Source: Aliiroseovarius zhejiangensis (GTDB lineage: Bacteria; Pseudomonadota; Alphaproteobacteria; Rhodobacterales; Rhodobacteraceae). From it: DNA of 64,000 nt. The stretch lies in contig NZ_BNCH01000001.1 of NCBI RefSeq assembly GCF_014656375.1, positions 310,001 to 374,000 on the forward strand. The letters are read 5' to 3'. Positions 1 through 64,000 of the stretch are shown in pieces. Every line of letters begins with the position of its first letter. Within the stretch, counting starts at the first letter, position 1. Made by a program: the position numbers and the translations under genes. The notes beneath the pieces are model-generated. The model saw only the letters and a list, made by a program, of their open reading frames with translations, was not told the DNA's origin and ran no database searches.

Positions 1-37
1 ACTTTCAACCACGACCAAATTTGGTGCGCCCCGCGAC

Positions 38-1171
38 ATGCGCCGCCGCCCCCTGCGCTCTGCCGCCCTGATCGGGCTTTTGGTGGGGCTGACGGGTTGT
101 GATGGCAATTTCGACATGGATTTCCGACGGTTCGCGCCCGGCGGGCTTTCCACCGCCGAGGCGGCACAAGGGGCCACAACCGCCGCACGGCCCAAGGCAG
201 ATGCGCGCGGTGTGATCTCTTACCCCAGTTATCAGGTGGCGGTGGCCCGGCGCGGCGACACGGTCGCGCAGGTGGCCGGCCGCATCGGAATGGCGCCAAC
301 CGAACTTGGGCGCTACAACGGTATTGCGGTGGACGCCCGCCTGCGCGAAGGCGAGGTGCTGGCCCTGCCCCGGCGCGTGGCGGAACCGGCGACCGGCGTG
401 ATCCAGCCTAATGACAACATCGACATCACCACCCTGGCAGGGAATGCCATCGACCGGGCGGACAGCCCGTCTGGCAAACCCACAGCCGTGGTGACATCGG
501 GTGAACAACCAACACGTCATCAGGTGAAACGTGGCGAAACCGCATATTCGATCGCGCGCAACTATGGTGTCTCGGTCCGCGCATTGGCGGATTGGAACGG
601 TCTTGGCTCCGGCCTGACGGTGCGCGAAGGGCAACATCTGATGATCCCGGTCAAAGTGGATGCACCGGTTCAGACCGCCAGCGTAACTCAACCGGGTCAG
701 GGCTCGGCGGCCCCGATCCCGCCCTCGTCGACCAAGCCCTTGCCAAAGGACGAGGCCGTGCCCGAGAAAGTGGCCGCACCCGCTTCGCCGAAACTGGAAG
801 AAAGCCGCACCCCGGCCAGCACCGCGCGCATGTCGCTGCCGGTTTCCGGCAAGGTGACAAGCCTGTTCGACGCCGAGAAGGCCGGATACATTCTGGTCTC
901 GGCCAAACCCGGCGATCCGGTCAAGGCAGCCGCCAACGGCACCGTCCGGCTTGTGTCCAAGGACGTCGAGGGCGAAGAGATCGTGGTGATCGACCACGGC
1001 AACGGCACCCAAAGTGCCTATAGCTTCATCGAAGGGATCAAGGTCAAGAAGGGTCAGTCGGTCAAACGTGGCCAGCAGATCGCGTCGGCCTCGAAGAACC
1101 AGTACAATGCGATCCAGTTCCTTGTGTTCAAGGGCACCGAGCCGGTCGACCCGATGCCCTATCTGAAATAA
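38..1171 (+). CDS. LysM/M23-like lipoprotein (NlpD/DipM type), catalytically degenerate
   Basis: A 377-residue envelope protein. The N-terminus carries a lipoprotein signal with lipobox LTGC (Cys21). Two LysM peptidoglycan-binding domains follow, at about residues 63-110 and 158-203, then a low-complexity linker and a C-terminal M23-type fold from about residue 265. The M23 metal ligands are not visible: the usual HxxxD site reads ILVSAKPGD and the usual HxH site reads NAIQFLVF. It is therefore likely a non-enzymatic activator of cell-wall amidases, as NlpD and EnvC are, rather than a peptidase. No good Shine-Dalgarno precedes the ATG. A terminator hairpin follows the stop. Bases 1-37 show no recognisable feature. 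Confidence 0.85.
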   Translation: MRRRPLRSAALIGLLVGLTGCDGNFDMDFRRFAPGGLSTAEAAQGATTAARPKADARGVISYPSYQVAVARRGDTVAQVAGRIGMAPTELGRYNGIAVDARLREGEVLALPRRVAEPATGVIQPNDNIDITTLAGNAIDRADSPSGKPTAVVTSGEQPTRHQVKRGETAYSIARNYGVSVRALADWNGLGSGLTVREGQHLMIPVKVDAPVQTASVTQPGQGSAAPIPPSSTKPLPKDEAVPEKVAAPASPKLEESRTPASTARMSLPVSGKVTSLFDAEKAGYILVSAKPGDPVKAAANGTVRLVSKDVEGEEIVVIDHGNGTQSAYSFIEGIKVKKGQSVKRGQQIASASKNQYNAIQFLVFKGTEPVDPMPYLK

Positions 1172-1193
1172 GTCCGTTTACAGGGACACAACG

Positions 1194-1227
1194 CAGGGGC
1201 GGCCAAACGGTCGCCCCTGTTTCGTTT
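1194..1227 (+). terminator. Rho-independent terminator after the NlpD-like gene
   Basis: An 8-bp stem CAGGGGCG/CGCCCCTG at 1194-1201 and 1212-1219 with a 10-base loop is followed by TTTCGTTT on the + strand. It lies between the converging NlpD-like and cpdB genes. Confidence 0.7.
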
Positions 1228-1231
1228 GGGT

Positions 1232-3190
1232 TCACAAAGTGATGCGGAACAGGGCGAAGCCGCTGTCTGATGTCCCGGCTTCTTCCATGCGAACCCCCGG
1301 AACATTTGCCATATGCTTGGTGGCCGAGGGTCCGGTTTCAAACAAGACGGTGGTGTTTTCCAACGGTGCAAATGACCAGTTGCCGTCTGCCTTTGGATTG
1401 ATTGTCCCCTTCTCGACGATATAGCGCACGATCACATCCCGGTTGGTATCCGGCCCGTCAAAGACCGTTGTATCCTCGCTGGCGCCGGGGAAGTTGCCAC
1501 CACCGCTTGCCCGGTAATTGTTGGTCGCGATGATGAACTCCTGTTCTTCGTCGATGGGGTGCCCGTTGAATTGCAGGTTGACGATCCGATGGGCATCAGG
1601 CGCGAGCACCTCTCCGTCCTTGTTGTATCGGGCGGGTTGGCTCAGGTCGATCTGATAGGTCACCCCGTCGATCACGTCGAAATTATAGGACGGCATCGAA
1701 GGATTGAGCAGCACGGCATCCTGTGCGCCGGGTTCGATCTGGTTGAAGATCGCGGCTGATCGCTCGAGCCATTCGCGCACGGTCGCACCATTGATCCGCA
1801 CCGCCCGCACGGTGTTGGGATAGAGGTAGAGGTCCGCCACGTTCTTGATCGCCACGTCCCCGACCTCGACATCGGTGTAGTATTCCGGACCCCCACGTCC
1901 CCCGGCCTTGAAGGGAGCTGCGGCGGACAGGATAGGCAATCCTTCATGCTCGGTCCCCTTCATCATCTGCTCAATGTACCAGACCTGAGCATTCGAGACG
2001 ATCTGGATCGACGGATCATCCGCGACCAGCGCGAAATAGGAATGCAGTGGCGCATCGGTTTTGCCAACAGCGCGCCGAACATACTCCAACGTCGCGTCAT
2101 GTTCCTGTTGGACCGAGGCCAACACCGCTTGGTCGCTTTCAACCAGCGGAGCGATCGAACGATCCTCTCCCCGTTGATAGATCGGTCTTGCCTCGCAAGT
2201 ATGTGACACCACACGCCACGCGCCGCCGTCATGTTCCAGCATCAGGTCGATCAGCCCCATATGCGAGCCCCAGAACCCGCCCATGACGGCCGGAATGCCC
2301 ATCAAAGTGCCCGCTTCGACATCCGCGCCAGCAAAATCGGCGTAGGTGTCAGAGGGGAACACAAGATGAGAATGACCCGTCAGCACCGCGTCGATCCCTT
2401 CAACGGCGGCCAACGGGATCGAGGCGTTTTCCATCCCGTCGCTATGCTCAGCCGCGCCAATGCCAGAATGCGACAGCGCGATGATCAGGTCTGCCCCCTC
2501 TTCACGCATCTGCGGTATATAGGCGCGGGCCGTTTCGATGATATCGCGGGCCATTACATTGCCTTCGAGATGACGACGGTCCCATGTCATGATCTGCGGC
2601 GGCACGAATCCGATGAACCCGATCCGGATGGGCTGCACCGTGCCGCCCCCATTCGTGATCTCGCGGTCCACGATCACATAAGGCGGCAGAAGCGTCTCAT
2701 CTTCGCGCGGTGTGCTCCCCAGCTTTTTCGCGACGTTCGCACACACGATAGGGAAATTGGCTCCGCCCACGGATTTCATCAGGAAATCCAGACCATAGTT
2801 GAACTCGTGATTGCCCAGCGTCGAAGCGTCAAACCCCAATGCGTTCATCGCATTGATGACCGGATGCGTATCCCCGTCCTTCATCCCGCGCTCATAGGCG
2901 ATATAGTCGCCCATCGGGTTGCCTTGCAGGAAATCCCCGTTGTCCAGAAGCAGCGAATTGGTCGCCTCGGCGCGTATGTCCCCGATCAGTGACGCGGTGC
3001 GCGCCAGCCCGACCGTATCAACCTCGCGATCCGCGTAGTAGTCATAGGGGAAGACATGGACGTGCAAATCCGTCGTTTCCATGATCCGCAGATGCGCCTG
3101 ATTTTGCGACGCATGAACGGAATAGGGATGCAGGGCGATAAACCCGGCGGTGCCGGCCAGAAAGCCACGACGCGATAGGGTAAGAGACAT
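1232..3190 (-). CDS. cpdB: Bifunctional 2',3'-cyclic-nucleotide 2'-phosphodiesterase/3'-nucleotidase, Tat-exported
   Basis: A 652-residue periplasmic nucleotidase that releases nucleosides and phosphate from cyclic and 3'-nucleotides. A twin-arginine signal (SRRGFLA, residues 6-12) begins the protein. The metallophosphoesterase motifs follow in order: [29 protein letters not shown] and TGHSH. The C-terminal 5'-nucleotidase domain contains [12 protein letters not shown], typical of CpdB. GGAGG lies 6 bases before the ATG. The gene is monocistronic and downstream of der, with a strong hairpin at 3286-3322 in between. Tat export suggests the protein folds and takes up metal in the cytoplasm first. 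Confidence 0.9.
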
Positions 3191-3285
3191 GGGAACCTCC
3201 GCTTTGGGTCATGATAGGAAACAGGCTATGGGTCCATCATGACAGCCCAATGACCGACTTGGCAAATTCGCACCTGCAGAAACGG

Positions 3286-3322
3286 CAGCGCCTCGCTGAT
3301 CAGAACGATCTGCGAGGCGCTG
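3286..3322. other. Strong hairpin between der and cpdB
   Basis: A perfect 11-bp stem CAGCGCCTCGC/GCGAGGCGCTG (3286-3296 and 3312-3322) encloses a 15-base loop. On the minus strand it follows the der stop at 3355 and precedes cpdB by about 95 bases. Only a weak T tract follows it, so it may be a der terminator or a structured cpdB leader. Confidence 0.5.
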
Positions 3323-3354
3323 AAAACTTTTCGATTTCCATACCTTATTGCGAC

Positions 3355-4812
3355 TTATTCGTCCGCGCGCCCTTTGCCCAGATGCTTGCGCAACCGCGAC
3401 GGCGTCGACTTCTTGCGGTTCTTATAGGGGTTCTGCTCGCCCTGCCCGCGCATGGTCAGGCGGATCGGCGTGCCAGGCATGTCGAAATCCTCGCGCAGGC
3501 CATTGACCAGATAGCGGCTGTAGCTGTCGGGCAGTTTATCGGGTTGCGAGCACATCACGACGAAGCCCGGCGGGCGGGTTTTCACCTGAGTCATATAGCG
3601 CAGCTTGATCCGCCGTCCCCCCGGCGCGGGCGGCGGGTGGGCCGAGATCATTTCGGCCAGCCATCCGTTCAACTGTGCGGTTTTCACCCGGCGGTTCCAG
3701 ATCTCATGCGCGCGCATGACAGCCGCTTGCAGGCGCTCCAGCCCCTTGCCCGTCTTGGCTGATATCGTCACCAATGGCGCGCCGCGCAACTGCGGCAACA
3801 AGCGATCAAAGGCTTCCTTCAACTCTTTCAGCTTGGCCTGCTTTTCAGGCTCTGCATCCCATTTGTTGACTGCGACGACCACCGCACGGCCTTCACGTTC
3901 GGCAAGGTCGGCGATGCGCAGGTCTTGCTGCTCAAACGGGATGGCCGCGTCCAGAAGCACCACCACAACTTCGGCAAACTTCACCGCGCGCAACCCGTCC
4001 GAGACCGAGAGTTTTTCGATCTTTTCCTGCACCTTGGCGCGTTTGCGCATTCCGGCTGTGTCAAAGATGCGTGTCGGCACCCCACCCCAGTCAAATCGCA
4101 GCGAAATCGCGTCGCGGGTGATCCCGGCTTCCGGCCCCGTCAGCAGACGTTCTTCGCCGATCAGCTTGTTGATCAACGTGGACTTACCCGCGTTCGGGCG
4201 TCCGATCACCGCCACCTGCAAGGGTTTGTCCTGTGTCGGCACGCGCGGGCCGTCATCTGCGTCCGCATCAATATCGACATCGGTTTCGGGGGCCATTTCG
4301 GCAGCGCGTTTTTCGAACTTTTCCGCAATTGGGCGCAGCACATCCAAAAGCTCGCCCATACCTTCACCGTGCTCGCCGGACAGGCGGATCGGCTCGCCGA
4401 GTCCAAGCGAGAACGCCTCAAGATACCCTGCCTCGCCGGCCTTGCCCTCGGATTTGTTGGCGGCAAGGATCACGTGCGCGTTCTTGCGGCGCAGAATATC
4501 GGCAAACACCTCGTCCGATGGCAAAATGCCAGCGCGCGCATCCACCAGAAACAGGCAGGCGTCGGCCATCTCGACCGCCCGTTCGGTCAGGCGGCGCATC
4601 CGGCCCTGAAGGCTTTCGTCGGTCGCTTCTTCCAGCCCCGCGCTGTCGATCACGGTAAAACGCAGATCACCCAGCCGCGCCTCGCCTTCACGCAAGTCTC
4701 GGGTCACGCCGGGCTGATCATCGACCAGCGCAAGGCGCTTGCCAACCAGACGGTTGAACAGGGTGGATTTGCCCACATTCGGGCGCCCCACGATGGCAAG
4801 GGTGAAGCTCAT
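3355..4812 (-). CDS. der: Ribosome biogenesis GTPase Der (EngA)
   Basis: A 485-residue double GTPase needed for 50S subunit maturation. Two G domains are evident. The first has [16 protein letters not shown] and ANKSE; the second has [17 protein letters not shown] and VNKWD. A KH-like domain closes the protein with a basic tail ([14 protein letters not shown]). It is the third gene of a minus-strand yfgM-bamB-der string, the same order as in Escherichia coli. GGAG precedes the ATG. Full length for the family, with nothing unusual seen. Confidence 0.97.
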
Positions 4813-4859
4813 ATCGGTCTCCGGGTCACATCAAGCGCCCCGCATACACGGTTTACGGG

Positions 4860-6209
4860 TCAGCGCAAAGCCAGAAGTTTGCCATCACGTGATACCAGAT
4901 AGGCGGTGCCATTCACCACGACGGGACGTGTCGCTGCCCCACCCGGAATGGCCACCTGTCCGACCAGCGCGCCGTTCACGGGGTTGAAGCCACGCATCAC
5001 CCCGTCGGACGAGGCAACCCACAGCTTGCCCCCCGCCAGAACCGGGCCAAGATTGGCATGGATCGCCTTGCGTTTCCGGGTTTTCGCCTTGGTGTAATAG
5101 GGCAGCGGCACGCCCCAGATGCGCTCGCCCGTCTTGGCGTCCAGACGCACCAGTTGCGCTTCGTCCGAGACCAGGAAAACCGACCCGCCCGTGACCCAGA
5201 CCGGGCTGACCGCGCCTTCTTTGGCCGTCCACAGGCGATTGCCCGACAGGTCGATGGCCACGGTGCGCCCCACGGGGTTTCCGGTGTAAATCACACCATC
5301 CTTCACCACAGGTTCACCCGTGATATCAGTCACGATGGAATAGCCGCGCCCGGCCCGTTCCCCGGCGATCAGGCTGGACCATGTGCGCGCACCGCCTTTT
5401 TTCAGGGCGGCCACGACCTCTCCCGACGCGAAGGGCAGAAGCACAAGGCGGTCGGTAACAGCGGGCGATGACACGCCTACGATACCATCCTGGCTCGGTG
5501 TGCCCGACAGGCGCCATTTCACGCGGCCTGTTCCGGTTTCGATCGCCCAGGCGCTGTTGTCGCGGCTGACCACGTAAACAAGCCCACCAGACACAGCTGG
5601 CGCGCCCGACCCCGAGGCATCCATTTTTTGCTGCCACTTGACGCGGCCAGTCGCAGCATCCAACGCGCTGACCAGACCAAAGCCCGAGGTCACATAGACC
5701 GTGCCATCGGCATAGGCCAGACCACCGCCTGACGCATCATCCGACTTGTCCGACGGGGGCGTCAGGTCACGCGACCAAAGCGTCGCGCCCGAAGTCGAGG
5801 TGGCCACAACCTGCGCCCGGCTGTCCAGTGTGAACACGCGTCCGTTCGCCACGACCGGTTCGGCGGTGATCCGGTGCTTGCGGTCATTGCCCTGCCCGAT
5901 TGACGCCGCGAAGCGAAGGCTCGGCGTGGGCGACAGGGCGGGATGTTGCACGCGGTGGGTCAGACTGCCACCCAGATGGGTCCAGCTTGCGTGATTGACC
6001 GTGGCGGGCAGGGAAATCGGCTGCGCGCGATCGGCGCGCGCGGGTCCTTCGACGGCGGCTGCCGCCTCGGACAGCTCGGCGGCGTCCATGGTCTGCGGAT
6101 TCAGACTGCGCAGGTCCTCACGTTCGCCCGGCAGAATGTATTCCGGTTGGGAACAGGCGGACACAAGGCTCAACGAAATCAAGAAAGCGGCGCTGTGTGT
6201 GAACTTCAA
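4860..6209 (-). CDS. bamB: Outer membrane assembly lipoprotein BamB, PQQ-type beta-propeller
   Basis: A 449-residue lipoprotein of the BAM complex, which inserts beta-barrel proteins into the outer membrane. The lipobox VSAC places the lipidated Cys at residue 19. The rest is a series of PQQ-like blades, for example GLVYVVSRDNSAWAIE and VYTGNPVGRTVAIDL. The start codon is TTG, supported by GGGGGG about 7 bases upstream; no in-frame ATG lies near. It sits between yfgM-like and der with short gaps, so co-transcription is likely. BamE (48752-49225) is encoded far away in the same window. Confidence 0.92.
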   Translation of the reverse strand: MKFTHSAAFLISLSLVSACSQPEYILPGEREDLRSLNPQTMDAAELSEAAAAVEGPARADRAQPISLPATVNHASWTHLGGSLTHRVQHPALSPTPSLRFAASIGQGNDRKHRITAEPVVANGRVFTLDSRAQVVATSTSGATLWSRDLTPPSDKSDDASGGGLAYADGTVYVTSGFGLVSALDAATGRVKWQQKMDASGSGAPAVSGGLVYVVSRDNSAWAIETGTGRVKWRLSGTPSQDGIVGVSSPAVTDRLVLLPFASGEVVAALKKGGARTWSSLIAGERAGRGYSIVTDITGEPVVKDGVIYTGNPVGRTVAIDLSGNRLWTAKEGAVSPVWVTGGSVFLVSDEAQLVRLDAKTGERIWGVPLPYYTKAKTRKRKAIHANLGPVLAGGKLWVASSDGVMRGFNPVNGALVGQVAIPGGAATRPVVVNGTAYLVSRDGKLLALR

Positions 6210-6269
6210 AATATGCCCCCCGGGATACCAATATCTTTGTTCGCACCGGTTACGGCCCGGTGCGGGCCG

Positions 6270-6905
6270 TCACGACGTTTCCAGTGACCCACCCAGCGCC
6301 ACAATCAACTGAGACGCGCGCCGACGCAAGGCCCCAGACGCCTCGTCATCGACCAAAAGGGATTGCAGCCGGGCAATGGCCGCGTCGGTCTGACCGTCGT
6401 CAATGTCGATCAGTGCCAGTTGTTCCTCGGCCAGCACTCGAAACGGTGCCCCGGCCACGGCCAGCGGCTCAAGCCGGGCGCGGCGTTCGGCATTGTCCAG
6501 CCCGGAATCCGCCGCTGTCACCAGCTTCAACTGGGCCAGGTCGCGATACAAGCTGTCGATGCTTGCGTCATCAGCCAGCGCGCGCAGGGCCGCGGCCCCG
6601 TCTTGACCATCCGTGGCGGCCAGCATCGCGACCACCGCTGCCGCGTCACCGTCGACCTCAAGCGCGGCCAGGGCGGCGGCGCGCTCTGCCGGATCGGCCT
6701 GTTCTTCAGCCGCCAGGATCGCATCGCCCAGCGCCTGCGCCTCGGCCCGTGCGCTGGCCTTTCGCCATTCGTTGAATGCCGCCCCACCCACCAGCAAGAC
6801 AACCAGCAAGACGGCAATCCAGCCGTATTTCCGCATCAAGGCATACAGCCTGTCGCGACGCACCTCTTCGCTGACTTCGTCGATGAAAGTATCGGTCTCG
6901 CTCAC
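6270..6905 (-). CDS. YfgM-like single-pass membrane protein with TPR-type periplasmic domain
   Basis: A 211-residue protein with a short cytoplasmic N-terminus, one membrane helix at about residues 29-47 (WIAVLLVVLLVGGAAF) and an alanine-rich helical periplasmic region of the TPR type. In Escherichia coli YfgM associates with PpiD at the SecYEG translocon and lies directly upstream of bamB, as here. The start is GTG with GGAGG 7 bases upstream. This is the first gene of the bamB-der operon. Assignment rests on domain layout and gene order; sequence identity in this family is low. Confidence 0.85.
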   Translation of the reverse strand: MSETDTFIDEVSEEVRRDRLYALMRKYGWIAVLLVVLLVGGAAFNEWRKASARAEAQALGDAILAAEEQADPAERAAALAALEVDGDAAAVVAMLAATDGQDGAAALRALADDASIDSLYRDLAQLKLVTAADSGLDNAERRARLEPLAVAGAPFRVLAEEQLALIDIDDGQTDAAIARLQSLLVDDEASGALRRRASQLIVALGGSLETS

Positions 6906-7133
6906 GGTCTGGCCTCCGGGTCAAAATCTGACCTCCTTTTGCCCGAAGGACACCCGGTTGCCAAGGGGGTGCGTCATAGCGCGGCCCGATCCCCTGCCCG
7001 GATCGTGTCGCCGGGTGTCAACGAGGGCCTGACGCTCCCCCAAGGGTTGCGCGGGTCAGGCAAGCCGCACTTGTTCCGCGGCACGACACGACATAGTCTT
7101 TTTCCAGTTTGTTTCACTTCGGCAGGATTTTTC

Positions 7134-8372
7134 ATGCGCCTATTCCCCATTCTCACGGCGATCATTGTGGTGGCGGGTTTGTATCTTCTGGTGTTTCAGC
7201 GCGATACGCTGGAAACCGCCGCCGGAACACCGCCCACCGAGGCAGGCGCAGACAGTGCTGCCCCGACCGGGGAAACCACGTCGCAGGCGGACCGGGGTGT
7301 CTCGGTCGTGGCCCTGCGCAGCACCGCGCGCGCGATTGAAATGCCGGTGCTTCTGCGCGGCCGGACCGAAGCAAACCGCCGGGTCGAACTGCGTTCAGAG
7401 ACGACCGGGCAAGTGATCTCGGCCAAGATCGCCAAGGGCAGTACTGTGGACGAAGGCGACATCCTGTGCCAGCTTGATGCCGGCACCCGCGAGGCCAGCC
7501 TGGCCGAAGCCACCGCCCGGCTGGCCGAAGCCAGGGCACGCGCGCCCGAAGCCGATGCTCGTGTGATCGAAGCACAGGCGCGGCTGGACGAAGCGATGTT
7601 CAACCTGACCGCCGCCACCAAGCTGTCCGAAGGCGGATTTGCGTCGGACACGCGGGTGGCCAACACACGCGCCGCCGTCGAAGCCGCACGCGCCGCGTTC
7701 GTCGCCGCGCAATCCGGGGCTGCCAGTTCAGCCGCCGCGATCCAGTCTGCCGAAGCCGCCGTGGCCGCCGCCGAACGCGAGATCGAGCGGTTGGACATTC
7801 GCGCCCCTTTCCCCGGCACGCTTGAGACGGACACCGCCGATCTTGGCACGCTTATGCAACCGGGCGCGGTCTGCGCCACGGTCGTGCAATATGATCCGGT
7901 GCGGGTTGTCGGCTATGTCTCAGAGCTTCAGGTCGACAAGTTGACCACCGGGCTTCCGGCCGAAGTGCGCCTTGCGGCGGGCGCTGAGTTGACCGGACAT
8001 GTGACGTTTGTGGCAGACACCGCCGACCCGATCACGCGCACCTTCCGGGTCGAGGTCCAGATCACGCGTCCCGACGATGCAGCAATCATCCGCGCAGGGC
8101 AAACCGCCGAGGTGGTGATCACCGGCAACGGGCTGCAGGCCCATCTGGTACCGCAAAGTGCACTGACACTGGATGACGACGGCCAGTTGGGGGTTCGGAT
8201 CGTGGCCGACGGGGGGGTGGCCGGCTTCGCCCCCGTTACGATGGTGCGTGACAGCAACGACGGGGTCTGGATCACCGGCCTGCCTGCCACTGCCGAGGTC
8301 ATCGTCGTCGGTCACCACTATGTCAGCGATGGCGTGGCCCTTGACTTAACCTATCGGGAGCCTGGCATATGA
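7134..8372 (+). CDS. RND efflux periplasmic adaptor subunit (MexA/HlyD type)
   Basis: A 412-residue membrane-fusion protein linking an inner-membrane RND pump to an outer-membrane channel. It has an N-terminal membrane anchor (residues 4-20), a lipoyl/barrel-sandwich half before and after a long alanine-rich coiled-coil hairpin (about residues 122-215), then beta-barrel and membrane-proximal domains. The ATG at 7134 was chosen because the anchor starts there; the frame is open further upstream without similarity. The stop overlaps the permease start as ATGA. No outer-membrane channel gene lies alongside, so a shared TolC-like channel is likely. The 228 bases upstream hold no clear operator. 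Confidence 0.9.
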   Translation: MRLFPILTAIIVVAGLYLLVFQRDTLETAAGTPPTEAGADSAAPTGETTSQADRGVSVVALRSTARAIEMPVLLRGRTEANRRVELRSETTGQVISAKIAKGSTVDEGDILCQLDAGTREASLAEATARLAEARARAPEADARVIEAQARLDEAMFNLTAATKLSEGGFASDTRVANTRAAVEAARAAFVAAQSGAASSAAAIQSAEAAVAAAEREIERLDIRAPFPGTLETDTADLGTLMQPGAVCATVVQYDPVRVVGYVSELQVDKLTTGLPAEVRLAAGAELTGHVTFVADTADPITRTFRVEVQITRPDDAAIIRAGQTAEVVITGNGLQAHLVPQSALTLDDDGQLGVRIVADGGVAGFAPVTMVRDSNDGVWITGLPATAEVIVVGHHYVSDGVALDLTYREPGI

Positions 8373-11300
8373 TCGGGATCATTGATTGGGCCGCAAACCG
8401 GGCCCGAATGGTCATTGCCTTTGTGATCCTGTCGGTCTTGTCCGGCGCAATCGCCTATGTCAGCCTGCCCAAGGAAGGCGAACCGGACATCGAAATCCCG
8501 GCTCTTTTCGTCTCGGTCCCCTTCCCCGGCATTTCCGCCGCCGACGCCGAACAGCTGCTTCTGCGCCCGATGGAGACAGAGCTGGCCGATATCGACGGGT
8601 TGAAAACCATGTCCGGCACCGCCGCCGAAGGCTATGCAGGCGTGGCGCTGGAATTCGAGTTCGGCTGGAACAAGACCAATGTCATGGCCGATGTGCGCGA
8701 CGCCATGAACTCGGCCGAAGGGAAGTTTCCGCAAGGCTTCGACAGCTACACGGTCAATGAAATCAACTTCTCGGAATTTCCGATCATCATCGTGAACCTG
8801 ACCGGCAACGTCCCTGAACGCACGCTGGTGCGGATGGCGCGCGATTTGCAGGACAGGTTGGAAGGCTTGGATGCCGTGCTTGAGGCGTCCCTGACAGGCT
8901 ATCGCGACGAGATGTTGGAGGTCGAAATCGACCCGTTGAAGCTGGAAGCCTATAACGTCACGGCGGGCGAGTTGATTCAGGTCGTGCAGAACAACAACCA
9001 GTTGATCGCGGCGGGCGATATCAAGACGCCGACCGGGTCCACGGCGGTCAAGATCCCGTCGTCCTTCGACGAGGTGCAGGACGTCTATGACCTGCCCGTC
9101 AAGGTCAACGAGGACAGCGTCGTCACGCTGGGCGATCTGGCGACGATCCGCCTGACCTTTGAAGATCGCGAGGGCACGGCGCGGTTCAACGGCGACACCA
9201 CGGTGGCGCTGCAAGTGGTGAAGCGGAAGGGCTATAACCTGATCGACACCGCTGCCGAGGTACGCGACCTTGTGGACGAAACCCGCAACAGCTGGCCCAG
9301 AGAGCTGCAACAAGCCGTCAAGATCGGCACCTCGAACGACCAGAGCTATGTGGTCGACAGCATGGTGCGCCAGTTGGAAGGTTCGGTCATCACGGCGATT
9401 GCGCTGGTGATGATCGTGGTCCTGGGTGCGCTTGGCACGCGGCCTGCGCTGCTGGTGGGGTTTGCGATCCCGACCTCGTTCCTGCTGACCTTCGCGCTGT
9501 TCGGCGCGCTGGGGGTCACGATCTCGAACATCGTGATGTTCGGCCTGATCCTGGCCGTGGGGATGCTGGTGGATGGCGCCATCGTCGTGGTGGAGTATGC
9601 CGACAAGAAAATCCGTGAAGGCGTGGGTCCGATGTCGGCCTATACGGCGGCGGCGAAGCGGATGTTCTGGCCTATCGTCAGTTCAACCGCCACGACACTG
9701 TGTGCCTTTCTGCCGATGCTGTTCTGGCCCGGTATTCCGGGCGAGTTCATGGGCTGGCTGCCCAAGACGCTGATCTTCGTGCTGATGGCGTCGCTGTTAG
9801 TGGCGCTGATCTATCTGCCGGTGGTCGGGGGCGTGTCGGGGCGGATCAGCCGCGCCATCGGCCTGATGTCCGACGCGCTGCGCGGGCTGCCGGTATGGCT
9901 GCGCGCACTTCTGGTGTTGCCATCGGCCTATGTGCTGTTCCTGTCGGCCTTCCAGCTTCTGAACCCCGGCTATCTGTTCGGCGGCCAGCCCCCGTTCGAA
10001 GGTGCAATGGCGATCCTGCCCGGCGCGCTGATGTTCCTGTTCGGGGCGGTGGCCACGTCGATCACCTTGGGCTCGCTCAGCTGGCATCGCGAGGCGCAGC
10101 GCGTTCAGGGCGGCTATCGTCGCACGTGGTTTGGCCATCTGATCCACTTCATCTCCGGCAACCCCATCATGCCGCTTGTGTCGATTGCGCTGGTGATCGG
10201 CTTCGTCGTGTCGACCTTCATGATGTATGGACGCAACAATCTGGGGGTCGAGTTCTTTGCCGAAAGCGAACCGGAGCAGGCCATCGTCTATGTCCGTGCC
10301 CGCGGCAATCTGAGCCTTGAAGAACAGGATGCCATGGTCAAACAGGCGGAAGAGATCGCACTGTCCACCAAAGGCATCGACAGCGTCTTTGCCTTCGCCG
10401 GAGCGGGCGGGCTGAACCAGAACACGGGCGGCGCGATGGGGCCGCGTGACAGCATCGGGCAGTTGCAGATCGAACTTGTCGCCTGGGCGGATCGCCCGTC
10501 AATCGAGGAACACATCAAGCTCTTCGGCCTGATCCCCTTCACCACGACCGAGATCGACCCTGAATATGACGGTGATTACGTCATGGCCCGGCTGGAAGAG
10601 CGGCTGGCCACCCTGCCCGGCATTCGCAGCGAAGTCTTGAACCTGAACCGCGGCCCAGCCTCGGCCAAACCCGTGCATCTGCGCCTGAAGGGCGATGATT
10701 GGGATGATCTAGAACGGGCAGCTACTCTGGCGATTGCCCGGTTCAACGACACCCCCGGCTTGACCGCCATTGAAGACACGCTGCCCCTGCCCGGCATCGA
10801 CTGGCAGATCGAGGTGGATGTCGAAGAAGCCGGCAGATATGGCACGGATGTGGCCACTGTGGGCGGCATGGTGCAGCTTGTCACGAACGGCATCCTGCTG
10901 GACACGATGCGGGTCGACAGCTCGGACGAGGAAATCGAGATCCGGGTGCGCCTGCCCCGGAAAGACCGCGTTCTATCGACGCTGGACGGGCTGAAAATCC
11001 GCACTGCAACCGGGCTGGTGCCGATGTCCAACTTCGTCACCCGCAAACCGGTGCCAAGCCTCGCGCAGATCGACCGGGTGGATCAAAGCCGGTATTATGA
11101 CGTGAAGGCGGGCGTGCAGGACGGGTTGGTTCGCCTGACGGGTCCCGATGGGACCGAGGAATACATGAACGCGGCGGAGGCCGATCGGATCATGGCCTCT
11201 GAGGACGGTGCCGACCTGAAACGCACCCCCGTCACCCCCAACGACCTGATCGCCAAGCTGACCACCTGGCTTGAAACGGCAGATCTGCCAGCCGGGGTCA

Positions 11301-12178
11301 GCTATGAATGGACCGGCGATCAGGAAGACCAGGCCGAGAGCCAGGCGTTTCTGGGGCAGGCTTTCATCGGCGCGCTTGGGTTGATGTTCATCATCCTTCT
11401 GGCGCAATTCAACAGCTTTTATAACTCGGTCCTGGTGTTGCTGGCGGTGGTGTTGTCCACCACAGGCGTTCTGATCGGAATGATGGTGATGCAACAGCCC
11501 TTCTCGATCATCATGACCGGCACAGGGATCGTGGCGCTGGCGGGGATCGTGGTGAACAACAACATCGTGCTGATCGATACCTATCAGGATTACGCCCGCT
11601 ACATGCCCCGGATCGAGGCGATCACCCGCACCGCCGAGGCGCGCATCCGCCCCGTCCTGCTGACCACGATCACAACCATGGCGGGCCTCGCCCCCATGAT
11701 GCTGGGTCTGTCGCTGGATTTCTTCAACGGTGGTTATTCGCTGGATGCGCCGACGGCGCTTTGGTGGAAGCAACTGGCGACGGCAGTGGTGTTCGGGCTG
11801 GGGATCGCGACGGTGCTGACGCTGGTCTTTACACCGTCGATGCTGGCCCTGCGCATCTGGATTTCGGCGGGCGCCTACCGCTCGGCCAACGGCCTGCGTG
11901 CATTGGCCCGCAGGTCGGGCCAGACCGCCCGCGATGCGGCACTGGACAAGGCCGCCCGTAAAACGACGCTGCACGATCTGGTCTGGGATCAGCCAGACGA
12001 TCAGGCACCACCCGTCGTAGAAGCGGAGACCGGCGACATGTCACCCAATGTGGAAGACATCAAACTGGTGCTGTCGCCGCGCGCGGCCCCACAGGCCACG
12101 GCGGCAAACCCGGTCTCAACCTCGGACCCCGACCCGGCGGATGATCGCCCGCCCGGCGGAAAGGACGCCGCAGAGTAA
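8369..12178 (+). CDS. RND efflux permease with extra central membrane segments and long C-terminal tail
   Basis: A 1269-residue proton-driven exporter, longer than the roughly 1040 residues of AcrB-type pumps. The usual two halves are present: TM1 and a porter domain, then TM2-6, then TM7, a second porter domain and TM8-12. Two additions are visible. Between TM6 (about 468-490) and TM7 (about 598-621) lie two further hydrophobic stretches, near 508-528 and 546-566. After TM12 there is an acidic, Pro-rich tail of about 120 residues. In TM4 the proton-relay motif reads VDG (Asp402, Gly403) where AcrB has two Asp. It is translationally coupled to the adaptor. Substrate unknown. Confidence 0.9.
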   Translation: MIGIIDWAANRARMVIAFVILSVLSGAIAYVSLPKEGEPDIEIPALFVSVPFPGISAADAEQLLLRPMETELADIDGLKTMSGTAAEGYAGVALEFEFGWNKTNVMADVRDAMNSAEGKFPQGFDSYTVNEINFSEFPIIIVNLTGNVPERTLVRMARDLQDRLEGLDAVLEASLTGYRDEMLEVEIDPLKLEAYNVTAGELIQVVQNNNQLIAAGDIKTPTGSTAVKIPSSFDEVQDVYDLPVKVNEDSVVTLGDLATIRLTFEDREGTARFNGDTTVALQVVKRKGYNLIDTAAEVRDLVDETRNSWPRELQQAVKIGTSNDQSYVVDSMVRQLEGSVITAIALVMIVVLGALGTRPALLVGFAIPTSFLLTFALFGALGVTISNIVMFGLILAVGMLVDGAIVVVEYADKKIREGVGPMSAYTAAAKRMFWPIVSSTATTLCAFLPMLFWPGIPGEFMGWLPKTLIFVLMASLLVALIYLPVVGGVSGRISRAIGLMSDALRGLPVWLRALLVLPSAYVLFLSAFQLLNPGYLFGGQPPFEGAMAILPGALMFLFGAVATSITLGSLSWHREAQRVQGGYRRTWFGHLIHFISGNPIMPLVSIALVIGFVVSTFMMYGRNNLGVEFFAESEPEQAIVYVRARGNLSLEEQDAMVKQAEEIALSTKGIDSVFAFAGAGGLNQNTGGAMGPRDSIGQLQIELVAWADRPSIEEHIKLFGLIPFTTTEIDPEYDGDYVMARLEERLATLPGIRSEVLNLNRGPASAKPVHLRLKGDDWDDLERAATLAIARFNDTPGLTAIEDTLPLPGIDWQIEVDVEEAGRYGTDVATVGGMVQLVTNGILLDTMRVDSSDEEIEIRVRLPRKDRVLSTLDGLKIRTATGLVPMSNFVTRKPVPSLAQIDRVDQSRYYDVKAGVQDGLVRLTGPDGTEEYMNAAEADRIMASEDGADLKRTPVTPNDLIAKLTTWLETADLPAGVSYEWTGDQEDQAESQAFLGQAFIGALGLMFIILLAQFNSFYNSVLVLLAVVLSTTGVLIGMMVMQQPFSIIMTGTGIVALAGIVVNNNIVLIDTYQDYARYMPRIEAITRTAEARIRPVLLTTITTMAGLAPMMLGLSLDFFNGGYSLDAPTALWWKQLATAVVFGLGIATVLTLVFTPSMLALRIWISAGAYRSANGLRALARRSGQTARDAALDKAARKTTLHDLVWDQPDDQAPPVVEAETGDMSPNVEDIKLVLSPRAAPQATAANPVSTSDPDPADDRPPGGKDAAE

Positions 12179-12216
12179 ACGTCGAACGCGTCCGCGCGAC
12201 CCTGTGAGGGACGGTC

Positions 12217-14085
12217 TTACTCCGCCAGTTTCAGATGACCTGGCGCGACCTGCGGTTCGGGGTCGTCTACGGCTTCCCGTGCCGCTTCGCTGGCCTGACG
12301 CGCCCACATCGCGGCATAGCGGCCATCCTGCGCAAGCAACGTATCATGGCTGCCACGCTCGACCACCTCGCCGGCCTCAAGCACGATGATTTCATCGGCA
12401 TCGACAATGGTGGACAGGCGGTGGGCAATGGTGATCACGGTGCGGCCTTCGCCCATCTCGCGCAGGCTTTCCTGAATGTCCCGCTCGGTCTGGGTGTCCA
12501 ACGCCGAGGTGGCTTCGTCAAGCAACAGGATCGGCGGGTTCTTCAGAAGCGTCCGGGCAATGCCAACGCGCTGCTTCTCGCCGCCCGACAGTTTCAAACC
12601 GCGTTCGCCCACCTGAGTGTCATACCCGTCCGGCAAGCTCATGATGAAGTCGTGGATCCTGGCAGCTTTCGCCGCGCCTTCCACCTCGGCCCGGCTGGCT
12701 TCGGGACGGCCATAGGCGATGTTGTAATAAACGCTGTCATTGAACAGAACCGTGTCCTGCGGTACCACGCCAATCACCCCATGCAGGCTGTCTTGCGTCA
12801 CGTCGCGCACGTCCTGCCCGTCGATCAGCAAGCGGCCCCCATTCACGTCATAGAAGCGGAACAGAAGCCGGCCAATCGTGGACTTTCCCGAGCCCGAGGG
12901 GCCGACAATCGCAACCGTATTGCCTGCAGGCACGTCGATGGAAACACCCTTCAGGATCGGCCGCTTTGGGTCATAGCCAAAGCGCAGATCCTCGAACCGC
13001 AAGGCCCCACCCGTGACGTTGATGTCGGGCGCGCCGGGTTTGTCCGTCACCTCGGCAGGTTGTTCCAGCAGGTCAAACATCTCGCCCATATCAACAAGCG
13101 ACTGGCGGATTTCGCGATAGACGGTGCCCAGGAAGTTCAGCGGCATGGTGATCTGGATCATATAGGCGTTGACCATGACGAAATCACCCACCGTCAGATC
13201 TCCACGCTGCACCCCGACCGCCGCCAGGACCATGACGCCCACCAGACCCAGCGTGATCAGCAAGGCCTGTCCGAAGTTCAGAAAAGCCAGTGAATACGAC
13301 GTCTTGAGCGCCGCTTTCTCATACCCCGCCATTGCCACGTCATAGCGTTCCGCCTCGCGCCGTTCGGCACCGAAATACTTGACGGTCTCAAAATTCAGCA
13401 GACTGTCGATGGCCTTCTGGTTGGCGTCCGTGTCCTGATCGTTCATTTCCTTGCGGATACGCACCCGCCATTCCGTCACCTTGAAGGTAAACCAGACATA
13501 GGCGCCGATCGTTCCAACAACGACGGCCAAGTACCAGACATCAAAGACGAAAAACAGGATGGCCGAGATCAGCGCAAGCTCCAGTACCAGCGGCCCCATG
13601 GAAAACAGCATGAAGCGCAAAAGGAACTCGACTCCCTTCACGCCGCGTTCGATGATCCGCGACAGCCCGCCCGTCTTGCGCGTGATGTGATAGCGCATGG
13701 ACAGACGGTGAATGTGGGTGAAGGTTTCCAACGCCAGCTGCCGCAACGCGCGTTGACCGACACGGGCAAACACCGCGTCGCGCAATTGCTGGAACCCGTT
13801 GGTCATGATCCGCGCCATACCATAGGCCAGCGTCAACCCGATGGCCCCGACGCCCAGCATCCACGCCTCGCCCGAGGTTTCGCCGCTCAGCACATCGACC
13901 GCACCCTTGTACAGAAACGGGGTCAGCACTGACACAATCTTGGACGCCAGCAGCATCACCAGTGCGATGACCACACGCCGTTTCACCCAGGGCTGATCGT
14001 CGGGCCACAGATACGGCGCGACGCGCTTGATCGTGCGCCACCCGTTCTTGGGCGCTTCGGTCGAGGTGATACGGGACGGAGCCAT
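12217..14085 (-). CDS. Atm1/HMT1-type ABC exporter (fused permease and ATPase)
   Basis: A 622-residue half-transporter that probably works as a homodimer in the inner membrane. Six membrane helices precede a C-terminal ATPase with Walker A GPSGSGKST, signature LSGGEKQRV, Walker B LLLDEATSALD and H-loop AHRLS. The stretches NFETVKYFG and AYMIQITMPLNFLG are hallmarks of the Atm1/ABCB7 group, whose bacterial members export glutathione-metal conjugates or related thiols. I chose the ATG at 14085 because AAGG lies just upstream and the preceding frame is Arg/Pro-rich without similarity. It is divergent from an ArsR-family gene, which suggests metal-dependent control. Confidence 0.9.
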   Translation of the reverse strand: MAPSRITSTEAPKNGWRTIKRVAPYLWPDDQPWVKRRVVIALVMLLASKIVSVLTPFLYKGAVDVLSGETSGEAWMLGVGAIGLTLAYGMARIMTNGFQQLRDAVFARVGQRALRQLALETFTHIHRLSMRYHITRKTGGLSRIIERGVKGVEFLLRFMLFSMGPLVLELALISAILFFVFDVWYLAVVVGTIGAYVWFTFKVTEWRVRIRKEMNDQDTDANQKAIDSLLNFETVKYFGAERREAERYDVAMAGYEKAALKTSYSLAFLNFGQALLITLGLVGVMVLAAVGVQRGDLTVGDFVMVNAYMIQITMPLNFLGTVYREIRQSLVDMGEMFDLLEQPAEVTDKPGAPDINVTGGALRFEDLRFGYDPKRPILKGVSIDVPAGNTVAIVGPSGSGKSTIGRLLFRFYDVNGGRLLIDGQDVRDVTQDSLHGVIGVVPQDTVLFNDSVYYNIAYGRPEASRAEVEGAAKAARIHDFIMSLPDGYDTQVGERGLKLSGGEKQRVGIARTLLKNPPILLLDEATSALDTQTERDIQESLREMGEGRTVITIAHRLSTIVDADEIIVLEAGEVVERGSHDTLLAQDGRYAAMWARQASEAAREAVDDPEPQVAPGHLKLAE

Positions 14086-14148
14086 GATTAACCTTGTCTG
14101 GGCTGGCCCGCGCCGCCCGCACAGGGCGGAGGCAGACGGGGCTTGCGT

Positions 14149-14180
14149 CATTTCAATATTTCACCGATATTTGAAATATG
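14149..14180. promoter_or_regulatory. Palindromic candidate ArsR operator in the divergent promoter
   Basis: The 13-base palindrome ATATTTGAAATAT (14167-14179) overlaps the ATG of the ArsR gene. With the flanking ATTTCAATATTT (14150-14161) it forms a larger imperfect inverted repeat. AT-rich dyads of this kind at the start of an ArsR-family gene suit autoregulation and control of the divergent Atm1-type exporter. Binding is inferred. Confidence 0.5.
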
Positions 14181-14519
14181 GAGCAGAGTCGAGTCCTCAA
14201 ATCCCTGTCCGCGATGGCACATGACACACGGTTGGAAATCGTGCGTCTGCTGGTGCCGCTTGGCAAAGACGGGCTGGCCGCAGGTGCCATCGCCGAAGCT
14301 CTTGGCGTGTCGGCGTCGGGCTTGTCCTTCCATTTGTCACAGCTGGAAGCAGCGGGGCTTCTGACCTCACGCAAGGCGTCGCGCCATGTGATTTACGCGG
14401 CCGACTGCAAGGCTCTGGGCGCCGTCATTGCCTATCTTCTGAACGATTGTTGCGCGCGCGACCCGGATATCTGCGCCTGCACGGACGAAGCCCGCCAGAC
14501 CGAGCAGGCAGGGGCATAA
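14178..14519 (+). CDS. ArsR/SmtB-family metal-sensing repressor
   Basis: A 113-residue winged-helix regulator. The N-terminal helix (KSLSAMAHDTRLEIVRLL) and recognition helix (GVSASGLSFHLSQLEAAGLL) follow the ArsR plan. The C-terminus carries a cysteine group, CC at about residues 94-95 and CxC near residue 100, suitable for soft metal or metalloid binding. It is divergently arranged with the Atm1-type exporter, and a palindrome overlaps its start codon. Inferred role: repressor of itself and the exporter, released by metal. The ligand cannot be told from sequence. Confidence 0.9.
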   Translation: MEQSRVLKSLSAMAHDTRLEIVRLLVPLGKDGLAAGAIAEALGVSASGLSFHLSQLEAAGLLTSRKASRHVIYAADCKALGAVIAYLLNDCCARDPDICACTDEARQTEQAGA

Positions 14520-14537
14520 GCCCCGCCCGTGCATCGA

Positions 14538-15776
14538 TCACTCCGGGTTCGGTATGGTAAAGACCTGCCCGGGATAGATCAGGTCGGGGTCACGGATTTG
14601 CCCGCGATTGGCAGCAAAGACGCGCACGTAAAGCGGCCCTTCGCCCAAATGTTCGCGCGCGATGGCCCATAGGGTTGATCCCGGCTGCACCGTCACCGCT
14701 GCGACCCGTGTTGTGGGCGTCTCGGATCCCGTATTGGCAGCGGTCAGCTGGGCGGGTTCTTCACGTTTGAACGGCGTTTCGGTGCGCGATGTGACAGTTC
14801 CGTCTGCGGCCAGCTCATCGACGCGCAGCGTGTAAACGCCGCCGTCCACCTTGGGCAGCGGCACACGCCATTGGCCACTTTCCGACACTTCCCCGATCTC
14901 AATCGGCTCGTTGTCCAGATAAACGCGCAGATTGGCACCGCCTTGCCCGCGTCCGGACAGGGCCACATCGCCTGCATCATCGTAGGTGATGGCGTCAATG
15001 ACGATATTGTCGACCTGCGGTCGGCCGGTGCCATCCTGCAAGACAGCGATCCCCTCATCATCCGCCAGCAGCACCTGAGGCGCTGAGGCAACGGTGTCCG
15101 AGCCGTCCGGGCTGGACAACGCGCCTGCCCCGGACGGCGCAAGCGTGTCGCCTGTTTCCGGCGCCTCGGCCACCACTTCGGCTTCTGCAACCGCTGCTGT
15201 ATCCGGGACAGGACGGGTCGGGGCAATCAGCACGGTTTGCGGGCTTTGGCCGTTTTCGATCGCTTGCCCACTGTCATCCAGCATCGTCAGGCCCAGGGCA
15301 CCGGGTGAGGTGATCGGCAAGTCCAGCAGCGCCACGAAGTTCCCGTCGCTGCCGACTGTCACGTCTTCCAGCGGTGCGCCATCAAGAGTCAGTTGAACGG
15401 TGCTTCCGGGGGCAGCGTGCCCGGCAATCACGGCATTGCCTTCGGGATCGACGCGAACCACGTCAAAACCCGGCGAGGCATCCTCCGATCCCGGCGACTC
15501 CCCGGCCATTTCCTTGGTTTGATCATCACTTTTTGGGGGAAGCGCGGCTGTTGCATCTGTATCGGGCGCCGGGGCGGGCACTGTGTCTGCCGGGGATGTC
15601 TCGGCCGCTTGGGGCGTGTTCGTCGGGGCCGGCGTCTGCGCGACTGGGCTGGGGTCGACGGCGTCGCGGTTTCTCGTCCCAAGATAAAAGGCCAAGCCCG
15701 CGCCAAGGGCCAGAACAACCCCTGCCACCACGAAATATCCGGTCCTGTTCCCGGTGTTGCCTGTCTCGGTCGTCAT
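14538..15776 (-). CDS. LysM-domain membrane-anchored protein with low-complexity region
   Basis: A 412-residue protein with one N-terminal membrane helix (TGYFVVAGVVLALGAGLAF), a Pro/Ala/Asp-rich segment of about 100 residues, repeated beta-rich Ig/bacterial-adhesion-like stretches (for example APGSTVQLTLDGAPL and SGRGQGGANLRVYLD), and a C-terminal LysM domain (QPGSTLWAIAREHLG to YPGQVFTIP). The ATG at 15776 follows GGGGAC, and the membrane helix begins shortly after. It probably binds peptidoglycan from the inner membrane. The type is common in Rhodobacterales next to a LOG gene; the exact role is unknown. Confidence 0.85.
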   Translation of the reverse strand: MTTETGNTGNRTGYFVVAGVVLALGAGLAFYLGTRNRDAVDPSPVAQTPAPTNTPQAAETSPADTVPAPAPDTDATAALPPKSDDQTKEMAGESPGSEDASPGFDVVRVDPEGNAVIAGHAAPGSTVQLTLDGAPLEDVTVGSDGNFVALLDLPITSPGALGLTMLDDSGQAIENGQSPQTVLIAPTRPVPDTAAVAEAEVVAEAPETGDTLAPSGAGALSSPDGSDTVASAPQVLLADDEGIAVLQDGTGRPQVDNIVIDAITYDDAGDVALSGRGQGGANLRVYLDNEPIEIGEVSESGQWRVPLPKVDGGVYTLRVDELAADGTVTSRTETPFKREEPAQLTAANTGSETPTTRVAAVTVQPGSTLWAIAREHLGEGPLYVRVFAANRGQIRDPDLIYPGQVFTIPNPE

Positions 15777-15883
15777 ATGCGTCCCCTGTCGGGCGATCTT
15801 TTCGCCGCGCCGCTTGTTCGACAGTAGCAATACCGCTAACACCGGTCAAAAGATCATTCTGGCAGCAACAAACAGGGACATAC

Positions 15884-16441
15884 ATGACAGAGCACACGGC
15901 ATCGGTCTGCGTTTACTGCGGCTCGCGCTTCGGCGCTGATCCCGCCTATCGCGAGGTGGCAACAACACTGGGCACCGCCTTGGCACAGAACGGGTGGCGG
16001 CTGGTCTATGGGGCCGGGGATGTCGGGTTGATGGGCACGGTCGCCGTTGCCGCCCAGATCGAGGGTGCCGAGACGTTTGGCGTCATACCCCAGCACCTGA
16101 TGAAATGGGAGGTCGGCAAGCGCGACCTGACCACCTTCATCGTGACCGAGAACATGCACGAGCGCAAAAAAGTCATGTTCATGAACTCGGATGCCGTTGT
16201 GGTCCTGCCGGGCGGGGCCGGATCGCTGGACGAGTTTTTTGAGGTTCTGACATGGCGCCAGCTTGGTCTGCATGCCAAGCCAATCCTGCTGATGAACGTA
16301 AACGGGTTCTGGGATCCGCTGATCACGCTGATGGATCACGTGATCGACCAGGGGTTCGCCGAAGACAGCCTGCGCGGCTTCATCACCGTCGTATCGGATG
16401 TGGATCAGGCAATCACGGCCCTGCGCGCCGCCCTGTCCTGA
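15884..16441 (+). CDS. LOG family protein (TIGR00730), cytokinin-type phosphoribohydrolase
   Basis: A 185-residue Rossmann-like enzyme that hydrolyses nucleoside 5'-monophosphates to base and ribose 5-phosphate. The signature PGGAGSLDEFFE (PGGxGxxxE) and the upstream motif VYGAGDVGLMG are intact. The ATG at 15884 fits the family's usual N-terminus (SVCVYCGSRFG). The 3' end overlaps the converging rarD gene by 37 bases. In bacteria the natural role is often nucleotide salvage; cytokinin production cannot be claimed from sequence. Confidence 0.88.
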   Translation: MTEHTASVCVYCGSRFGADPAYREVATTLGTALAQNGWRLVYGAGDVGLMGTVAVAAQIEGAETFGVIPQHLMKWEVGKRDLTTFIVTENMHERKKVMFMNSDAVVVLPGGAGSLDEFFEVLTWRQLGLHAKPILLMNVNGFWDPLITLMDHVIDQGFAEDSLRGFITVVSDVDQAITALRAALS

Positions 16442-17319
16442 CGATAGGCCTCGGCAGAGTAAATCGCGAGCGCAAGCCAGATGAGTGGGAAAGCGATCAT
16501 GTGCCACAGCGTCACTTGCTCGCCCAGAATGGCGACCGCGCAGGTGAACTGTAGACTGGGGTTCAGGTATTGCACCAGCCCCACCGTGGACAAGGCCAGC
16601 CGGCGTGACGCGAAGCTGAACAGCATCAGCGGCACCGCCGTGATCAGACCCGATGCGACCAGCAGCGCGCTGTCCCAAAGATGGGTGCCGAACACGCCGC
16701 CCGTGCGTCCGACGATCCCCTGCCACCCTGCCATGTGGGTGCCGAACAGCCAGACCATGGCGAAGGGCGCCAGCAAAAGCACCTCGGCGGTGACAGACAG
16801 GATCGGCCCTGATGTGAGCGTCTTCTTGATCACTCCATAGATCGCGAATGTCCCCCCCAGAAGCAGCGACAGCCACGGCGCCACGCCCAGCCCCAAGGTC
16901 AGCGTCAGCACCGCCGTCCCGGCAAGAAGCAGTGCGATCGCCTTGCCGCGGGTGATCCGTTCACCGAACAAGAGGCGACCCAGCACCACCATGATCAGTG
17001 GAAAGATGAAATAGCCCAGGCTGGCCTGAACCACCATTCCGATCTGAACCGACAGGATGAACCCACCCCAGTTGACCGAGATCACAAGCGCGGCCAACAC
17101 CACCAGCAACGCAGAGCGGCCCCGAAGCAAGGCGGGCAACTCGCCCAAGCGACCTTGCACGGCGAGGATGGTTCCAAAAATCGCCAGCGACCAAATCGTG
17201 CGATGGCTGAGCAGTTCCAGCGGTGGCACATGCTCCAGCAGCTTGTAAAACAGTGGCGACAGGCCCCAGACAACACAGGCGGCAACAATCGCCACCACCC
17301 CTTTCATGGTATCGGTCAC
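16405..17319 (-). CDS. rarD: RarD-type EamA/DMT-family transporter
   Basis: A 304-residue inner-membrane protein with about ten hydrophobic helices in two EamA repeats, matching RarD (starting KGVVAIVAACVVWGLSPLFYK). Substrate unproven; RarD in other bacteria is linked to chloramphenicol sensitivity only by old genetic data. The start is taken as GTG at 17319, which has GGGAGG 8 bases upstream; the ATG four codons later would be too far from it. The gene overlaps the LOG gene tail-to-tail. Confidence 0.85.
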   Translation of the reverse strand: MTDTMKGVVAIVAACVVWGLSPLFYKLLEHVPPLELLSHRTIWSLAIFGTILAVQGRLGELPALLRGRSALLVVLAALVISVNWGGFILSVQIGMVVQASLGYFIFPLIMVVLGRLLFGERITRGKAIALLLAGTAVLTLTLGLGVAPWLSLLLGGTFAIYGVIKKTLTSGPILSVTAEVLLLAPFAMVWLFGTHMAGWQGIVGRTGGVFGTHLWDSALLVASGLITAVPLMLFSFASRRLALSTVGLVQYLNPSLQFTCAVAILGEQVTLWHMIAFPLIWLALAIYSAEAYRQDRAARRAVIA

Positions 17320-17357
17320 TCCGCGCGCCTCCCTTTGCCCACCGACCTGTCTTGGCA

Positions 17358-17388
17358 CAAAAAAAGCGGCCGCCCAAGTGGCGACCGC
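17358..17388 (-). terminator. Terminator of sodB
   Basis: On the minus strand, a 9-bp stem GCGGTCGCC/GGCGGCCGC (one G-U pair) with a 5-base loop is followed by seven T residues. It lies just downstream of the sodB stop and separates it from rarD. Confidence 0.88.
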
Positions 17389-17443
17389 CATGATGTTTCG
17401 TGATGGGCAAGGCCACGGATCCCACCGCCTGCCCATGTTCTGG

Positions 17444-18043
17444 TTACAGGCGCGAGGCCACGTTTTCCCAGTTCACGAGGTTGTTCAGGAAGTTGTCCAG
17501 ATAGGCCGGACGCTTGTTGCGGAAGTCGATGTAATAGGAATGCTCCCACACATCGCAACCCAGCAGCGCAGTCTGACCAAAGCACAGCGGGTTCACGCCG
17601 TTTTCGGTTTTCGTGACTTTCAGGCTACCATCGGTGTCTTTCACCAGCCAGGCCCAACCCGAGCCGAACTGCCCCGCACCAGCCGCAGCAAATTGCGACT
17701 TGAACTCGTCAACCGAGCCAAAGCTTTCGGTGATCGCTTTTTCAAGCTCACCCGGCATGGCGGTTTTGCCCGGACCCATCATTTCCCAGAACTGGTTGTG
17801 GTTCCAAAGCTGGCTGATGTTGTTGAAAATGCCGTTCTGCGCCACGGCGTTCTTGTCATAGGTGCCGGTGATGATGTCTTCCAGCGACTTGTTTTCCCAC
17901 TCGGTCCCGGCAATCAGCTTGTTGCCATTGTCGACATAGGCCTTGTGGTGCAGGTCGTGGTGATATTCCAGCGTTTCCGCCGACATGCCCAAATCGGCAA
18001 GCGCGTCGTGTGCGTAAGGAAGATCGGGAAGTTCAAAAGCCAT
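17444..18043 (-). CDS. sodB: Superoxide dismutase, Fe type
   Basis: A 199-residue Fe/Mn superoxide dismutase. Metal ligands are visible: His in LEYHHDLHHKAY, His in QLWNHNQFW, and Asp and His in DVWEHSYYIDF. The Gln in ISQLWNH sits where Fe enzymes carry their active-site Gln, which favours iron over manganese. The ATG at 18043 follows AGGGGG. Monocistronic, ending in a strong terminator. It neighbours soxBDAG, whose enzyme makes hydrogen peroxide, though the link may be accidental. Confidence 0.95.
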   Translation of the reverse strand: MAFELPDLPYAHDALADLGMSAETLEYHHDLHHKAYVDNGNKLIAGTEWENKSLEDIITGTYDKNAVAQNGIFNNISQLWNHNQFWEMMGPGKTAMPGELEKAITESFGSVDEFKSQFAAAGAGQFGSGWAWLVKDTDGSLKVTKTENGVNPLCFGQTALLGCDVWEHSYYIDFRNKRPAYLDNFLNNLVNWENVASRL

Positions 18044-18176
18044 ATCTAGCCCCCTGTTCATGCGTGTTTCCGTTACGTCCTAGATGGGGTAGCAGGCGGG
18101 GGAAGGTCAAGGGGCAAGGCGGAAAACCCTGCCCCCGGGTACACTTATCCGCGCACGAACGCGGCACGGGGGGGTG

Positions 18177-18731
18177 TCAGACCACCTCGCCCCCTCGCTT
18201 GGCGGCATCGGACAGGATGTCAAACGCGTATTGCGCGACCGAGCGGAAACACACCAGCACGGCGGTTTCATCATCTTCCAGATAGAACGCGGCCGGGATC
18301 TGGGCGATGCGGGTGCGGCGCAGCATGCCCGGCTGCATGACCGAAGTGTCGGCGGGCGTCAGCTTGGCGATCACCTCACGGCAGGCAGCCCCGGTCACAC
18401 GAAAGACGGCGCGCGCATCCGAGACATTGACCACCAATGCATGTTCGTTCGCCAGCGCCTTGCTGGCTGCATCTACCACGTTTGGCGCTTCTGCATGATC
18501 CACGATCAGCAACAGCTCATCAGGCGACATCCAGCCCGCGCGCCCTTTTACGCCCTCGGTGATCTCGCCTTGCCCTGGTATGTCTGCGCCCGTTGCGGTC
18601 TTGACCGCCTTGGCGACCGCAGCGGACGACAGATCACCACGCAGGGTGATCATGCCGACCAACCCGGCCTCATCGACCTTGCAATAGCCGTCAAATGACG
18701 CGCCTTGCAGCGCGGAAACAGCGTTAGACAT
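18177..18731 (-). CDS. soxG: Sarcosine oxidase gamma subunit
   Basis: A 184-residue GcvT/YgfZ-like subunit of heterotetrameric sarcosine oxidase, which converts sarcosine, oxygen and tetrahydrofolate to glycine, hydrogen peroxide and 5,10-methylene-tetrahydrofolate. It is recognised by residues such as GWMSPDELLL and FRSVAQYAFDILS and by position last in the operon. The ATG at 18731 has GGGGAG upstream and overlaps the end of soxA by 8 bases, indicating coupling. Confidence 0.92.
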   Translation of the reverse strand: MSNAVSALQGASFDGYCKVDEAGLVGMITLRGDLSSAAVAKAVKTATGADIPGQGEITEGVKGRAGWMSPDELLLIVDHAEAPNVVDAASKALANEHALVVNVSDARAVFRVTGAACREVIAKLTPADTSVMQPGMLRRTRIAQIPAAFYLEDDETAVLVCFRSVAQYAFDILSDAAKRGGEVV

Positions 18732-21700
18732 TCTGCTTCTCCCCGTCCTTGTCATAGAAAACCGGATCGCAGATCCGCGCCTTGATCACCGTGTTGGACC
18801 CATCCACCGTGGGGAAATCCAAGACCTCGCCCATGCGGTCGGGACCGTGTTTCACAAGCCCCATCGCGATGCCTTTTTTCAGCGTCGGCGAATAATAGGT
18901 CGAGGTGACGCGCCCGATCATGTTGCGCTGACCGTATTCGTTATCACCCTCGCCCACCGCATAGGCACCATCGGGCAGGACGGACCCGTCCAGCGTTTCA
19001 AGCCCAACCAGTTTCCAGCGATCCGGGTCGGTCATGTGACTGCGCTGCTGTGCCCGTTTGCCAAGGAAGTCCTCTTTCTTCTTTGAGATGGCCCAGTTCA
19101 GCCCCAGATCCTGCGGGATCACGGTGCCGTCGGTTTCGTCCCCGATCATGATAAAGCCCTTCTCGGCGCGCATGATGTGCAGACATTCGGTGCCGTATGG
19201 CATGACGCCGAACTCTTCACCGGCCTCAAGAAGCGTGTCCCAGAAGGCGCGGCCCTGGCTGGCGGGCACGGCAATTTCATACGACAGCTCGCCCGAGAAC
19301 GAGATGCGATAGACCCGCGCGTCGAACCCGCCAATCGTGCCGTCTTTCCACTGCATGAAGGGCAGCGTTTCCTTGGACACGTCCATGCCGCCCAGCTTCT
19401 CCAACAGCTTGCGGGCGTTGGGACCCACCACGGCGACCTGTGCCAGTTGCTCGGTCACGTTGGCGACGTAAACTTTCCAGTCCCACCATTCGGTCTGAAG
19501 CCATTCCTCCATCCACGCGTGGATGCGGTCGGCCCCGCCTGACGTGGTGTGGCACAGCCATGTGTCGTCATCAATGCGGGCCACAACACCGTCATCCGAG
19601 AGGAACCCGTTTTCCGAGCACATCAGACCATAGCGGCATTTGCCGACGGCCAAGTTCGACATCATGTTGGTGTACATCATGTCGAGGAACTTGCCCGCGT
19701 CCGGCCCCTTCACGATCAGCTTGCCCAGAGTCGAGGCATCCAGAAGCCCCAGCTTTTCACGGGTGTTCAGCACCTCGCGATGCACCGCCTGTTCATTGGT
19801 TTCGCCCGGCTTGGCATAGCAATAGGGGCGACGCCAATGACCGACAGGTTCCATATAAGCGCCCGCGTCTTCGTGCCACTGATGCATTGGCGTGCGCCGG
19901 ATCGGCTGGAAGATCTCGTGGCGTGCTTCGCCTGCAATCGCGCCGAAGCTGATCGGCGTGTAAGGCGGGCGGAATGTGGTTGTGCCGGTCGCCGGTATGG
20001 GTTGACCCAATGCATCAGAAAGAACGGCCAGGCCATTGATATTGGACAGTTTCCCCTGATCCGTCGCCATGCCCAAAGTGGTATACCGTTTGGTGTGCTC
20101 GACGCTCTCATAGCCCTCGCGCGCGGCCAGTTGCACATCCGACACCTTCACGTCATTCTGATAGTCCAGCCACATTTTCATGCGCTTTTGATGCCCTGCA
20201 CCCTGCGGCATGATCCAGACGGGGGCCATCGGCTGCGCCTCTTCGGCCTTGGCCTTGGGGCCAGCCTTGCGCACGGCTTTGCCGCCAGCAGCCTTCGCTG
20301 CCTGCTTGCCCGCCTCATAGGCATCGTCAAGTACGCCAGCCAGGTCCAGCGGACCCGACGCTGCCCCAGCCGTCACCACGAAGGGCTTGCCGTCATGGCT
20401 GGTGGGCGCACGGTCGGGGTCTGGGCGGAAATGCGATTGAGCTTCGTCCCAGATCAGTTTGCCACCGCAATGCGACCACAGGTGCACAACGGGGGACCAG
20501 CCGCCCGACATGGCAACCGCGTCACAGGCGATGTCTTCAAGGGCGGCGCCCTCACCTGCTTGCAGGCAGATCGAAACCCCGGTGACGCGCTTGCCGCCAT
20601 TGACCTTGGCAATCGCCCGACCGGGTTCCACCCGGATGCCCGCCGCGCGGGCTGCTTCGGCAAGTGGGCCGGTGGCCTCGGCGCGCGCATCGAGGATCAC
20701 AGGCACGTCCAGCCCCGCCTCTTTCAACGCCAGCGCGGTGCGATAGGCGTCGTCATTGTTGGTCACGACCACGGTCCGGTCGCCCACGGACACGCCCCAG
20801 TTCACGGCGTAGTCACGCACGGCCGAGGCCAGCATCACGCCGGGAATGTCGTTGCCCGCAAAGGACAACGGCCGTTCAATGGCGCCGGTCGCGGTGACGA
20901 TCTGCTTGGCCCGGATGCGCCACAGGCGGTGACGCGGACGATCGTCGCCCGGTGTATGATCTGCCACGCGCTCGTAACCGAGCACATAGCCGTGGTCATA
21001 CACACCGGACCCCATCATGCGGCTGCGCAGGGTAACATTGTCCATGCCTTCTAGCTCGGCCAAAGTGGTGGCGATCCAGTCGTCGGGCGACTGCCCGTCA
21101 ATCTCACCGCCATCTACAGGCGCACGTCCGCCCCAGTGGTGGGTCTGTTCCATCACCAGAACCTTCGCACCGGAACGGCCCGCGGCCAAAGCCGCCGCCA
21201 AACCAGCCACACCGCCACCGATCACGACCACATCCGTGTGGTGATAGTAATGTTCGTACCGATCCACGTCCGCCTCGGTCGGCACCTGGCCCAGCCCAGC
21301 GGATTTACGGATGATGGGCTCAAACACGTGTTTCCAAGCCGCCTGCGGCGCCATGAAGGTCTTGTAATAGAACCCTGCCGGCAGGAAACGCGCGGCATAG
21401 TTGTTCACCACGCCCACATCGAACTCAAGGCTCGGCCAGTGGTTCTGCGAGGTGCAGGTCAGCCCGTCAAACAGCTCGGTCGTGGTGACGCGCTGGTTGG
21501 GTTCAAAACGCCCGCCCTGCCCCAGATTGACCAAGGCGTTCGGCTCTTCCGCGCCCGAGGCGACGATGCCGCGCGGACGGTGATATTTGAACGACCGGCC
21601 CACCAGCATCTGGTCTTCGCCCAGAAGGGCCGCGGCCAGCGTGTCGCCCTCATACCCCTTCATGCGTTTTCCGTTGAAGGTGAAGTTCTTCGGTTTCGAC

Positions 21701-21741
21701 CGGTCGATCAGACGACCGCCCTGTGCCAGACGGGTGCTCAT
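18724..21741 (-). CDS. soxA: Sarcosine oxidase alpha subunit
   Basis: A 1005-residue subunit. In order: an N-terminal 2Fe-2S-like fold lacking the cluster (Fer2_3 type), a Rossmann domain with VVVIGGGVAGLAAALAAG at about residues 170-190 that binds NAD in known enzymes, a second dinucleotide fold, and a C-terminal GcvT-type folate domain (about residues 600-990) that takes formaldehyde from the beta subunit to tetrahydrofolate. The ATG at 21741 follows GGGAGG and overlaps the soxD stop as ATGA. Length is normal for the family. Confidence 0.95.
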   Translation of the reverse strand: MSTRLAQGGRLIDRSKPKNFTFNGKRMKGYEGDTLAAALLGEDQMLVGRSFKYHRPRGIVASGAEEPNALVNLGQGGRFEPNQRVTTTELFDGLTCTSQNHWPSLEFDVGVVNNYAARFLPAGFYYKTFMAPQAAWKHVFEPIIRKSAGLGQVPTEADVDRYEHYYHHTDVVVIGGGVAGLAAALAAGRSGAKVLVMEQTHHWGGRAPVDGGEIDGQSPDDWIATTLAELEGMDNVTLRSRMMGSGVYDHGYVLGYERVADHTPGDDRPRHRLWRIRAKQIVTATGAIERPLSFAGNDIPGVMLASAVRDYAVNWGVSVGDRTVVVTNNDDAYRTALALKEAGLDVPVILDARAEATGPLAEAARAAGIRVEPGRAIAKVNGGKRVTGVSICLQAGEGAALEDIACDAVAMSGGWSPVVHLWSHCGGKLIWDEAQSHFRPDPDRAPTSHDGKPFVVTAGAASGPLDLAGVLDDAYEAGKQAAKAAGGKAVRKAGPKAKAEEAQPMAPVWIMPQGAGHQKRMKMWLDYQNDVKVSDVQLAAREGYESVEHTKRYTTLGMATDQGKLSNINGLAVLSDALGQPIPATGTTTFRPPYTPISFGAIAGEARHEIFQPIRRTPMHQWHEDAGAYMEPVGHWRRPYCYAKPGETNEQAVHREVLNTREKLGLLDASTLGKLIVKGPDAGKFLDMMYTNMMSNLAVGKCRYGLMCSENGFLSDDGVVARIDDDTWLCHTTSGGADRIHAWMEEWLQTEWWDWKVYVANVTEQLAQVAVVGPNARKLLEKLGGMDVSKETLPFMQWKDGTIGGFDARVYRISFSGELSYEIAVPASQGRAFWDTLLEAGEEFGVMPYGTECLHIMRAEKGFIMIGDETDGTVIPQDLGLNWAISKKKEDFLGKRAQQRSHMTDPDRWKLVGLETLDGSVLPDGAYAVGEGDNEYGQRNMIGRVTSTYYSPTLKKGIAMGLVKHGPDRMGEVLDFPTVDGSNTVIKARICDPVFYDKDGEKQNV

Positions 21742-22061
21742 GTCCAGCCCTCCCATTCAGGGTGTTTCTTTTTGACCGCGTTGATGATCGCCTTGGGCGG
21801 CTCATAGGTCTGGGCGGAATAGGTGCCGTAAACCTCAAGCGTCATGGTGTTGCGCGCCGCGTGGAACCACTTGCCGCAGCCCGAGACATGCCGCCAGCGT
21901 TCAAAATGAATCCCTTTCGGGTTCTTGCGGTGAAACAGATAGGTCTCGAACTCATCATCCGACGAGCCGGGACCGAAACGCTTCAGATGCGCCTCGCCGC
22001 CGCCATGCAGGTCTGTTTCATCGGCCATCACGCCGCAATAGGGGCATTCAAGGATCAGCAT
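21738..22061 (-). CDS. soxD: Sarcosine oxidase delta subunit, zinc-binding
   Basis: A 107-residue subunit. The family's zinc ligands are recognisable as Cys6 and Cys9 (CPYC) and His58 and Cys62 (HVSGC). The start at 22061 follows GGAG and gives the conserved N-terminus MLILECPYCG. It overlaps soxA by 4 bases. Its Shine-Dalgarno lies inside the 3' end of the orphan gene upstream, with 7 bases of coding overlap, so soxD now depends on passage through that inserted gene. Confidence 0.95.
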   Translation of the reverse strand: MLILECPYCGVMADETDLHGGGEAHLKRFGPGSSDDEFETYLFHRKNPKGIHFERWRHVSGCGKWFHAARNTMTLEVYGTYSAQTYEPPKAIINAVKKKHPEWEGWT

Positions 22062-22612
22062 GCCATACTCCTCGAGCAAACTCGTTCGATTATCAAATCT
22101 CCAAATCCAGTTTGGAGTGTTCCTAGTATTACGACCGCAGCCTGCATCACTTCGCTCGCACGAAGCGTGCGAGACACCCATGCATCTGCATTCTTCTGCT
22201 GTTCGCCAACGGCATCCAGATCTCGTTTAGTCGCTTCTAAATCTCGATTGAATGCACTCTCACTTTTGCCATGAGGAACATTTGCAAGCTCCTCAATAAC
22301 GGGATTCGGGGTTTCACCACTCTCGCGTATTTGAGATGCAAGTACTTTAGCGAGCAGCGCGTTTTTTGCGTTTGCTACTTCTATGCCTTCTGAAAGGCTC
22401 AGTATTTGCTTCTGGGTCAGTGTGCTTTCATCGCGTTGACCCGGTACCGCCGATGTTCCGTGTTCTTGAAGCACGAAATACAGCACGGCTACAGCGATAC
22501 CCATTGCACCGAGCCTTTGAAACAGGTCCGCGTCACCAACTGCAGCGCAATAAACTGATCCGACCAACCAGATCGCAATTAGTAGCCAGCAAAGGACATC
22601 AACTCGGTTCAA
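22055..22612 (-). CDS. Orphan membrane protein wedged between soxB and soxD
   Basis: A 185-residue protein of unknown function. Two hydrophobic segments lie at the N-terminus (about residues 5-25 and 33-48), a charged helical middle (about residues 60-150, rich in Glu, Lys and Gln) follows, and a C-terminal hydrophobic stretch reads VVILGTLQTGFGDLI. Start is TTG at 22612, whose bases overlap the soxB TGA; GGGGG lies about 8 bases upstream. Sampled lines are near 45-47% GC against about 62% around it, and codon use is unlike its neighbours. It breaks the normally adjacent soxB-soxD pair yet overlaps both, which suggests a transferred gene fitted into the operon. Confidence 0.75.
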   Translation of the reverse strand: MNRVDVLCWLLIAIWLVGSVYCAAVGDADLFQRLGAMGIAVAVLYFVLQEHGTSAVPGQRDESTLTQKQILSLSEGIEVANAKNALLAKVLASQIRESGETPNPVIEELANVPHGKSESAFNRDLEATKRDLDAVGEQQKNADAWVSRTLRASEVMQAAVVILGTLQTGFGDLIIERVCSRSMAC

Positions 22613-23856
22613 TGCGCCACCCCCGCTGCCACGCTTTCATCAATAAAGCGCCCTTCGGTGAAGCGGTTCAGACCGAATGCGCCGGCCAGTGCGCCGGGTT
22701 CGCCTTTGGCGACGGTTTCGGCCATGGCCCAGCCCGATCCTGGGATCGCCTTGAAGCCGCCGGTGCCCCAGCCGCAGTTGATAAAGCAGTTGCCCAGCGG
22801 CGTCTTGCCGATGATGGGCGAGCGGTCGCCCGTCACGTCCACGATGCCGCCCCATTGGCGCAGCATTTTCAGGCGCGAGATGATCGGAAAGGTCTCGACC
22901 AGGGCGCGCACGGTTTCCTCGATGTGATGGAACGATCCGCGCTGGGTGTAGTTGTTATACCCGTCGGTACCGCCGCCAATCACAAGCTCGCCCTTGTCGG
23001 ACTGAGACATGTAACCGTGCACGGTATTGGCCATCACAACCACGTCGATGCAGGGTTTGATCGGCTCGGACACCAGAGCCTGAAGCGCGACGCTTTCCAT
23101 CGGCAAACGGAAGCCCGCCATGTCAGCCAGATGGCTTGCGTTGCCCGCCACCACCATCGCCAGCTTGTCGCAATCAATCTGTCCTTGGTTGGTGTCAACG
23201 CCCGTGACCTTGCCGCCTGATTGGCGCACACCGGTCACTTCGCATTTCTGGATGATGTCCATGCCCATGTCAGAGCACGCCCGCGCATAGCCCCACGCCA
23301 CCGCATCGTGGCGCGCGGTGCCCGCGCGGTCCTGCCACAACGCGCCCAGAACGGGATAGCGCGGGCCGTTGATGTTCATGATCGGCACCAGCTCTTTCAC
23401 GCGCTGGGGGCTGATGAACTCGGTCTTCACACCTTGCAGCGCGTTGGCATGCGCCGTGCGCTCATACCCGCGCACCTCGCTTTCGGTCTGGGCCAGCATC
23501 ATGACACCGCGCGGGCTGAACATGACGTTGTAGTTCAGGTCCTGGCTCATCGTCTCGTACAGAGACCGCGCTTTTTCATAGATCGCCGCCGAGGGGTCTT
23601 GCAGATAGTTCGAGCGAATAATGGTGGTGTTGCGACCCGTGTTGCCACCACCCAGCCAGCCCTTTTCGATGATCGCCACATTGGTGATACCGAAATTCTT
23701 GCCCAGATAGAACGCCGTGGCCAATCCGTGGCCACCTGCGCCCACGATGATCACATCGTATTTCTTCTTGGGTTTCGGCGATGCCCAGGCCCGCTCCCAT
23801 CCCTGATGATAACGCGCAGCTTCCCGCGCAATGGCAAATGCCGAATAACGTCGCAT
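22609..23856 (-). CDS. soxB: Sarcosine oxidase beta subunit
   Basis: A 415-residue flavoprotein carrying the sarcosine dehydrogenation site. The FAD motif VIIVGAGGHGLATAFYLG is at about residues 33-50, and the conserved GRNTTIIRSNYL follows. In characterised enzymes this subunit binds non-covalent FAD and covalent FMN through a His. The ATG at 23856 follows GGGAG and gives the typical N-terminus MRRYSAFAIAREA. It leads the operon soxB-orphan-soxD-soxA-soxG and is divergent from ccmI. I did not recognise an operator in the 214-base intergenic region. Confidence 0.95.
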   Translation of the reverse strand: MRRYSAFAIAREAARYHQGWERAWASPKPKKKYDVIIVGAGGHGLATAFYLGKNFGITNVAIIEKGWLGGGNTGRNTTIIRSNYLQDPSAAIYEKARSLYETMSQDLNYNVMFSPRGVMMLAQTESEVRGYERTAHANALQGVKTEFISPQRVKELVPIMNINGPRYPVLGALWQDRAGTARHDAVAWGYARACSDMGMDIIQKCEVTGVRQSGGKVTGVDTNQGQIDCDKLAMVVAGNASHLADMAGFRLPMESVALQALVSEPIKPCIDVVVMANTVHGYMSQSDKGELVIGGGTDGYNNYTQRGSFHHIEETVRALVETFPIISRLKMLRQWGGIVDVTGDRSPIIGKTPLGNCFINCGWGTGGFKAIPGSGWAMAETVAKGEPGALAGAFGLNRFTEGRFIDESVAAGVAH

Positions 23857-24070
23857 GCGATTCTCCCGATCGGGCAGAGTGTTCATGTCGTTTTTAGCGT
23901 TCAGCGACGATTTCGAAGCGCAATCCTGCGTCATATGGAAAGAAAAAGGCGACATGCCCGACGATTTTCTTTTCCCAGCGAGAACGTGATTGTCGCAGGG
24001 GGTCTTTAAGGGTTTTGTCCGACCTCGTTGCGCATTACATCAAGGGGAAACGCAAGCTCGCGGAGGAAAC

Positions 24071-25336
24071 ATGGTTTTCTGGCTGATCATCGGGGCGCTG
24101 ACCCTTGCCACCATTCTTGTTCTGGCGCGGCAGATGCTGCGCCCGCGCAACGATGAGAACCTGACCGATGGCGATGCCACCCGGCTCAGCTCTGACATGA
24201 AGGTCTATCGCGACCAGCTCAACGAACTGGACCGTGACGTGGCGCGCGGCACCGTGACCGCACAGGACGCCGACCGCGCCCGGGTCGAGATTTCGCGCCG
24301 CTTGCTGGAAGCCGACAAGGCCGCACAGGCCAAGGCGCGGCCAACGGATGCCCCTCAGACAATCAGCCAGGTCACGATCGCCCTCTGTGCCATTCTGTTG
24401 GCCACGGGTGCGTTCGGGCTTTACTGGGTGCTGGGCTCGCCGGGGTTGCAGGACCTGGGACGTGACAAGCGCATCGCGATGAGCCAGGAAATGCGCGAAA
24501 GCCGTCCCAGCCAGGCCGAAGTCGAAGCCGAAATGCCGCCCTGGCCCGGCCCCCCTGCCGAAGCGCCCGCCGACTATCTTGACCTGATCCAGGGCTTGCG
24601 CGATGCGGTCGCCAAGAACCCTGACGACGTGCGGGGGCTGGACCTGCTGGCCCAACACGAAGCCGCCCTTGGCAACATGATCGCCGCCCGCAAAGCGATG
24701 GGACATCTGCTTGAGGTGAAAGGCGACGCCGCCACGGCGGATGATTACGTCAGGCAAGCCGACCTTCTGGTCAACGCCGCCGGTGGCTTCATTTCACCCG
24801 AGGCGGAAGAGATGCTCAGAAATGCGATGGCGCGTGACCCCAATCACCAGCTGGCGCGTTACTACACCGGCCTGCTGTTTGCCCAGAACGGCCGCCCCGA
24901 CATGGCGTTCCGCCTGTGGCGCGGGCTGCTCGAGGAGGGGCCGGAAACTGCGATCTGGTGGACCTCGGTGCGCTCGCAAATCGGCAGCCTCGCGGCCTAT
25001 GCCGGTGTTGACTACACGCCGCCGGAAGCCCCAACGCGCCCCGCTGCCCCGAACCTGTCCGGCCCCAGCGCCGACGACATCGCCGCCGCACAGGAGATGA
25101 GTGAAGAGGATCGCACCGCGATGATCCAGGGGATGATCGACCAGCTCTCTGACCGGCTCGCCACCGAAGGCGGCACGCCCGAGGAATGGGCCCGCCTGAT
25201 CAGCGTGCTGGGCGTCGTCGGCAATACCGAACGCGCCAGCGCCATCTGGGACGAAGCACAAACCCGGTTCAAGGACCACCCCGAGGCGCTGACCACGGTA
25301 CGCGATGCCGCCCGACAGGCCGGGGTTGCCCCGTGA
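24071..25336 (+). CDS. ccmI: Cytochrome c biogenesis protein CcmI (CycH)
   Basis: A 421-residue member of the system I haem ligation machinery, which presents apocytochrome c to CcmF/CcmH. Two membrane helices are visible (residues 1-20 and about 95-115) with a basic/acidic loop between, then a periplasmic TPR domain. The ATG at 24071 has GGAGG 4 bases upstream. The stop overlaps the ruvX start as GTGA. The other ccm genes are not in the window. Confidence 0.9.
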   Translation: MVFWLIIGALTLATILVLARQMLRPRNDENLTDGDATRLSSDMKVYRDQLNELDRDVARGTVTAQDADRARVEISRRLLEADKAAQAKARPTDAPQTISQVTIALCAILLATGAFGLYWVLGSPGLQDLGRDKRIAMSQEMRESRPSQAEVEAEMPPWPGPPAEAPADYLDLIQGLRDAVAKNPDDVRGLDLLAQHEAALGNMIAARKAMGHLLEVKGDAATADDYVRQADLLVNAAGGFISPEAEEMLRNAMARDPNHQLARYYTGLLFAQNGRPDMAFRLWRGLLEEGPETAIWWTSVRSQIGSLAAYAGVDYTPPEAPTRPAAPNLSGPSADDIAAAQEMSEEDRTAMIQGMIDQLSDRLATEGGTPEEWARLISVLGVVGNTERASAIWDEAQTRFKDHPEALTTVRDAARQAGVAP

Positions 25337-25797
25337 TCCTGGACACGGTCGAAGCCTTCGCCTGCGCCCTGCCCCCGATGACCGCCCTTGCCGGTCTGGA
25401 CCTTGGCACCAAGACCATCGGCGTGGCGGTGTCCGACCGGATGCGGCAGATCTCGACCCCTTTGGAAACGATCAGGCGCACCAAGTTCACCGCCGATGCA
25501 GCCAGAGTGCTGACAATCGCAAAGGAGCGTGACCTGGGCGGTCTGATCCTGGGCCTGCCCCGCAACATGGATGGCAGCGAAGGCCCGCGCGCCCAATCCA
25601 CCCGCGCCTTTGCCCGCAACCTCGAAAAACTGACCGACCTTCCGATCACCTTTTGGGATGAACGTCTGTCCACCGTCGCCGCCGAACGCGCCCTGCTCGA
25701 GGCGGATACGTCCCGAAAACGTCGCGCCGAGGTGATCGACCACGTCGCCGCCGGGTATATCCTGCAAGGTGTATTGGACCGAATGAGGCATCTGTAA
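25333..25797 (+). CDS. ruvX: Pre-16S rRNA nuclease / Holliday-junction resolvase-like protein RuvX (YqgF)
   Basis: A 154-residue RNase H-fold nuclease, in Escherichia coli needed for 16S rRNA 5' end maturation. Motifs GLDLGTKTIGVAVSD, GLPRNMDGSEG, WDERLSTVAAE and VIDHVAAGYILQ contain the acidic catalytic residues. The GTG at 25333 overlaps the ccmI stop and gives the N-terminus usual in Rhodobacterales; the ATG at 25378 is possible but would remove it. The last base of its stop is shared with the following ATG. Confidence 0.92.
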   Translation: MILDTVEAFACALPPMTALAGLDLGTKTIGVAVSDRMRQISTPLETIRRTKFTADAARVLTIAKERDLGGLILGLPRNMDGSEGPRAQSTRAFARNLEKLTDLPITFWDERLSTVAAERALLEADTSRKRRAEVIDHVAAGYILQGVLDRMRHL

Positions 25798-26024
25798 TGT
25801 CGGACGACATCTGGAAACGGGACGAGGTGGACAGCCCCTGCATCAAGGTCTGCGTCGTTCACCCGACGGCGCGCATCTGCACAGGATGCTATCGCACGAT
25901 GGACGAGATTGCCGGCTGGTCCCGCCTGTCACCCGATGCCCGACGCGCGGTTCTGGCGGACCTGCCAGGCCGAAAATCGCAAGTGGCAACACGGCGCGGG
26001 GGTCGCAAGGGCCGTCTCGCATAG
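25797..26024 (+). CDS. DUF1289 small cysteine-rich protein
   Basis: A 75-residue protein of the DUF1289 family, recognised by SPCIKVCVVHP, CTGCYRTMDEIAGW and LSPDARRAVL. The four Cys (CxxxC and CxxC) suggest metal or Fe-S binding, but the function is unknown. A basic tail RRGGRKGR ends it. It begins within the ruvX stop (TAATG) and so belongs to the ccmI-ruvX unit. Confidence 0.85.
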   Translation: MSDDIWKRDEVDSPCIKVCVVHPTARICTGCYRTMDEIAGWSRLSPDARRAVLADLPGRKSQVATRRGGRKGRLA

Positions 26025-26111
26025 ACGTGACCATTGCGACCGGAAACGTGAAACGGCCTGACAGGTCAGCCCCCTATGATGCTCAGGATGCATGCGGAAA
26101 AAGGGCTGGCC

Positions 26112-26495
26112 ATGACACTACTCATTCGATGTGCGATCACGCTTTCGATGCTGGTGATTGCGTCCCCCCTTTTCGCCATCGACTGGAAAACACGCCCGAC
26201 CGATAACCGGCTTGACCAAACAGACCTGACCCGCCTGATCACGGGCCAAACCCTGACGTTCCATGACGGGGCTCTGTCGGTCTTCCACACGGACGGAAGG
26301 TACGCCTACACCTATGGCGGCGGGGGAACGTGGTTCGGGCACTACCGGATCGAAGCGGATGGCACGGCCTGCATCACCTTCGTGACCGGGATGTCCCGCT
26401 GCGACCTGTACGTATTGCATGAGAACGATCTGGTGCTGATCACACAGGAGGGGCTTCGCTTCCCGATCCGATCCATCACACAAATCTCACAATGA
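26112..26495 (+). CDS. Secreted hypothetical protein
   Basis: A 127-residue protein I do not recognise by family. A clear signal peptide (LLIRCAITLSMLVIASPLFA) is followed by a beta-rich domain with GRYAYTYGGGGTWFGHYRI and two Cys about 10 residues apart that may pair in the periplasm. AGGG precedes the ATG at 26112. An inverted pair of rhodobacterial intergenic repeats follows it. It resembles small periplasmic domains that report an amount or a dye-like ligand, but no role can be assigned. Confidence 0.75.
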   Translation: MTLLIRCAITLSMLVIASPLFAIDWKTRPTDNRLDQTDLTRLITGQTLTFHDGALSVFHTDGRYAYTYGGGGTWFGHYRIEADGTACITFVTGMSRCDLYVLHENDLVLITQEGLRFPIRSITQISQ

Positions 26496-26518
26496 CCACC
26501 AGCGGCGGCCCCGAACAA

Positions 26519-26726
26519 AGGGGCCTTGCCCCTCGCACCCTTGGTGCTCACTCCAGGATATTTTCAGCCAGAAGAACACGGGGGCGGCTCTCCAGCCGTT
26601 GAAGGATCGGCAGGCTGAATGGTCATGTCTATGCCGCCTACCGCGCAGTTGCGTGTCATCCGCGCTTCTTCTGGCTAAAAATATCCTGGGGGTGAGAGCC
26701 CTTGGCTCGAGGGGGCAACGCCCCCT
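26519..26726. repeat. Inverted pair of Rhodobacterales intergenic repeats
   Basis: Two related copies face each other, at about 26519-26576 and 26666-26726. Shared core: TTCTTCTGGCTRAAAATATC then CTGG (minus-strand sense for the left copy, plus for the right). Each copy then has two small hairpins: GCACC/GGTGC and GGGG/CCCC on the left, AGCC/GGCT and GGGGGC/GCCCCC on the right. They lie between the converging hypothetical gene and ispG and may act as a two-way terminator. I recall similar elements as frequent in this order, but no count was run. Confidence 0.75.
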
Positions 26727-26733
26727 GTTCCCG

Positions 26734-27858
26734 TTATTCAGCGGCGGCCTCGGCCTGTGCGTCGAGCTCCGCGGCACGCTTTTCGACAAGGTCGACGATA
26801 TGGTCGATCATCTTTTCATTGTCGAGCTTGTGATCCTGCTTGCCCGCCAGATAGACCATACCCGACCCGGCGCCGCCGCCAGTGAAGCCGACATCCGTCA
26901 TCAATGCCTCGCCCGGCCCGTTCACCACGCAACCGATGATCGACAGGCTCATCGGGGTGTGGATATGGGCCAGGCGCTCTTCCAGGGTGGCGACGGTCTG
27001 GATCACGTCAAACCCCTGACGGGCGCAGGACGGGCAGGAAATGATGTTCACACCCCGATGGCGCAGCCCAAGGCTTTTGAGGATCTCGAACCCCACTTTC
27101 ACCTCTTCCACCGGGTCCGCAGACAGGCTGACGCGGATCGTGTCGCCGATTCCGGCCCAAAGCAGGCTGCCCAGACCGATGGCGCTTTTGATGGTGCCGG
27201 ACACAAACCCGCCCGCTTCGGTGATGCCCAGGTGAATCGGGGCGTCCGTTGCGTCGGCAATGCCATGATAGGCGGCGGCAGACAGGAACACGTCTGACGC
27301 CTTCACGCTGATCTTGTAGTCGTGAAAATCATTGTCTTCGAGGATGCGGATATGATCCAACCCGCTTTCCACCATCGCCTCGGGGCAGGGTTCGCCGTAT
27401 TTTTCCAACAGATGACGTTCCAGCGATCCGGCATTGACGCCGATACGGATCGAGCATCCGTGGTCCTTCGCGGCTTTGATCACCTCGCGTACGCGGGTCT
27501 CATCGCCGATGTTGCCGGGGTTGATCCGCAGGCAGGCCGCGCCCGCTTCGGCCGCTTCGATGGCGCGTTTGTAGTGGAAATGGATGTCGGCCACGATCGG
27601 CACCGGGCTTTCGGCGGTGATCTCTTTCAGGGCTTTCGTCGACGCGACATCGGGGCACGAGATGCGCACGATATCGGCCCCGGCCTCGGCCGCCGCCAAC
27701 ACCTGTGCCAGAGTTGCCTTTACATCCGAGCTGTCCGTGTTCGTCATCGTTTGCACGGCAATCGGTGCGCCGCCACCGACCGGCACATTGCCCACCATGA
27801 CCTGCCGCGATTTCCGACGTTCGATATTGCGCCAGGGACGGATTGGATTGTGAGACAT
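26734..27858 (-). CDS. ispG: 4-hydroxy-3-methylbut-2-enyl-diphosphate synthase (flavodoxin) IspG
   Basis: A 374-residue Fe-S enzyme of the non-mevalonate isoprenoid pathway, converting MEcPP to HMBPP. The TIM-barrel part begins with [17 protein letters not shown]. The 4Fe-4S ligands appear in [12 protein letters not shown] and [10 protein letters not shown]. The ATG at 27858 follows AGGGGG. It is downstream of the RodZ-like gene on the same strand, an arrangement common in proteobacteria. Confidence 0.96.
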
Positions 27859-27957
27859 GGGGATCCCCCTTTCGCCGACAAGTTTGCGGTCAGGGATAGC
27901 GCGCGGCGGGCGTGGCGACAAGCACACAACGCCTCGACCGGGCTGTGATTTCAGTGG

Positions 27958-29250
27958 TTACCGGGACAGGTTCAGCTCGGCCACATAGGTTGCCAGATCG
28001 GCGTCGTTTTCCATGTTTGCGACGGCGAAGGCTTCTGTCAGCGCCTCTTGCGACAGGGCCACGTTCTTCACCACCGACGGGCCGTCCCCCGAAGGACCAT
28101 AGGCCGTGCCGTTCACGGCGAAATAAACGGACCCGGCATTGCCGGTGCGCATCACAGGGGCCTGTTCGGTCTTGGGCAGCACATAATGTTCACCCGCATC
28201 CAGAATTTTCTCAAAGATCACGGTGCCGTCCGCCGATTGGATGCGAATCCACGAGGGACGCACGGCGAACACCGCGACCTCGGCGGCTTGCGCGCCCAGC
28301 ACCTGTACGGCTGGTGCCGCATTGGCCGGATCGCCTTCGGCCGTCGCCGACGTTTCGTTCACAGCCAGCCGCGGGGTATCACGATCAGCAATCGTCGCGC
28401 CGTTCATGGGCGTCCCGAACGATGTCGGCGCTACCCCCAGATCGGGCGTGGTCACACCGGCCAGAACGCCAACACTCGCCGGATCGAGCGTCGAGATCGG
28501 CGCATCCCGATGGGTCAGGACAGGAACCTCCAGGGCTTGCGGGCGATAAAGCCGATCCAGAGCTTCGGCCGATGGTGGCTGGCTCAGGCCCGCCCCCGCT
28601 GCGGCCAGCAGCTCGGATCCGTCCTCATCCCGAAACGATGCAGGGCCGTCGCCCACATCCGGCAATTCGGCCAGCACGCCCGGCGTCTGTTCAATCGGCG
28701 CGAAATCGACGCGCTGTATTTCCTGCAGCACTGACCATCCGCCAAAGCCAAGCAATCCGATCAGCGCCGCGAGCACGGCAACCGATCCAACCGCACCGGG
28801 TTCGATCCCGGCAAAGATGCTTTCGGACTGGGGCACCCAGTTCGCATTCGGATTTGCCAGCGGGTCGCCGCTGTGATCGGCCCGTTTCGCGACGGGTTTG
28901 GATTTGTCCGCCTGCTTCGAGACACTTGCCGACAGGCCGTGCGCCGTCGTGAATCCGCTTTCCTTGCAAAAGGTCTTGTAGGCCCATTCCGGGTCCATCC
29001 CCAGATAGCGGGCATAAGAGCGCACATAACCGGCGATGAAACCCTGCGTTTCGAACGCGGAAACATCGGCGTTTTCGATGGCGGCGATATAGGTGGCCTT
29101 GATCTTCAATTCACGCTGGACATCCAACAGCGATTTGCCAAGCGTGGCGCGTTCGCCTCGCATGACATCGCCAAGCCGCAGGTCATAAGAATCAAAGCCC
29201 GTCGGCTTGTCTTCTTCCTCGACCCGAGGCGTGTTCCAACGCCCGATCAT
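27958..29250 (-). CDS. RodZ-like helix-turn-helix membrane protein with DUF4115 domain
   Basis: A 430-residue protein. It has a cytoplasmic Xre-type helix-turn-helix at about residues 25-95 (GKSLLDVQRELKIKATYIAAIE), one membrane helix near residue 150 (SVAVLAALIGLLGFGG), a low-complexity periplasmic linker and a C-terminal DUF4115 beta domain (WIRIQSADGTVIFEKILDAG). This is the RodZ plan, which links MreB to the cell wall. The Tyr/Phe-rich segment QGFIAGYVRSYARYLG is conserved. GAGGAG precedes the ATG. It lies upstream of ispG, as rodZ does elsewhere. Confidence 0.88.
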   Translation of the reverse strand: MIGRWNTPRVEEEDKPTGFDSYDLRLGDVMRGERATLGKSLLDVQRELKIKATYIAAIENADVSAFETQGFIAGYVRSYARYLGMDPEWAYKTFCKESGFTTAHGLSASVSKQADKSKPVAKRADHSGDPLANPNANWVPQSESIFAGIEPGAVGSVAVLAALIGLLGFGGWSVLQEIQRVDFAPIEQTPGVLAELPDVGDGPASFRDEDGSELLAAAGAGLSQPPSAEALDRLYRPQALEVPVLTHRDAPISTLDPASVGVLAGVTTPDLGVAPTSFGTPMNGATIADRDTPRLAVNETSATAEGDPANAAPAVQVLGAQAAEVAVFAVRPSWIRIQSADGTVIFEKILDAGEHYVLPKTEQAPVMRTGNAGSVYFAVNGTAYGPSGDGPSVVKNVALSQEALTEAFAVANMENDADLATYVAELNLSR

Positions 29251-29363
29251 ACAGCTGCTCCTCGTGCCTCATGTGTCCCGTTTGAAGCCAACGATTCGTG
29301 TGCGCTGCCTTCCCTGAACGGAGGTTAACATATTCTCACAAAATGTGCAGTCAGTGATCCAGC

Positions 29364-30587
29364 TTAAGCTGACAGTTCGGCGCGATTTAGCTCACAATGT
29401 GACCATAGTTGGTCAAGCGCGTTGATCAGCGCATCCATCTCTTTCGGCCCGTGCACCGGGGACGGGGTGAACCGCAACCGCTCGGTGCCGCGCGGCACCG
29501 TCGGGAAGTTGATCGGCTGGACGTAAATTCCGAAGTTTTCCAACAACATATCAGACAGCTGTTTGGTGTGGACCGGGTCACCGACAATCAGCGGAACGAT
29601 GTGCGAATCATGGTCTATGATCGGCAAGCCCAGCGCCTTCAGGCGGGTTTTCAGGACCTTGGCCTGGGTCTGGTGCGCGTCACGCAGGGCCTGATCCGTT
29701 TTCAGGTGCTTGACCGACGCGGCGGCCCCTGCGGCGACGGCAGGCGGCAGCGAGGTGGTGAAGATGAAGCCCGGCGCATAGGAGCGCACGGCGTCGCACA
29801 TTTTGGCCGAGGCCGCGATATAGCCGCCCATCACCCCATAGGCTTTGGCCAATGTGCCGTTGATGATGTCGATCCGGTGGGCCAGGTTGTCACGCTCTGA
29901 CACCCCTGCCCCGCGCGGGCCGTACATGCCCACGGCGTGAACCTCGTCGATATAGGTCAGCGCGCCGAACTCATCGGCCAGATCGCAGATCGCTTCGATC
30001 GGGCCGAAATCGCCATCCATGGAATAGACGCTTTCAAACGCGATCAGCTTGGGTGCCGCAGGATCGTCGGCTTCCAGCAATTCGCGCAGGTGGGCGACAT
30101 CATTGTGGCGGAAGATGCGTTTCGCCCCGCCGTTGCGGCGCACCCCTTCGATCATCGAGGCATGGTTCAGCGCATCGGAATAGATGATCAGGCCGGGAAA
30201 CAGTTTCGGCAATGTCGAGAGGGTCGCGTCATTGGCAATATAGGCCGAGGTGAAGATCAGCGCGTCTTCTTTCCGGTGCAAATCCGCGATTTCGGCCTCA
30301 AGCCGCTTGTGGTACACGGTCGTGCCGGAAATGTTGCGTGTCCCGCCCGAACCAGCGCCGGTCGCCTCGATCGCTTCGTGCATGGCGTCGCGCACGGCTG
30401 GGTGTTGGCCCATGCCAAGATAGTCATTGCCGCACCAGACGGTCACGGGGGTCTCAGACCCGTCGGGTTTCTTCCAGGTGGCGTGGGGGAACTGGCCCTG
30501 ACGGCGCTCGATCTCGATGAACGTGCGATAGCGGCCTTCGTCATGCAGGCGTTGCAGCGCTGCATCAAGCTCGTGATTGTAATCCAA
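29364..30587 (-). CDS. hemA: 5-aminolevulinate synthase
   Basis: A 407-residue PLP enzyme that condenses glycine and succinyl-CoA in the first step of haem synthesis (Shemin pathway). Recognisable stretches are [42 protein letters not shown] and [13 protein letters not shown], where the Lys binds PLP. The start is TTG at 30587 with AGGAGGG only 4 bases away; it corresponds to the MDYN start of Rhodobacter HemA. The upstream region holds an FNR-like site at 30727-30740. Confidence 0.96.
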
Positions 30588-30726
30588 GTTACCCTCCTGG
30601 CCGGTCTGATCCTGTTCGTTCGCACAACATACAGGGTATCACCTCACAAACATATTCAAAAATTGGATATGTTTTTCCCCGAATGTCATTTCTTGCCGTG
30701 TTAACGGTTTCGGTTTGGGTTTTACA

Positions 30727-30740
30727 TTGATCCATCTCAA
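30727..30740. promoter_or_regulatory. FnrL-like box upstream of hemA
   Basis: TTGATCCATCTCAA differs by one base from TTGAT-N4-ATCAA, the FnrL consensus in Rhodobacter, where hemA is a known target. It lies about 145 bases before the hemA start and about 115 before the M20 peptidase gene, so either could be controlled. Confidence 0.4.
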
Positions 30741-30855
30741 ACGGAACCCTTTTCAGGGATTCCGCGACACTACGCCCCCTTTCTTGCGCAGGGTGGACAG
30801 GACTTTTGGGACTGATAGGGTCTGCGCCAAACACACCTGCTATTGGAGCATTGCA

Positions 30856-32232
30856 ATGACGCTCGACCCTGTTCTGGACCGCATTGATGCGGATCTTGAC
30901 GCCGCAACGGACCGCCTGCTGGAGTTGCTGCGCATCCCGTCCATTTCCACCGACCCAGCCTATGCCGTTGAATGTCAGAAGGCGGCGGACTGGCTTGTGA
31001 ACGATCTGAAATCCATTGGGTTTCAGGCAGATAAGCGGCAAACCCCCGGTCATCCGATGGTCGTGGCCCACGCGCCCGGCCCGGAGGGTGCCCCGCATCT
31101 GATGTTCTATGGTCACTACGACGTGCAACCGGTGGACCCGCTGGATCTGTGGGACAGCCCACCGTTTGAACCCGCCGTGGAAGACACGCCCGCAGGTAAG
31201 GTCATCCGGGGTCGCGGGTCGTCGGATGACAAGGGGCAGTTGATGACTTTCGTGGAAGCCTGCCGCGCCTGGATTGCCGTCCACGGCACCCTGCCCGCCC
31301 GCATTTCACTGTTTTTCGAGGGCGAGGAAGAATCAGGGTCGCCGTCGCTGATCCCGTTCATGGAGGAAAACCGCGAGGAACTGACCTCGGACATCGCGCT
31401 GATCTGTGACACGGGGCTGTTCGAATCGAAAACTCCGGCGATCATCACCCAGTTGCGCGGCATGAGTTGCGAGGATTTCACCATCACCGGGCCTGACCGC
31501 GACCTGCATTCGGGCATGTATGGCGGTATCGCGATGAACCCGATCCGCGTCCTGACCCGCGCGCTGGCCGACCTGCATGACGACACGGGTCGCATAACCC
31601 TGCCCGGCTTCTATGACGGGGTCGAAGAGCTGTCGGACGACATGCGCGCCCAGTGGCAGGGGCTGAATTTCGACCATGCGGCCTTTCTGGGCGATGTCGG
31701 GCTGAAAGACCCGGCGGGCGAACAGGACCGTATGCCGATCGAAATGCTGTGGTCACGCCCCACCTGCGACGTGAACGGCATCTGGGGCGGTTATACGGGC
31801 GATGGGTTCAAGACCGTGCTGCCCAGCAAAGCCTCAGCCAAGGTCAGCTTCCGGCTGGTGGGCAAGCAGGACCCCGACGCGATCCGCAAGACCTTCCGCG
31901 CCTATCTGGAAGACCGCCTGCCCGACGGGTTCACCATCGAATACCGCACGGAAAAGGGCTCACCCGCCGCGCAGGTCTCGACCGACAATCCGATGTTTGA
32001 ACAGGCCCGCAAGGCGCTGACAGATGAATGGGGCATTCCGGCGGCCTTCGCAGGGTGTGGAGGTTCGATCCCCATAGCCGGGTATTTCAAGGATATTCTG
32101 GGCGTCGATGCAATGCTGATCGGCTTTGGCAAGGATGACGATAACATCCACAGCCCGAACGAGAAATATGACCTGGAAAGTTTCCACAAGGGCATTCGAA
32201 GCTGGGCACGCATTCTGGCAGAGCTGAGCTGA
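30856..32232 (+). CDS. M20-family dipeptidase / metallopeptidase
   Basis: A 458-residue cytoplasmic zinc peptidase of the M20/ArgE-DapE-PepV group. Metal and catalytic motifs are visible: MFYGHYDVQPVDP, RGSSDDKGQL, FEGEEESGSPSL and, late, the conserved GFGKDDDNIHSPNEKYDL. A dimerisation domain (about residues 210-370) interrupts the catalytic domain. The ATG at 30856 has GGAG 7 bases upstream. It is monocistronic and divergent from hemA. Specificity is not given by sequence; a dipeptide or N-acyl amino acid is likely. Confidence 0.9.
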   Translation: MTLDPVLDRIDADLDAATDRLLELLRIPSISTDPAYAVECQKAADWLVNDLKSIGFQADKRQTPGHPMVVAHAPGPEGAPHLMFYGHYDVQPVDPLDLWDSPPFEPAVEDTPAGKVIRGRGSSDDKGQLMTFVEACRAWIAVHGTLPARISLFFEGEEESGSPSLIPFMEENREELTSDIALICDTGLFESKTPAIITQLRGMSCEDFTITGPDRDLHSGMYGGIAMNPIRVLTRALADLHDDTGRITLPGFYDGVEELSDDMRAQWQGLNFDHAAFLGDVGLKDPAGEQDRMPIEMLWSRPTCDVNGIWGGYTGDGFKTVLPSKASAKVSFRLVGKQDPDAIRKTFRAYLEDRLPDGFTIEYRTEKGSPAAQVSTDNPMFEQARKALTDEWGIPAAFAGCGGSIPIAGYFKDILGVDAMLIGFGKDDDNIHSPNEKYDLESFHKGIRSWARILAELS

Positions 32233-32278
32233 GCGATCGCGAACCTCCGGTCCGGCACTTGGCGTGTCGGGCCGACCC

Positions 32279-32530
32279 CTATCCTTCGCGCGATGTCGGG
32301 CCGGACCGATAATACCGCGCCAGCTTGATCAGCAGGATCACCCACGGCCCGCCATGCATCAGCAGATCCAGAATGTCCAAGGGGCGCACCAACGTGCCGG
32401 AGAACAGCATCACCAGCTTTTCCCAGATATGAGGCGGGGCAAAGGGGGCAAGACCGATGGTCAGGCAGAAAATGATGACGATCGGAAATGACATGTCGTC
32501 GAAGATCGACATCATTCCACGCTTTTCCAT
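32279..32530 (-). CDS. Small two-helix membrane protein, hypothetical
   Basis: An 83-residue protein with two hydrophobic segments (SFPIVIIFCLTIGLAPFA and GGPWVILLIKLARYY) and a short polar C-terminus. No family assigned. The upstream frame runs into tRNA-Asp, so the gene must start inside; the ATG at 32530 was chosen, with the ATGs at 32515 and 32512 as alternatives. Shine-Dalgarno signals are weak for all. It could be co-transcribed behind the tRNA genes. Confidence 0.6.
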   Translation of the reverse strand: MEKRGMMSIFDDMSFPIVIIFCLTIGLAPFAPPHIWEKLVMLFSGTLVRPLDILDLLMHGGPWVILLIKLARYYRSGPTSREG

Positions 32531-32615
32531 GCCCGTCACAATCCTGCATTCCTGACTATTGGTCGCCAACGAAGGCAGAATATCGCCCGGACCACGGGCT
32601 GACGATGTGGTGAAG

Positions 32616-32692
32616 TGGCGCGGTTGACGGGGCTCGAACCCGCGACCCCCGGCGTGACAGGCCGGTACTCTAACCAACTGAGCTACAACCGC
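32616..32692 (-). tRNA. tRNA-Asp (GTC), copy 1
   Basis: A 77-base cloverleaf on the minus strand. The acceptor GCGGTTG pairs with CAACCGC, with CCA encoded, a TTCGAGC T-loop and anticodon GTC. It is identical to the second copy at 32830-32906. Confidence 0.97.
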
Positions 32693-32783
32693 GCGTGGCG
32701 GCGTGAATACAGCGGGCATGATGGGTCGTCAATGGGAAATCATATGTCGGCGGACAGCCCCCCGCCATAGAATCCCAACTCCG

Positions 32784-32814
32784 AAAATGAAAACGCCCCG
32801 CCAGGGGCGGGGCG
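32784..32814 (-). terminator. Terminator between the two tRNA-Asp genes
   Basis: A perfect 9-bp stem CGCCCCGCC/GGCGGGGCG (32794-32802 and 32806-32814) with a 3-base loop is followed on the minus strand by TTTTCATTTT. It probably ends the upstream tRNA-Asp transcript; the + strand also has CTTTTC after it. Confidence 0.8.
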
Positions 32815-32829
32815 CTTTTCAGGCAGTGG

Positions 32830-32906
32830 TGGCGCGGTTGACGGGGCTCGAACCCGCGACCCCCGGCGTGACAGGCCGGTACTCTAACCAACTGAGCTAC
32901 AACCGC
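32830..32906 (-). tRNA. tRNA-Asp (GTC), copy 2
   Basis: A second 77-base tRNA-Asp with CCA encoded and anticodon GTC, identical to the copy at 32616-32692. A terminator stem lies between the two, so they may be separate transcripts. Confidence 0.97.
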
Positions 32907-32988
32907 TCACTGCCAAGCCTTGCGGCTTGTTCGGGCGTTCTAGGCCGCAGGTCGGGGGGCGTCAAGCGGCCAATGTCGTTTTTGCAGA

Positions 32989-33582
32989 TTATTTTTCGAT
33001 CACCTGATGACCGCCTTCGGCAGACAGGTGAAAGATGATCCCCTGACCGCCCGGAAGCCCCAGCATATCGTGTTCGTTCAGGCCCAACCAACGCGCACGC
33101 AACACCCGTGACAGGATGCCATGCGTGAAGATGACGGCCGGACCCGCAAGTTGCGACAGGAACGCATCCACCCTGCGCGCCAGATCCAGATAGGTTTCGC
33201 CGCCGGGCGACGTGAAATGCCAGCTGATCGGATCCACTTCCGCCAAGGACGCCAGCGCGGGCCAACGGGCATTGATCTCGTCCTGCGTCAGCCCTTCCCA
33301 CGCCCCGAACGCGATTTCGCACAAGCGGGCATCCCGTTGCACGGACCACCCCAGCGGCTCCAGCGCCAGTGCCGCCGTCTCCAGCGCCCTGCCCTGTGGC
33401 GAGCTATAGGCGCGAACGTCATCGCGCCCGGCAAGCAGCCGGTGCAGTGTCACCCCGATATCACCGGCCTGCTTGCGCCCCTGTGCGGTGAGCGGCGAGT
33501 CCAACCGCCCCTGGTGACGCCGGGCCACATTCCATTCGGTCTGACCATGTCGAATGACAAACAATTCGGGATGATACATCAC
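32989..33582 (-). CDS. Histidine phosphatase family protein
   Basis: A 197-residue member of the phosphoglycerate-mutase-like superfamily. The catalytic RHG motif is in LFVIRHGQTEWN, the acidic residue in CEIAFGAWEGLT, and the second His in VIFTHGILSRVL. The form resembles broad-specificity phosphatases and CobC. No cobalamin genes are nearby, so the substrate is open. Two ATG codons stand in tandem at the start, after AGGGGCGGTG. Confidence 0.9.
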   Translation of the reverse strand: MMYHPELFVIRHGQTEWNVARRHQGRLDSPLTAQGRKQAGDIGVTLHRLLAGRDDVRAYSSPQGRALETAALALEPLGWSVQRDARLCEIAFGAWEGLTQDEINARWPALASLAEVDPISWHFTSPGGETYLDLARRVDAFLSQLAGPAVIFTHGILSRVLRARWLGLNEHDMLGLPGGQGIIFHLSAEGGHQVIEK

Positions 33583-33675
33583 CGCCCCTATTCAATCAGC
33601 AGGTTCGGTCAACCCGCGCGCACTTCGTAGATACAATATGATCCGGACGAAATGTAAGGAAATGACGGGGATATA

Positions 33676-33751
<76 letters not shown>

Positions 33752-33905
33752 GCCCTGCTGCTAATAGCCTTGGCCAACAGGGGATTGCAAGAGCGGTTTT
33801 GCGTCAGTAGGCAAAAAATCTGACCCTCGTCCGGTCACCGCAAATGGTTGCACTTTGCCTTACGTCACGTATGGTGCCGACACCCCATCAGCGAGGATCA
33901 CGAAC

Positions 33906-34907
33906 GTGTCGGCCCCAGTCGTGCCCAAAGGCGTTGCCCATGTTGACATCGAGGCTCCGGACAGCCCCGAGCCGATCGTCTTTGTCCTATTGCCCAACCT
34001 GTCGATGCTGGCCTTCACCTCAGCCATCGAACCCCTGCGGATCGCGAACCAACTGACAGGCCAAAATCTGTATTCATGGACCACCATGTCCGAAAACGGC
34101 GAAAACGTGCGCTGTTCGAACGGGATCGAGATCGGCATCGACCGCGCCTTGGGAGATACGCCCACAGACAGTCGTATCTTCATCTGCTCCGGCGTGCAGC
34201 CGGAACTGTCGACCAGCAGCAAGGTGGCGGATTGGACACGCCGGCAGTGGCGCCTGGGCCGTACGGTCGGGGCCTTGTGCACGGGGGCCTATACACTGGC
34301 CAGGGCGGGCATCCTGTCCGGTCACAAATTCACCCTGCACTGGGAGAACATCGCCCCGTTTCGGGAACATTTCCCGGACCTTGATCCGGTCGAACAGCTT
34401 TACACGATGGACAACCGCGTGATGACCTGTGGTGGTGGATCAGCCGCCACGGACCTGTTTTTCAAGCTCATCTATGACACGCACGGGCCAGTGCTGGCGC
34501 AGGCTGTCCTGAACATGTGCCTGCATACGGTGCAACGGTCGGAAACGGATCGGCAGCAAAGCTCGACCTCGGCCTCGATCGGGGTGCGCAACGACAAGCT
34601 GGTGCGCGTCATCAACTATTTCGAAGCGCATCTGGAAGACCATATCAATCTGGACATCGTCACCGACGAACTTGGTATTTCGCGCCGCCAGATGGAGCGG
34701 CTGTTTCGTCACTATCTGGACACGACCCCCAAGAAATACCTGCAGAACCTGCGCCTGCAACGCGCCCGCATCCTGCTGGCGGAAACCAATTTGCCGGTTG
34801 TCGACGTGGCGGTGGCCTGCGGCTTCGAATCGGCGGCCTATTTCTCAAAACGTTTCCGCGAGGCTTTCGGCATGTCGCCGCACAAGTTCTCCACCGGCCA
34901 TATCTGA
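33906..34907 (+). CDS. GlxA-type AraC-family regulator (DJ-1/PfpI domain plus HTH)
   Basis: A 333-residue transcription factor. The N-terminal DJ-1/PfpI-like sensor domain (about residues 20-200) holds GALCTGAYTLARAG and TLHWEN. The C-terminal AraC/XylS domain has two helix-turn-helix motifs (LGISRRQMERLFRHYL and CGFESAAYFSKRFREAFG). Relatives include GbdR, CdhR and ArgR, which sense betaine, carnitine and arginine. Start is uncertain: GTG at 33906 has GAGG 9 bases upstream; a TTG at 33855 would add 17 residues. It stands between two tRNA-Val genes, and the target genes are unknown. Confidence 0.85.
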   Translation: MSAPVVPKGVAHVDIEAPDSPEPIVFVLLPNLSMLAFTSAIEPLRIANQLTGQNLYSWTTMSENGENVRCSNGIEIGIDRALGDTPTDSRIFICSGVQPELSTSSKVADWTRRQWRLGRTVGALCTGAYTLARAGILSGHKFTLHWENIAPFREHFPDLDPVEQLYTMDNRVMTCGGGSAATDLFFKLIYDTHGPVLAQAVLNMCLHTVQRSETDRQQSSTSASIGVRNDKLVRVINYFEAHLEDHINLDIVTDELGISRRQMERLFRHYLDTTPKKYLQNLRLQRARILLAETNLPVVDVAVACGFESAAYFSKRFREAFGMSPHKFSTGHI

Positions 34908-34942
34908 TGACCTTGGGTGGCATCCGATCTGAAAGAGAGAAA

Positions 34943-35017
34943 TGGTGGGTGATAACGGATTTGAACCGCTGACATCTTCGATGTGAACGAAGCGCTCTAC
35001 CACTGAGCTAATCACCC
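34943..35017 (-). tRNA. tRNA-Val (CAC)
   Basis: A 75-base cloverleaf on the minus strand. The acceptor GGGTGAT pairs with ATCACCC and CCA is encoded. The anticodon arm CTTCG-TTCACAT-CGAAG gives anticodon CAC. It complements tRNA-Val(TAC) 1.2 kb away. Confidence 0.96.
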
Positions 35018-35036
35018 AACGGGGCAGCTTTTAGCG

Positions 35037-35492
35037 TCACTCATCCTCAGGTGCAAGGGCATCTTTCGCGGCGGTCATTGCTTTGTTGCGACGGATCTTG
35101 CAGATGATCACATCGGCGTCCGGCAAGGATTTCTGCCGGTTGAGCTTGATCGTGCCCAAAGGGGGAAGGCGCAGTTTTTCACCGCGCAGCAGAGCCGCCC
35201 CCAGTTCTTCCAAAACAGCCTCATAGACATCGCGGGCCTGATTGGGGCGCAGGTCGGCGCGCGCGGCCACACGCGCCAGCATGTCGCGAGTTTTGACCAC
35301 CGGGTTGGCCGGGACATTCGGGGTGGCCTTGGTATCTGCTGCGTCCGGCGCGTTTCCGGCGGCGGGGGCCAGAGGGGGTGCCGCTTTGGCTGCGTCTTTG
35401 ACAGTGGTGCCTGTTTTCGCGCCCGCCCTGGCCGTTGTTTTCGGGGCGCTGGTCGATTTGGATTTTGTTTTGGATGTCGCACGTGCAGCCAT
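35037..35492 (-). CDS. HU-family DNA-binding protein with histone-H1-like N-terminal tail
   Basis: A 151-residue protein. The first 65 residues or so are a Lys/Ala/Thr/Pro-rich, probably disordered and basic tail (ATSKTKSKSTSAPKTTARAG). The C-terminal 85 residues form an HU/IHF-like fold (LRPNQARDVYEAVLEELGAAL and LRLPPLGTIKLNRQK). HU proteins bend or coat DNA; the tail recalls AlgP and histone-H1-like bacterial proteins. The ATG at 35492 follows GGAAAG. It is directly downstream of lon on the same strand. Confidence 0.85.
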   Translation of the reverse strand: MAARATSKTKSKSTSAPKTTARAGAKTGTTVKDAAKAAPPLAPAAGNAPDAADTKATPNVPANPVVKTRDMLARVAARADLRPNQARDVYEAVLEELGAALLRGEKLRLPPLGTIKLNRQKSLPDADVIICKIRRNKAMTAAKDALAPEDE

Positions 35493-35591
35493 GATGCTTT
35501 CTTTCCATTTGGGCGTGAAGCCCGGCGTAGTGATATGTCCTAAAATGAAACGTGCGGGCAATCTGGCCCGCACGTTTGCTTTGCTTGGTGA

Positions 35592-37994
35592 TCAGTGCGC
35601 AACAGGCGGCGCGCTGGTCGGGTTCTTGGCCAGGGCCGTGGCAGCCTCTTCGGCGGCCTCATCCCATTCCACGGCGACCGGTTCACGCACCAGGGCGTGT
35701 TTCAGCACCTCGGACACGTGACTGACCGGGATGATCTCCAACCCTTCTTTCACATTGTCGGGAATGTCGCGCAGGTCTTTTTCGTTTTCCTGCGGGATCA
35801 ACACGGTCTTGATGCCACCACGCAGGGCCGCCAGCAGCTTCTCCTTCAGCCCGCCAATGGCCAGCGCGTTGCCGCGCAACGTGACTTCGCCCGTCATGGC
35901 GATGTCTTTCTTGACCGGAATGCCCGTCAGAACGGACACGATGGACGTCACCATCGCCAGCCCCGCCGAGGGGCCATCCTTGGGCGTCGCGCCTTCCGGC
36001 ACGTGCACGTGAATGTCCCATTTTTCGAACTGGGGTGGCTTGACGCCGATTTCCGGTGCGATCGAACGGACATAGGAATTGGCCGCGTCGATTGACTCTT
36101 TCATCACATCACCCAGCTTGCCGGTGGTTTTCATCCGGCCCTTGCCTGGCAGACGCAAGGCTTCGATGGACAGAAGATCACCACCCACACTGGTCCAGGC
36201 CAGCCCGGTGACAACACCGATCTGATCCTCTTTCTCGGCCAGACCATAGCGGTGCTTGCGCACGCCAAGATAGTCGTCCAGCAGATCGGGTGTGATCTCG
36301 ATCGTATCGACCTCTTTCTTGACCAGCTTGGTGACGGCCTTGCGCGCCAGCTTGGCAAGCTCGCGCTTCAGGTTCCGCACCCCCGCCTCGCGGGTGTAGT
36401 AGCGGATGATATCGGTCAGCGTGGTCTCGGGCACGGTAAATTCGCCCTTCTTCAACCCGTGATCCTTGATCACTTCCGGCAACAGATGACGCGTTGCAAT
36501 CTCGCGCTTCTCATCTTCAGTGTAGCCCGCCAGCGGAATGATCTCCATCCGGTCCAGAAGCGGACCGGGCATGTTGTAAGAGTTTGCGGTGGTCAGGAAC
36601 ATCACATTCGACAGGTCATATTCGACCTCAAGATAGTGGTCGACGAAGGTCGAGTTCTGTTCCGGGTCCAACACCTCAAGCATCGCGGATGCCGGGTCGC
36701 CCCGGAAATCCTGCCCCATCTTGTCGATCTCATCCAAGAGGATCAGCGGGTTCGTGGTCTTCGCCTTTTTCAAGGCCTGGATAATCTTGCCGGGCATCGA
36801 GCCGATATAGGTCCGGCGGTGACCGCGAATTTCGCTTTCATCGCGCACACCCCCCAACGAGATGCGAATGAACTCGCGCCCCGTGGCCTTGGCAACCGAT
36901 TTCCCAAGCGAGGTTTTACCCACACCCGGAGGGCCGACAAGGCACATGATCGGGCCTTTCAGCTTTTTCGAGCGTTGTTGCACGGCGAGATACTCGACAA
37001 TGCGTTCCTTGACCTTCTCAAGCCCATAGTGATCGGCGTCCAGAACCTTCTGGGCGTTATTCAGGTCTTTCTTGACACGGCTTTTCGTGCCCCATGGCAG
37101 ACCCAGCATCCAATCCAGATAGTTGCGCACGACCGTGGCTTCGGCCGACATGGGCGACATGTTCTTGAGCTTTTTCAGCTCGGCATCCGCCTTCTCGCGC
37201 GCCTCTTTCGACAGCTTGGTGGCTTCGATCTTCTCTTCCAACTCGGTCAGTTCGTTCTGACCTTCCTCGCCGTCGCCAAGTTCCTTCTGAATGGCCTTCA
37301 TTTGCTCGTTCAGATAGTATTCACGCTGGGTGCGCTCCATCTGGCTTTTGACGCGCGTCTTGATCTTTTTCTCGACCCGCAGCACGGACATTTCGCCCTG
37401 CATCAGGCCGAACACCTTTTCCAGACGTTCGGACACGGTGAAGGTTTCCAGCAGCTCCTGTTTCTGGTCGACTTCTACGCCCAAATGACCCGCCACAAGG
37501 TCAGCCAGCTTGTCCGGCGCGCGGGTTTCCGACACGGCGGCAAGGGCTTCTTCGGGGATGTTTTTCTTGATCTTGGCGTAGCGTTCAAACTCTTCGCTGA
37601 CCGAGCGCAGAAGCGCCTCGATCTCGTTTGGGTCGCCGGGCCGCTCTTCGATCACCTCGGCAAAGGCCTCGAAATACTCGGTGTTGTCGACATAATCGGT
37701 GATGCGCACACGCGACTGCCCTTCGACCAGCACTTTCACGGTGCCATCGGGCAGTTTCAGCAGTTGCAGCACATTCGCCAGCACGCCCACGGTATAAATC
37801 CCATCCACATCCGGCTCATCAACCGACGGGTCGATCTGGCTGGACAGAAGGATCTGCTTGTCATCTGCCATCACCTCTTCCAGCGCACGGACGGATTTCT
37901 CGCGCCCGACAAACAGCGGCACGATCATGTGGGGGAACACCACGATGTCGCGCAGCGGCAGGACCGGGAAGGATTGGCTCAGTTGCTCACTCAT
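35592..37994 (-). CDS. lon: ATP-dependent protease Lon
   Basis: An 800-residue LonA protease for misfolded and regulatory proteins. In order: N-terminal substrate domain, coiled-coil region, AAA+ domain with Walker A GPPGVGKTS and Walker B LILLDEIDKM, and protease domain with Ser in KDGPSAGLAM and Lys in IGGLKEKLLAA. AAGGAAAT precedes the ATG. Normal length. The HU-like gene follows; in other bacteria hupB also follows lon, so the order is conserved. Confidence 0.98.
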   Translation of the reverse strand: MSEQLSQSFPVLPLRDIVVFPHMIVPLFVGREKSVRALEEVMADDKQILLSSQIDPSVDEPDVDGIYTVGVLANVLQLLKLPDGTVKVLVEGQSRVRITDYVDNTEYFEAFAEVIEERPGDPNEIEALLRSVSEEFERYAKIKKNIPEEALAAVSETRAPDKLADLVAGHLGVEVDQKQELLETFTVSERLEKVFGLMQGEMSVLRVEKKIKTRVKSQMERTQREYYLNEQMKAIQKELGDGEEGQNELTELEEKIEATKLSKEAREKADAELKKLKNMSPMSAEATVVRNYLDWMLGLPWGTKSRVKKDLNNAQKVLDADHYGLEKVKERIVEYLAVQQRSKKLKGPIMCLVGPPGVGKTSLGKSVAKATGREFIRISLGGVRDESEIRGHRRTYIGSMPGKIIQALKKAKTTNPLILLDEIDKMGQDFRGDPASAMLEVLDPEQNSTFVDHYLEVEYDLSNVMFLTTANSYNMPGPLLDRMEIIPLAGYTEDEKREIATRHLLPEVIKDHGLKKGEFTVPETTLTDIIRYYTREAGVRNLKRELAKLARKAVTKLVKKEVDTIEITPDLLDDYLGVRKHRYGLAEKEDQIGVVTGLAWTSVGGDLLSIEALRLPGKGRMKTTGKLGDVMKESIDAANSYVRSIAPEIGVKPPQFEKWDIHVHVPEGATPKDGPSAGLAMVTSIVSVLTGIPVKKDIAMTGEVTLRGNALAIGGLKEKLLAALRGGIKTVLIPQENEKDLRDIPDNVKEGLEIIPVSHVSEVLKHALVREPVAVEWDEAAEEAATALAKNPTSAPPVAH

Positions 37995-38184
37995 AAGATT
38001 TCCTTGTTTTTGGCAAAGCGCCCTGCCCCTGTGTTGCGGCAGCCGGGGCGCCTCCTGTTCGGATATTCAGATGGGGGTCGCAACCCCCGACGTCAACCCG
38101 CTTTGCCTCTCCACTCTGCCCCCGCCGCGCGCCGACAACAAGGGCAAAGCGGGACCTGTTTTGCAGAAGAAGGTTAGCGATTTC

Positions 38185-39369
<1,185 letters not shown>

Positions 39370-39402
39370 TTAAGCAAACACCGGTGCCGACCGACCTGCC
39401 GG

Positions 39403-39627
39403 TCAGCTGTCGTCGTCGTGGCTGATCCTGACCGTGCCAAGGTTGGCGGCATTCACCCGTTCCGACAGCCGTTCCAGCTTGCGACTGGTCAGCATCAGTT
39501 CGGTCAGCGTGGTGTTATCCACCCGATTGGCCAGCGCATAGGCGACGTCCTGCACCATGCGGGCCGCCTGGTCCAGCTGCTTGGTGCACGTCACTGTCTT
39601 CGTCTCACCGTTCTTCGTCGATATCAC
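39403..39627 (-). CDS. Small conserved-type hypothetical protein, GTG start
   Basis: A 74-residue, mostly helical protein with one Cys and an acidic end (HDDDS). The GTG at 39627 is supported by GAGGAG 8 bases upstream, a spacing much better than for the ATG at 39663. Motif KLERLSERVNAANLG near the C-terminus may form a coiled coil. No family recognised. It lies upstream of tgt on the same strand, separated by 75 bases. Confidence 0.65.
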   Translation of the reverse strand: MISTKNGETKTVTCTKQLDQAARMVQDVAYALANRVDNTTLTELMLTSRKLERLSERVNAANLGTVRISHDDDS

Positions 39628-39966
39628 CGCCAAGGCTCCTCGTATCGCACATGCACACCTCAAAATGTGTTTTCAACAGAGAATTCAAGTCGAACGCGTC
39701 TATTTTATGGCGAATTATAGGCGTTTGCGCATCAAGCTGTTGTGATATTCGACACAGTCGACCGTTCTTAACGTTGTTTGGATCGCGAAGCGAAACAAAC
39801 AACGCAGCCCTCAAATAAGTGCATCTGCGCGCGTCGGGCGGGTCGGCACATCCGGCGATCTGGCAAGATCGTTCAACTGCGCGCGTTTGCCGCCGGGCTG
39901 GCACTGGACCTTCACGATCGTAATCCTTATATGATCAGTCAGGTTTAGAATGATGGCACACAGACT
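39628..39966. other. 339-base gap with an isolated hairpin
   Basis: No gene is supported here. The stretch is richer in A+T than its flanks. At 39772-39804 there is a two-part hairpin: CGTTGTTTG/CAAACAACG outside, TCGC/GCGA inside, loop GAA. No T run follows on either strand, so it is not a typical terminator. It may lie in the leader of the DUF59 gene at 39967. Confidence 0.5.
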
Positions 39967-40326
39967 ATGAACACATCCGACAAGATTGAAGGCGAACCAC
40001 TGATCAAGCCGTCGACGGTCGATCATCCGCTTTATGACAGCGTGGTCGAAGCCTGCCGCACGGTCTATGATCCTGAAATTCCGGTCAATATCTTTGACCT
40101 CGGTCTGGTGTACACGATCGAGATCAACGACCAGAACGAGGTTGACCTGATCATGACCCTGACCGCACCGGGCTGCCCGGTGGCGGGCGAGATGCCGGGC
40201 TGGCTGGTCGAGGCGATCGAGCCGGTCGCGGGCGTCAAGCAGGTGAATGTCGACATGACCTGGGACCCGCCCTGGGGGATGGAGATGATGTCGGATGAAG
40301 CGCGTCTTGAACTGGGGTTCATGTAA
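39967..40326 (+). CDS. MIP18/DUF59 family Fe-S assembly protein (SufT type)
   Basis: A 119-residue protein of the MIP18/SufT group, which helps mature Fe-S proteins. The motifs YDPEIPVNIFDLGLVY and TLTAPGCPVAGEMP contain the conserved Asp and Cys. The ATG lacks a clear Shine-Dalgarno. An A-type Fe-S carrier gene follows about 70 bases downstream, supporting a shared role. The rest of the suf operon is not in the window. Confidence 0.9.
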   Translation: MNTSDKIEGEPLIKPSTVDHPLYDSVVEACRTVYDPEIPVNIFDLGLVYTIEINDQNEVDLIMTLTAPGCPVAGEMPGWLVEAIEPVAGVKQVNVDMTWDPPWGMEMMSDEARLELGFM

Positions 40327-40395
40327 TCCCATCTGACGCCATCAGTACCGCAATCGGCGCGTCAGGCGCCATGCGCGCCCTTGAAGGAGAGACGG

Positions 40396-40764
40396 ATGTT
40401 TGGCATTCCCGGCAAAGCGCCGATCACGATGACACAAGCCGCCGAGAACCAGATCGCCAAGCTGATGGCGTCTGGCGGGCACACGGGCTTGCGGATCGGG
40501 GTCAAGAAGGGCGGCTGTGCGGGTATGGAATACACCATGGACTATGTCGACGAGGTCGACCCGCATGAAGAAGTGGTCGAACAGGGCGATGCCCGCGTGA
40601 TCATTGCCCCCATGGCACAGATGTTCCTGTTTGGGACCGAGATCGACTATGAGGTATCGCTCCTGGAATCCGGGTTCAAGTTTCGCAACCCCAATGTCAG
40701 CGAAGCCTGCGGCTGTGGAGAATCGATCAAATTCGACGACGCGCTGACCAACGGGACATCGTAA
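40396..40764 (+). CDS. HesB/IscA/SufA-type iron-sulfur carrier
   Basis: A 122-residue A-type carrier that delivers Fe-S clusters. The three ligand Cys are present: one in KKGGCAGMEY and two in EACGCGESI. GGAGA precedes the ATG at 40396. It follows the DUF59 gene and runs 5 bases before the TfoX gene. Which of SufA, IscA or ErpA it represents cannot be fixed; genetic context favours the SUF side. Confidence 0.92.
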   Translation: MFGIPGKAPITMTQAAENQIAKLMASGGHTGLRIGVKKGGCAGMEYTMDYVDEVDPHEEVVEQGDARVIIAPMAQMFLFGTEIDYEVSLLESGFKFRNPNVSEACGCGESIKFDDALTNGTS

Positions 40765-40769
40765 AGCTG

Positions 40770-41081
40770 ATGGCGGTCAGCGACGCCGATATTGCCTTCG
40801 TCAAAGAGCTGTTTCACGGACTTGGCCCTCTGACCCATCGCAAGATGATGGGTGGCGCGACCTTTTACTGCGACGGGCAGGTCTTTGCGATCCTGTCCAG
40901 CAAGGGCGAGGTTTACCTGAAAGCGAAAGGTGCCTTTGCCGAGGCACTGGATGCCGAAGGCAGCCACATTTTCGGGATGGACGGCAAGACGATGGGATAT
41001 TGGACCCTGCCCGACGCTGCCCTGGACGACCCGGATCTGGCCCGCGATTGGGCGCAACGGGCGCTGGACGCTCTGGCCTGA
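40770..41081 (+). CDS. TfoX/Sxy N-terminal domain protein
   Basis: A 103-residue single-domain TfoX_N protein (LGPLTHRKMMGGATFYCDG and VYLKAKG). Full-length Sxy regulates competence in gammaproteobacteria and has a second domain missing here, so competence control should not be assumed. It starts 5 bases after the A-type carrier stop, and its Shine-Dalgarno is weak, which suggests translational coupling. Confidence 0.88.
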   Translation: MAVSDADIAFVKELFHGLGPLTHRKMMGGATFYCDGQVFAILSSKGEVYLKAKGAFAEALDAEGSHIFGMDGKTMGYWTLPDAALDDPDLARDWAQRALDALA

Positions 41082-41204
41082 TCGCGACCACCCTTCGACC
41101 ACTAAACAGCATGACCACGCCCAATTGCGCCGCGGCACTTGGCCTGCGGGGCTTGACGCCCATCGCGCTGCGTCCGACAACACGCGTGACACAGTAGGAG
41201 ACAT

Positions 41205-41957
41205 ATGATGACCCGGCGCAAACTGGCAGCAGGCAATTGGAAGATGAACGGGACCAGCGCGGATCTTGTCGAGTTGGAGGCGCTGGCAAAAGCCCACCCC
41301 ACCCCCGGCTGTGACATCCTGATCTGTCCTCCCGCCACCCTGATTTCCCGTGCGGCCGCGGCGGCATCTGCGCAGATCGCCATTGGCGGACAGGATTGTC
41401 ATCAGAAGGACAGCGGCGCCCATACCGGCGACGTGTCCGCCCCGATGTTGCTGGATGCGGGCGCCCAGTATGTCATTCTGGGCCATTCAGAACGCCGCGA
41501 GGATCACAGGGAAAGCGACACCGATGTGCGCAACAAGGTCGTCGCGGCCCTGTCCGCCGGGTTGAAGGCGATCGTCTGCGTCGGCGAAAGCCTTGCCGAG
41601 CGTGAGGCCAACAACACGCTGGACATCATCGGCGGGCAATTGGCCGGGTCGATTCCGGATGTCGTCACGGGCGACAGCCTTGTCGTCGCCTATGAACCGA
41701 TCTGGGCGATCGGCACCGGCAAGGTACCGACGCTGGACCAGATCGGCGAGGTGCATGATTTCATCCGCATACGGTTGGAAACCCGGTTCGGCGCAGGCGT
41801 CGGGCGGTCAACGCGCATTCTGTATGGCGGCTCTGTGAAACCCGCCAATGCGTCCGAGATTTTTGCCGTTTCGAATGTCGATGGCGCACTTGTCGGGGGC
41901 GCCAGCCTGTCGGCCACGGATTTCTCGCCTATCATCACCGCGTTGGAAAACGCCTGA
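41205..41957 (+). CDS. tpiA: Triosephosphate isomerase
   Basis: A 250-residue TIM-barrel enzyme interconverting DHAP and glyceraldehyde 3-phosphate. The catalytic residues are visible: Lys in AAGNWKMNG, His in LGHSERR and Glu in [12 protein letters not shown]. The phosphate loop [10 protein letters not shown] is intact. AGGAGA precedes tandem ATGs at 41205 and 41208. The 123 bases upstream hold a plausible -35 element (TTGACG). Confidence 0.97.
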
Positions 41958-42001
41958 CCCGCCAATCGGGGTCAATCTGCGGCTTGACAAAGGACCTCAC
42001 T

Positions 42002-42019
42002 TAATTAACTCGTTAATTA
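42002..42019. promoter_or_regulatory. Perfect AT-rich palindrome before the decarboxylase gene
   Basis: TAATTAAC-TC-GTTAATTA is a perfect 8-bp dyad with a 2-base spacer, ending 18 bases before the ATG at 42038. It stands out in a GC-rich genome and is a candidate operator, for example for a MarR-type repressor. No regulator gene is adjacent. Confidence 0.5.
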
Positions 42020-42037
42020 TTTCCGCGGGAGCTCTTG

Positions 42038-43435
42038 ATGGACTACTCCGACCTCGCCGACTGGCAGAAACGCGCCGCCGACTGGGCGCGAGACTATCAC
42101 GCGGGTCTGCGCGACCGGCCCGTGCGCCCCAACATCGCGCCGGGTGAGTTTCTGGCAAAGATTGACGCCCCCGTTCCAGAACAGCCTGATCCGGTCGAGG
42201 CGATCTTTGACGACTTCACGCGGCTGGTGCCTGACGCGATGACCCATTGGCAGCACCCGCGGTTCTTTGCCTATTTCCCGGCCAACGCCGCCCCTGCCTC
42301 GATGCTGGCCGAGCAACTGGCCAACGCCATGTCAGCGCAAGCCATGCTGTGGCAAACCGCCCCCGCCGCGAATGAGATGGAAGAACTGGTGATCCGCTGG
42401 CTGCGTGATGCGATGGGGCTGCCCCTTGGTTTCACCGGCACCATTCATGACAGTGCGACCACGGCGACTTTTTCTGCTGTCACGACCATGCGCGAACTCG
42501 CCTTGGGGCACGAAGGCATCACCAAAGGGCTGTCTGGCGCGCCCACGCTGCGCATCTATGCCAGCGCGCAGACCCATTCCAGCGTCGACAAGGCGGTGCG
42601 CCTGTCGGGCATCGGGCAGGACAATCTGGTCAAGGTGCCAACCGTGCCCGGACATCCCACCTGGTCTATGGACCCGGACGCCCTTGATCGCCTGATCCGC
42701 GACGATCTTGCGGCGGGGCTGAAGCCCGCTGGTGTTGTGCTTTGCGTTGGCGGCACGTCCATCGGGGCATGTGACGACATCACTGCCTGTATCGACGTGG
42801 CACACGCCCACGGCCTGACCGTGCATGTGGACGCCGCCTGGGCCGGGTCCGCCATGATCTGTGAAGAGTTTCGCACCCTCTGGACAGGAATCGAGGCCGC
42901 GGACAGCATCATCTTTAATCCTCACAAATGGCTGGGAGCCCAGTTCGATTGCGCCGTGCAGTTCCTGCGCGATCCCGCCCCGCAGATCGGCGCGATGGGG
43001 TTGCGCCCCGAATACCTCAGGACGCAGGGCAAGGATGAGGTGGTCAATTACAACGAATGGACCCTGCCCCTTGGCCGCCGCTTCCGGGCGCTGAAACTGT
43101 GGTTCCTCTTGCGCGCCGAGGGGCTGTCGGGCCTGCGGGCCCGCATTCGCAACCATGTCGCCTGGACTAACGAGGTCGCAGAGGTCATCGCCACCCTGCC
43201 CGGCTTTGAAATCACGACACCGCCAATCTTGTCGCTGTTCACTTTCCGCTTTCACGACGACGCGAAAACCGCCGCCCTGCTGGAGCGGGTGAACCGCGAC
43301 GGTCGCCTGTATCTGACCCAAACCCAGCACGAGGGGCAGTTCGTCATCCGCGTCTCGGTCGGCCAATATTCGACGACCCGTGACGATGTGATGATGATCC
43401 CCGACGTGCTGCAGGAACTGTCCCGCGACCTCTAA
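42038..43435 (+). CDS. PLP-dependent decarboxylase (aromatic-L-amino-acid / DDC family)
   Basis: A 465-residue group II decarboxylase. The PLP lysine is in FNPHKWLGAQFDC, the PLP-contacting Asp in HVDAAWAGSAM, and the substrate region ANAAPASMLAE near residue 90 matches aromatic amino acid decarboxylases. It removes CO2 from an aromatic or related amino acid to give an amine. The ATG at 42038 follows GCGGGA. Single gene with a palindrome in its promoter. Substrate not determined by sequence. Confidence 0.88.
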   Translation: MDYSDLADWQKRAADWARDYHAGLRDRPVRPNIAPGEFLAKIDAPVPEQPDPVEAIFDDFTRLVPDAMTHWQHPRFFAYFPANAAPASMLAEQLANAMSAQAMLWQTAPAANEMEELVIRWLRDAMGLPLGFTGTIHDSATTATFSAVTTMRELALGHEGITKGLSGAPTLRIYASAQTHSSVDKAVRLSGIGQDNLVKVPTVPGHPTWSMDPDALDRLIRDDLAAGLKPAGVVLCVGGTSIGACDDITACIDVAHAHGLTVHVDAAWAGSAMICEEFRTLWTGIEAADSIIFNPHKWLGAQFDCAVQFLRDPAPQIGAMGLRPEYLRTQGKDEVVNYNEWTLPLGRRFRALKLWFLLRAEGLSGLRARIRNHVAWTNEVAEVIATLPGFEITTPPILSLFTFRFHDDAKTAALLERVNRDGRLYLTQTQHEGQFVIRVSVGQYSTTRDDVMMIPDVLQELSRDL

Positions 43436-43579
43436 CAGCAAGAAATCTTTACTTTTCCGTGCCAGCGTATAAACTGGATGCGGGTCATGCCTTGTGCGGC
43501 GGACATTATTTTACCGCACAATCGGCATGCCGGCACCCGCTTTGGTTCTTATCTATTAGATAGGCGAAAGGGGAATCCA

Positions 43580-44221
43580 ATGGAGTTCGGGAAGGACTTT
43601 ACATATCACGAGTACGTCGCCGATGGCGTCGTTCACGGTTTGGGGGTGGTCGCCGCAATTATCGGATCGGTCGCCCTGATCTACTGGGCAATGGGGGACG
43701 CCCCTTTGGGGCATCTGCCGCCCATGCTGGCCTATGGGGCCGGGCTGATCGCCAGCTTCACCTTATCCGCAGCGTATAACATGACCCTTCACCGGTCGGC
43801 ACGACAGGTGTTGCGCAAATTCGATCACGCGGCGATCTATCTGATGATCGCGGGCACTTATACGCCCATCGCCCTGATCGGAATTGGCGGCACCAATGGC
43901 TATGCGCTGGTTGCTGCGGCATGGACCCTTGCCCTGATCGGCGTGGCGATGAAGCTCTTTTTCTTCGGTCGGTTCGAACGGTTCGGACTGATGCTGACCT
44001 TGATGCAGGGCTGGATGGCGGTTCTGATGATCGGCCCACTGATCGCTTCGTTCAGCCCGGTTGTGCTGGTGTTGCTTGTCGGTGGCGGATTGTTGTTCAC
44101 CTTGGGAATCTTCTTCCATCTTGGCGAACATCTGCCCTTCAACCGCGCGATCTGGCATATCCACGTCCTGCTGGGCGCGGCGGCGCATTACGCCGCTGTC
44201 GTGATGGTGGTGGGCACCTGA
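43580..44221 (+). CDS. Hemolysin III family (PAQR-like) membrane protein
   Basis: A 213-residue protein with about seven membrane helices. The hemolysin III/PAQR markers are present: YVADGVVHGLG with an early His, AAYNMTLHR and the late HIHVLLGAAAHY. Metal-dependent hydrolase chemistry is proposed for the superfamily, but the bacterial role is poorly known. AAAGGGG precedes the ATG at 43580. A tiny open frame with a good Shine-Dalgarno follows at 44307. Confidence 0.9.
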   Translation: MEFGKDFTYHEYVADGVVHGLGVVAAIIGSVALIYWAMGDAPLGHLPPMLAYGAGLIASFTLSAAYNMTLHRSARQVLRKFDHAAIYLMIAGTYTPIALIGIGGTNGYALVAAAWTLALIGVAMKLFFFGRFERFGLMLTLMQGWMAVLMIGPLIASFSPVVLVLLVGGGLLFTLGIFFHLGEHLPFNRAIWHIHVLLGAAAHYAAVVMVVGT

Positions 44222-44306
44222 GGTCGAAATTAACCGCGGTTCATGACGCGAACAGAACAGACCTGTCGTTTCCCGACCCGCTAGGCTCAGGGAAGGGAGG
44301 ACGGAA

Positions 44307-44390
44307 ATGGATCGGCTGGACTGGCTCATTTCACTTGTTGTGCGCACCATTGGTGCCGAGCGTGGACGCGCGGCGCGTGGGCGCCCCTGA
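44307..44390 (+). CDS. Candidate 27-residue small protein
   Basis: A short open frame preceded by GGGAGG (44295-44300) at 6-base spacing. Its product begins MDRLDWLISLVVRTIG and ends with an Arg-rich stretch (RGRAARGRP), so it would be an amphipathic helix with a basic tail, possibly membrane-associated. It lies alone between the hemolysin III gene and the MttB homologue. Without comparison it could be chance. Confidence 0.4.
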   Translation: MDRLDWLISLVVRTIGAERGRAARGRP

Positions 44391-44436
44391 CGGTCATTCA
44401 CCGTCACCACGCCCCACAACAATTCAGGTTTCAGCC

Positions 44437-45975
44437 ATGACCAAGACCAGTTCCCGCCGATCCGGTGGACGTGCCGCCCGCCAGGCCCTGCGCGCAGCCC
44501 CGCTTGCCCAAGATGTCCGCCCCGTCCGCGCAGGGATGGAGGGCGGCACCTTCACCCCCCTGACCCCGGAAGGCATTCGTCGCATTCACCTTGCCGCGCT
44601 CGATGCGCTGGAACAGGTAGGGCTGGCAGATGCGCCGCCATCGGGCATCGACATCATGACCCGCGCGGGCGCGGTGCTGGGCGAAGATGGACGCCTGCGT
44701 TTCCCCCGCGCCCTGGTCGAAGACATGCTCGCCAAGGCGGCAAAGGGGATCACCCTGTGCGGGCGCGACCCGCGCCATGATCTGACCCTGGGCGCAAGGC
44801 GCGTGCATTACGGCACTGCGGGTGCGGCGGTTCACATGGTCGACCCGCATGGGCGGGAGTATCGCGAAAGCACCGTTCAGGACCTGCATGATGCCGCACG
44901 CATCGTCGATCAACTGGACAACATCCATTTCCTGCAACGGCCCATGGTCTGCCGCGACATCCCCGACAACCGCGAGATGGATCTGAACTCGATCTATGCC
45001 TGCACGTCGGGGACGACAAAACACGTGGGCATCTCGTTCTCGGAACCCGATTTCGTTGAGGACGGTATCGGGCTTCTGCACATGATCGCGGGCGGGGAAG
45101 CGGCCTGGAGGGCGCGCCCGTTCGTGTCGAACTCCAACTGCTTTGTCGTGCCGCCAATGAAATTCGCCACCGAAAGCTGTCAGGTGATGGAGAAGGTGAT
45201 CGCGGCCGGCATGCCCGTTCTTCTGTTGTCTGCGGGCATGGCGACCGCCACGGCGCCCCCTACGCTGGCGGGCGCGATCGTTCAGGCCGTCGCCGAATGT
45301 CTGGCGGGTGTGGTCTATGTGAATGCAATTGCGCCGGGGCACCCCGCCATTTTCGGCACATGGCCCTTCCTTGTCGATCTGCGATCCGGGGCCATGTCGG
45401 GCGGATCGGGGGAACAGGCGCTGATGTCGGCGGGCTGCGCCCAGATGCACCAGTTTTATGGCCTGCCCGGCGGAGCGGCGGCGGGGTTCTCGGATTCAAA
45501 ACTGCCCGACATGCAGGCGGGGTGGGAACAGATGTGTTCCAACGTACTGGCCGGCCTGTCCGGGTTGAACATGGTGTACGAAGCGGCGGGCATGCACGCG
45601 TCGCTTCTGGGCTTTTGCCACGAAAGCCTGATCCTGGGGGACGATATTGTCGGGCAGGCGTTGCGCTGTGTGCGCGGGATCGAAGTCACTGAAGATGCGG
45701 TCAGTATCGAGATGATGCGATCGGTCTGCCTTGACGGCCCGGGTCACTATCTGGGCGAGGATCAGACGCTCAGCCGGATGCAGACGGATTTTGTCTATCC
45801 GACGCTTGGCGATCGAACCTCCCCCAAAGAATGGGCCGAGGTCGGCAAGCCCGACCTGATCGCCGCCGCGACCGCACGGAAAGAGGAGATACTGGCGCAA
45901 AGGGCCAGTGCCCGTTTCGATCCGCAAGTCGATGCTGCGATCCGGGCGCGGTTCAACATCCACCTGCCGCAATAA
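44437..45975 (+). CDS. Trimethylamine methyltransferase (MttB) family protein, no pyrrolysine
   Basis: A 512-residue corrinoid-dependent methyltransferase superfamily member (TIM barrel), recognised by VRAGMEGGTFTPLTPEGI, NSNCFVVPPMKFATESC and SAGMATATAPPTLAGA. Methanogen MttB reads an in-frame amber as pyrrolysine; this gene has none, so it belongs to the non-Pyl group, in which MtgB demethylates glycine betaine. No corrinoid protein (MttC/MtgC) or reductive activase is adjacent, so the partner is not evident. The ATG at 44437 has no strong Shine-Dalgarno. A basic N-terminal tail of about 30 residues precedes the barrel. Confidence 0.88.
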   Translation: MTKTSSRRSGGRAARQALRAAPLAQDVRPVRAGMEGGTFTPLTPEGIRRIHLAALDALEQVGLADAPPSGIDIMTRAGAVLGEDGRLRFPRALVEDMLAKAAKGITLCGRDPRHDLTLGARRVHYGTAGAAVHMVDPHGREYRESTVQDLHDAARIVDQLDNIHFLQRPMVCRDIPDNREMDLNSIYACTSGTTKHVGISFSEPDFVEDGIGLLHMIAGGEAAWRARPFVSNSNCFVVPPMKFATESCQVMEKVIAAGMPVLLLSAGMATATAPPTLAGAIVQAVAECLAGVVYVNAIAPGHPAIFGTWPFLVDLRSGAMSGGSGEQALMSAGCAQMHQFYGLPGGAAAGFSDSKLPDMQAGWEQMCSNVLAGLSGLNMVYEAAGMHASLLGFCHESLILGDDIVGQALRCVRGIEVTEDAVSIEMMRSVCLDGPGHYLGEDQTLSRMQTDFVYPTLGDRTSPKEWAEVGKPDLIAAATARKEEILAQRASARFDPQVDAAIRARFNIHLPQ

Positions 45976-45990
45976 AATCCGCTGCGTGCG

Positions 45991-47817
45991 TCACCCGCGC
46001 GCGGCCTCGGCCTTTTCTTCCAAGGTCAGCCATTCCTCTTCTGCCGCGGCCAACGCTTTCTGCCGCTCGGCAAGACCTTCGGACGCTTTCTTGAATTTCA
46101 CCGGCTCCCTGGTGAACAGCTCCGGGTCCATCAGAAATTCTTCCAGTTTTGCAATCTCGGCAGACAGGCGATCCATTTCGGCGGGCAAGGCGTCAAGGCG
46201 ATGCTGTTCGGTAAAGGACAATCCATCAGGTTGCGACCTCATGTCCTGCTTGAGATTTTCTGCCTTCGGCTTTGATTTTTCTTTCTTTTTTTCAGGTGCG
46301 CCCACCCGCGCATCCCGTTGCGCCTGGTAATCCGACCAGCCGCCCGGATAGATCGTCGCCCGCCCGTCGCCTTCCATCGCGATGGTGCGTTCGGCCACGC
46401 GATCCAGAAAATCACGGTCGTGGCTGACCACCAGAACCGTGCCGTCATAGGCCGTGATCAGCTCTTGCAAAAGGTCCAGTGTTTCCACGTCCAGATCGTT
46501 GGTCGGCTCGTCCATCACCAGAAGGTTCGATTGCCGCGCCATGATCTTGGCCAGGATCAGCCGCGCCTTTTCGCCGCCGGACAGTGACCGGACGGGCGCG
46601 CGGGCCTGAGCGTCGGAAAACAGAAACTCTTTCAGATAACCAACGACGTGTTTGGGATTACCCCGCACCATCACCTGATCGGCCTTGCCCGATACGCGCA
46701 TGTCGGGGTCGCCGGTCAGGTTTTCCCATAGGCTGTCATCTTCGACCAGCCCGGTGCGGTTTTGGTCGAACACCGCGATTTCCAGCCCTGTGCCGTGTTG
46801 CACGCTGCCGGTATCGGGTGTTTCCTGCCCGACCAGCATGTTCAGAAGCGTGGTCTTGCCCGCCCCGTTCGGGCCGACGAAGGCGATGGTTTCACCGCGC
46901 ATCACGCGCAGGTCGAAGTCGCGCAAGATCACCCTGTCGCCATAGGATTTCGAGATGCCGCGCGCCTCAATCACCTTGCGACCCGATTTTGGCCCGGCCT
47001 CCAGCGCCATCTCTGCCGCGCCCTGCCGCTTGATCTGGGCGGCGCGTTCGGCCTTGAGGTCCTGCAACGCCCGCAGGCGGCCCTGGTTGCGCTTGCGCCG
47101 CGCGCTGATGCCTTCCACCGCCCAGCGCGCTTCGGATTTGATCTTGCGGTTCAGCTTGTGGCGGCTTTGGTCTTCTTCGTCCCAGACCTTGTCGCGCCAG
47201 GCTTCAAAGTGCTCGAACCCCTTTTCCTGCCGCCGCACCTGTCCGCGATCAACCCAGAGGGTGGCGCGGGTCAGCGCGCGCAGAAAGGCCCGGTCATGGC
47301 TGATCAGGATGAAGCCCGCGCGGGTTTGCGACAGTTCATCCTCAAGCCATTCAATCGCCTGAATGTCCAGGTGGTTGGTCGGTTCGTCCAGCAACATGAG
47401 GTCAGGCGCTTCCGCCAGCAGCTTCGCCAATGCGGCGCGCCGGCGCTCGCCCCCCGAGGCGGTGGTGACAGGGGCATCCAGCCGCAGTTTAAGCCCCTCG
47501 GCCACCCGTTCCACCAGGTAATCCTGCCCCGGTTCAAGCCCCGAGACCGCGAACTCCCCCAACGTGGAAAACTGCGACAAATCCGGGTGTTGCTCCATAT
47601 ACCCGACCGACACGCCGGGCGACAGGACGCGCGTGCCCTGATCCGGTTCGACCAGCCCGGCCATGACCTTCATCAATGTCGATTTACCCGACCCGTTGCG
47701 CCCGACCAGCGCCACCCGGTCGCCCGGTTGCACCACAAGGTCAAGCCCGTCAAACACGGGATCGCCGCCAAAGGTCAGCGAAATATCGGACATCTGAAGT
47801 AAGGGTATACGCGCCAT
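45991..47817 (-). CDS. ABC-F family ATPase (Uup-like)
   Basis: A 608-residue soluble protein with two ABC domains and no membrane helix. Walker A motifs are GRNGSGKST and GPNGAGKTT; signatures are SGGERRRAAL and LSGGEKARL; Walker B regions are LLLDEPTNHLD and LVMDEPTNDLD. A linker and a charged C-terminal coiled coil (about residues 500-608) resemble Uup, which acts on ribosomes or branched DNA. It converges with the MttB homologue and has a weak Shine-Dalgarno. Confidence 0.92.
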   Translation of the reverse strand: MARIPLLQMSDISLTFGGDPVFDGLDLVVQPGDRVALVGRNGSGKSTLMKVMAGLVEPDQGTRVLSPGVSVGYMEQHPDLSQFSTLGEFAVSGLEPGQDYLVERVAEGLKLRLDAPVTTASGGERRRAALAKLLAEAPDLMLLDEPTNHLDIQAIEWLEDELSQTRAGFILISHDRAFLRALTRATLWVDRGQVRRQEKGFEHFEAWRDKVWDEEDQSRHKLNRKIKSEARWAVEGISARRKRNQGRLRALQDLKAERAAQIKRQGAAEMALEAGPKSGRKVIEARGISKSYGDRVILRDFDLRVMRGETIAFVGPNGAGKTTLLNMLVGQETPDTGSVQHGTGLEIAVFDQNRTGLVEDDSLWENLTGDPDMRVSGKADQVMVRGNPKHVVGYLKEFLFSDAQARAPVRSLSGGEKARLILAKIMARQSNLLVMDEPTNDLDVETLDLLQELITAYDGTVLVVSHDRDFLDRVAERTIAMEGDGRATIYPGGWSDYQAQRDARVGAPEKKKEKSKPKAENLKQDMRSQPDGLSFTEQHRLDALPAEMDRLSAEIAKLEEFLMDPELFTREPVKFKKASEGLAERQKALAAAEEEWLTLEEKAEAARG

Positions 47818-47848
47818 ATCGCCGGGTTAGGCAATCCGCCTGCCAAGG

Positions 47849-48595
47849 TCAACAGACGGCATGTGCGGACAACGCGCGCAGCAGGCGCAACCGGGCGGGC
47901 GGCACGGCAAAAACCTCCAACCCCGTAAAGACATGCAGCGTGTTTAGGTCATGATCAACCACCGCGTGATCAGACACCCAGCCCCCCATCGCAAGATAGC
48001 TGCGCAGCAGCGGCGGCATCACGCGCAGGGCCTGTCTTGCATCCGGCGCACGGCCCGAGCCCGGTGCAAACCGGATCGCATCGGGTGTTTTGATCCGTGG
48101 TCGCCAAGTGCCGGGCGACAGGTGATGCGCGCGTAAAAAGGCAAACACCTCGCGATAGCGGGTCGCATCGGTGCCAGGGAATGAGGAACAGCCAAACAGC
48201 ATCCCGACGCCCTCGGCTTCGACCTGCTGGGTCAGCATCGCCCAGGCCAGACGCAGGATATCGGACTTGTCACGGGCCTCGGACGAGATGCAGAAGCGTC
48301 CGATTTCGACCATCGGGGCGTCATAGTGTGCCAGCGCCGACAGATCATAAAACTGCGCGGCATAGCTGTCGTCAATCCGCGCCCCGTTTTCGAACGACTG
48401 CACACGGCAACATGCGACCAGCGCGCCCGTCGCGCGGTCTTCGACCAACAGGTGCCAGCAGCCATCGTCAAAACGATCGGCGTCCAGTCCGTCGCGGCCG
48501 CGAAAGCAGCGATGGCGCAGCGATTGTGCGGCCCGGATATCAGCCGAGCTTTGGTCCTGCCGGGCGGCGTAGCGGCCAGCGGTCAGTGTCAGCAT
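47849..48595 (-). CDS. GNAT-type N-acyltransferase, OlsB-like (ornithine lipid synthesis)
   Basis: A 248-residue protein resembling OlsB, which puts a 3-hydroxyacyl chain from acyl-ACP on ornithine to form lyso-ornithine lipid. Recognisable are QSLRHRCFRG, DGCWHLLVED, MVEIGRFCI and LFGCSSFPGTD. The ATG at 48595 was chosen because AAGGGG lies 6 bases upstream and homologues begin just before TAGRYAARL-like sequence; a longer frame exists upstream. The partner acyltransferase olsA is not beside it; an ABC-F gene follows instead. Related enzymes make glutamine lipids, so the head group is not certain. Confidence 0.82.
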   Translation of the reverse strand: MLTLTAGRYAARQDQSSADIRAAQSLRHRCFRGRDGLDADRFDDGCWHLLVEDRATGALVACCRVQSFENGARIDDSYAAQFYDLSALAHYDAPMVEIGRFCISSEARDKSDILRLAWAMLTQQVEAEGVGMLFGCSSFPGTDATRYREVFAFLRAHHLSPGTWRPRIKTPDAIRFAPGSGRAPDARQALRVMPPLLRSYLAMGGWVSDHAVVDHDLNTLHVFTGLEVFAVPPARLRLLRALSAHAVC

Positions 48596-48695
48596 ATCAC
48601 CCCTTCCAGCCCATCGCGGGGCAAGTTCGTGCAACATATGCGCCTCTGAGCTTATGCCGACAAGATGCAACGGATCCATGACAGCCGTCGCGAGA

Positions 48696-48728
48696 AAACG
48701 AAAAACGCGGCACCGGACCGGCACCGCG
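48696..48728 (-). terminator. Terminator of bamE
   Basis: On the minus strand the stem CGCGG/CCGCG with an inner CCGG/CCGG (48706-48728) is followed by TTTTTCGTTTT. It lies directly after the bamE stop and before the OlsB-like gene. Confidence 0.8.
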
Positions 48729-48751
48729 CTTTTGACTCATGTCTTTTGCGG

Positions 48752-49225
48752 TCAGTTCCCGCGAATCTGTTCCGCCACGTCGATCCGACCGATGGATCCA
48801 AAGAGCTGCCGCAGGAACCCGATGCCCTTGATGTTGCTGTCGGTCACACGGCGTTCCAGCACGACGACGCGCCCGTCCTCAAGCCCGAATCGTTCAATGT
48901 TCTCAACGACGCCCTTTTCCGTGAAGGTGATGGCCAGCACTTCGCGGTCAATCTCTTGCGGGGCGTTATACAGGTAATGCTTGAAACGCGAGCGGACGTA
49001 ATAATACCCGCTGCCCGCCAACAGGCCTGACGTGCCCGGTTTGCCGATAGAGGCGCCGACTGTTTCACGCGTGTCCTTGCCGACCTCGATCAGGTCGACA
49101 TCTTCTTTCGGCGGCATGTAACCGTGATTGCGGTATATTGCCGAACAGCTTGCGACAAGGGCCACCAGCAGCATTGCCGTGATCATCTTGCCCGTATTTC
49201 TGCCCATCTGGCGCAGATATGACAT
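48752..49225 (-). CDS. bamE: Outer membrane assembly lipoprotein BamE (SmpA/OmlA)
   Basis: A 157-residue lipoprotein of the BAM complex. The signal ends at lipobox VASC (Cys27). The BamE fold follows with YRNHGYMPPKEDVDLIEVG, the GxPG-like turn SIGKPGTSG and the strand VVENIERFG. AGGGGG precedes the ATG. It is divergent from the DUF177-rpmF operon and ends in a terminator. Confidence 0.92.
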   Translation of the reverse strand: MSYLRQMGRNTGKMITAMLLVALVASCSAIYRNHGYMPPKEDVDLIEVGKDTRETVGASIGKPGTSGLLAGSGYYYVRSRFKHYLYNAPQEIDREVLAITFTEKGVVENIERFGLEDGRVVVLERRVTDSNIKGIGFLRQLFGSIGRIDVAEQIRGN

Positions 49226-49372
49226 GCCGCCCCCTTGCGTTCTTCACCCTGTCTTGGGTATCGGCTTAGCCCAGGATCGCGCATGGTTCAAGAAACGATC
49301 ACCGGCCGCCAGGGTCTGGTGTATGGTTCTGTCTGACCAAAGGCGACACCGAGTATTCAGCGGAGACGCAAC

Positions 49373-49945
49373 ATGACCGACACACACCCCTCTGGCAGCG
49401 CCCTGCCCTTTTCACATCCCTTGCGCGTGGCCGAGTTGCCCACGGGCCGGCCGACCCAGTTCGAGCTTGCCCCCGACGCCGCAGAATGCGCCGCCATCGC
49501 CGCGGATCTGGGGATCCAGGGTCTTCGCAAGCTCAGGTTCGCAGGGGAACTTGCCCCCTTTGGCAAGCATGACTGGCAGATGCAGGCGGAACTGGGGGCA
49601 ACCGTGACACAGGCCTGCGTGGTGACACTGGATCCGGTCACGACGCGGATTGACGACAGGGTGGACCGTCGGTGGCTTCGCGATCTGGATCAGCCCGCGG
49701 GCGCGGACGAGGTCGAAATGCCCGAAGACGATACGATCGAGGCTTTGGGCACCGTGATTGATCTGGGTCAGGTGATGGTCGAGGCCCTGGCCCTGGCTCT
49801 GCCGCTTTATCCCCGCGCGGAAGGGGCTGAAATTCAGACGACGGTGTTTACCGAACCGGGTCTCAAGCCAATGAGCGACGAAGACGCCAAACCCTTTGCG
49901 GGTCTGTCCGGCCTGCGCGACAAACTGGGCAGGAAAGACAATTAA
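49373..49945 (+). CDS. DUF177 (YceD) family protein
   Basis: A 190-residue protein of the YceD/DUF177 family, in Escherichia coli linked to 23S rRNA accumulation and regularly found before rpmF. The family motif is in VTQACVVTLDPVTTRIDDRVDRRW with its Cys, and the acidic segment DEVEMPEDDTIEAL follows. GGAG precedes the ATG. A 197-base gap separates it from rpmF; that gap holds TTGCAA-N16-TATTTT (49968-49995 region), a possible promoter. Confidence 0.92.
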   Translation: MTDTHPSGSALPFSHPLRVAELPTGRPTQFELAPDAAECAAIAADLGIQGLRKLRFAGELAPFGKHDWQMQAELGATVTQACVVTLDPVTTRIDDRVDRRWLRDLDQPAGADEVEMPEDDTIEALGTVIDLGQVMVEALALALPLYPRAEGAEIQTTVFTEPGLKPMSDEDAKPFAGLSGLRDKLGRKDN

Positions 49946-50142
49946 CGGGATTTCGGTGCAATTCGCCCTTGCAAGAATCAAGAAAAGCAGTATTTTCCCG
50001 CCTTCTTCCAAAAGATGGGTTGGACAGCGCACCGCAAACCGCGTATGAGGCGCCGAGACTCAGGAATGACTTGAGAACACCGGGCCGCTGCGCCCCAGAA
50101 TGACACCGGGCGATACCGCCCCCGAAACCGAAGGTTGAGACC

Positions 50143-50352
50143 ATGGCTGTCCAACAGAACAAAGTATCGAAGTCGCGCCGCAACAACCGCCGTGCGCATG
50201 ACGCCCTGGTTGCCGCGAACCCGAACGAATGTTCGAACTGCGGCGAGCTGAAGCGCCCCCACCACGTCTGCCCCTCGTGCGGCCATTATGACGACCGCGA
50301 AGTCGTTGCAATTGCCGACGAAGTTGACTTCGACGACGAGGACGCGGCGTAA
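50143..50352 (+). CDS. rpmF: 50S ribosomal protein L32
   Basis: A 69-residue ribosomal protein. The N-terminus [18 protein letters not shown] is typical, and four Cys (CSNCG and CPSCG) form a zinc ribbon, so this is the zinc-requiring form. The acidic tail DFDDEDAA is common in Rhodobacterales. It precedes plsX, as in most bacteria. Confidence 0.98.
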
Positions 50353-50408
50353 GGCTCTTGCCCGGCGCGGGCGGGCATGTCAGAAAATCCCCGAGCATGG
50401 GATAACGA

Positions 50409-51497
50409 ATGACAATGAACGCCCCCAAACGCACAATCGTATCGGTCGACGCCATGGGCGGAGATCTTGGACCGGCAGCCGTGGTTGCCGGTCTTGCGCT
50501 GTCTGCCGACAAGAACCCCGAAATCGGGTTCATTCTGCACGGCAACAAACCCCAGCTTGAAGGACTGGTTGCCCGTCATGCGGGGCTGGCCGAGGTGTGC
50601 GAGATTCGCCACGCCGACGAAGCTGTCACGATGGACGACAAGCCCAGCCATGTGATGCGCAACGGGCAGAACACCTCGATGTGGTCGGCGATTGACGCGG
50701 TGCGGGATGGCGACGCCGAAGTTGTAGTCAGTTGTGGCAACACCGGCGCCCTGATGCTGCTGTCGATGGTGCGGCTGCGCAAGTTGCCCGGCGTGAACCG
50801 CCCGGCCATTGCCTGCCTGTGGCCGTCGCGCAACCCGTCCGGGTTCAACGTGATGCTGGATGTGGGCGCCGATGTGCGCGCCGACGAGGACGACCTTCTG
50901 CAATACGCGATGATGGGCGCGTCCTATGCCCGCAACGGCCTTGGCATCGCCCGCCCCCGCGTAGGCCTGTTGAATGTCGGGACCGAGGAACACAAGGGCC
51001 GCGCCGAGCTGAAAGCCGCTCACGAACTGATCACCAACGCCGCCGAGGGCGCGCAGATCGATTTTGTCGGGTTCGTGGAAGGGGTCGACCTGCCCTCGGA
51101 CCGCGTCGATGTCATCGTCACCGACGGGTTTACCGGCAATGTCGCGCTGAAAACGGGCGAAGGCACCTCCAAGCTGATTTCCGGCCTGCTGCGCGAGGCG
51201 TTCAGCGCCACGATCGCGTCGAAACTCGCCGCCCTTCTGGCCATGCGCCCACTAAAGCGCATGGGCCAGCGGGTCGATCCCAGCCGCAACAATGGCGGCG
51301 TGTTTCTGGGCCTGAACGGAACCGTGGTCAAAAGCCACGGCTCGGCGGATGCCACGGGGATTTCCGCCGCCGTTCGGCTGGCGTTTCAGCTGGCCAAGGG
51401 CGGCTTCAACCAGAAGCTCGCCGCCCGGGTTGCATCCGGCGACGCATCACGTCAAGATGCCGCAACGGAAAGCCGGCAAGGTGAGCAGCAAGAATGA
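50409..51497 (+). CDS. plsX: Phosphate acyltransferase PlsX
   Basis: A 362-residue enzyme that makes acyl-phosphate from acyl-ACP at the start of phospholipid synthesis. Motifs VSVDAMGGDLGP, VVSCGNTGALM and VIVTDGFTGNVALKT are typical. ATGs at 50409 and 50415 are both possible. The stop overlaps the fabH start (ATGA). The C-terminal tail is polar and Gln/Glu-rich. Confidence 0.97.
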   Translation: MTMNAPKRTIVSVDAMGGDLGPAAVVAGLALSADKNPEIGFILHGNKPQLEGLVARHAGLAEVCEIRHADEAVTMDDKPSHVMRNGQNTSMWSAIDAVRDGDAEVVVSCGNTGALMLLSMVRLRKLPGVNRPAIACLWPSRNPSGFNVMLDVGADVRADEDDLLQYAMMGASYARNGLGIARPRVGLLNVGTEEHKGRAELKAAHELITNAAEGAQIDFVGFVEGVDLPSDRVDVIVTDGFTGNVALKTGEGTSKLISGLLREAFSATIASKLAALLAMRPLKRMGQRVDPSRNNGGVFLGLNGTVVKSHGSADATGISAAVRLAFQLAKGGFNQKLAARVASGDASRQDAATESRQGEQQE

Positions 51498-52468
51498 CAA
51501 GACGCGCCGTGGTCAAGGGCGTTGGGCATTATTTGCCCGAACGCGTCGTCCCGAACTCGTATTTCGAAAAGATTGTCGACACCTCAGACGAGTGGATTCG
51601 CACGCGCTCGGGGATCGAACGGCGTCATTTCGCAGCCGACGACGAAACCACCTCGCAAATGGCCGCCAACGCGGCGCGCGCGGCCCTGCAACAGGCCGGG
51701 CTGACCGCTGATGACATCGACGCAATCATCGTGGCCACATCAACCCCTGACCTGACCTTTCCGTCCGTGGCAACCATGGTGCAAAGCGAATTGGGCATGT
51801 CACGCGGCTTTGGCTTTGACGTGCAGGCGGTCTGCGCTGGCTTTGTCTTTGCGCTGACCAACGCCAATGCGCTGATCCTGTCCGGACAGGCCGACCGTGT
51901 GCTTGTCATCGGGTCCGAGACGTTCTCGCGCATTCTGGATATGACGGACCGGTCAACCTGCGTGTTGTTCGGTGACGGCGCCGGGGCCCTGGTGCTAGAA
52001 GCGCAGGACGGCAACGGTGACACCACGGATCGTGGCATTCTGTCGGCGGATCTGAACTCGGACGGGCGGATGCGCGAGATGCTGTATGTCGATGGCGGCG
52101 TGTCGACGACGCAGACCTCGGGCCATTTGCGGATGCAGGGCAATCCCCTGTTCCGGCAGGCGGTTGGCAAGCTGACCGAAACCGCCGAAACCGCGTTGAA
52201 CAAGGTCGGGCTGACCGATGACGATCTGGATTGGATCGTGCCCCATCAGGCCAACATCCGCATCATTCAGGGCACCGCCAAGAAGATGGGCGTGCCGATG
52301 GATCGGGTGATCCTGACTGTGCAGGACCATGGCAACACCTCGGCGGCGTCGATCCCGCTGGCATTGTCGGTGGGCTGTGCCGAGGGCAAGATCAAACAGG
52401 GCGATCTGGTTGTGACCGAAGCCATTGGTGGTGGTCTGGCGTGGGGCGCGGTGGTGATCCGCTGGTAA
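51494..52468 (+). CDS. fabH: 3-oxoacyl-ACP synthase III (FabH)
   Basis: A 324-residue condensing enzyme that starts fatty acid synthesis from acetyl-CoA and malonyl-ACP. The catalytic triad is visible: Cys in QAVCAGFVFAL, His in IVPHQANIRI and Asn in DHGNTSAASIP. It is coupled to plsX by a 4-base overlap. Normal length. Confidence 0.97.
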   Translation: MTRRAVVKGVGHYLPERVVPNSYFEKIVDTSDEWIRTRSGIERRHFAADDETTSQMAANAARAALQQAGLTADDIDAIIVATSTPDLTFPSVATMVQSELGMSRGFGFDVQAVCAGFVFALTNANALILSGQADRVLVIGSETFSRILDMTDRSTCVLFGDGAGALVLEAQDGNGDTTDRGILSADLNSDGRMREMLYVDGGVSTTQTSGHLRMQGNPLFRQAVGKLTETAETALNKVGLTDDDLDWIVPHQANIRIIQGTAKKMGVPMDRVILTVQDHGNTSAASIPLALSVGCAEGKIKQGDLVVTEAIGGGLAWGAVVIRW

Positions 52469-52567
52469 TACCGTCAAACCCCTGCCTGAACGGCAATTCC
52501 CAAGCCGTTGATATTGACTCGGAAAATCAAACCACCCATGCTTCCCGAAAACAATCAGGGGGACGAC

Positions 52568-52870
52568 ATGAGTGAAAAGACTTTGACCCGCATGGACCTG
52601 AGCGAGGCCGTATTTCGCGAAGTCGGCCTGTCGCGCAACGAAAGCGCGCAGCTGGTCGAATCCGTGCTGGGCCATGTATCCGATGCCCTGGTGGCCGGTG
52701 AAAGCGTCAAGATTTCATCCTTCGGCACGTTTTCAGTGCGCGACAAGGCCGCCCGCGTGGGCCGAAATCCGAAAACCGGCGAAGAAGCGCCGATCCCGCC
52801 GCGCCGGGTTCTGACATTTCGCCCATCCCACCTTATGAAAGACCGGGTCGACGAAGGGAACAAACGCTGA
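52568..52870 (+). CDS. ihfA: Integration host factor alpha subunit
   Basis: A 100-residue DNA-bending protein that pairs with IhfB. The N-terminus [20 protein letters not shown] and the beta-arm [20 protein letters not shown] with the Pro-containing tip are typical. AGGGGG precedes the ATG at 52568. It lies between fabH and a MerR-family gene, an order conserved in many alphaproteobacteria. Confidence 0.96.
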
Positions 52871-52943
52871 TCCCTTCGCGGCGCCCAGTCGACGGGTGCC
52901 CGCGCCCTGATGAATAAAAGAAGCAGAACAGACAGGTCTGGAC

Positions 52944-54080
52944 ATGGATAAGAAGTCACCCGACGCCTTCCGCACCATCAGCGAGGTGGCCGAATGGTTG
53001 GGTGTGCCAACCCATGTGCTGCGGTTCTGGGAAAGCCGGTTCAGCCAGGTCAAACCGGTGAAACGCGCCGGTGGGCGACGCTATTACCGCCCCAACGACA
53101 TGGAGCTTCTGGGCGGCATCCGGAAGCTGTTGCACGAAGATGGCATGACCATCCGGGGCGTGCAAAAGCTGTTGCGGGAAGAGGGGATCAAGCACGTCGC
53201 CGGGATGTCTCCGCCTCTCGACAGCGACGAAATGCGCGACATCACCCCGTCGAACGTCGTTCCCTTGGCAGAAAAGCGCGCAAACGGAAACAGCTCGGAT
53301 GACGTGCCGATGAAGGCAGAGCGCGCGGATGCGCCGTCTGCCGAGCCGGAACAGTCAGATCCGTCCACGTCACAAACCCCGTCTGCTGACGAGGCGCCCC
53401 CCGAAACGGTATCGCCTGAAACAGCGTCATCCGATCCGGCGTCCGGCACCCCTGCCCCCACCGTTTCCACACCACCTGCTTCGTCACAACTTTCGGACAA
53501 GACGGAGGTGCCGCATCACGAAGAAGCGTCCCACACCGCGCCCGAGCAACCCGACGACGCGGCCAACCTGCCCGAAACCGAAACCGAGACTGGCTCCCAG
53601 CCCGAAGCCGACGTTGAACCACCCTTCACCCGTGGGGATGTGGGTGACGCGCAGGACGAACGCCCGGCGCCCCTGCCCGACGCCGAACCGGAGCCACAGC
53701 CAGAACCCCGGCTTTTCGCCTCTGCCCGAACGGCACCCGACACGGCACACGCCGGCACGGAAGGCGCGCCCGAGCTTCCGGGTCTGCAGGACGACCCCGA
53801 ATCGCATCACGCACCCGACGCGCCGACGGCGTCCTCTGCCCCTGCGGATGCGCCTGCACCATCGCCAGTGGAAACGCCCCCTGCCCCGCGGATTGATATT
53901 TCGCATATTCCCGCCGACCCCGGCGACGACGACGCGACCCCGCCCCCACCCCTGACAGCCGCGTTGCGGCAGGCCCGTAAATCCGGCACCCGCGCGCACA
54001 TTCCTGCCTTGCAGGCGCTGGCGGACCGGTTGGAGTCGCTGGCGGCGCAAATGAACCGCGACCCTGGCCCGACCCCATAA
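52944..54080 (+). CDS. MerR-family regulator with long acidic, proline-rich tail
   Basis: A 378-residue protein. Residues 9-80 form a MerR winged helix ([20 protein letters not shown] and [12 protein letters not shown]). The remaining 290 residues or so are Pro, Glu, Asp, Ala and Ser-rich and probably disordered, ending in a short helical basic/hydrophobic segment ([20 protein letters not shown]). There is no MerR-type Cys ligand group, so it is not a mercury sensor. The gene is conserved beside ihfA; its target is unknown. Confidence 0.88.
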
Positions 54081-54183
54081 GGCCGGAAATGAAACGCCGA
54101 TCTGTGCCCCCGTGCGGAATGACGCATTTCCTGCCGTTTCCCGCTTGCCCTGCCCCAGAAAATCACTATGTAGGGGCCTCAGT

Positions 54184-54260
54184 CGGGCTATGGCGCAGCC
54201 TGGTAGCGCGTCCGTCTGGGGGACGGAAGGTCGCAGGTTCGAGTCCTGCTAGCCCGACCA
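54184..54260 (+). tRNA. tRNA-Pro (GGG)
   Basis: A 77-base cloverleaf. The acceptor CGGGCTA pairs with TAGCCCG, CCA is encoded, and the anticodon arm TCCGT-CTGGGGG-ACGGA gives anticodon GGG. A terminator follows. Confidence 0.97.
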
Positions 54261-54272
54261 ATCTCAAAACCG

Positions 54273-54300
54273 CCCGCCCGTTCATCGGGCGGGTGTTTTT
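54273..54300 (+). terminator. Terminator of tRNA-Pro
   Basis: A perfect 8-bp stem CCCGCCCG/CGGGCGGG with loop TTCAT is followed by TGTTTTT. It ends the tRNA-Pro transcript. Confidence 0.9.
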
Positions 54301-54333
54301 GTATCCGCGTGACGGATGAAAGGGGGGATGCGA

Positions 54334-55407
54334 ATGAAAACCGGCGTTTTGGCAGACCGGCAAATCCGGCAGATGATCACCGATGGTGGGATCGCCGCGT
54401 CCTCGCCCATTCTGAATGAGCAGATCCAGCCGGCTTCGCTGGACCTGCGGCTTGGCGACACGGCCTATCGCGTGCGTGCGTCGTTTCTGCCCGGCAAGGG
54501 CTCGACCGTGGCCGAACGACTGGACGAGTTGACGATGCACAAGGTGTCGCTGACCGGCGGCGCGGTGCTGGAAAAGGGCTGCGTCTATGTCGTGCCGCTG
54601 ATGGAACGTCTGCGACTGGCCGACGGGATGACCGCAGCGGCCAGCGCCAAATCCTCGATCGGACGGGTCGATCTGATGACCCGCGTGATCACCGATCACG
54701 GGATCGAGTTCGACCGCGTGCCGGAAGGCTATGACGGGCCGCTTTATGCCGAACTGTGCCCGCAGAGTTTTTCTGTCGTCGCCCAGCCCGGACAGCTTTT
54801 GAACCAGATCATCTTTCGGCAAGGCAAGACAATCCTGACCGATGACGAGTTGCGCGCGGTCCATGCACGCAGCCCCATCGTGACCGGCGATCCCGTGATC
54901 TCGGACGGGCTCGGGTTTTCGGTCGACCTGAAACCGACCTCTGGCGATCTGGTGGGCTATCGCGCCAAGCGCCATACAGGCGTGGTCGACCTGTCAAAAC
55001 TTGCCCATTACGACCCTGTGGACTACTGGGAAGAGGTGCACACGACGGACGGGCGCATCATCCTTGACCCCGGCGCGTTCTATATCCTTGTCAGCCGCGA
55101 AGCGATTGCCATCCCGCCTGACTGCGCCGCCGAAATGGCCCCCTATCTGGCGATGGTGGGCGAGTTTCGCGTGCATTATGCGGGCTTTTTCGACCCCGGC
55201 TTCGGCTATGACGCCGCGGGCGGGTCCGGGTCGCGCGGGGTGCTTGAGGTACGCTGCCACGAAGCGCCCTTTGTGCTGGAACATGGGCAGGTCGTGGGGC
55301 GGCTGGTCTATGAACGGATGAGCGAGGTGCCCGAGGTGCTCTATGGTGCCGACATCAAGTCGAATTATCAGGGCCAGGGGCTGAAGTTGTCAAAACACTT
55401 CAAGTGA
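54334..55407 (+). CDS. dcd: dCTP deaminase, long double-domain form
   Basis: A 357-residue member of the 2'-deoxycytidine 5'-triphosphate deaminase family that makes dUTP from dCTP. It is about twice the roughly 190-residue Escherichia coli Dcd. A first Dcd/dUTPase-like half contains QPASLDLRLGD and SAKSSIGRVD; a second half contains the equivalent GGSGSRGVLEVR and QVVGRLVYERM. The ATG at 54334 is 8 bases after AAGGGGGG, better placed than the ATG at 54328. It is a known alphaproteobacterial form. Confidence 0.92.
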   Translation: MKTGVLADRQIRQMITDGGIAASSPILNEQIQPASLDLRLGDTAYRVRASFLPGKGSTVAERLDELTMHKVSLTGGAVLEKGCVYVVPLMERLRLADGMTAAASAKSSIGRVDLMTRVITDHGIEFDRVPEGYDGPLYAELCPQSFSVVAQPGQLLNQIIFRQGKTILTDDELRAVHARSPIVTGDPVISDGLGFSVDLKPTSGDLVGYRAKRHTGVVDLSKLAHYDPVDYWEEVHTTDGRIILDPGAFYILVSREAIAIPPDCAAEMAPYLAMVGEFRVHYAGFFDPGFGYDAAGGSGSRGVLEVRCHEAPFVLEHGQVVGRLVYERMSEVPEVLYGADIKSNYQGQGLKLSKHFK

Positions 55408-55429
55408 TACAGGCCACCCGATCTGCCGG

Positions 55430-56302
55430 TCAGGCCTGAAACCGATAGAAATCGCGCGCTACGGTGTGAAAGACCTGTGTGTGACAGGCTTGCGGCACAA
55501 GTTCAGCATAGGCGCGGAACAACGTGTCATAATCGGAATACAGGCTGTCGACCGGGAAGTTTGACCCGAACATGCAACGATCTGCGCCAAACTGGTCAAG
55601 ACAGACATCAACGATCGGGCGGAAATCCCGAATCTGCCAGTCATGTTTGAACATGCCAAGCCCCGATAGTTTGCAGGTGACATGTGGCAAGTCAGAAAGT
55701 TGGCGAAGCGTGCTGGCCCAATCGGCCAGCCCGGTCGTCGAACGATCATGCGGGCTGCCCGCGTGACACAGGGCAATCTGTGTGTCGGGCGCCGTTTCCA
55801 GAACGCGGGCGGTCCTTTCCATCAGGTCCGGGATCAGTTGCAGATCGAAGCTCAACCCGCGCCGCCCCAATTCGCGCAGGCCATCGGCGAACCGGGGATC
55901 GTCCAGCAGCGTGTTGGTGCCGGTCTGGGCATCCTCGCCCGGCGCGCGCCCGACGATCTGACGCACCCCGCGCAGGGTTGAGAGGGTTTGGAGCCGGTCA
56001 AGCTCCGCGCCAAGGTCCGGCGCGGTCAGATCACAGAACACAACCTGAACCAGCGGCCAGTCGGGGTTGGCGTCCGCCACCGATTGGATCCAGACGGCCT
56101 CTTCCCAGCCATCTTCCGCGCCGACCTGAATATGCACCGACCCCGTGACGCCTTGCGCGCTTGCGTCGCGGCGAAACTCGTCCAGCAGATAATCGCGTTG
56201 TATCGGGGCGGGATCGCCAAAGAACCGCGGCGTGCCCTTGGCCATCAGCCACGGGTAATGCACCTTGGACAAATCCCAAAGGTGGTGGTGGGCGTCGATC
56301 AT
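55430..56302 (-). CDS. Amidohydrolase-family lactonase-like enzyme
   Basis: A 290-residue Amidohydro_2 TIM barrel of the L-fuconolactonase/rhamnonolactonase type. The metal-type motif MIDAHHHLWD opens it, ALCHAG supplies a His mid-barrel, and MFGSNFPVDSLY the late Asp region. Such enzymes hydrolyse sugar lactones or 2-pyrone lactones. The ATG at 56302 overlaps the previous stop (TGATG), so it is coupled to the SnoaL-type gene. It probably belongs to the catabolic module controlled by the operators at 57329-57405. Confidence 0.88.
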   Translation of the reverse strand: MIDAHHHLWDLSKVHYPWLMAKGTPRFFGDPAPIQRDYLLDEFRRDASAQGVTGSVHIQVGAEDGWEEAVWIQSVADANPDWPLVQVVFCDLTAPDLGAELDRLQTLSTLRGVRQIVGRAPGEDAQTGTNTLLDDPRFADGLRELGRRGLSFDLQLIPDLMERTARVLETAPDTQIALCHAGSPHDRSTTGLADWASTLRQLSDLPHVTCKLSGLGMFKHDWQIRDFRPIVDVCLDQFGADRCMFGSNFPVDSLYSDYDTLFRAYAELVPQACHTQVFHTVARDFYRFQA

Positions 56303-57300
56303 CACAGCGCTCCGTCGGCCAGTCGTTGCAACACGTCATCGCCCTGAGCTTTCCAGAAATGCAACAGGTCGATGAAGACCCAGTTCTCGGCCAGTTTATC
56401 GCCGTTGCGGCGGTAAATGTCGATCACGCGGAACTCTCCGATCTTGCCGGTGGCGGCATGCCCCATGAAATCGCCTGTCAGCCGCGCGGTGAAATTTGGC
56501 CAGCCGAAAAACCCACCATAGTGTCCTTCGGCCAGCCGCGCGATATGAGTGGTTTTCGAGCGGTCCGAAAAGGCGGCGCGGAACGGCCCCGAATGCTGGC
56601 GTGTATAGCGCGGGATCGTATAGGTCGCGCCAATGCCGGTCGGCCCCCACCATAGCATCTCCTCGGCCCATGTCCGGCGCAGTTCGTCCTCAAGGCGCAG
56701 CCCGCTTTGCCACTGGCCCAAATCGCGGATCATACGATTGATCAGGTCCAGCGTGGCCTTGCCCTGGTCACGCGGTTGCGGTGCAAACAGCAGCCCGTCT
56801 TGGGTCTGCGGCCCCGGTTGCACCAGTTGCGCGGCGGTTTGGCCGGGGAACGGTTCCAGCCCAGCCTGCACCATCAGATGCGGCAGGTCGAAATACATCG
56901 CCGTTTCCACGATCTTGCCACCTGCGACCCGATGAAACGCGCAATAGCGCAGCATGGCGATCTTGCCGGTGGGCCGGATGTTCAGGAAGGGCTGGTCGAA
57001 CAGCCCCATCAGGTGCCCCATCGACACCACCCAGACCCCTTCGAACCCGTCCATCTGGTTCAGACCGGCGAAGAACACATCCTCGCGCCATTGCAGGCTG
57101 GTCAGGCTGTTGCGCAAAGGGGTCCAGAACCGCTGGGCGACCTCGGAAGCCGAGGTGATCTGACCAAAAGGGTGACATCCGCGCCAGACATAGCCCTCGG
57201 CGACATGATCGGACATTGCGCGATCTGCGGTGATTCCCGGCGCGACCAGATCGGCGTGGTGGCGCCGGACCAGTTCCTTTGCAGGCTGCAGTTGGTTCAT
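56302..57300 (-). CDS. Double SnoaL/NTF2-like domain protein (ester cyclase type)
   Basis: A 332-residue protein made of two SnoaL-like domains, about residues 10-150 and 190-325. The second domain (MLWWGPTGIG, SGPFRAAFSDRS, DFMGHAATGK, NWVFIDLLHF) matches the single SnoaL domain encoded at 62147 more closely than the first does. SnoaL folds act as cyclases, isomerases or hydrolases on small oxygenated substrates. The ATG at 57300 has only a weak GAG upstream. It is the first gene of the leftward unit and lies directly behind operator 57329-57350. Exact reaction unknown. Confidence 0.85.
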   Translation of the reverse strand: MNQLQPAKELVRRHHADLVAPGITADRAMSDHVAEGYVWRGCHPFGQITSASEVAQRFWTPLRNSLTSLQWREDVFFAGLNQMDGFEGVWVVSMGHLMGLFDQPFLNIRPTGKIAMLRYCAFHRVAGGKIVETAMYFDLPHLMVQAGLEPFPGQTAAQLVQPGPQTQDGLLFAPQPRDQGKATLDLINRMIRDLGQWQSGLRLEDELRRTWAEEMLWWGPTGIGATYTIPRYTRQHSGPFRAAFSDRSKTTHIARLAEGHYGGFFGWPNFTARLTGDFMGHAATGKIGEFRVIDIYRRNGDKLAENWVFIDLLHFWKAQGDDVLQRLADGAL

Positions 57301-57328
57301 TTCAATCTCATTACAGTCGGTTACGCGC

Positions 57329-57350
57329 TTTTTGCATACGCTTGCAAAAA
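57329..57350. promoter_or_regulatory. LacI-type operator 1 of divergent promoter
   Basis: The dyad TTTTTGCA-N6-TGCAAAAA is centred at 57339.5, about 30 bases before the leftward SnoaL gene. It matches operator 2 in opposite orientation except for one base in the spacer. The form (AT flanks around TGCA halves) is typical of LacI/GalR-family sites. Confidence 0.75.
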
Positions 57351-57383
57351 TACCTTGCCAAAAAGTCGCAGCAGAGTCTAACC

Positions 57384-57405
57384 TTTTTGCAATCGTATGC
57401 AAAAC
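57384..57405. promoter_or_regulatory. LacI-type operator 2 of divergent promoter
   Basis: TTTTTGCA-N6-TGCAAAAC is centred at 57394.5, 55 bases from operator 1 and about 20 bases before the ABC ATPase ATG. In reverse complement its core GCATACGATTGC differs from operator 1 GCATACGCTTGC at one position. Two sites about five helical turns apart could allow looping. Confidence 0.75.
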
Positions 57406-57424
57406 CCAATGGGAGGGGGTCCAC

Positions 57425-58480
57425 ATGGCCGAGATCCAGTTGCGCAACATCAGCAAGCGCTGGGGCGCCTTTGTCGGTGTCGACAATTTTGACCTGACCA
57501 TCGCCGACAAGGAATTTCTGGTTCTTCTGGGGCCATCGGGCTGTGGCAAGACCACCACGATGCGGATGATCGCGGGGCTTGAGGACGCCACCGAAGGTGA
57601 CATCATCGTTGACGGTGAACGGGTCAATGACAAGGAACCCAAGGACCGCGATGTGGCGATGGTGTTCCAAAGCTATGCGCTTTATCCGAACATGAACGTT
57701 TACGAAAACATCCGCTTTCCGCTGAAGGTGCGCGGCAGTGACCCGGCGACCCACCATGATCGTGTGATGCAGGCCGCCGAGCGGGTTGAGCTTTTGGACT
57801 TTCTGGACCGCAAACCAGCCGCGCTATCGGGTGGTCAACGCCAGCGCGTGGCGCTGGCGCGCGCCATTGTGCGCAAGCCCAAAGTGTTCCTGATGGACGA
57901 ACCCCTGTCCAATCTTGACGCCAAGCTGCGGGTGTCCACCCGTGCGCAGATCAAGAACCTGAGCCACGATCTTGCCGCCACCACGATTTATGTGACCCAT
58001 GACCAGATCGAAGCCATGACCCTGGCCGACCGCGTGGTCGTGATGAAACGTGGCGTGGTTCAGCAGGTCGGCAGCCCGACCGAGATTTATGACACCCCCG
58101 CCAACACCTTCGTCGCCAGCTTCATCGGCTCGCCCGCGATGAACCTGATGGACGGCGAGGTGCAGGGCGGCACATTCCGCTCGCAACACACAGAAATCCA
58201 CGGCCTGACCGCCCCTGACGGCCCGGTCACGCTGGGTTTCCGCGCCGAGGATGCAAGCCTGGCTGCTGCCGTACAGGGGCAGATCAACGCCCCGATCTAT
58301 ACGCTTGAGCTGTTGGGCGACGCGACGATGATTTCCGTGCGCATCAATGGCGCGCTGGTCTCGGTCAAAGCAGACAAGGCCTTCCGGGCCGAGATCGGGG
58401 ACACGGTCTCAATCTCGGTCCCCAACGAGATTTGCCACATTTTCGAAGCAACCGAAGATGGCAAACGTATCGAGGGATAA
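57425..58480 (+). CDS. Sugar-type ABC importer ATPase (MalK/UgpC family)
   Basis: A 351-residue ATPase for a type I importer. Walker A GPSGCGKTT, Q-loop MVFQSYALYPNM, signature LSGGQRQRVALAR, Walker B VFLMDEPLSNLD and H-loop VTHDQIEAM are intact, followed by a TOBE/MalK regulatory domain. GGGAGGGGG precedes the ATG at 57425. First gene of the rightward unit, under operator 2. The MalK group points to a carbohydrate, polyol or similar substrate. Confidence 0.95.
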   Translation: MAEIQLRNISKRWGAFVGVDNFDLTIADKEFLVLLGPSGCGKTTTMRMIAGLEDATEGDIIVDGERVNDKEPKDRDVAMVFQSYALYPNMNVYENIRFPLKVRGSDPATHHDRVMQAAERVELLDFLDRKPAALSGGQRQRVALARAIVRKPKVFLMDEPLSNLDAKLRVSTRAQIKNLSHDLAATTIYVTHDQIEAMTLADRVVVMKRGVVQQVGSPTEIYDTPANTFVASFIGSPAMNLMDGEVQGGTFRSQHTEIHGLTAPDGPVTLGFRAEDASLAAAVQGQINAPIYTLELLGDATMISVRINGALVSVKADKAFRAEIGDTVSISVPNEICHIFEATEDGKRIEG

Positions 58481-58561
58481 CCCTCAGACACCTGCCGCGC
58501 AAGTGGCACAACCATGGTCCGTGAGTCGACGGCGGACCTGAATAAACAGGGAGACATTTTG

Positions 58562-59767
58562 ATGTTCAAGAAACTTGCATTGGCCGGCGCGTTGTCGGTG
58601 ATGACAACCGGCGCATGGGCCGCATGTGCTTATGAAAACACGACACCCTTGAAATCGCTGTCCGCCGGGTTCGAGGCCTGGAAAGCGGTCACGGACGCGA
58701 TGGCGGAATGCGGAAATTTCCAGGCTTCGCTGGATCAGGAGTTCCGTGAAAAGCAACCGGAGGCCTTTGCGGCAAAACCCGCCCTGTATCAGATTGGTGG
58801 CGTGGCAAACTCGACCATGGTGCCGCTTTTGAACGCGGGCACCATCCGCCCGCTCGATGATCTGGTGGCCAAATATGGACAACACCTGAAGCCCAATCAA
58901 CTGATCAAGGTGGATGGCAAGATCTACGCCATTGCGATGATGGTGAACCTGCAGCATCTGATGTATCGCGAGGACATCCTGAACGACCTTGGCATTGCCG
59001 TCCCCACCACCTATGCCGAGATGCTGGACGCCGCCGCCAAGATCAAGGAAGCGGGCGTCGTGGACTACCCGATTGGCGGCACGTTCAAGACCGGATGGAA
59101 CCTGGGCGAAGAGTTCATCAACAACTTTCTTGGTGAAGGGGGCGAGTTCTTTACCGATGGCAACATGCCCAACATCAACAACGAAAAAGGCGTGGCCGCG
59201 CTGGAAGTGATGAAGGCGCTGACCGAATATATGGACCCGGAATATCTGGTGTCCGACTCGACCTATGTTCAGCAGCAATTCCAACAGGGCAAGATCGCCA
59301 TGGCAAACCTGTGGGCCAGCCGTGCCGCCGCGATGGATGATGAGGCCGAAAGTCAGGTCGTGGGCAAGGTCGTGATGGCCGCCGCCCCGATGGGGTCCGA
59401 ACGCCCGGCTTCATCGCTGTGGTGGGATGGTGTCGTTTTCGCCACCAACATGACCGATGAAGTAGCCGAAGCTGCCTTTCAGGTCGCGATGGAGGGTATG
59501 GACACCGAGATGGTCAAGGCCAACAACGACGCAGCCGTCTGGCTGATCGACGGGTTTGAGGCTGGACGGCTGGCCCAGGGCGCCTATGAAACCGCGCAGA
59601 AAGGCGCCGCGCCCTATCCCGGATCCGGTCCGATGGGCATCATGCACACGGTCTTGGGCAACGGGATTTCGGATTACCTGACCGGTGCCAAGGACGCGGC
59701 CACGACGCTGGCCGACATCGAAGCGGCCTATATCACGGCCGCCAAGGAATCGGGTCTGGTGCAATAA
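58562..59767 (+). CDS. Periplasmic substrate-binding protein (family 1)
   Basis: A 401-residue solute receptor. The signal peptide (KKLALAGALSVMTTGAWA) is followed by an SBP_bac_1-type two-lobe fold (YAIAMMVNLQHLMYREDIL and MANLWASRAAAMDDEAESQ). The mature protein carries at least two Cys near its start. AGGGAGA precedes the ATG at 58562. A strong hairpin just after its stop (59778-59801) may raise the level of this protein over the permeases, as seen in other ABC operons. Confidence 0.93.
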   Translation: MFKKLALAGALSVMTTGAWAACAYENTTPLKSLSAGFEAWKAVTDAMAECGNFQASLDQEFREKQPEAFAAKPALYQIGGVANSTMVPLLNAGTIRPLDDLVAKYGQHLKPNQLIKVDGKIYAIAMMVNLQHLMYREDILNDLGIAVPTTYAEMLDAAAKIKEAGVVDYPIGGTFKTGWNLGEEFINNFLGEGGEFFTDGNMPNINNEKGVAALEVMKALTEYMDPEYLVSDSTYVQQQFQQGKIAMANLWASRAAAMDDEAESQVVGKVVMAAAPMGSERPASSLWWDGVVFATNMTDEVAEAAFQVAMEGMDTEMVKANNDAAVWLIDGFEAGRLAQGAYETAQKGAAPYPGSGPMGIMHTVLGNGISDYLTGAKDAATTLADIEAAYITAAKESGLVQ

Positions 59768-59777
59768 GCCCCGATCC

Positions 59778-59801
59778 GGGGGAAGGGTTTCGGCCCTTCC
59801 C
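59778..59801 (+). other. Intercistronic stabilising hairpin after the binding-protein gene
   Basis: A perfect 9-bp stem GGGGAAGGG/CCCTTCCCC with loop TTTCGG begins 11 bases after the stop. No T run follows, so termination is unlikely; protection of the upstream mRNA is the probable role. Confidence 0.65.
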
Positions 59802-59844
59802 CACCCCTTCACGACCCCACCCGGACCATCAGAAAGGCAGAGCC

Positions 59845-60867
59845 ATGAACTTCAAGACCTTCGCCGCTTTTGTCGGGCCATCTGTCTTCATGATGCTCCT
59901 GTTCATCGCCTTGCCGCTGGCCAGCGTGCTGAAACAGAGCTTCTATGTCACCCAACCGATTTACGAAACGGTCGAGGTCGAAAGCTGCTCGCCCGGGTTC
60001 CCGGAACAGATCTGCGTGACCGAGCGGAAATCCGTGCCGAAACTGGATGAAGACGGCAAGATCGTCGAGGTCACGACCTATGTGGGCCTTCAAAGCTATC
60101 GCAACGTGCTGGAACTGGAGCGGGCATGGAATGCCGTCAAGCGCGACGGTCTGATGGCGCTGCAATCCATTGATTTCTGGAAAGCGCTGCGTTTCACACT
60201 GACTTTTACGCTGATCACGCTGCCGCTTGTTCTGGGCTTCGGGCTGGGCATCGCGTTGATGATCAACAACGCCTCGCAAGCCATCAAAGGGCCGGTGATC
60301 TTCATCTCGCTTCTGCCCTTCATCATCACGCCTGTGATCGGGGCACTCAGCATCAACTGGCTGTTTCGCGGCGACGGGATCCTGACCGCGTTCATCGAAT
60401 GGTATCTGCAACGCGACGTGTCGATGTTCGCGCAGGCCTGGACCATCGAGGTTCTGATCATGCTCTATCGCGTCTGGCACGTGGCCCCCTTTGCCGCGAT
60501 CGTGTTCTATGCCGGGCTGCAGACCGTCAACAGCGACGCGTTGGAAAGCGCGGTGATCGACGGGGCCAGCCGCTGGCAACGCATGAAATACGTGGTGATC
60601 CCGCATCTGATGCCGCTGATCATCTTCATCTCGATGATCCACCTGATGGACGCCTATCGCGTGTTCGAGGAAATCGTCGGCTTCTCAAGCCAGGGCTATG
60701 TCATCAGCTTGCAATGGCTGACCTATGACTTCCTTGTGCCGGATCAGGCAGGGAACCGGTCGATCAGCCGCGCCTCGGCGTCTGCGATGCTGACCATGAT
60801 CGGGATCGCCATTCTTCTGGTCCCGCTTCTGCGCCGCACCTGGCAAGACCATAAAGGAGGTCACTAA
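59845..60867 (+). CDS. ABC importer permease 1 (MalF-like)
   Basis: A 340-residue inner-membrane permease. After the first helix (GPSVFMMLLFIALPLASVL) there is a periplasmic loop of about 80 residues with two Cys (VESCSPGFPEQICV). Five further helices follow, and the EAA-type loop ESAVIDGASRWQRMKYVVIP contacts the ATPase. AAAGG precedes the ATG. The gap to permease 2 is one base. Confidence 0.93.
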   Translation: MNFKTFAAFVGPSVFMMLLFIALPLASVLKQSFYVTQPIYETVEVESCSPGFPEQICVTERKSVPKLDEDGKIVEVTTYVGLQSYRNVLELERAWNAVKRDGLMALQSIDFWKALRFTLTFTLITLPLVLGFGLGIALMINNASQAIKGPVIFISLLPFIITPVIGALSINWLFRGDGILTAFIEWYLQRDVSMFAQAWTIEVLIMLYRVWHVAPFAAIVFYAGLQTVNSDALESAVIDGASRWQRMKYVVIPHLMPLIIFISMIHLMDAYRVFEEIVGFSSQGYVISLQWLTYDFLVPDQAGNRSISRASASAMLTMIGIAILLVPLLRRTWQDHKGGH

Positions 60868-60868
60868 G

Positions 60869-62023
60869 ATGTCGTCTCGCGCCCTGCGTCAGCCGTTTGC
60901 GCTGAAATTCACCTCGGCCACCTTCCTTGCGATCTGGTGCATTGTTGCCGCCTTTCCGATCTTCTGGATCACGGTGATGAGCTTCAAATCCCCGGTTGAT
61001 GCCTTTTCGTCCAACCCGTTGAACGTGGTGTTCGGCCCCAGCACGCGGGCGGGTGGCAACGGGCTTTCGATCCTCGACATCCTGATGGGCATCGTCGTGA
61101 TCTGGATCACGGCTCGCCTGATGACCCGGACCCTGCCGATGATGGTGGCCGCCTATGCGCCTGCCGGGCAGAAATGGATCGGCTGGGTGATCGGATCACT
61201 GGTTGTGGCGATCGGGTTCCTTGTCACCTTCTTTGCGATCCTGCCCGCCATTCTTGACGCGCTGAACCCGGTCTTTGGACCTTTGGGGCGCGACATCATC
61301 GGCCTGACGACCGAGCATTACAAAACGGTCTGGATCGACCGGGGCTTTTCCAACAACTTCAAGAACTCGATGATCGTGACCACGGGTGTTGTGACCGTAT
61401 CGCTGACTGTTGGTACACTGGCGGGCTATGGTCTTGCGCGGTCCGGATCAGGCCTGGCCTTTGCCATCCTGATCATCGCGCTGGTGTTCCGGGCGCTGCC
61501 GCACTCGGTTCTGGTGGCGGGCTATCTGCCTGTGTTCATTTCGTCGTCCGAGTGGCTGGCCCCGATCCTTGGGGAAAATGCCCCCACGCTTTACGGCAAG
61601 CCCTTCGCCGTCATCGCGGTGCTTGTCGCGATCAACCAGCCCTTCACGATCTGGATGCTGCGGTCCTTCTTTCAAAGCATCCCCGCCGAGCTGGACGAGG
61701 CCGCGCGGGTCGATGGCTGCAACCATTTTCAGGCCTTCCGCCGGGTGATCATGCCGGTGATGTGGCCGGGGGTGATCACGACCGGGCTGTTTTCCTTCCT
61801 TCTGGGCTACAATGACTTCCTTGTCACCTCGCTTCTGCTGGACGCGCAGAACCAGACCATGGTGCCGGCGATTGCCGGGATGTTCAGCCGCGAGACGACG
61901 ACCACCGATCAGGTCGTTGCGGTCGCAGCGGCAGTGTCGATCACCGCGCCGCTCTTCTTCCTGGTCATGGTGTTCCAGCGCCAGATCGTCAGCGGCCTGA
62001 CCGCCGGGGCTGTGAAAGGCTGA
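60869..62023 (+). CDS. ABC importer permease 2 (MalG-like), enlarged
   Basis: A 384-residue permease, about 100 residues longer than usual MalG-type subunits. Between the first helix (about residues 14-34) and the transport core there is an insertion with two hydrophobic segments (SILDILMGIVVIWITARL and IGWVIGSLVVAIGFLVTFF). The core and EAA loop (DEAARVDGCNHFQAFRRVIM) are normal. AAGGAGG lies before the ATG. It should pair with permease 1. Confidence 0.93.
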   Translation: MSSRALRQPFALKFTSATFLAIWCIVAAFPIFWITVMSFKSPVDAFSSNPLNVVFGPSTRAGGNGLSILDILMGIVVIWITARLMTRTLPMMVAAYAPAGQKWIGWVIGSLVVAIGFLVTFFAILPAILDALNPVFGPLGRDIIGLTTEHYKTVWIDRGFSNNFKNSMIVTTGVVTVSLTVGTLAGYGLARSGSGLAFAILIIALVFRALPHSVLVAGYLPVFISSSEWLAPILGENAPTLYGKPFAVIAVLVAINQPFTIWMLRSFFQSIPAELDEAARVDGCNHFQAFRRVIMPVMWPGVITTGLFSFLLGYNDFLVTSLLLDAQNQTMVPAIAGMFSRETTTTDQVVAVAAAVSITAPLFFLVMVFQRQIVSGLTAGAVKG

Positions 62024-62096
62024 TGAGCAGCCGGGCACGACATAATGCGCGGTCAAGCCATCCGGCCCTGAACCGAATGCCGCGGGATTTCCTGCT

Positions 62097-62112
62097 GGGG
62101 CGTCCGCGCCCC
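62097..62112 (+). other. Small intercistronic hairpin with UNCG-type loop
   Basis: Stem GGGGCG/CGCCCC with loop TCCG lies between permease 2 and the SnoaL frame. UNCG tetraloops are very stable in RNA. No T run follows; it may mark a processing or stability boundary. Confidence 0.4.
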
Positions 62113-62146
62113 ACACAATCCCAACGTATTTGACAGGAGAGACAGA

Positions 62147-62686
62147 ATGAAAGGTTCCCGCCCCGAACAAGCGGTCCTGACCCGTGACACGGATATGAAG
62201 AAAACCGACGATACCCGCCAGGTGATCGAAGCCATGGTGGACGGCCTGAATGACCACCGCATCAGTGATATCGGCGAGTTTTTCGCCGATGGGTTCCGCT
62301 GGATGGGCAATCAAGGCTGCGGCACCAAGACGGGCCTGAAAGAGTTTCAGGACAACTGGCAGCGCCCGTTTCAAGCGGCGTTTTCGGACAAGGTCTGTAT
62401 CGACGAAGCGCGGCTTTACATGGGCGAATGGGCGGCCGCCTTCGGTCGCCAGGAAGCCACCCATTCGGGTGAGTTTCTGGGCATCGCCCCCACCGGCAAG
62501 CGGGTCGAGATCCGATATATGGATTTCTGGAAGGTCGTCGATGGCAAGATCGTCGACAACTGGGTGAATGTCGATTTCGCCCATGTGGCCGCGCAGCTGG
62601 GCGTGGACCTGTTTGGCGGCGAAGGGTGGGAAGCATTTGACCGGGGCGAGCGTCAGCCCCCCGGCCCGAACAAGCGAGGAAGTGAC
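62147..62686 (+). CDS. SnoaL/NTF2-like domain, in frame with the following dehydrogenase
   Basis: 180 codons encode a SnoaL-like domain ([55 protein letters not shown]). AGGAGA lies 6 bases before the ATG. There is no stop: the frame runs straight into the dehydrogenase at 62687. A C6 run at 62657-62662 is the pivot. One C fewer would end the frame at TGA 62688-62690, overlapping the next ATG; one C more would end it at TGA 62683-62685. So this is either a real fusion, a slippage site, or a base error. Function probably parallels the second domain of the protein at 56302-57300. Confidence 0.85.
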
Positions 62687-64000
62687 ATGACAATCGAATA
62701 CCTGAAACGCGGCAAACCCGAAGCCGATCGCGCCGAGGATGATGCCAAGACCGCCTCGGTTGTCGCCGCGACCCTGAAAGACATCGAAACCCGCGGCGAT
62801 GCCGCCGTGCGCGATTTGGCGGTAAAGTTCGACGGCTATGACCGCGACAGCTATCGCCTGACGCCGGGTGAGATCGACGCGCTGATCGCCAAGGTCAGCC
62901 CGCGCGAGCTGGACGACATCAAATTCGCACAGGCTCAGGTCACGAATTTCGCGCAGGCGCAGCGCGACAGCATGCTGGACGTCGAGGTCGAGACCCTGCC
63001 GGGCGTCATCCTGGGTCACAAGAACATCCCGGTACAGTCGGTCGGCTGCTATGTGCCGGGCGGCAAGTTCCCGATGGTCGCCTCGGCGCATATGTCGGTG
63101 GCCACCGCCAAGGTCGCGGGCGTGCCGCGCATCATCGCCTGCACCCCGCCCTTCAACGGTGAACCCAACCCCGCCGTGATCGCGGCGATGCATCTGGGTG
63201 GCGCGGATGAAATCTATGTTCTGGGCGGTATTCAGGCCGTGGGCGCGATGGCGCTTGGCACGGAAACCATCGACCCCGTACACCTGCTGGTCGGCCCCGG
63301 CAACGCGTTCGTGGCCGAGGCCAAACGGCAGCTTTTCGGCCGTGTCGGCATCGACCTGTTCGCAGGCCCGACCGAGACGATGGTGATTGCTGACGACACC
63401 GCCGCCGACGCCGAGCTGTGCGCCACCGACCTGCTGGGTCAGGCCGAGCACGGCTATAACAGCCCCTGCGTGCTGCTGACGAACTCGCGCAAGCTGGCCG
63501 AAGACACGATGGTCGAGATCGACCGCCTTCTTAAGATCCTGCCCACCGCCGGCACCGCGAAAGTGTCGTGGGAGGATTATGGCGAGGTCATTGTCTGCGA
63601 CACCTATGAAGAAATGCTGAAGGTCGCCGATGACATCGCGTCCGAGCACGTGCAGGTGATGACCGACCGCGACGACTGGTTCCTTGAGAACATGACCTGC
63701 TATGGCGCGCTGTTCCTTGGGCCGCGCACCAACGTGGCCAATGGCGACAAGGTGATCGGCACCAACCACACGCTGCCCACCAAGAAAGCGGGGCGTTACA
63801 CCGGCGGGCTATGGGTGGGCAAGTACCTGAAAACACACAGCTATCAGAAGGTCACAACAGACGAGGCCGCAGCAATGATCGGGGAGTATGGATCGCGCCT
63901 GTGCATGTTGGAAGGCTTCGTCGGCCACGCCGAACAATGCAACATCCGCGTGCGCCGTTATGGCGGCGTGAATGTCCCCTATGGCGAAGGTGCGCCTTAT
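62687..64000 (+). CDS. Histidinol dehydrogenase-family enzyme, sulfopropanediol dehydrogenase type (partial)
   Basis: 438 codons to the window edge with no stop. HisD-family catalytic residues are present: Gln and His in [11 protein letters not shown], Glu-His in [10 protein letters not shown], Asp in [10 protein letters not shown] and the late His in EGFVGHAEQ. The N-terminus [20 protein letters not shown] and its setting resemble HpsN, which oxidises 2,3-dihydroxypropane-1-sulfonate to sulfolactate with NAD, rather than biosynthetic HisD; no his genes are near. GAGGAAG lies 5 bases before this ATG, so it can also be translated on its own. The upstream SnoaL domain is in the same frame. The specific substrate is inferred, not shown. 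Confidence 0.85.

Follow-up and report, generated by a model that had tools for sequence, protein, structure and literature searches.

We describe a divergent locus of Aliiroseovarius zhejiangensis that we read, with a probability of roughly two in three, as a LacI-controlled operon that takes up a small polyhydroxylated compound, sugar-, polyol- or sugar-acid-like in nature, and breaks it down oxidatively. The system probably oxidises and splits a sugar-like compound, the best reading being that a polyol or sugar acid is oxidised and then undergoes aldol cleavage. The window, that is, the whole stretch of DNA analysed, comprises 64,000 nucleotides (assembly GCF_014656375.1, contig NZ_BNCH01000001.1, positions 310,001-374,000, forward strand). 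The locus has 16 parts in two divergent arms around one promoter, and its plus-strand arm reaches about 7.5 kb beyond the window end, to about window coordinate 71516. Besides a four-gene CUT1 ABC importer and a LacI regulator, they comprise four SnoaL proteins or domains (three tandem proteins and one single domain), two dehydrogenases (one HpsN-like, the other a short-chain dehydrogenase, SDR), two hydrolases (a lactonase-like amidohydrolase and an alpha/beta hydrolase), an RraA-type aldolase, a bicupin and a MetE-like protein.

Layout and predicted control of the two arms

The minus strand carries a lactonase-like Amidohydro_2 enzyme that falls below the L-fuconolactonase cut-off (55430-56302; PF04909, E = 8.4e-34) and tandem SnoaL/NTF2-like protein 1 (56302-57300; two PF07366 stretches, E = 3.1e-16, and PF12680). 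The plus strand begins with the open reading frame of a CUT1-type ABC transporter ATPase (57425-58480), whose relatives are annotated UgpC-type, and a periplasmic solute-binding protein of the sugar type (58562-59767; SBP_bac_1, E = 3.2e-18). ABC permease 1 (59845-60867, plus strand) resembles relatives annotated as sugar ABC permeases, and permease 2 (60869-62023, plus strand, in its 384-residue form) resembles annotated carbohydrate ABC permeases. The single SnoaL domain (62147-62686, plus strand; PF07366, E = 4.9e-21) shares an open frame with the HisD-like, HpsN-related dehydrogenase (plus strand; Histidinol_dh, E = 1.7e-129), which runs from 62687 to the window end at 64000 and has its stop codon outside the window, ending at 64018. 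Past 64000 the order on the plus strand is tandem SnoaL-2, SDR, LacI, tandem SnoaL-3, bicupin, MetE-like, alpha/beta hydrolase and RraA-like.

Every part named in the initial annotation is present in the window, and the LacI gene and further enzymes that it predicted past 64000 sit just downstream in the extended sequence. Its count of three SnoaL domains was too low: as the plus-strand unit continues past 64000, the locus holds three tandem SnoaL proteins plus a single domain, or seven SnoaL domains by our own count. PF07366 alone gives six matches in the cluster and one elsewhere in the genome, and all four SnoaL proteins or domains score above the Pfam gathering cut-off for this family.

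We considered a SnoaL-HisD fusion enzyme as the main point of the locus and rejected it, the join (62147-64018) being private to the A. zhejiangensis genome. None of the 72 relatives tested has the shared frame, which is also absent in a genome of the same genus (L209), and the HisD part retains its own AGGA-type sequence ahead of its ATG. A search for a defence function was likewise fruitless, PADLOC giving no match for the two proteins tried.

Between the arms lie two palindromes, neither assigned to a strand, that we predict to be LacI-type operators: TTTTGCATACGCTTGCAAAA at 57330-57349 and TTTTGCAATCGTATGCAAAA at 57385-57404, 55 bp apart. They bear out the earlier proposal of one operator-bearing promoter between divergent units. 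Allowing up to two mismatches, they are the sole such sites in the 3.42 Mb genome, and the reversed control pattern gives none. The motif was found again in 68 of 72 relatives, as against 9 of 360 random stretches. With the LacI recognition helix AGVSQSAVSRVF, half-sites carry TA in 113 of 186 cases and CA in 2 of 186; with the helix AGVSRSAVSRVF, 21 of 22 carry CA. The lacI gene lies inside the operon and the palindromic operators lie at the promoter, as in a LacI-regulated operon. Since the operator bases covary with the recognition helix of the LacI encoded in the locus, predicted control of both arms by this regulator is well supported; and since the regulator would read two operators 55 bp apart between the arms, both arms should derepress together. 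A scan for promoter hexamers gave one site (3.9 expected) and a scan for terminator-like sites gave 21 (13.3 expected, s.d. 4.6); neither was used as evidence.

Conservation of the module and exchange of its importer

Most parts occur in most of 80 named loci, and roseobacters preserve the gene order. In L034, the closest of these loci, none of the 16 parts is missing and all agree in order and orientation; this conserved order excludes chance. Clustered loci, each with at least seven of the 16 parts, make up 108 of the 146 examined. In these 108 the counts are 103 for HisD, 99 for LacI, 96 each for the cupin and tandem SnoaL-3, 88 each for the SDR and MetE-like genes, and 54 for tandem SnoaL-1. 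A second anchor comprised 20 stretches of up to 20 kb, hand-picked from cupin matches: 17 hold the alpha/beta hydrolase, 16 a HisD-type gene, 16 a SnoaL-type gene and 15 an RraA or HpcH aldolase, and nine are missing the MetE-like protein. With four of the 20 giving no SnoaL-type match and four no HisD, neither family is universal. The initial annotation's view of a single uptake-and-catabolism module is supported, and comparison of these sequences supports conservation of the cluster as one unit.

Reduced forms occur in rhizobia, in sphingomonads and on a Klebsiella plasmid. Of 198 genomes sampled within the host's family, 91 have a tandem SnoaL-3 homolog, distant paralogs counted; the distant homologs lie mostly elsewhere, only 2 of the 20 least similar stretches holding at least six core genes.

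The importer is of the CUT1 type, with an SBP_bac_1-type binding protein identified by HMM, and two permeases and one ATPase identified by likeness to annotated genes. The binding protein matched 16 PDB sequences (best E = 1.6e-13), among which the named ligands are sugars, polyols or sugar derivatives; an attempt to deduce the substrate from this similarity returned general sugar binders only. In the 108 clustered loci the ATPase was labelled in 79, permease 1 in 86 and permease 2 in 94. The binding protein and permease 1 are swapped together: in 56 of the 80 named loci, 38 are high for both, 18 low for both and none is mixed. HisD is still 81-90% identical in 20 loci with a distant binding protein. 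In one locus with a close binding protein (L071) HisD is only 46% identical; this locus holds two HisD genes, and open reading frame calling picked up just the second paralog. From a set of 13 HisD sequences we dropped one (Allo1) that was truncated at the end of its region and had been read in the wrong frame; the Allo1 gene matches the second paralog at 90%. Other loci have no ABC importer seen in the stretch and carry an MFS transporter (Klebsiella), a TonB receptor and MFS (Novosphingobium), a TAXI-TRAP transporter (Tritonibacter) or a TRAP transporter (L207 and L219), and all of these retain the HisD gene. Such a pattern would be expected if a single pathway were supplied by importers of different kinds. 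Taken with the frequency of tandem SnoaL-3 in the family, the differing importers mean that the substrate is probably widespread, both in the sea and beyond it; the module itself occurs widely among marine bacteria.

Enzymes, candidate route and rival explanations

In the amidohydrolase, HHH, CH and GSN, which include metal ligands, are identical in all 32 rows that have a residue at these positions, the window included. Its best PDB match is 4dlf, 'Amidohydrolase 2' (E = 3.7e-21), and we rejected L-fucono-1,5-lactonase as its exact identity, as it scores 115.9 bits against a curated cut-off of 400 (NF052480) and shares the superfamily only. In one Ruegeria an SMP-30 gene adjoins SnoaL-1, replacing the amidohydrolase. 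The Ser/Tyr/Lys of the SDR are identical in every row with a residue there, as are HxH and E in the first half of the bicupin. The MetE-like protein retains H-x-C, E and C in 92 of 92 rows for each, presumably the Zn ligands of cobalamin-independent methionine synthase; seven NCBIfam methionine synthase models match it, all below their curated cut-offs, the best with 91 bits where 406 are required. The RraA-like protein keeps an R-D pair in 68 of 68 rows, which we take to belong to the metal/substrate site, and LigK was rejected as its exact identity (TIGR02798, 24.4 bits against 304.5). The aldolase is of the RraA type here and of the HpcH type in other hosts. SnoaL families include cyclases and proteins without assigned function, and the structural model for tandem SnoaL is weak (pLDDT 62), both of which weigh against the reading set out below; the tandem SnoaL proteins of the locus bear their own highly conserved motifs.

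The enzymatic steps are read from protein families, and for the third to sixth we infer both the reactions and their order. The binding-protein-dependent CUT1 importer would bring in the compound. The Zn/NAD HisD-like enzyme would then turn a primary alcohol into a carboxylate, a four-electron oxidation, while the SDR would oxidise a secondary alcohol. The amidohydrolase, the alpha/beta hydrolase or both may open a lactone or ester, after which the tandem SnoaL proteins could dehydrate, eliminate or isomerise keto intermediates in place of a sugar-acid dehydratase. The metal-dependent aldolase/decarboxylase would free pyruvate or a similar product, and the MetE-like putative Zn protein may handle a methyl group, together with a SAM methyltransferase that accompanies it in some relatives. 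It counts against this reading that, in the window cluster, we recognised no gene for a kinase, an aldehyde dehydrogenase or a standard sugar-acid dehydratase. The logic of oxidation, SnoaL reaction and lactone hydrolysis suggested initially is supported, but the additional SnoaL genes, the aldolase, the bicupin and the MetE-like protein alter the likely order of steps. More tentatively, and at clearly less than even odds, the tandem SnoaL proteins may replace classical sugar-acid dehydratases, with oxidation by a third HisD subfamily (neither histidinol nor DHPS dehydrogenase), in a widespread undescribed route. Ascorbate, pantothenate, mycosporines, arsenosugars and methylerythritol were considered as substrates, with decisive support for none.

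The dehydrogenase bears on a sulfonated-polyol pathway, in which it would be HpsN, converting 2,3-dihydroxypropanesulfonate (DHPS) to sulfolactate. Its best solved relatives are sulfopropanediol 3-dehydrogenase (8v35, the closest PDB match, E = 1e-118) and (R)-DHPS dehydrogenase. The PF00815 fold is kept with its Zn ligands, Glu/His base residues and partner-chain His (GQAEH, SEH, GDK..NH, GH), the Zn and base residues of HisD/HpsN being identical in every row with a residue there, and the HpsN site retains its Asp-Lys pair. Roseobacters are known DHPS users, according to PMC11131964. However, the residue that recognises the sulfonate and tells HpsN from HisD, reported in PMC11382572 to be His126, is Met in the window's enzyme; of 115 labelled homologs, 114 have Met or Leu there, the remaining one is unreadable, and none that could be read has His. 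The genome has just two PF00815 genes, that of the cluster and one elsewhere with a higher PF00815 score, and therefore no separate hpsN; within the cluster we recognised neither a sulfolyase nor an hpsP-like gene. We therefore rejected the HpsN identity, and the sulfonate option of the initial annotation is not supported. A variant DHPS pathway is most improbable.

Degradation of a ring compound (a cyclic enol, pyrone, methoxylated cyclohexenone or aromatic) is unlikely. Here a bicupin dioxygenase would open the ring, the alpha/beta hydrolase and amidohydrolase would hydrolyse the product, the RraA/HpcH aldolase would split it and the MetE-like protein would remove a methyl. In a model of pLDDT 72 the nearest folds of the bicupin are quercetinase, oxalate decarboxylase, and 3-hydroxyanthranilate and salicylate dioxygenase; as modelled, these would also suit ring or diketone cleavage, which would count against the polyol reading. 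The amidohydrolase, RraA aldolase and cupin together form a set that we take to resemble protocatechuate cleavage by LigI/LigK, the RraA protein is weakly LigK-like (PDB match 3noj), and the sphingomonad relatives employ a TonB receptor and MFS. Against this stand the sugar-type importer and LacI regulator, the second cupin half, whose candidate metal ligands are conserved in no more than 35 to 56 of 100 rows, and a cluster in which no oxygenase component or ring hydroxylase was recognised; moreover, the most constant enzyme, the HisD-like dehydrogenase, should by its family need an alcohol. In a further rival reading, SnoaL 'ester cyclases' would build or modify a polyketide-like metabolite: PF07366 is named for polyketide cyclases, and the closest folds of tandem SnoaL-2 are AclR, IdmH and SnoaL2. 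Such a biosynthetic or detoxifying cluster is very unlikely given the full importer, two dehydrogenases, hydrolases, aldolase and LacI control; no polyketide synthase or other scaffold-making gene is among the genes read, and the reduced forms in Martelella, Novosphingobium and Klebsiella keep a dehydrogenase-hydrolase-aldolase-cupin core.

Significance and comparison with known systems

With the substrate named, the marine food web would gain a further carbon source, several so far unassigned enzyme subfamilies would acquire functions, and it would become clear whether catabolic dehydration is a role of SnoaL proteins. If the route through SnoaL dehydratases and a third HisD subfamily is true, roseobacters, rhizobia, sphingomonads and some enterobacteria would have it in common, and it would point to a natural compound that is abundant yet overlooked and is possibly methylated. 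Full-text literature searches aimed at the gene set, with matches judged from their listing, found no paper that describes it or names its pathway, in line with the initial annotation, which knew of no named pathway with this set.

The locus resembles DHPS catabolism in the HisD fold, Zn and catalytic residues of HpsN (PDB 8v35 and 8wwe) and in placing a dehydrogenase in a roseobacter catabolic operon with its own transporter and regulator. It differs in having Met for the diagnostic His126, and no sulfolyase was recognised in the cluster; the tandem SnoaL, bicupin, MetE-like and aldolase genes are the locus's own. Oxidative sugar-acid pathways proceed through a lactone and then an aldolase. 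The locus shares with them an importer, an SDR, an amidohydrolase of the fuconolactonase superfamily, an HpcH/RraA-type aldolase and LacI control, whereas it has a predicted HisD-like four-electron oxidation, and several tandem SnoaL proteins instead of an enolase-family or IlvD dehydratase, neither of which was recognised in the window cluster. The NTF2-like catabolic lyases LdpA and PcfL, which act in lignin dimer deformylation, dehydrate or eliminate on hydroxylated intermediates, as described in PMC12997858 and PMC11323797. The tandem SnoaL proteins, likened to them by description, are also NTF2-like but sit in sugar-type operons. With the SnoaL polyketide cyclases (SnoaL, IdmH, AknH) they share fold and Pfam family, yet they have two domains per chain, conserved motifs of their own and catabolic surroundings.

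Extent and conservation of the gene cluster

The cluster consists of sixteen parts in two divergent arms and is cut by the end of the window (bases 310001-374000 of the contig, in a genome of 3.42 Mb). Open reading frames and profile searches placed all the genes named in the initial annotation: an amidohydrolase (55430-56302) and the tandem SnoaL-1 protein (56302-57300) on the minus strand and, on the plus strand, an ATPase (from 57425), a binding protein (from 58562), permeases 1 (from 59845) and 2 (60869-62023), a single SnoaL domain (from 62147) and a HisD-like dehydrogenase (from 62687). The initial annotation had proposed looking past 64000 for a LacI gene and the remaining enzymes, and the adjoining stretches contain them (window coordinates). 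There, the plus-strand unit runs on through the end of the HisD-like gene (64018), tandem SnoaL-2 (64074-65123), an SDR (65123-65890), the LacI regulator (65875-66903), tandem SnoaL-3 (66891-67874), a bicupin (68025-68987), a MetE-like protein (69007-70131), an alpha/beta hydrolase (70128-70820) and an RraA-like aldolase (70821-71516), all on the plus strand. Genes within each arm overlap or are spaced by at most about 150 bases. Opposite-strand genes, which we take to be scpB, scpA and argS, come after the RraA-like gene. Protein families were assigned with Pfam and NCBIfam; six of the seven PF07366 matches in the whole genome fall inside the cluster.

This genome alone joins the single SnoaL domain to the HisD-like enzyme in one reading frame (62147-64018), so that the sixteen parts make up 15 open frames. 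The join was seen in none of 72 relatives tested and is absent from L209, a genome of the same genus; just upstream of it, the sequences differ over a run of C. Permease 2 falls into two size classes among 106 labelled ORFs (at most 330 residues in 47, 370-400 in 41); that of the window is a long form of 384 residues.

With tandem SnoaL-2 as query, 283 relatives were found in named genomes, and the best 80 of them were carried forward. Among these 80, the nearest relatives of the window are from an uncultured Aliiroseovarius and a Halocynthiibacter, gene order is repeatedly conserved when all parts are mapped, and one locus (L034) holds all sixteen. The pool was then enlarged to 146 loci with six regions from plasmids and 60 stretches that surround homologues of tandem SnoaL-3 of decreasing identity. 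The families recur together, a co-occurrence for which the initial annotation had proposed a search: at least seven of the sixteen parts are present in 108 of the 146. Within these 108 loci, the labels were HisD (103), LacI (99), cupin (96), SnoaL-3 (96), permease 2 (94), SnoaL-2 (92), SDR (88), MetE-like (88), permease 1 (86), binding protein (83), ATPase (79), single SnoaL (75), RraA (67), alpha/beta hydrolase (63), SnoaL-1 (54) and amidohydrolase (31).

Because this choice of loci is biased towards SnoaL genes, we made a second count on 20 stretches hand-picked from cupin matches. An alpha/beta hydrolase occurs in 17 of them; HisD-type genes (in one stretch, the second paralogue only) and SnoaL-type proteins are each found in 16, an aldolase of the RraA or HpcH kind in 15, and a MetE-like gene in 11. 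Against the reading as a unit, at least six of 12 core genes accompany SnoaL-3 in 17/20 of the most similar of the 60 stretches and 10/20 of the middle group, but in just 2/20 of the least similar; distant SnoaL-3 homologues are thus mostly located elsewhere. The cluster is real, and larger than first described.

Importer exchange and predicted operators

Of the 80 named loci, 56 have calls for the binding protein, permease 1 and HisD alike. Relative to the window's proteins, binding protein and permease 1 are both close in 38 loci and both distant in 18, with no mixed case. In the 20 loci whose binding protein is distant, HisD shares 81-90% identity with that of the window; in the 38 with a close one the range is 46-94%, the value of 46% belonging to a second HisD paralogue (locus L071). 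These sequence comparisons indicate that the importer is swapped as a cassette while the enzymes remain.

The two arms do share a divergent promoter bearing predicted operators, as initially proposed: two palindromes (57330-57349 and 57385-57404) lie 55 bp apart between them. No other site in the genome matches at up to two mismatches, and a reversed control pattern gave none. The pattern TTTTGCAnnCGnnTGCAAAA (up to two mismatches) is present in the 250 bases preceding the ATPase gene in 68/72 relatives, compared with 9/360 random stretches from the same loci. Half-site bases vary with the LacI sequence: for 49 proteins with AGVSQSAVSRVF, half-sites read TA in 113/186 and CA in 2/186, and for 11 with AGVSRSAVSRVF they read CA in 21/22, though the R-type loci are mutually related and the 60 cases not independent (four other proteins fall in different groups). 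This covariation ties the predicted operators to the cluster's own LacI.

Variant loci and a proposed route

Of 198 genomes sampled from the host's family, 91 have a SnoaL-3 homologue; cupin homologues occur in 36 of 385 from the class, and a search of 398 from the phylum with the Klebsiella cupin, under a stricter limit, gave 24. A Roseibium plasmid carries HisD, SDR, LacI, cupin, alpha/beta hydrolase and RraA with a TRAP transporter, adjoined by an ABC set and ester cyclase. A Martelella plasmid has SDR, two HisD genes, amidase, ester cyclase, ABC importer, LacI, cupin, alpha/beta hydrolase and RraA; that of Sinorhizobium medicae is similar, with ABC importer, amidase and ester cyclase, its HisD being missing from the gene table and recovered in two pieces by translated search. 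A Novosphingobium plasmid combines two HisD genes, SDR, HpcH, amidase, ester cyclase, alpha/beta hydrolase, cupin and LacI with a TonB receptor and MFS transporter. The Klebsiella michiganensis plasmid stretch (LacI, HisD, SDR, MFS, alpha/beta hydrolase, HpcH, cupin) gave no SnoaL match, and that of Tritonibacter (TAXI-TRAP, LacI, HisD, SDR, HpcH-type gene) no cupin match. HisD is absent from the Rhizorhabdus plasmid (SDR, alpha/beta hydrolase, HpcH, cupin) and from the Ensifer plasmid stretch (cupin, HpcH, alpha/beta hydrolase), where adjoining genes are annotated as OtnK and an aldolase; if these annotations are correct, the pathway there may pass through a four-carbon sugar acid.

Two cupin-anchored loci without HisD (L192, L206) have OtnK-like (3-oxo-tetronate kinase) and OtnC-like genes near those for the alpha/beta hydrolase and the HpcH aldolase, which may point to a C4 intermediate. 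An amidase gene lies alongside the module in plasmid records L188, L189, L190 and L194, and the last three also have a second HisD paralogue, with about 45% identity to the enzyme of the window; together they may form a branch for an amide-bearing substrate. On a plasmid of Ruegeria sp. SCSIO 43209 (L117), SMP-30/gluconolactonase and HpcH-type aldolase genes adjoin tandem SnoaL-1, and an amidohydrolase was neither listed nor matched. In R. johnstonii pRL8 (L114), a HisD relative of 81% identity adjoins NAD(P) transhydrogenase genes and an acetate-CoA ligase; the stretch gave no SnoaL match.

Judging from the protein families, a compound taken up by the importer would undergo two oxidations, opening of a lactone or ester, elimination by the SnoaL proteins and aldol cleavage. 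The present results bear only on the unit itself, on its control and on the tests of residues. The amidohydrolase is a member of the fuconolactonase superfamily; its NCBIfam score is far under that of the fuconolactonase equivalog model. Conserved residues include H-x-C, E and C of the MetE-like protein (92/92 rows), R-D of the RraA-like protein (68/68) and HxH and E in the first half of the cupin (100/100); the His positions of the other cupin half are less constant (35, 38 and 56 of 100 rows). An AlphaFold model of the cupin (pLDDT 72) matches bicupins such as quercetinase and oxalate decarboxylase, and a weak model of tandem SnoaL-2 (pLDDT 62) matches SnoaL/NTF2 folds. LdpA and PcfL of the NTF2 family are reported to be catabolic lyases (PMC12997858, PMC11323797), a precedent by analogy for catabolic dehydration by SnoaL-like proteins. 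A SAM-dependent methyltransferase gene occurs within 26 of the 108 clustered loci, and 25 of the 30 such genes called sit directly between the cupin and MetE-like genes; this pairing hints at methyl-group chemistry.

The initial annotation knew of no named pathway with this set. Nor did we find the gene set described in the full-text literature, coverage of which excludes most subscription papers and all bioRxiv preprints, and it apparently has no assigned pathway.

The HisD-like dehydrogenase

The best solved relatives of the HisD-like enzyme in a PDB comparison are sulfopropanediol 3-dehydrogenase and (R)-DHPS dehydrogenase. Besides it, the genome holds a single PF00815 gene; this scores higher against the family and is taken to be the hisD of histidine biosynthesis. 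In the structural study of Cupriavidus HpsN, His126 within motif residues 122-126 is reported to set DHPS dehydrogenases apart from histidinol dehydrogenases (PMC11382572; numbering as there, PDB chain numbers being one higher). The aligned residue in the window enzyme is Met, which does not support the sulfonated polyol that the initial annotation offered as one substrate option. Among 115 HisD-labelled relatives, the motif is GKFPM/GKYPM in 108, GRFPL/GRYPL in six and unreadable in one, with His at this position in none. The zinc and base residues are retained in every aligned row. By its residues, the cluster dehydrogenase should work like HpsN and represent a third HisD subfamily: it shares the zinc and base residues with HpsN, but lacks the diagnostic His126.
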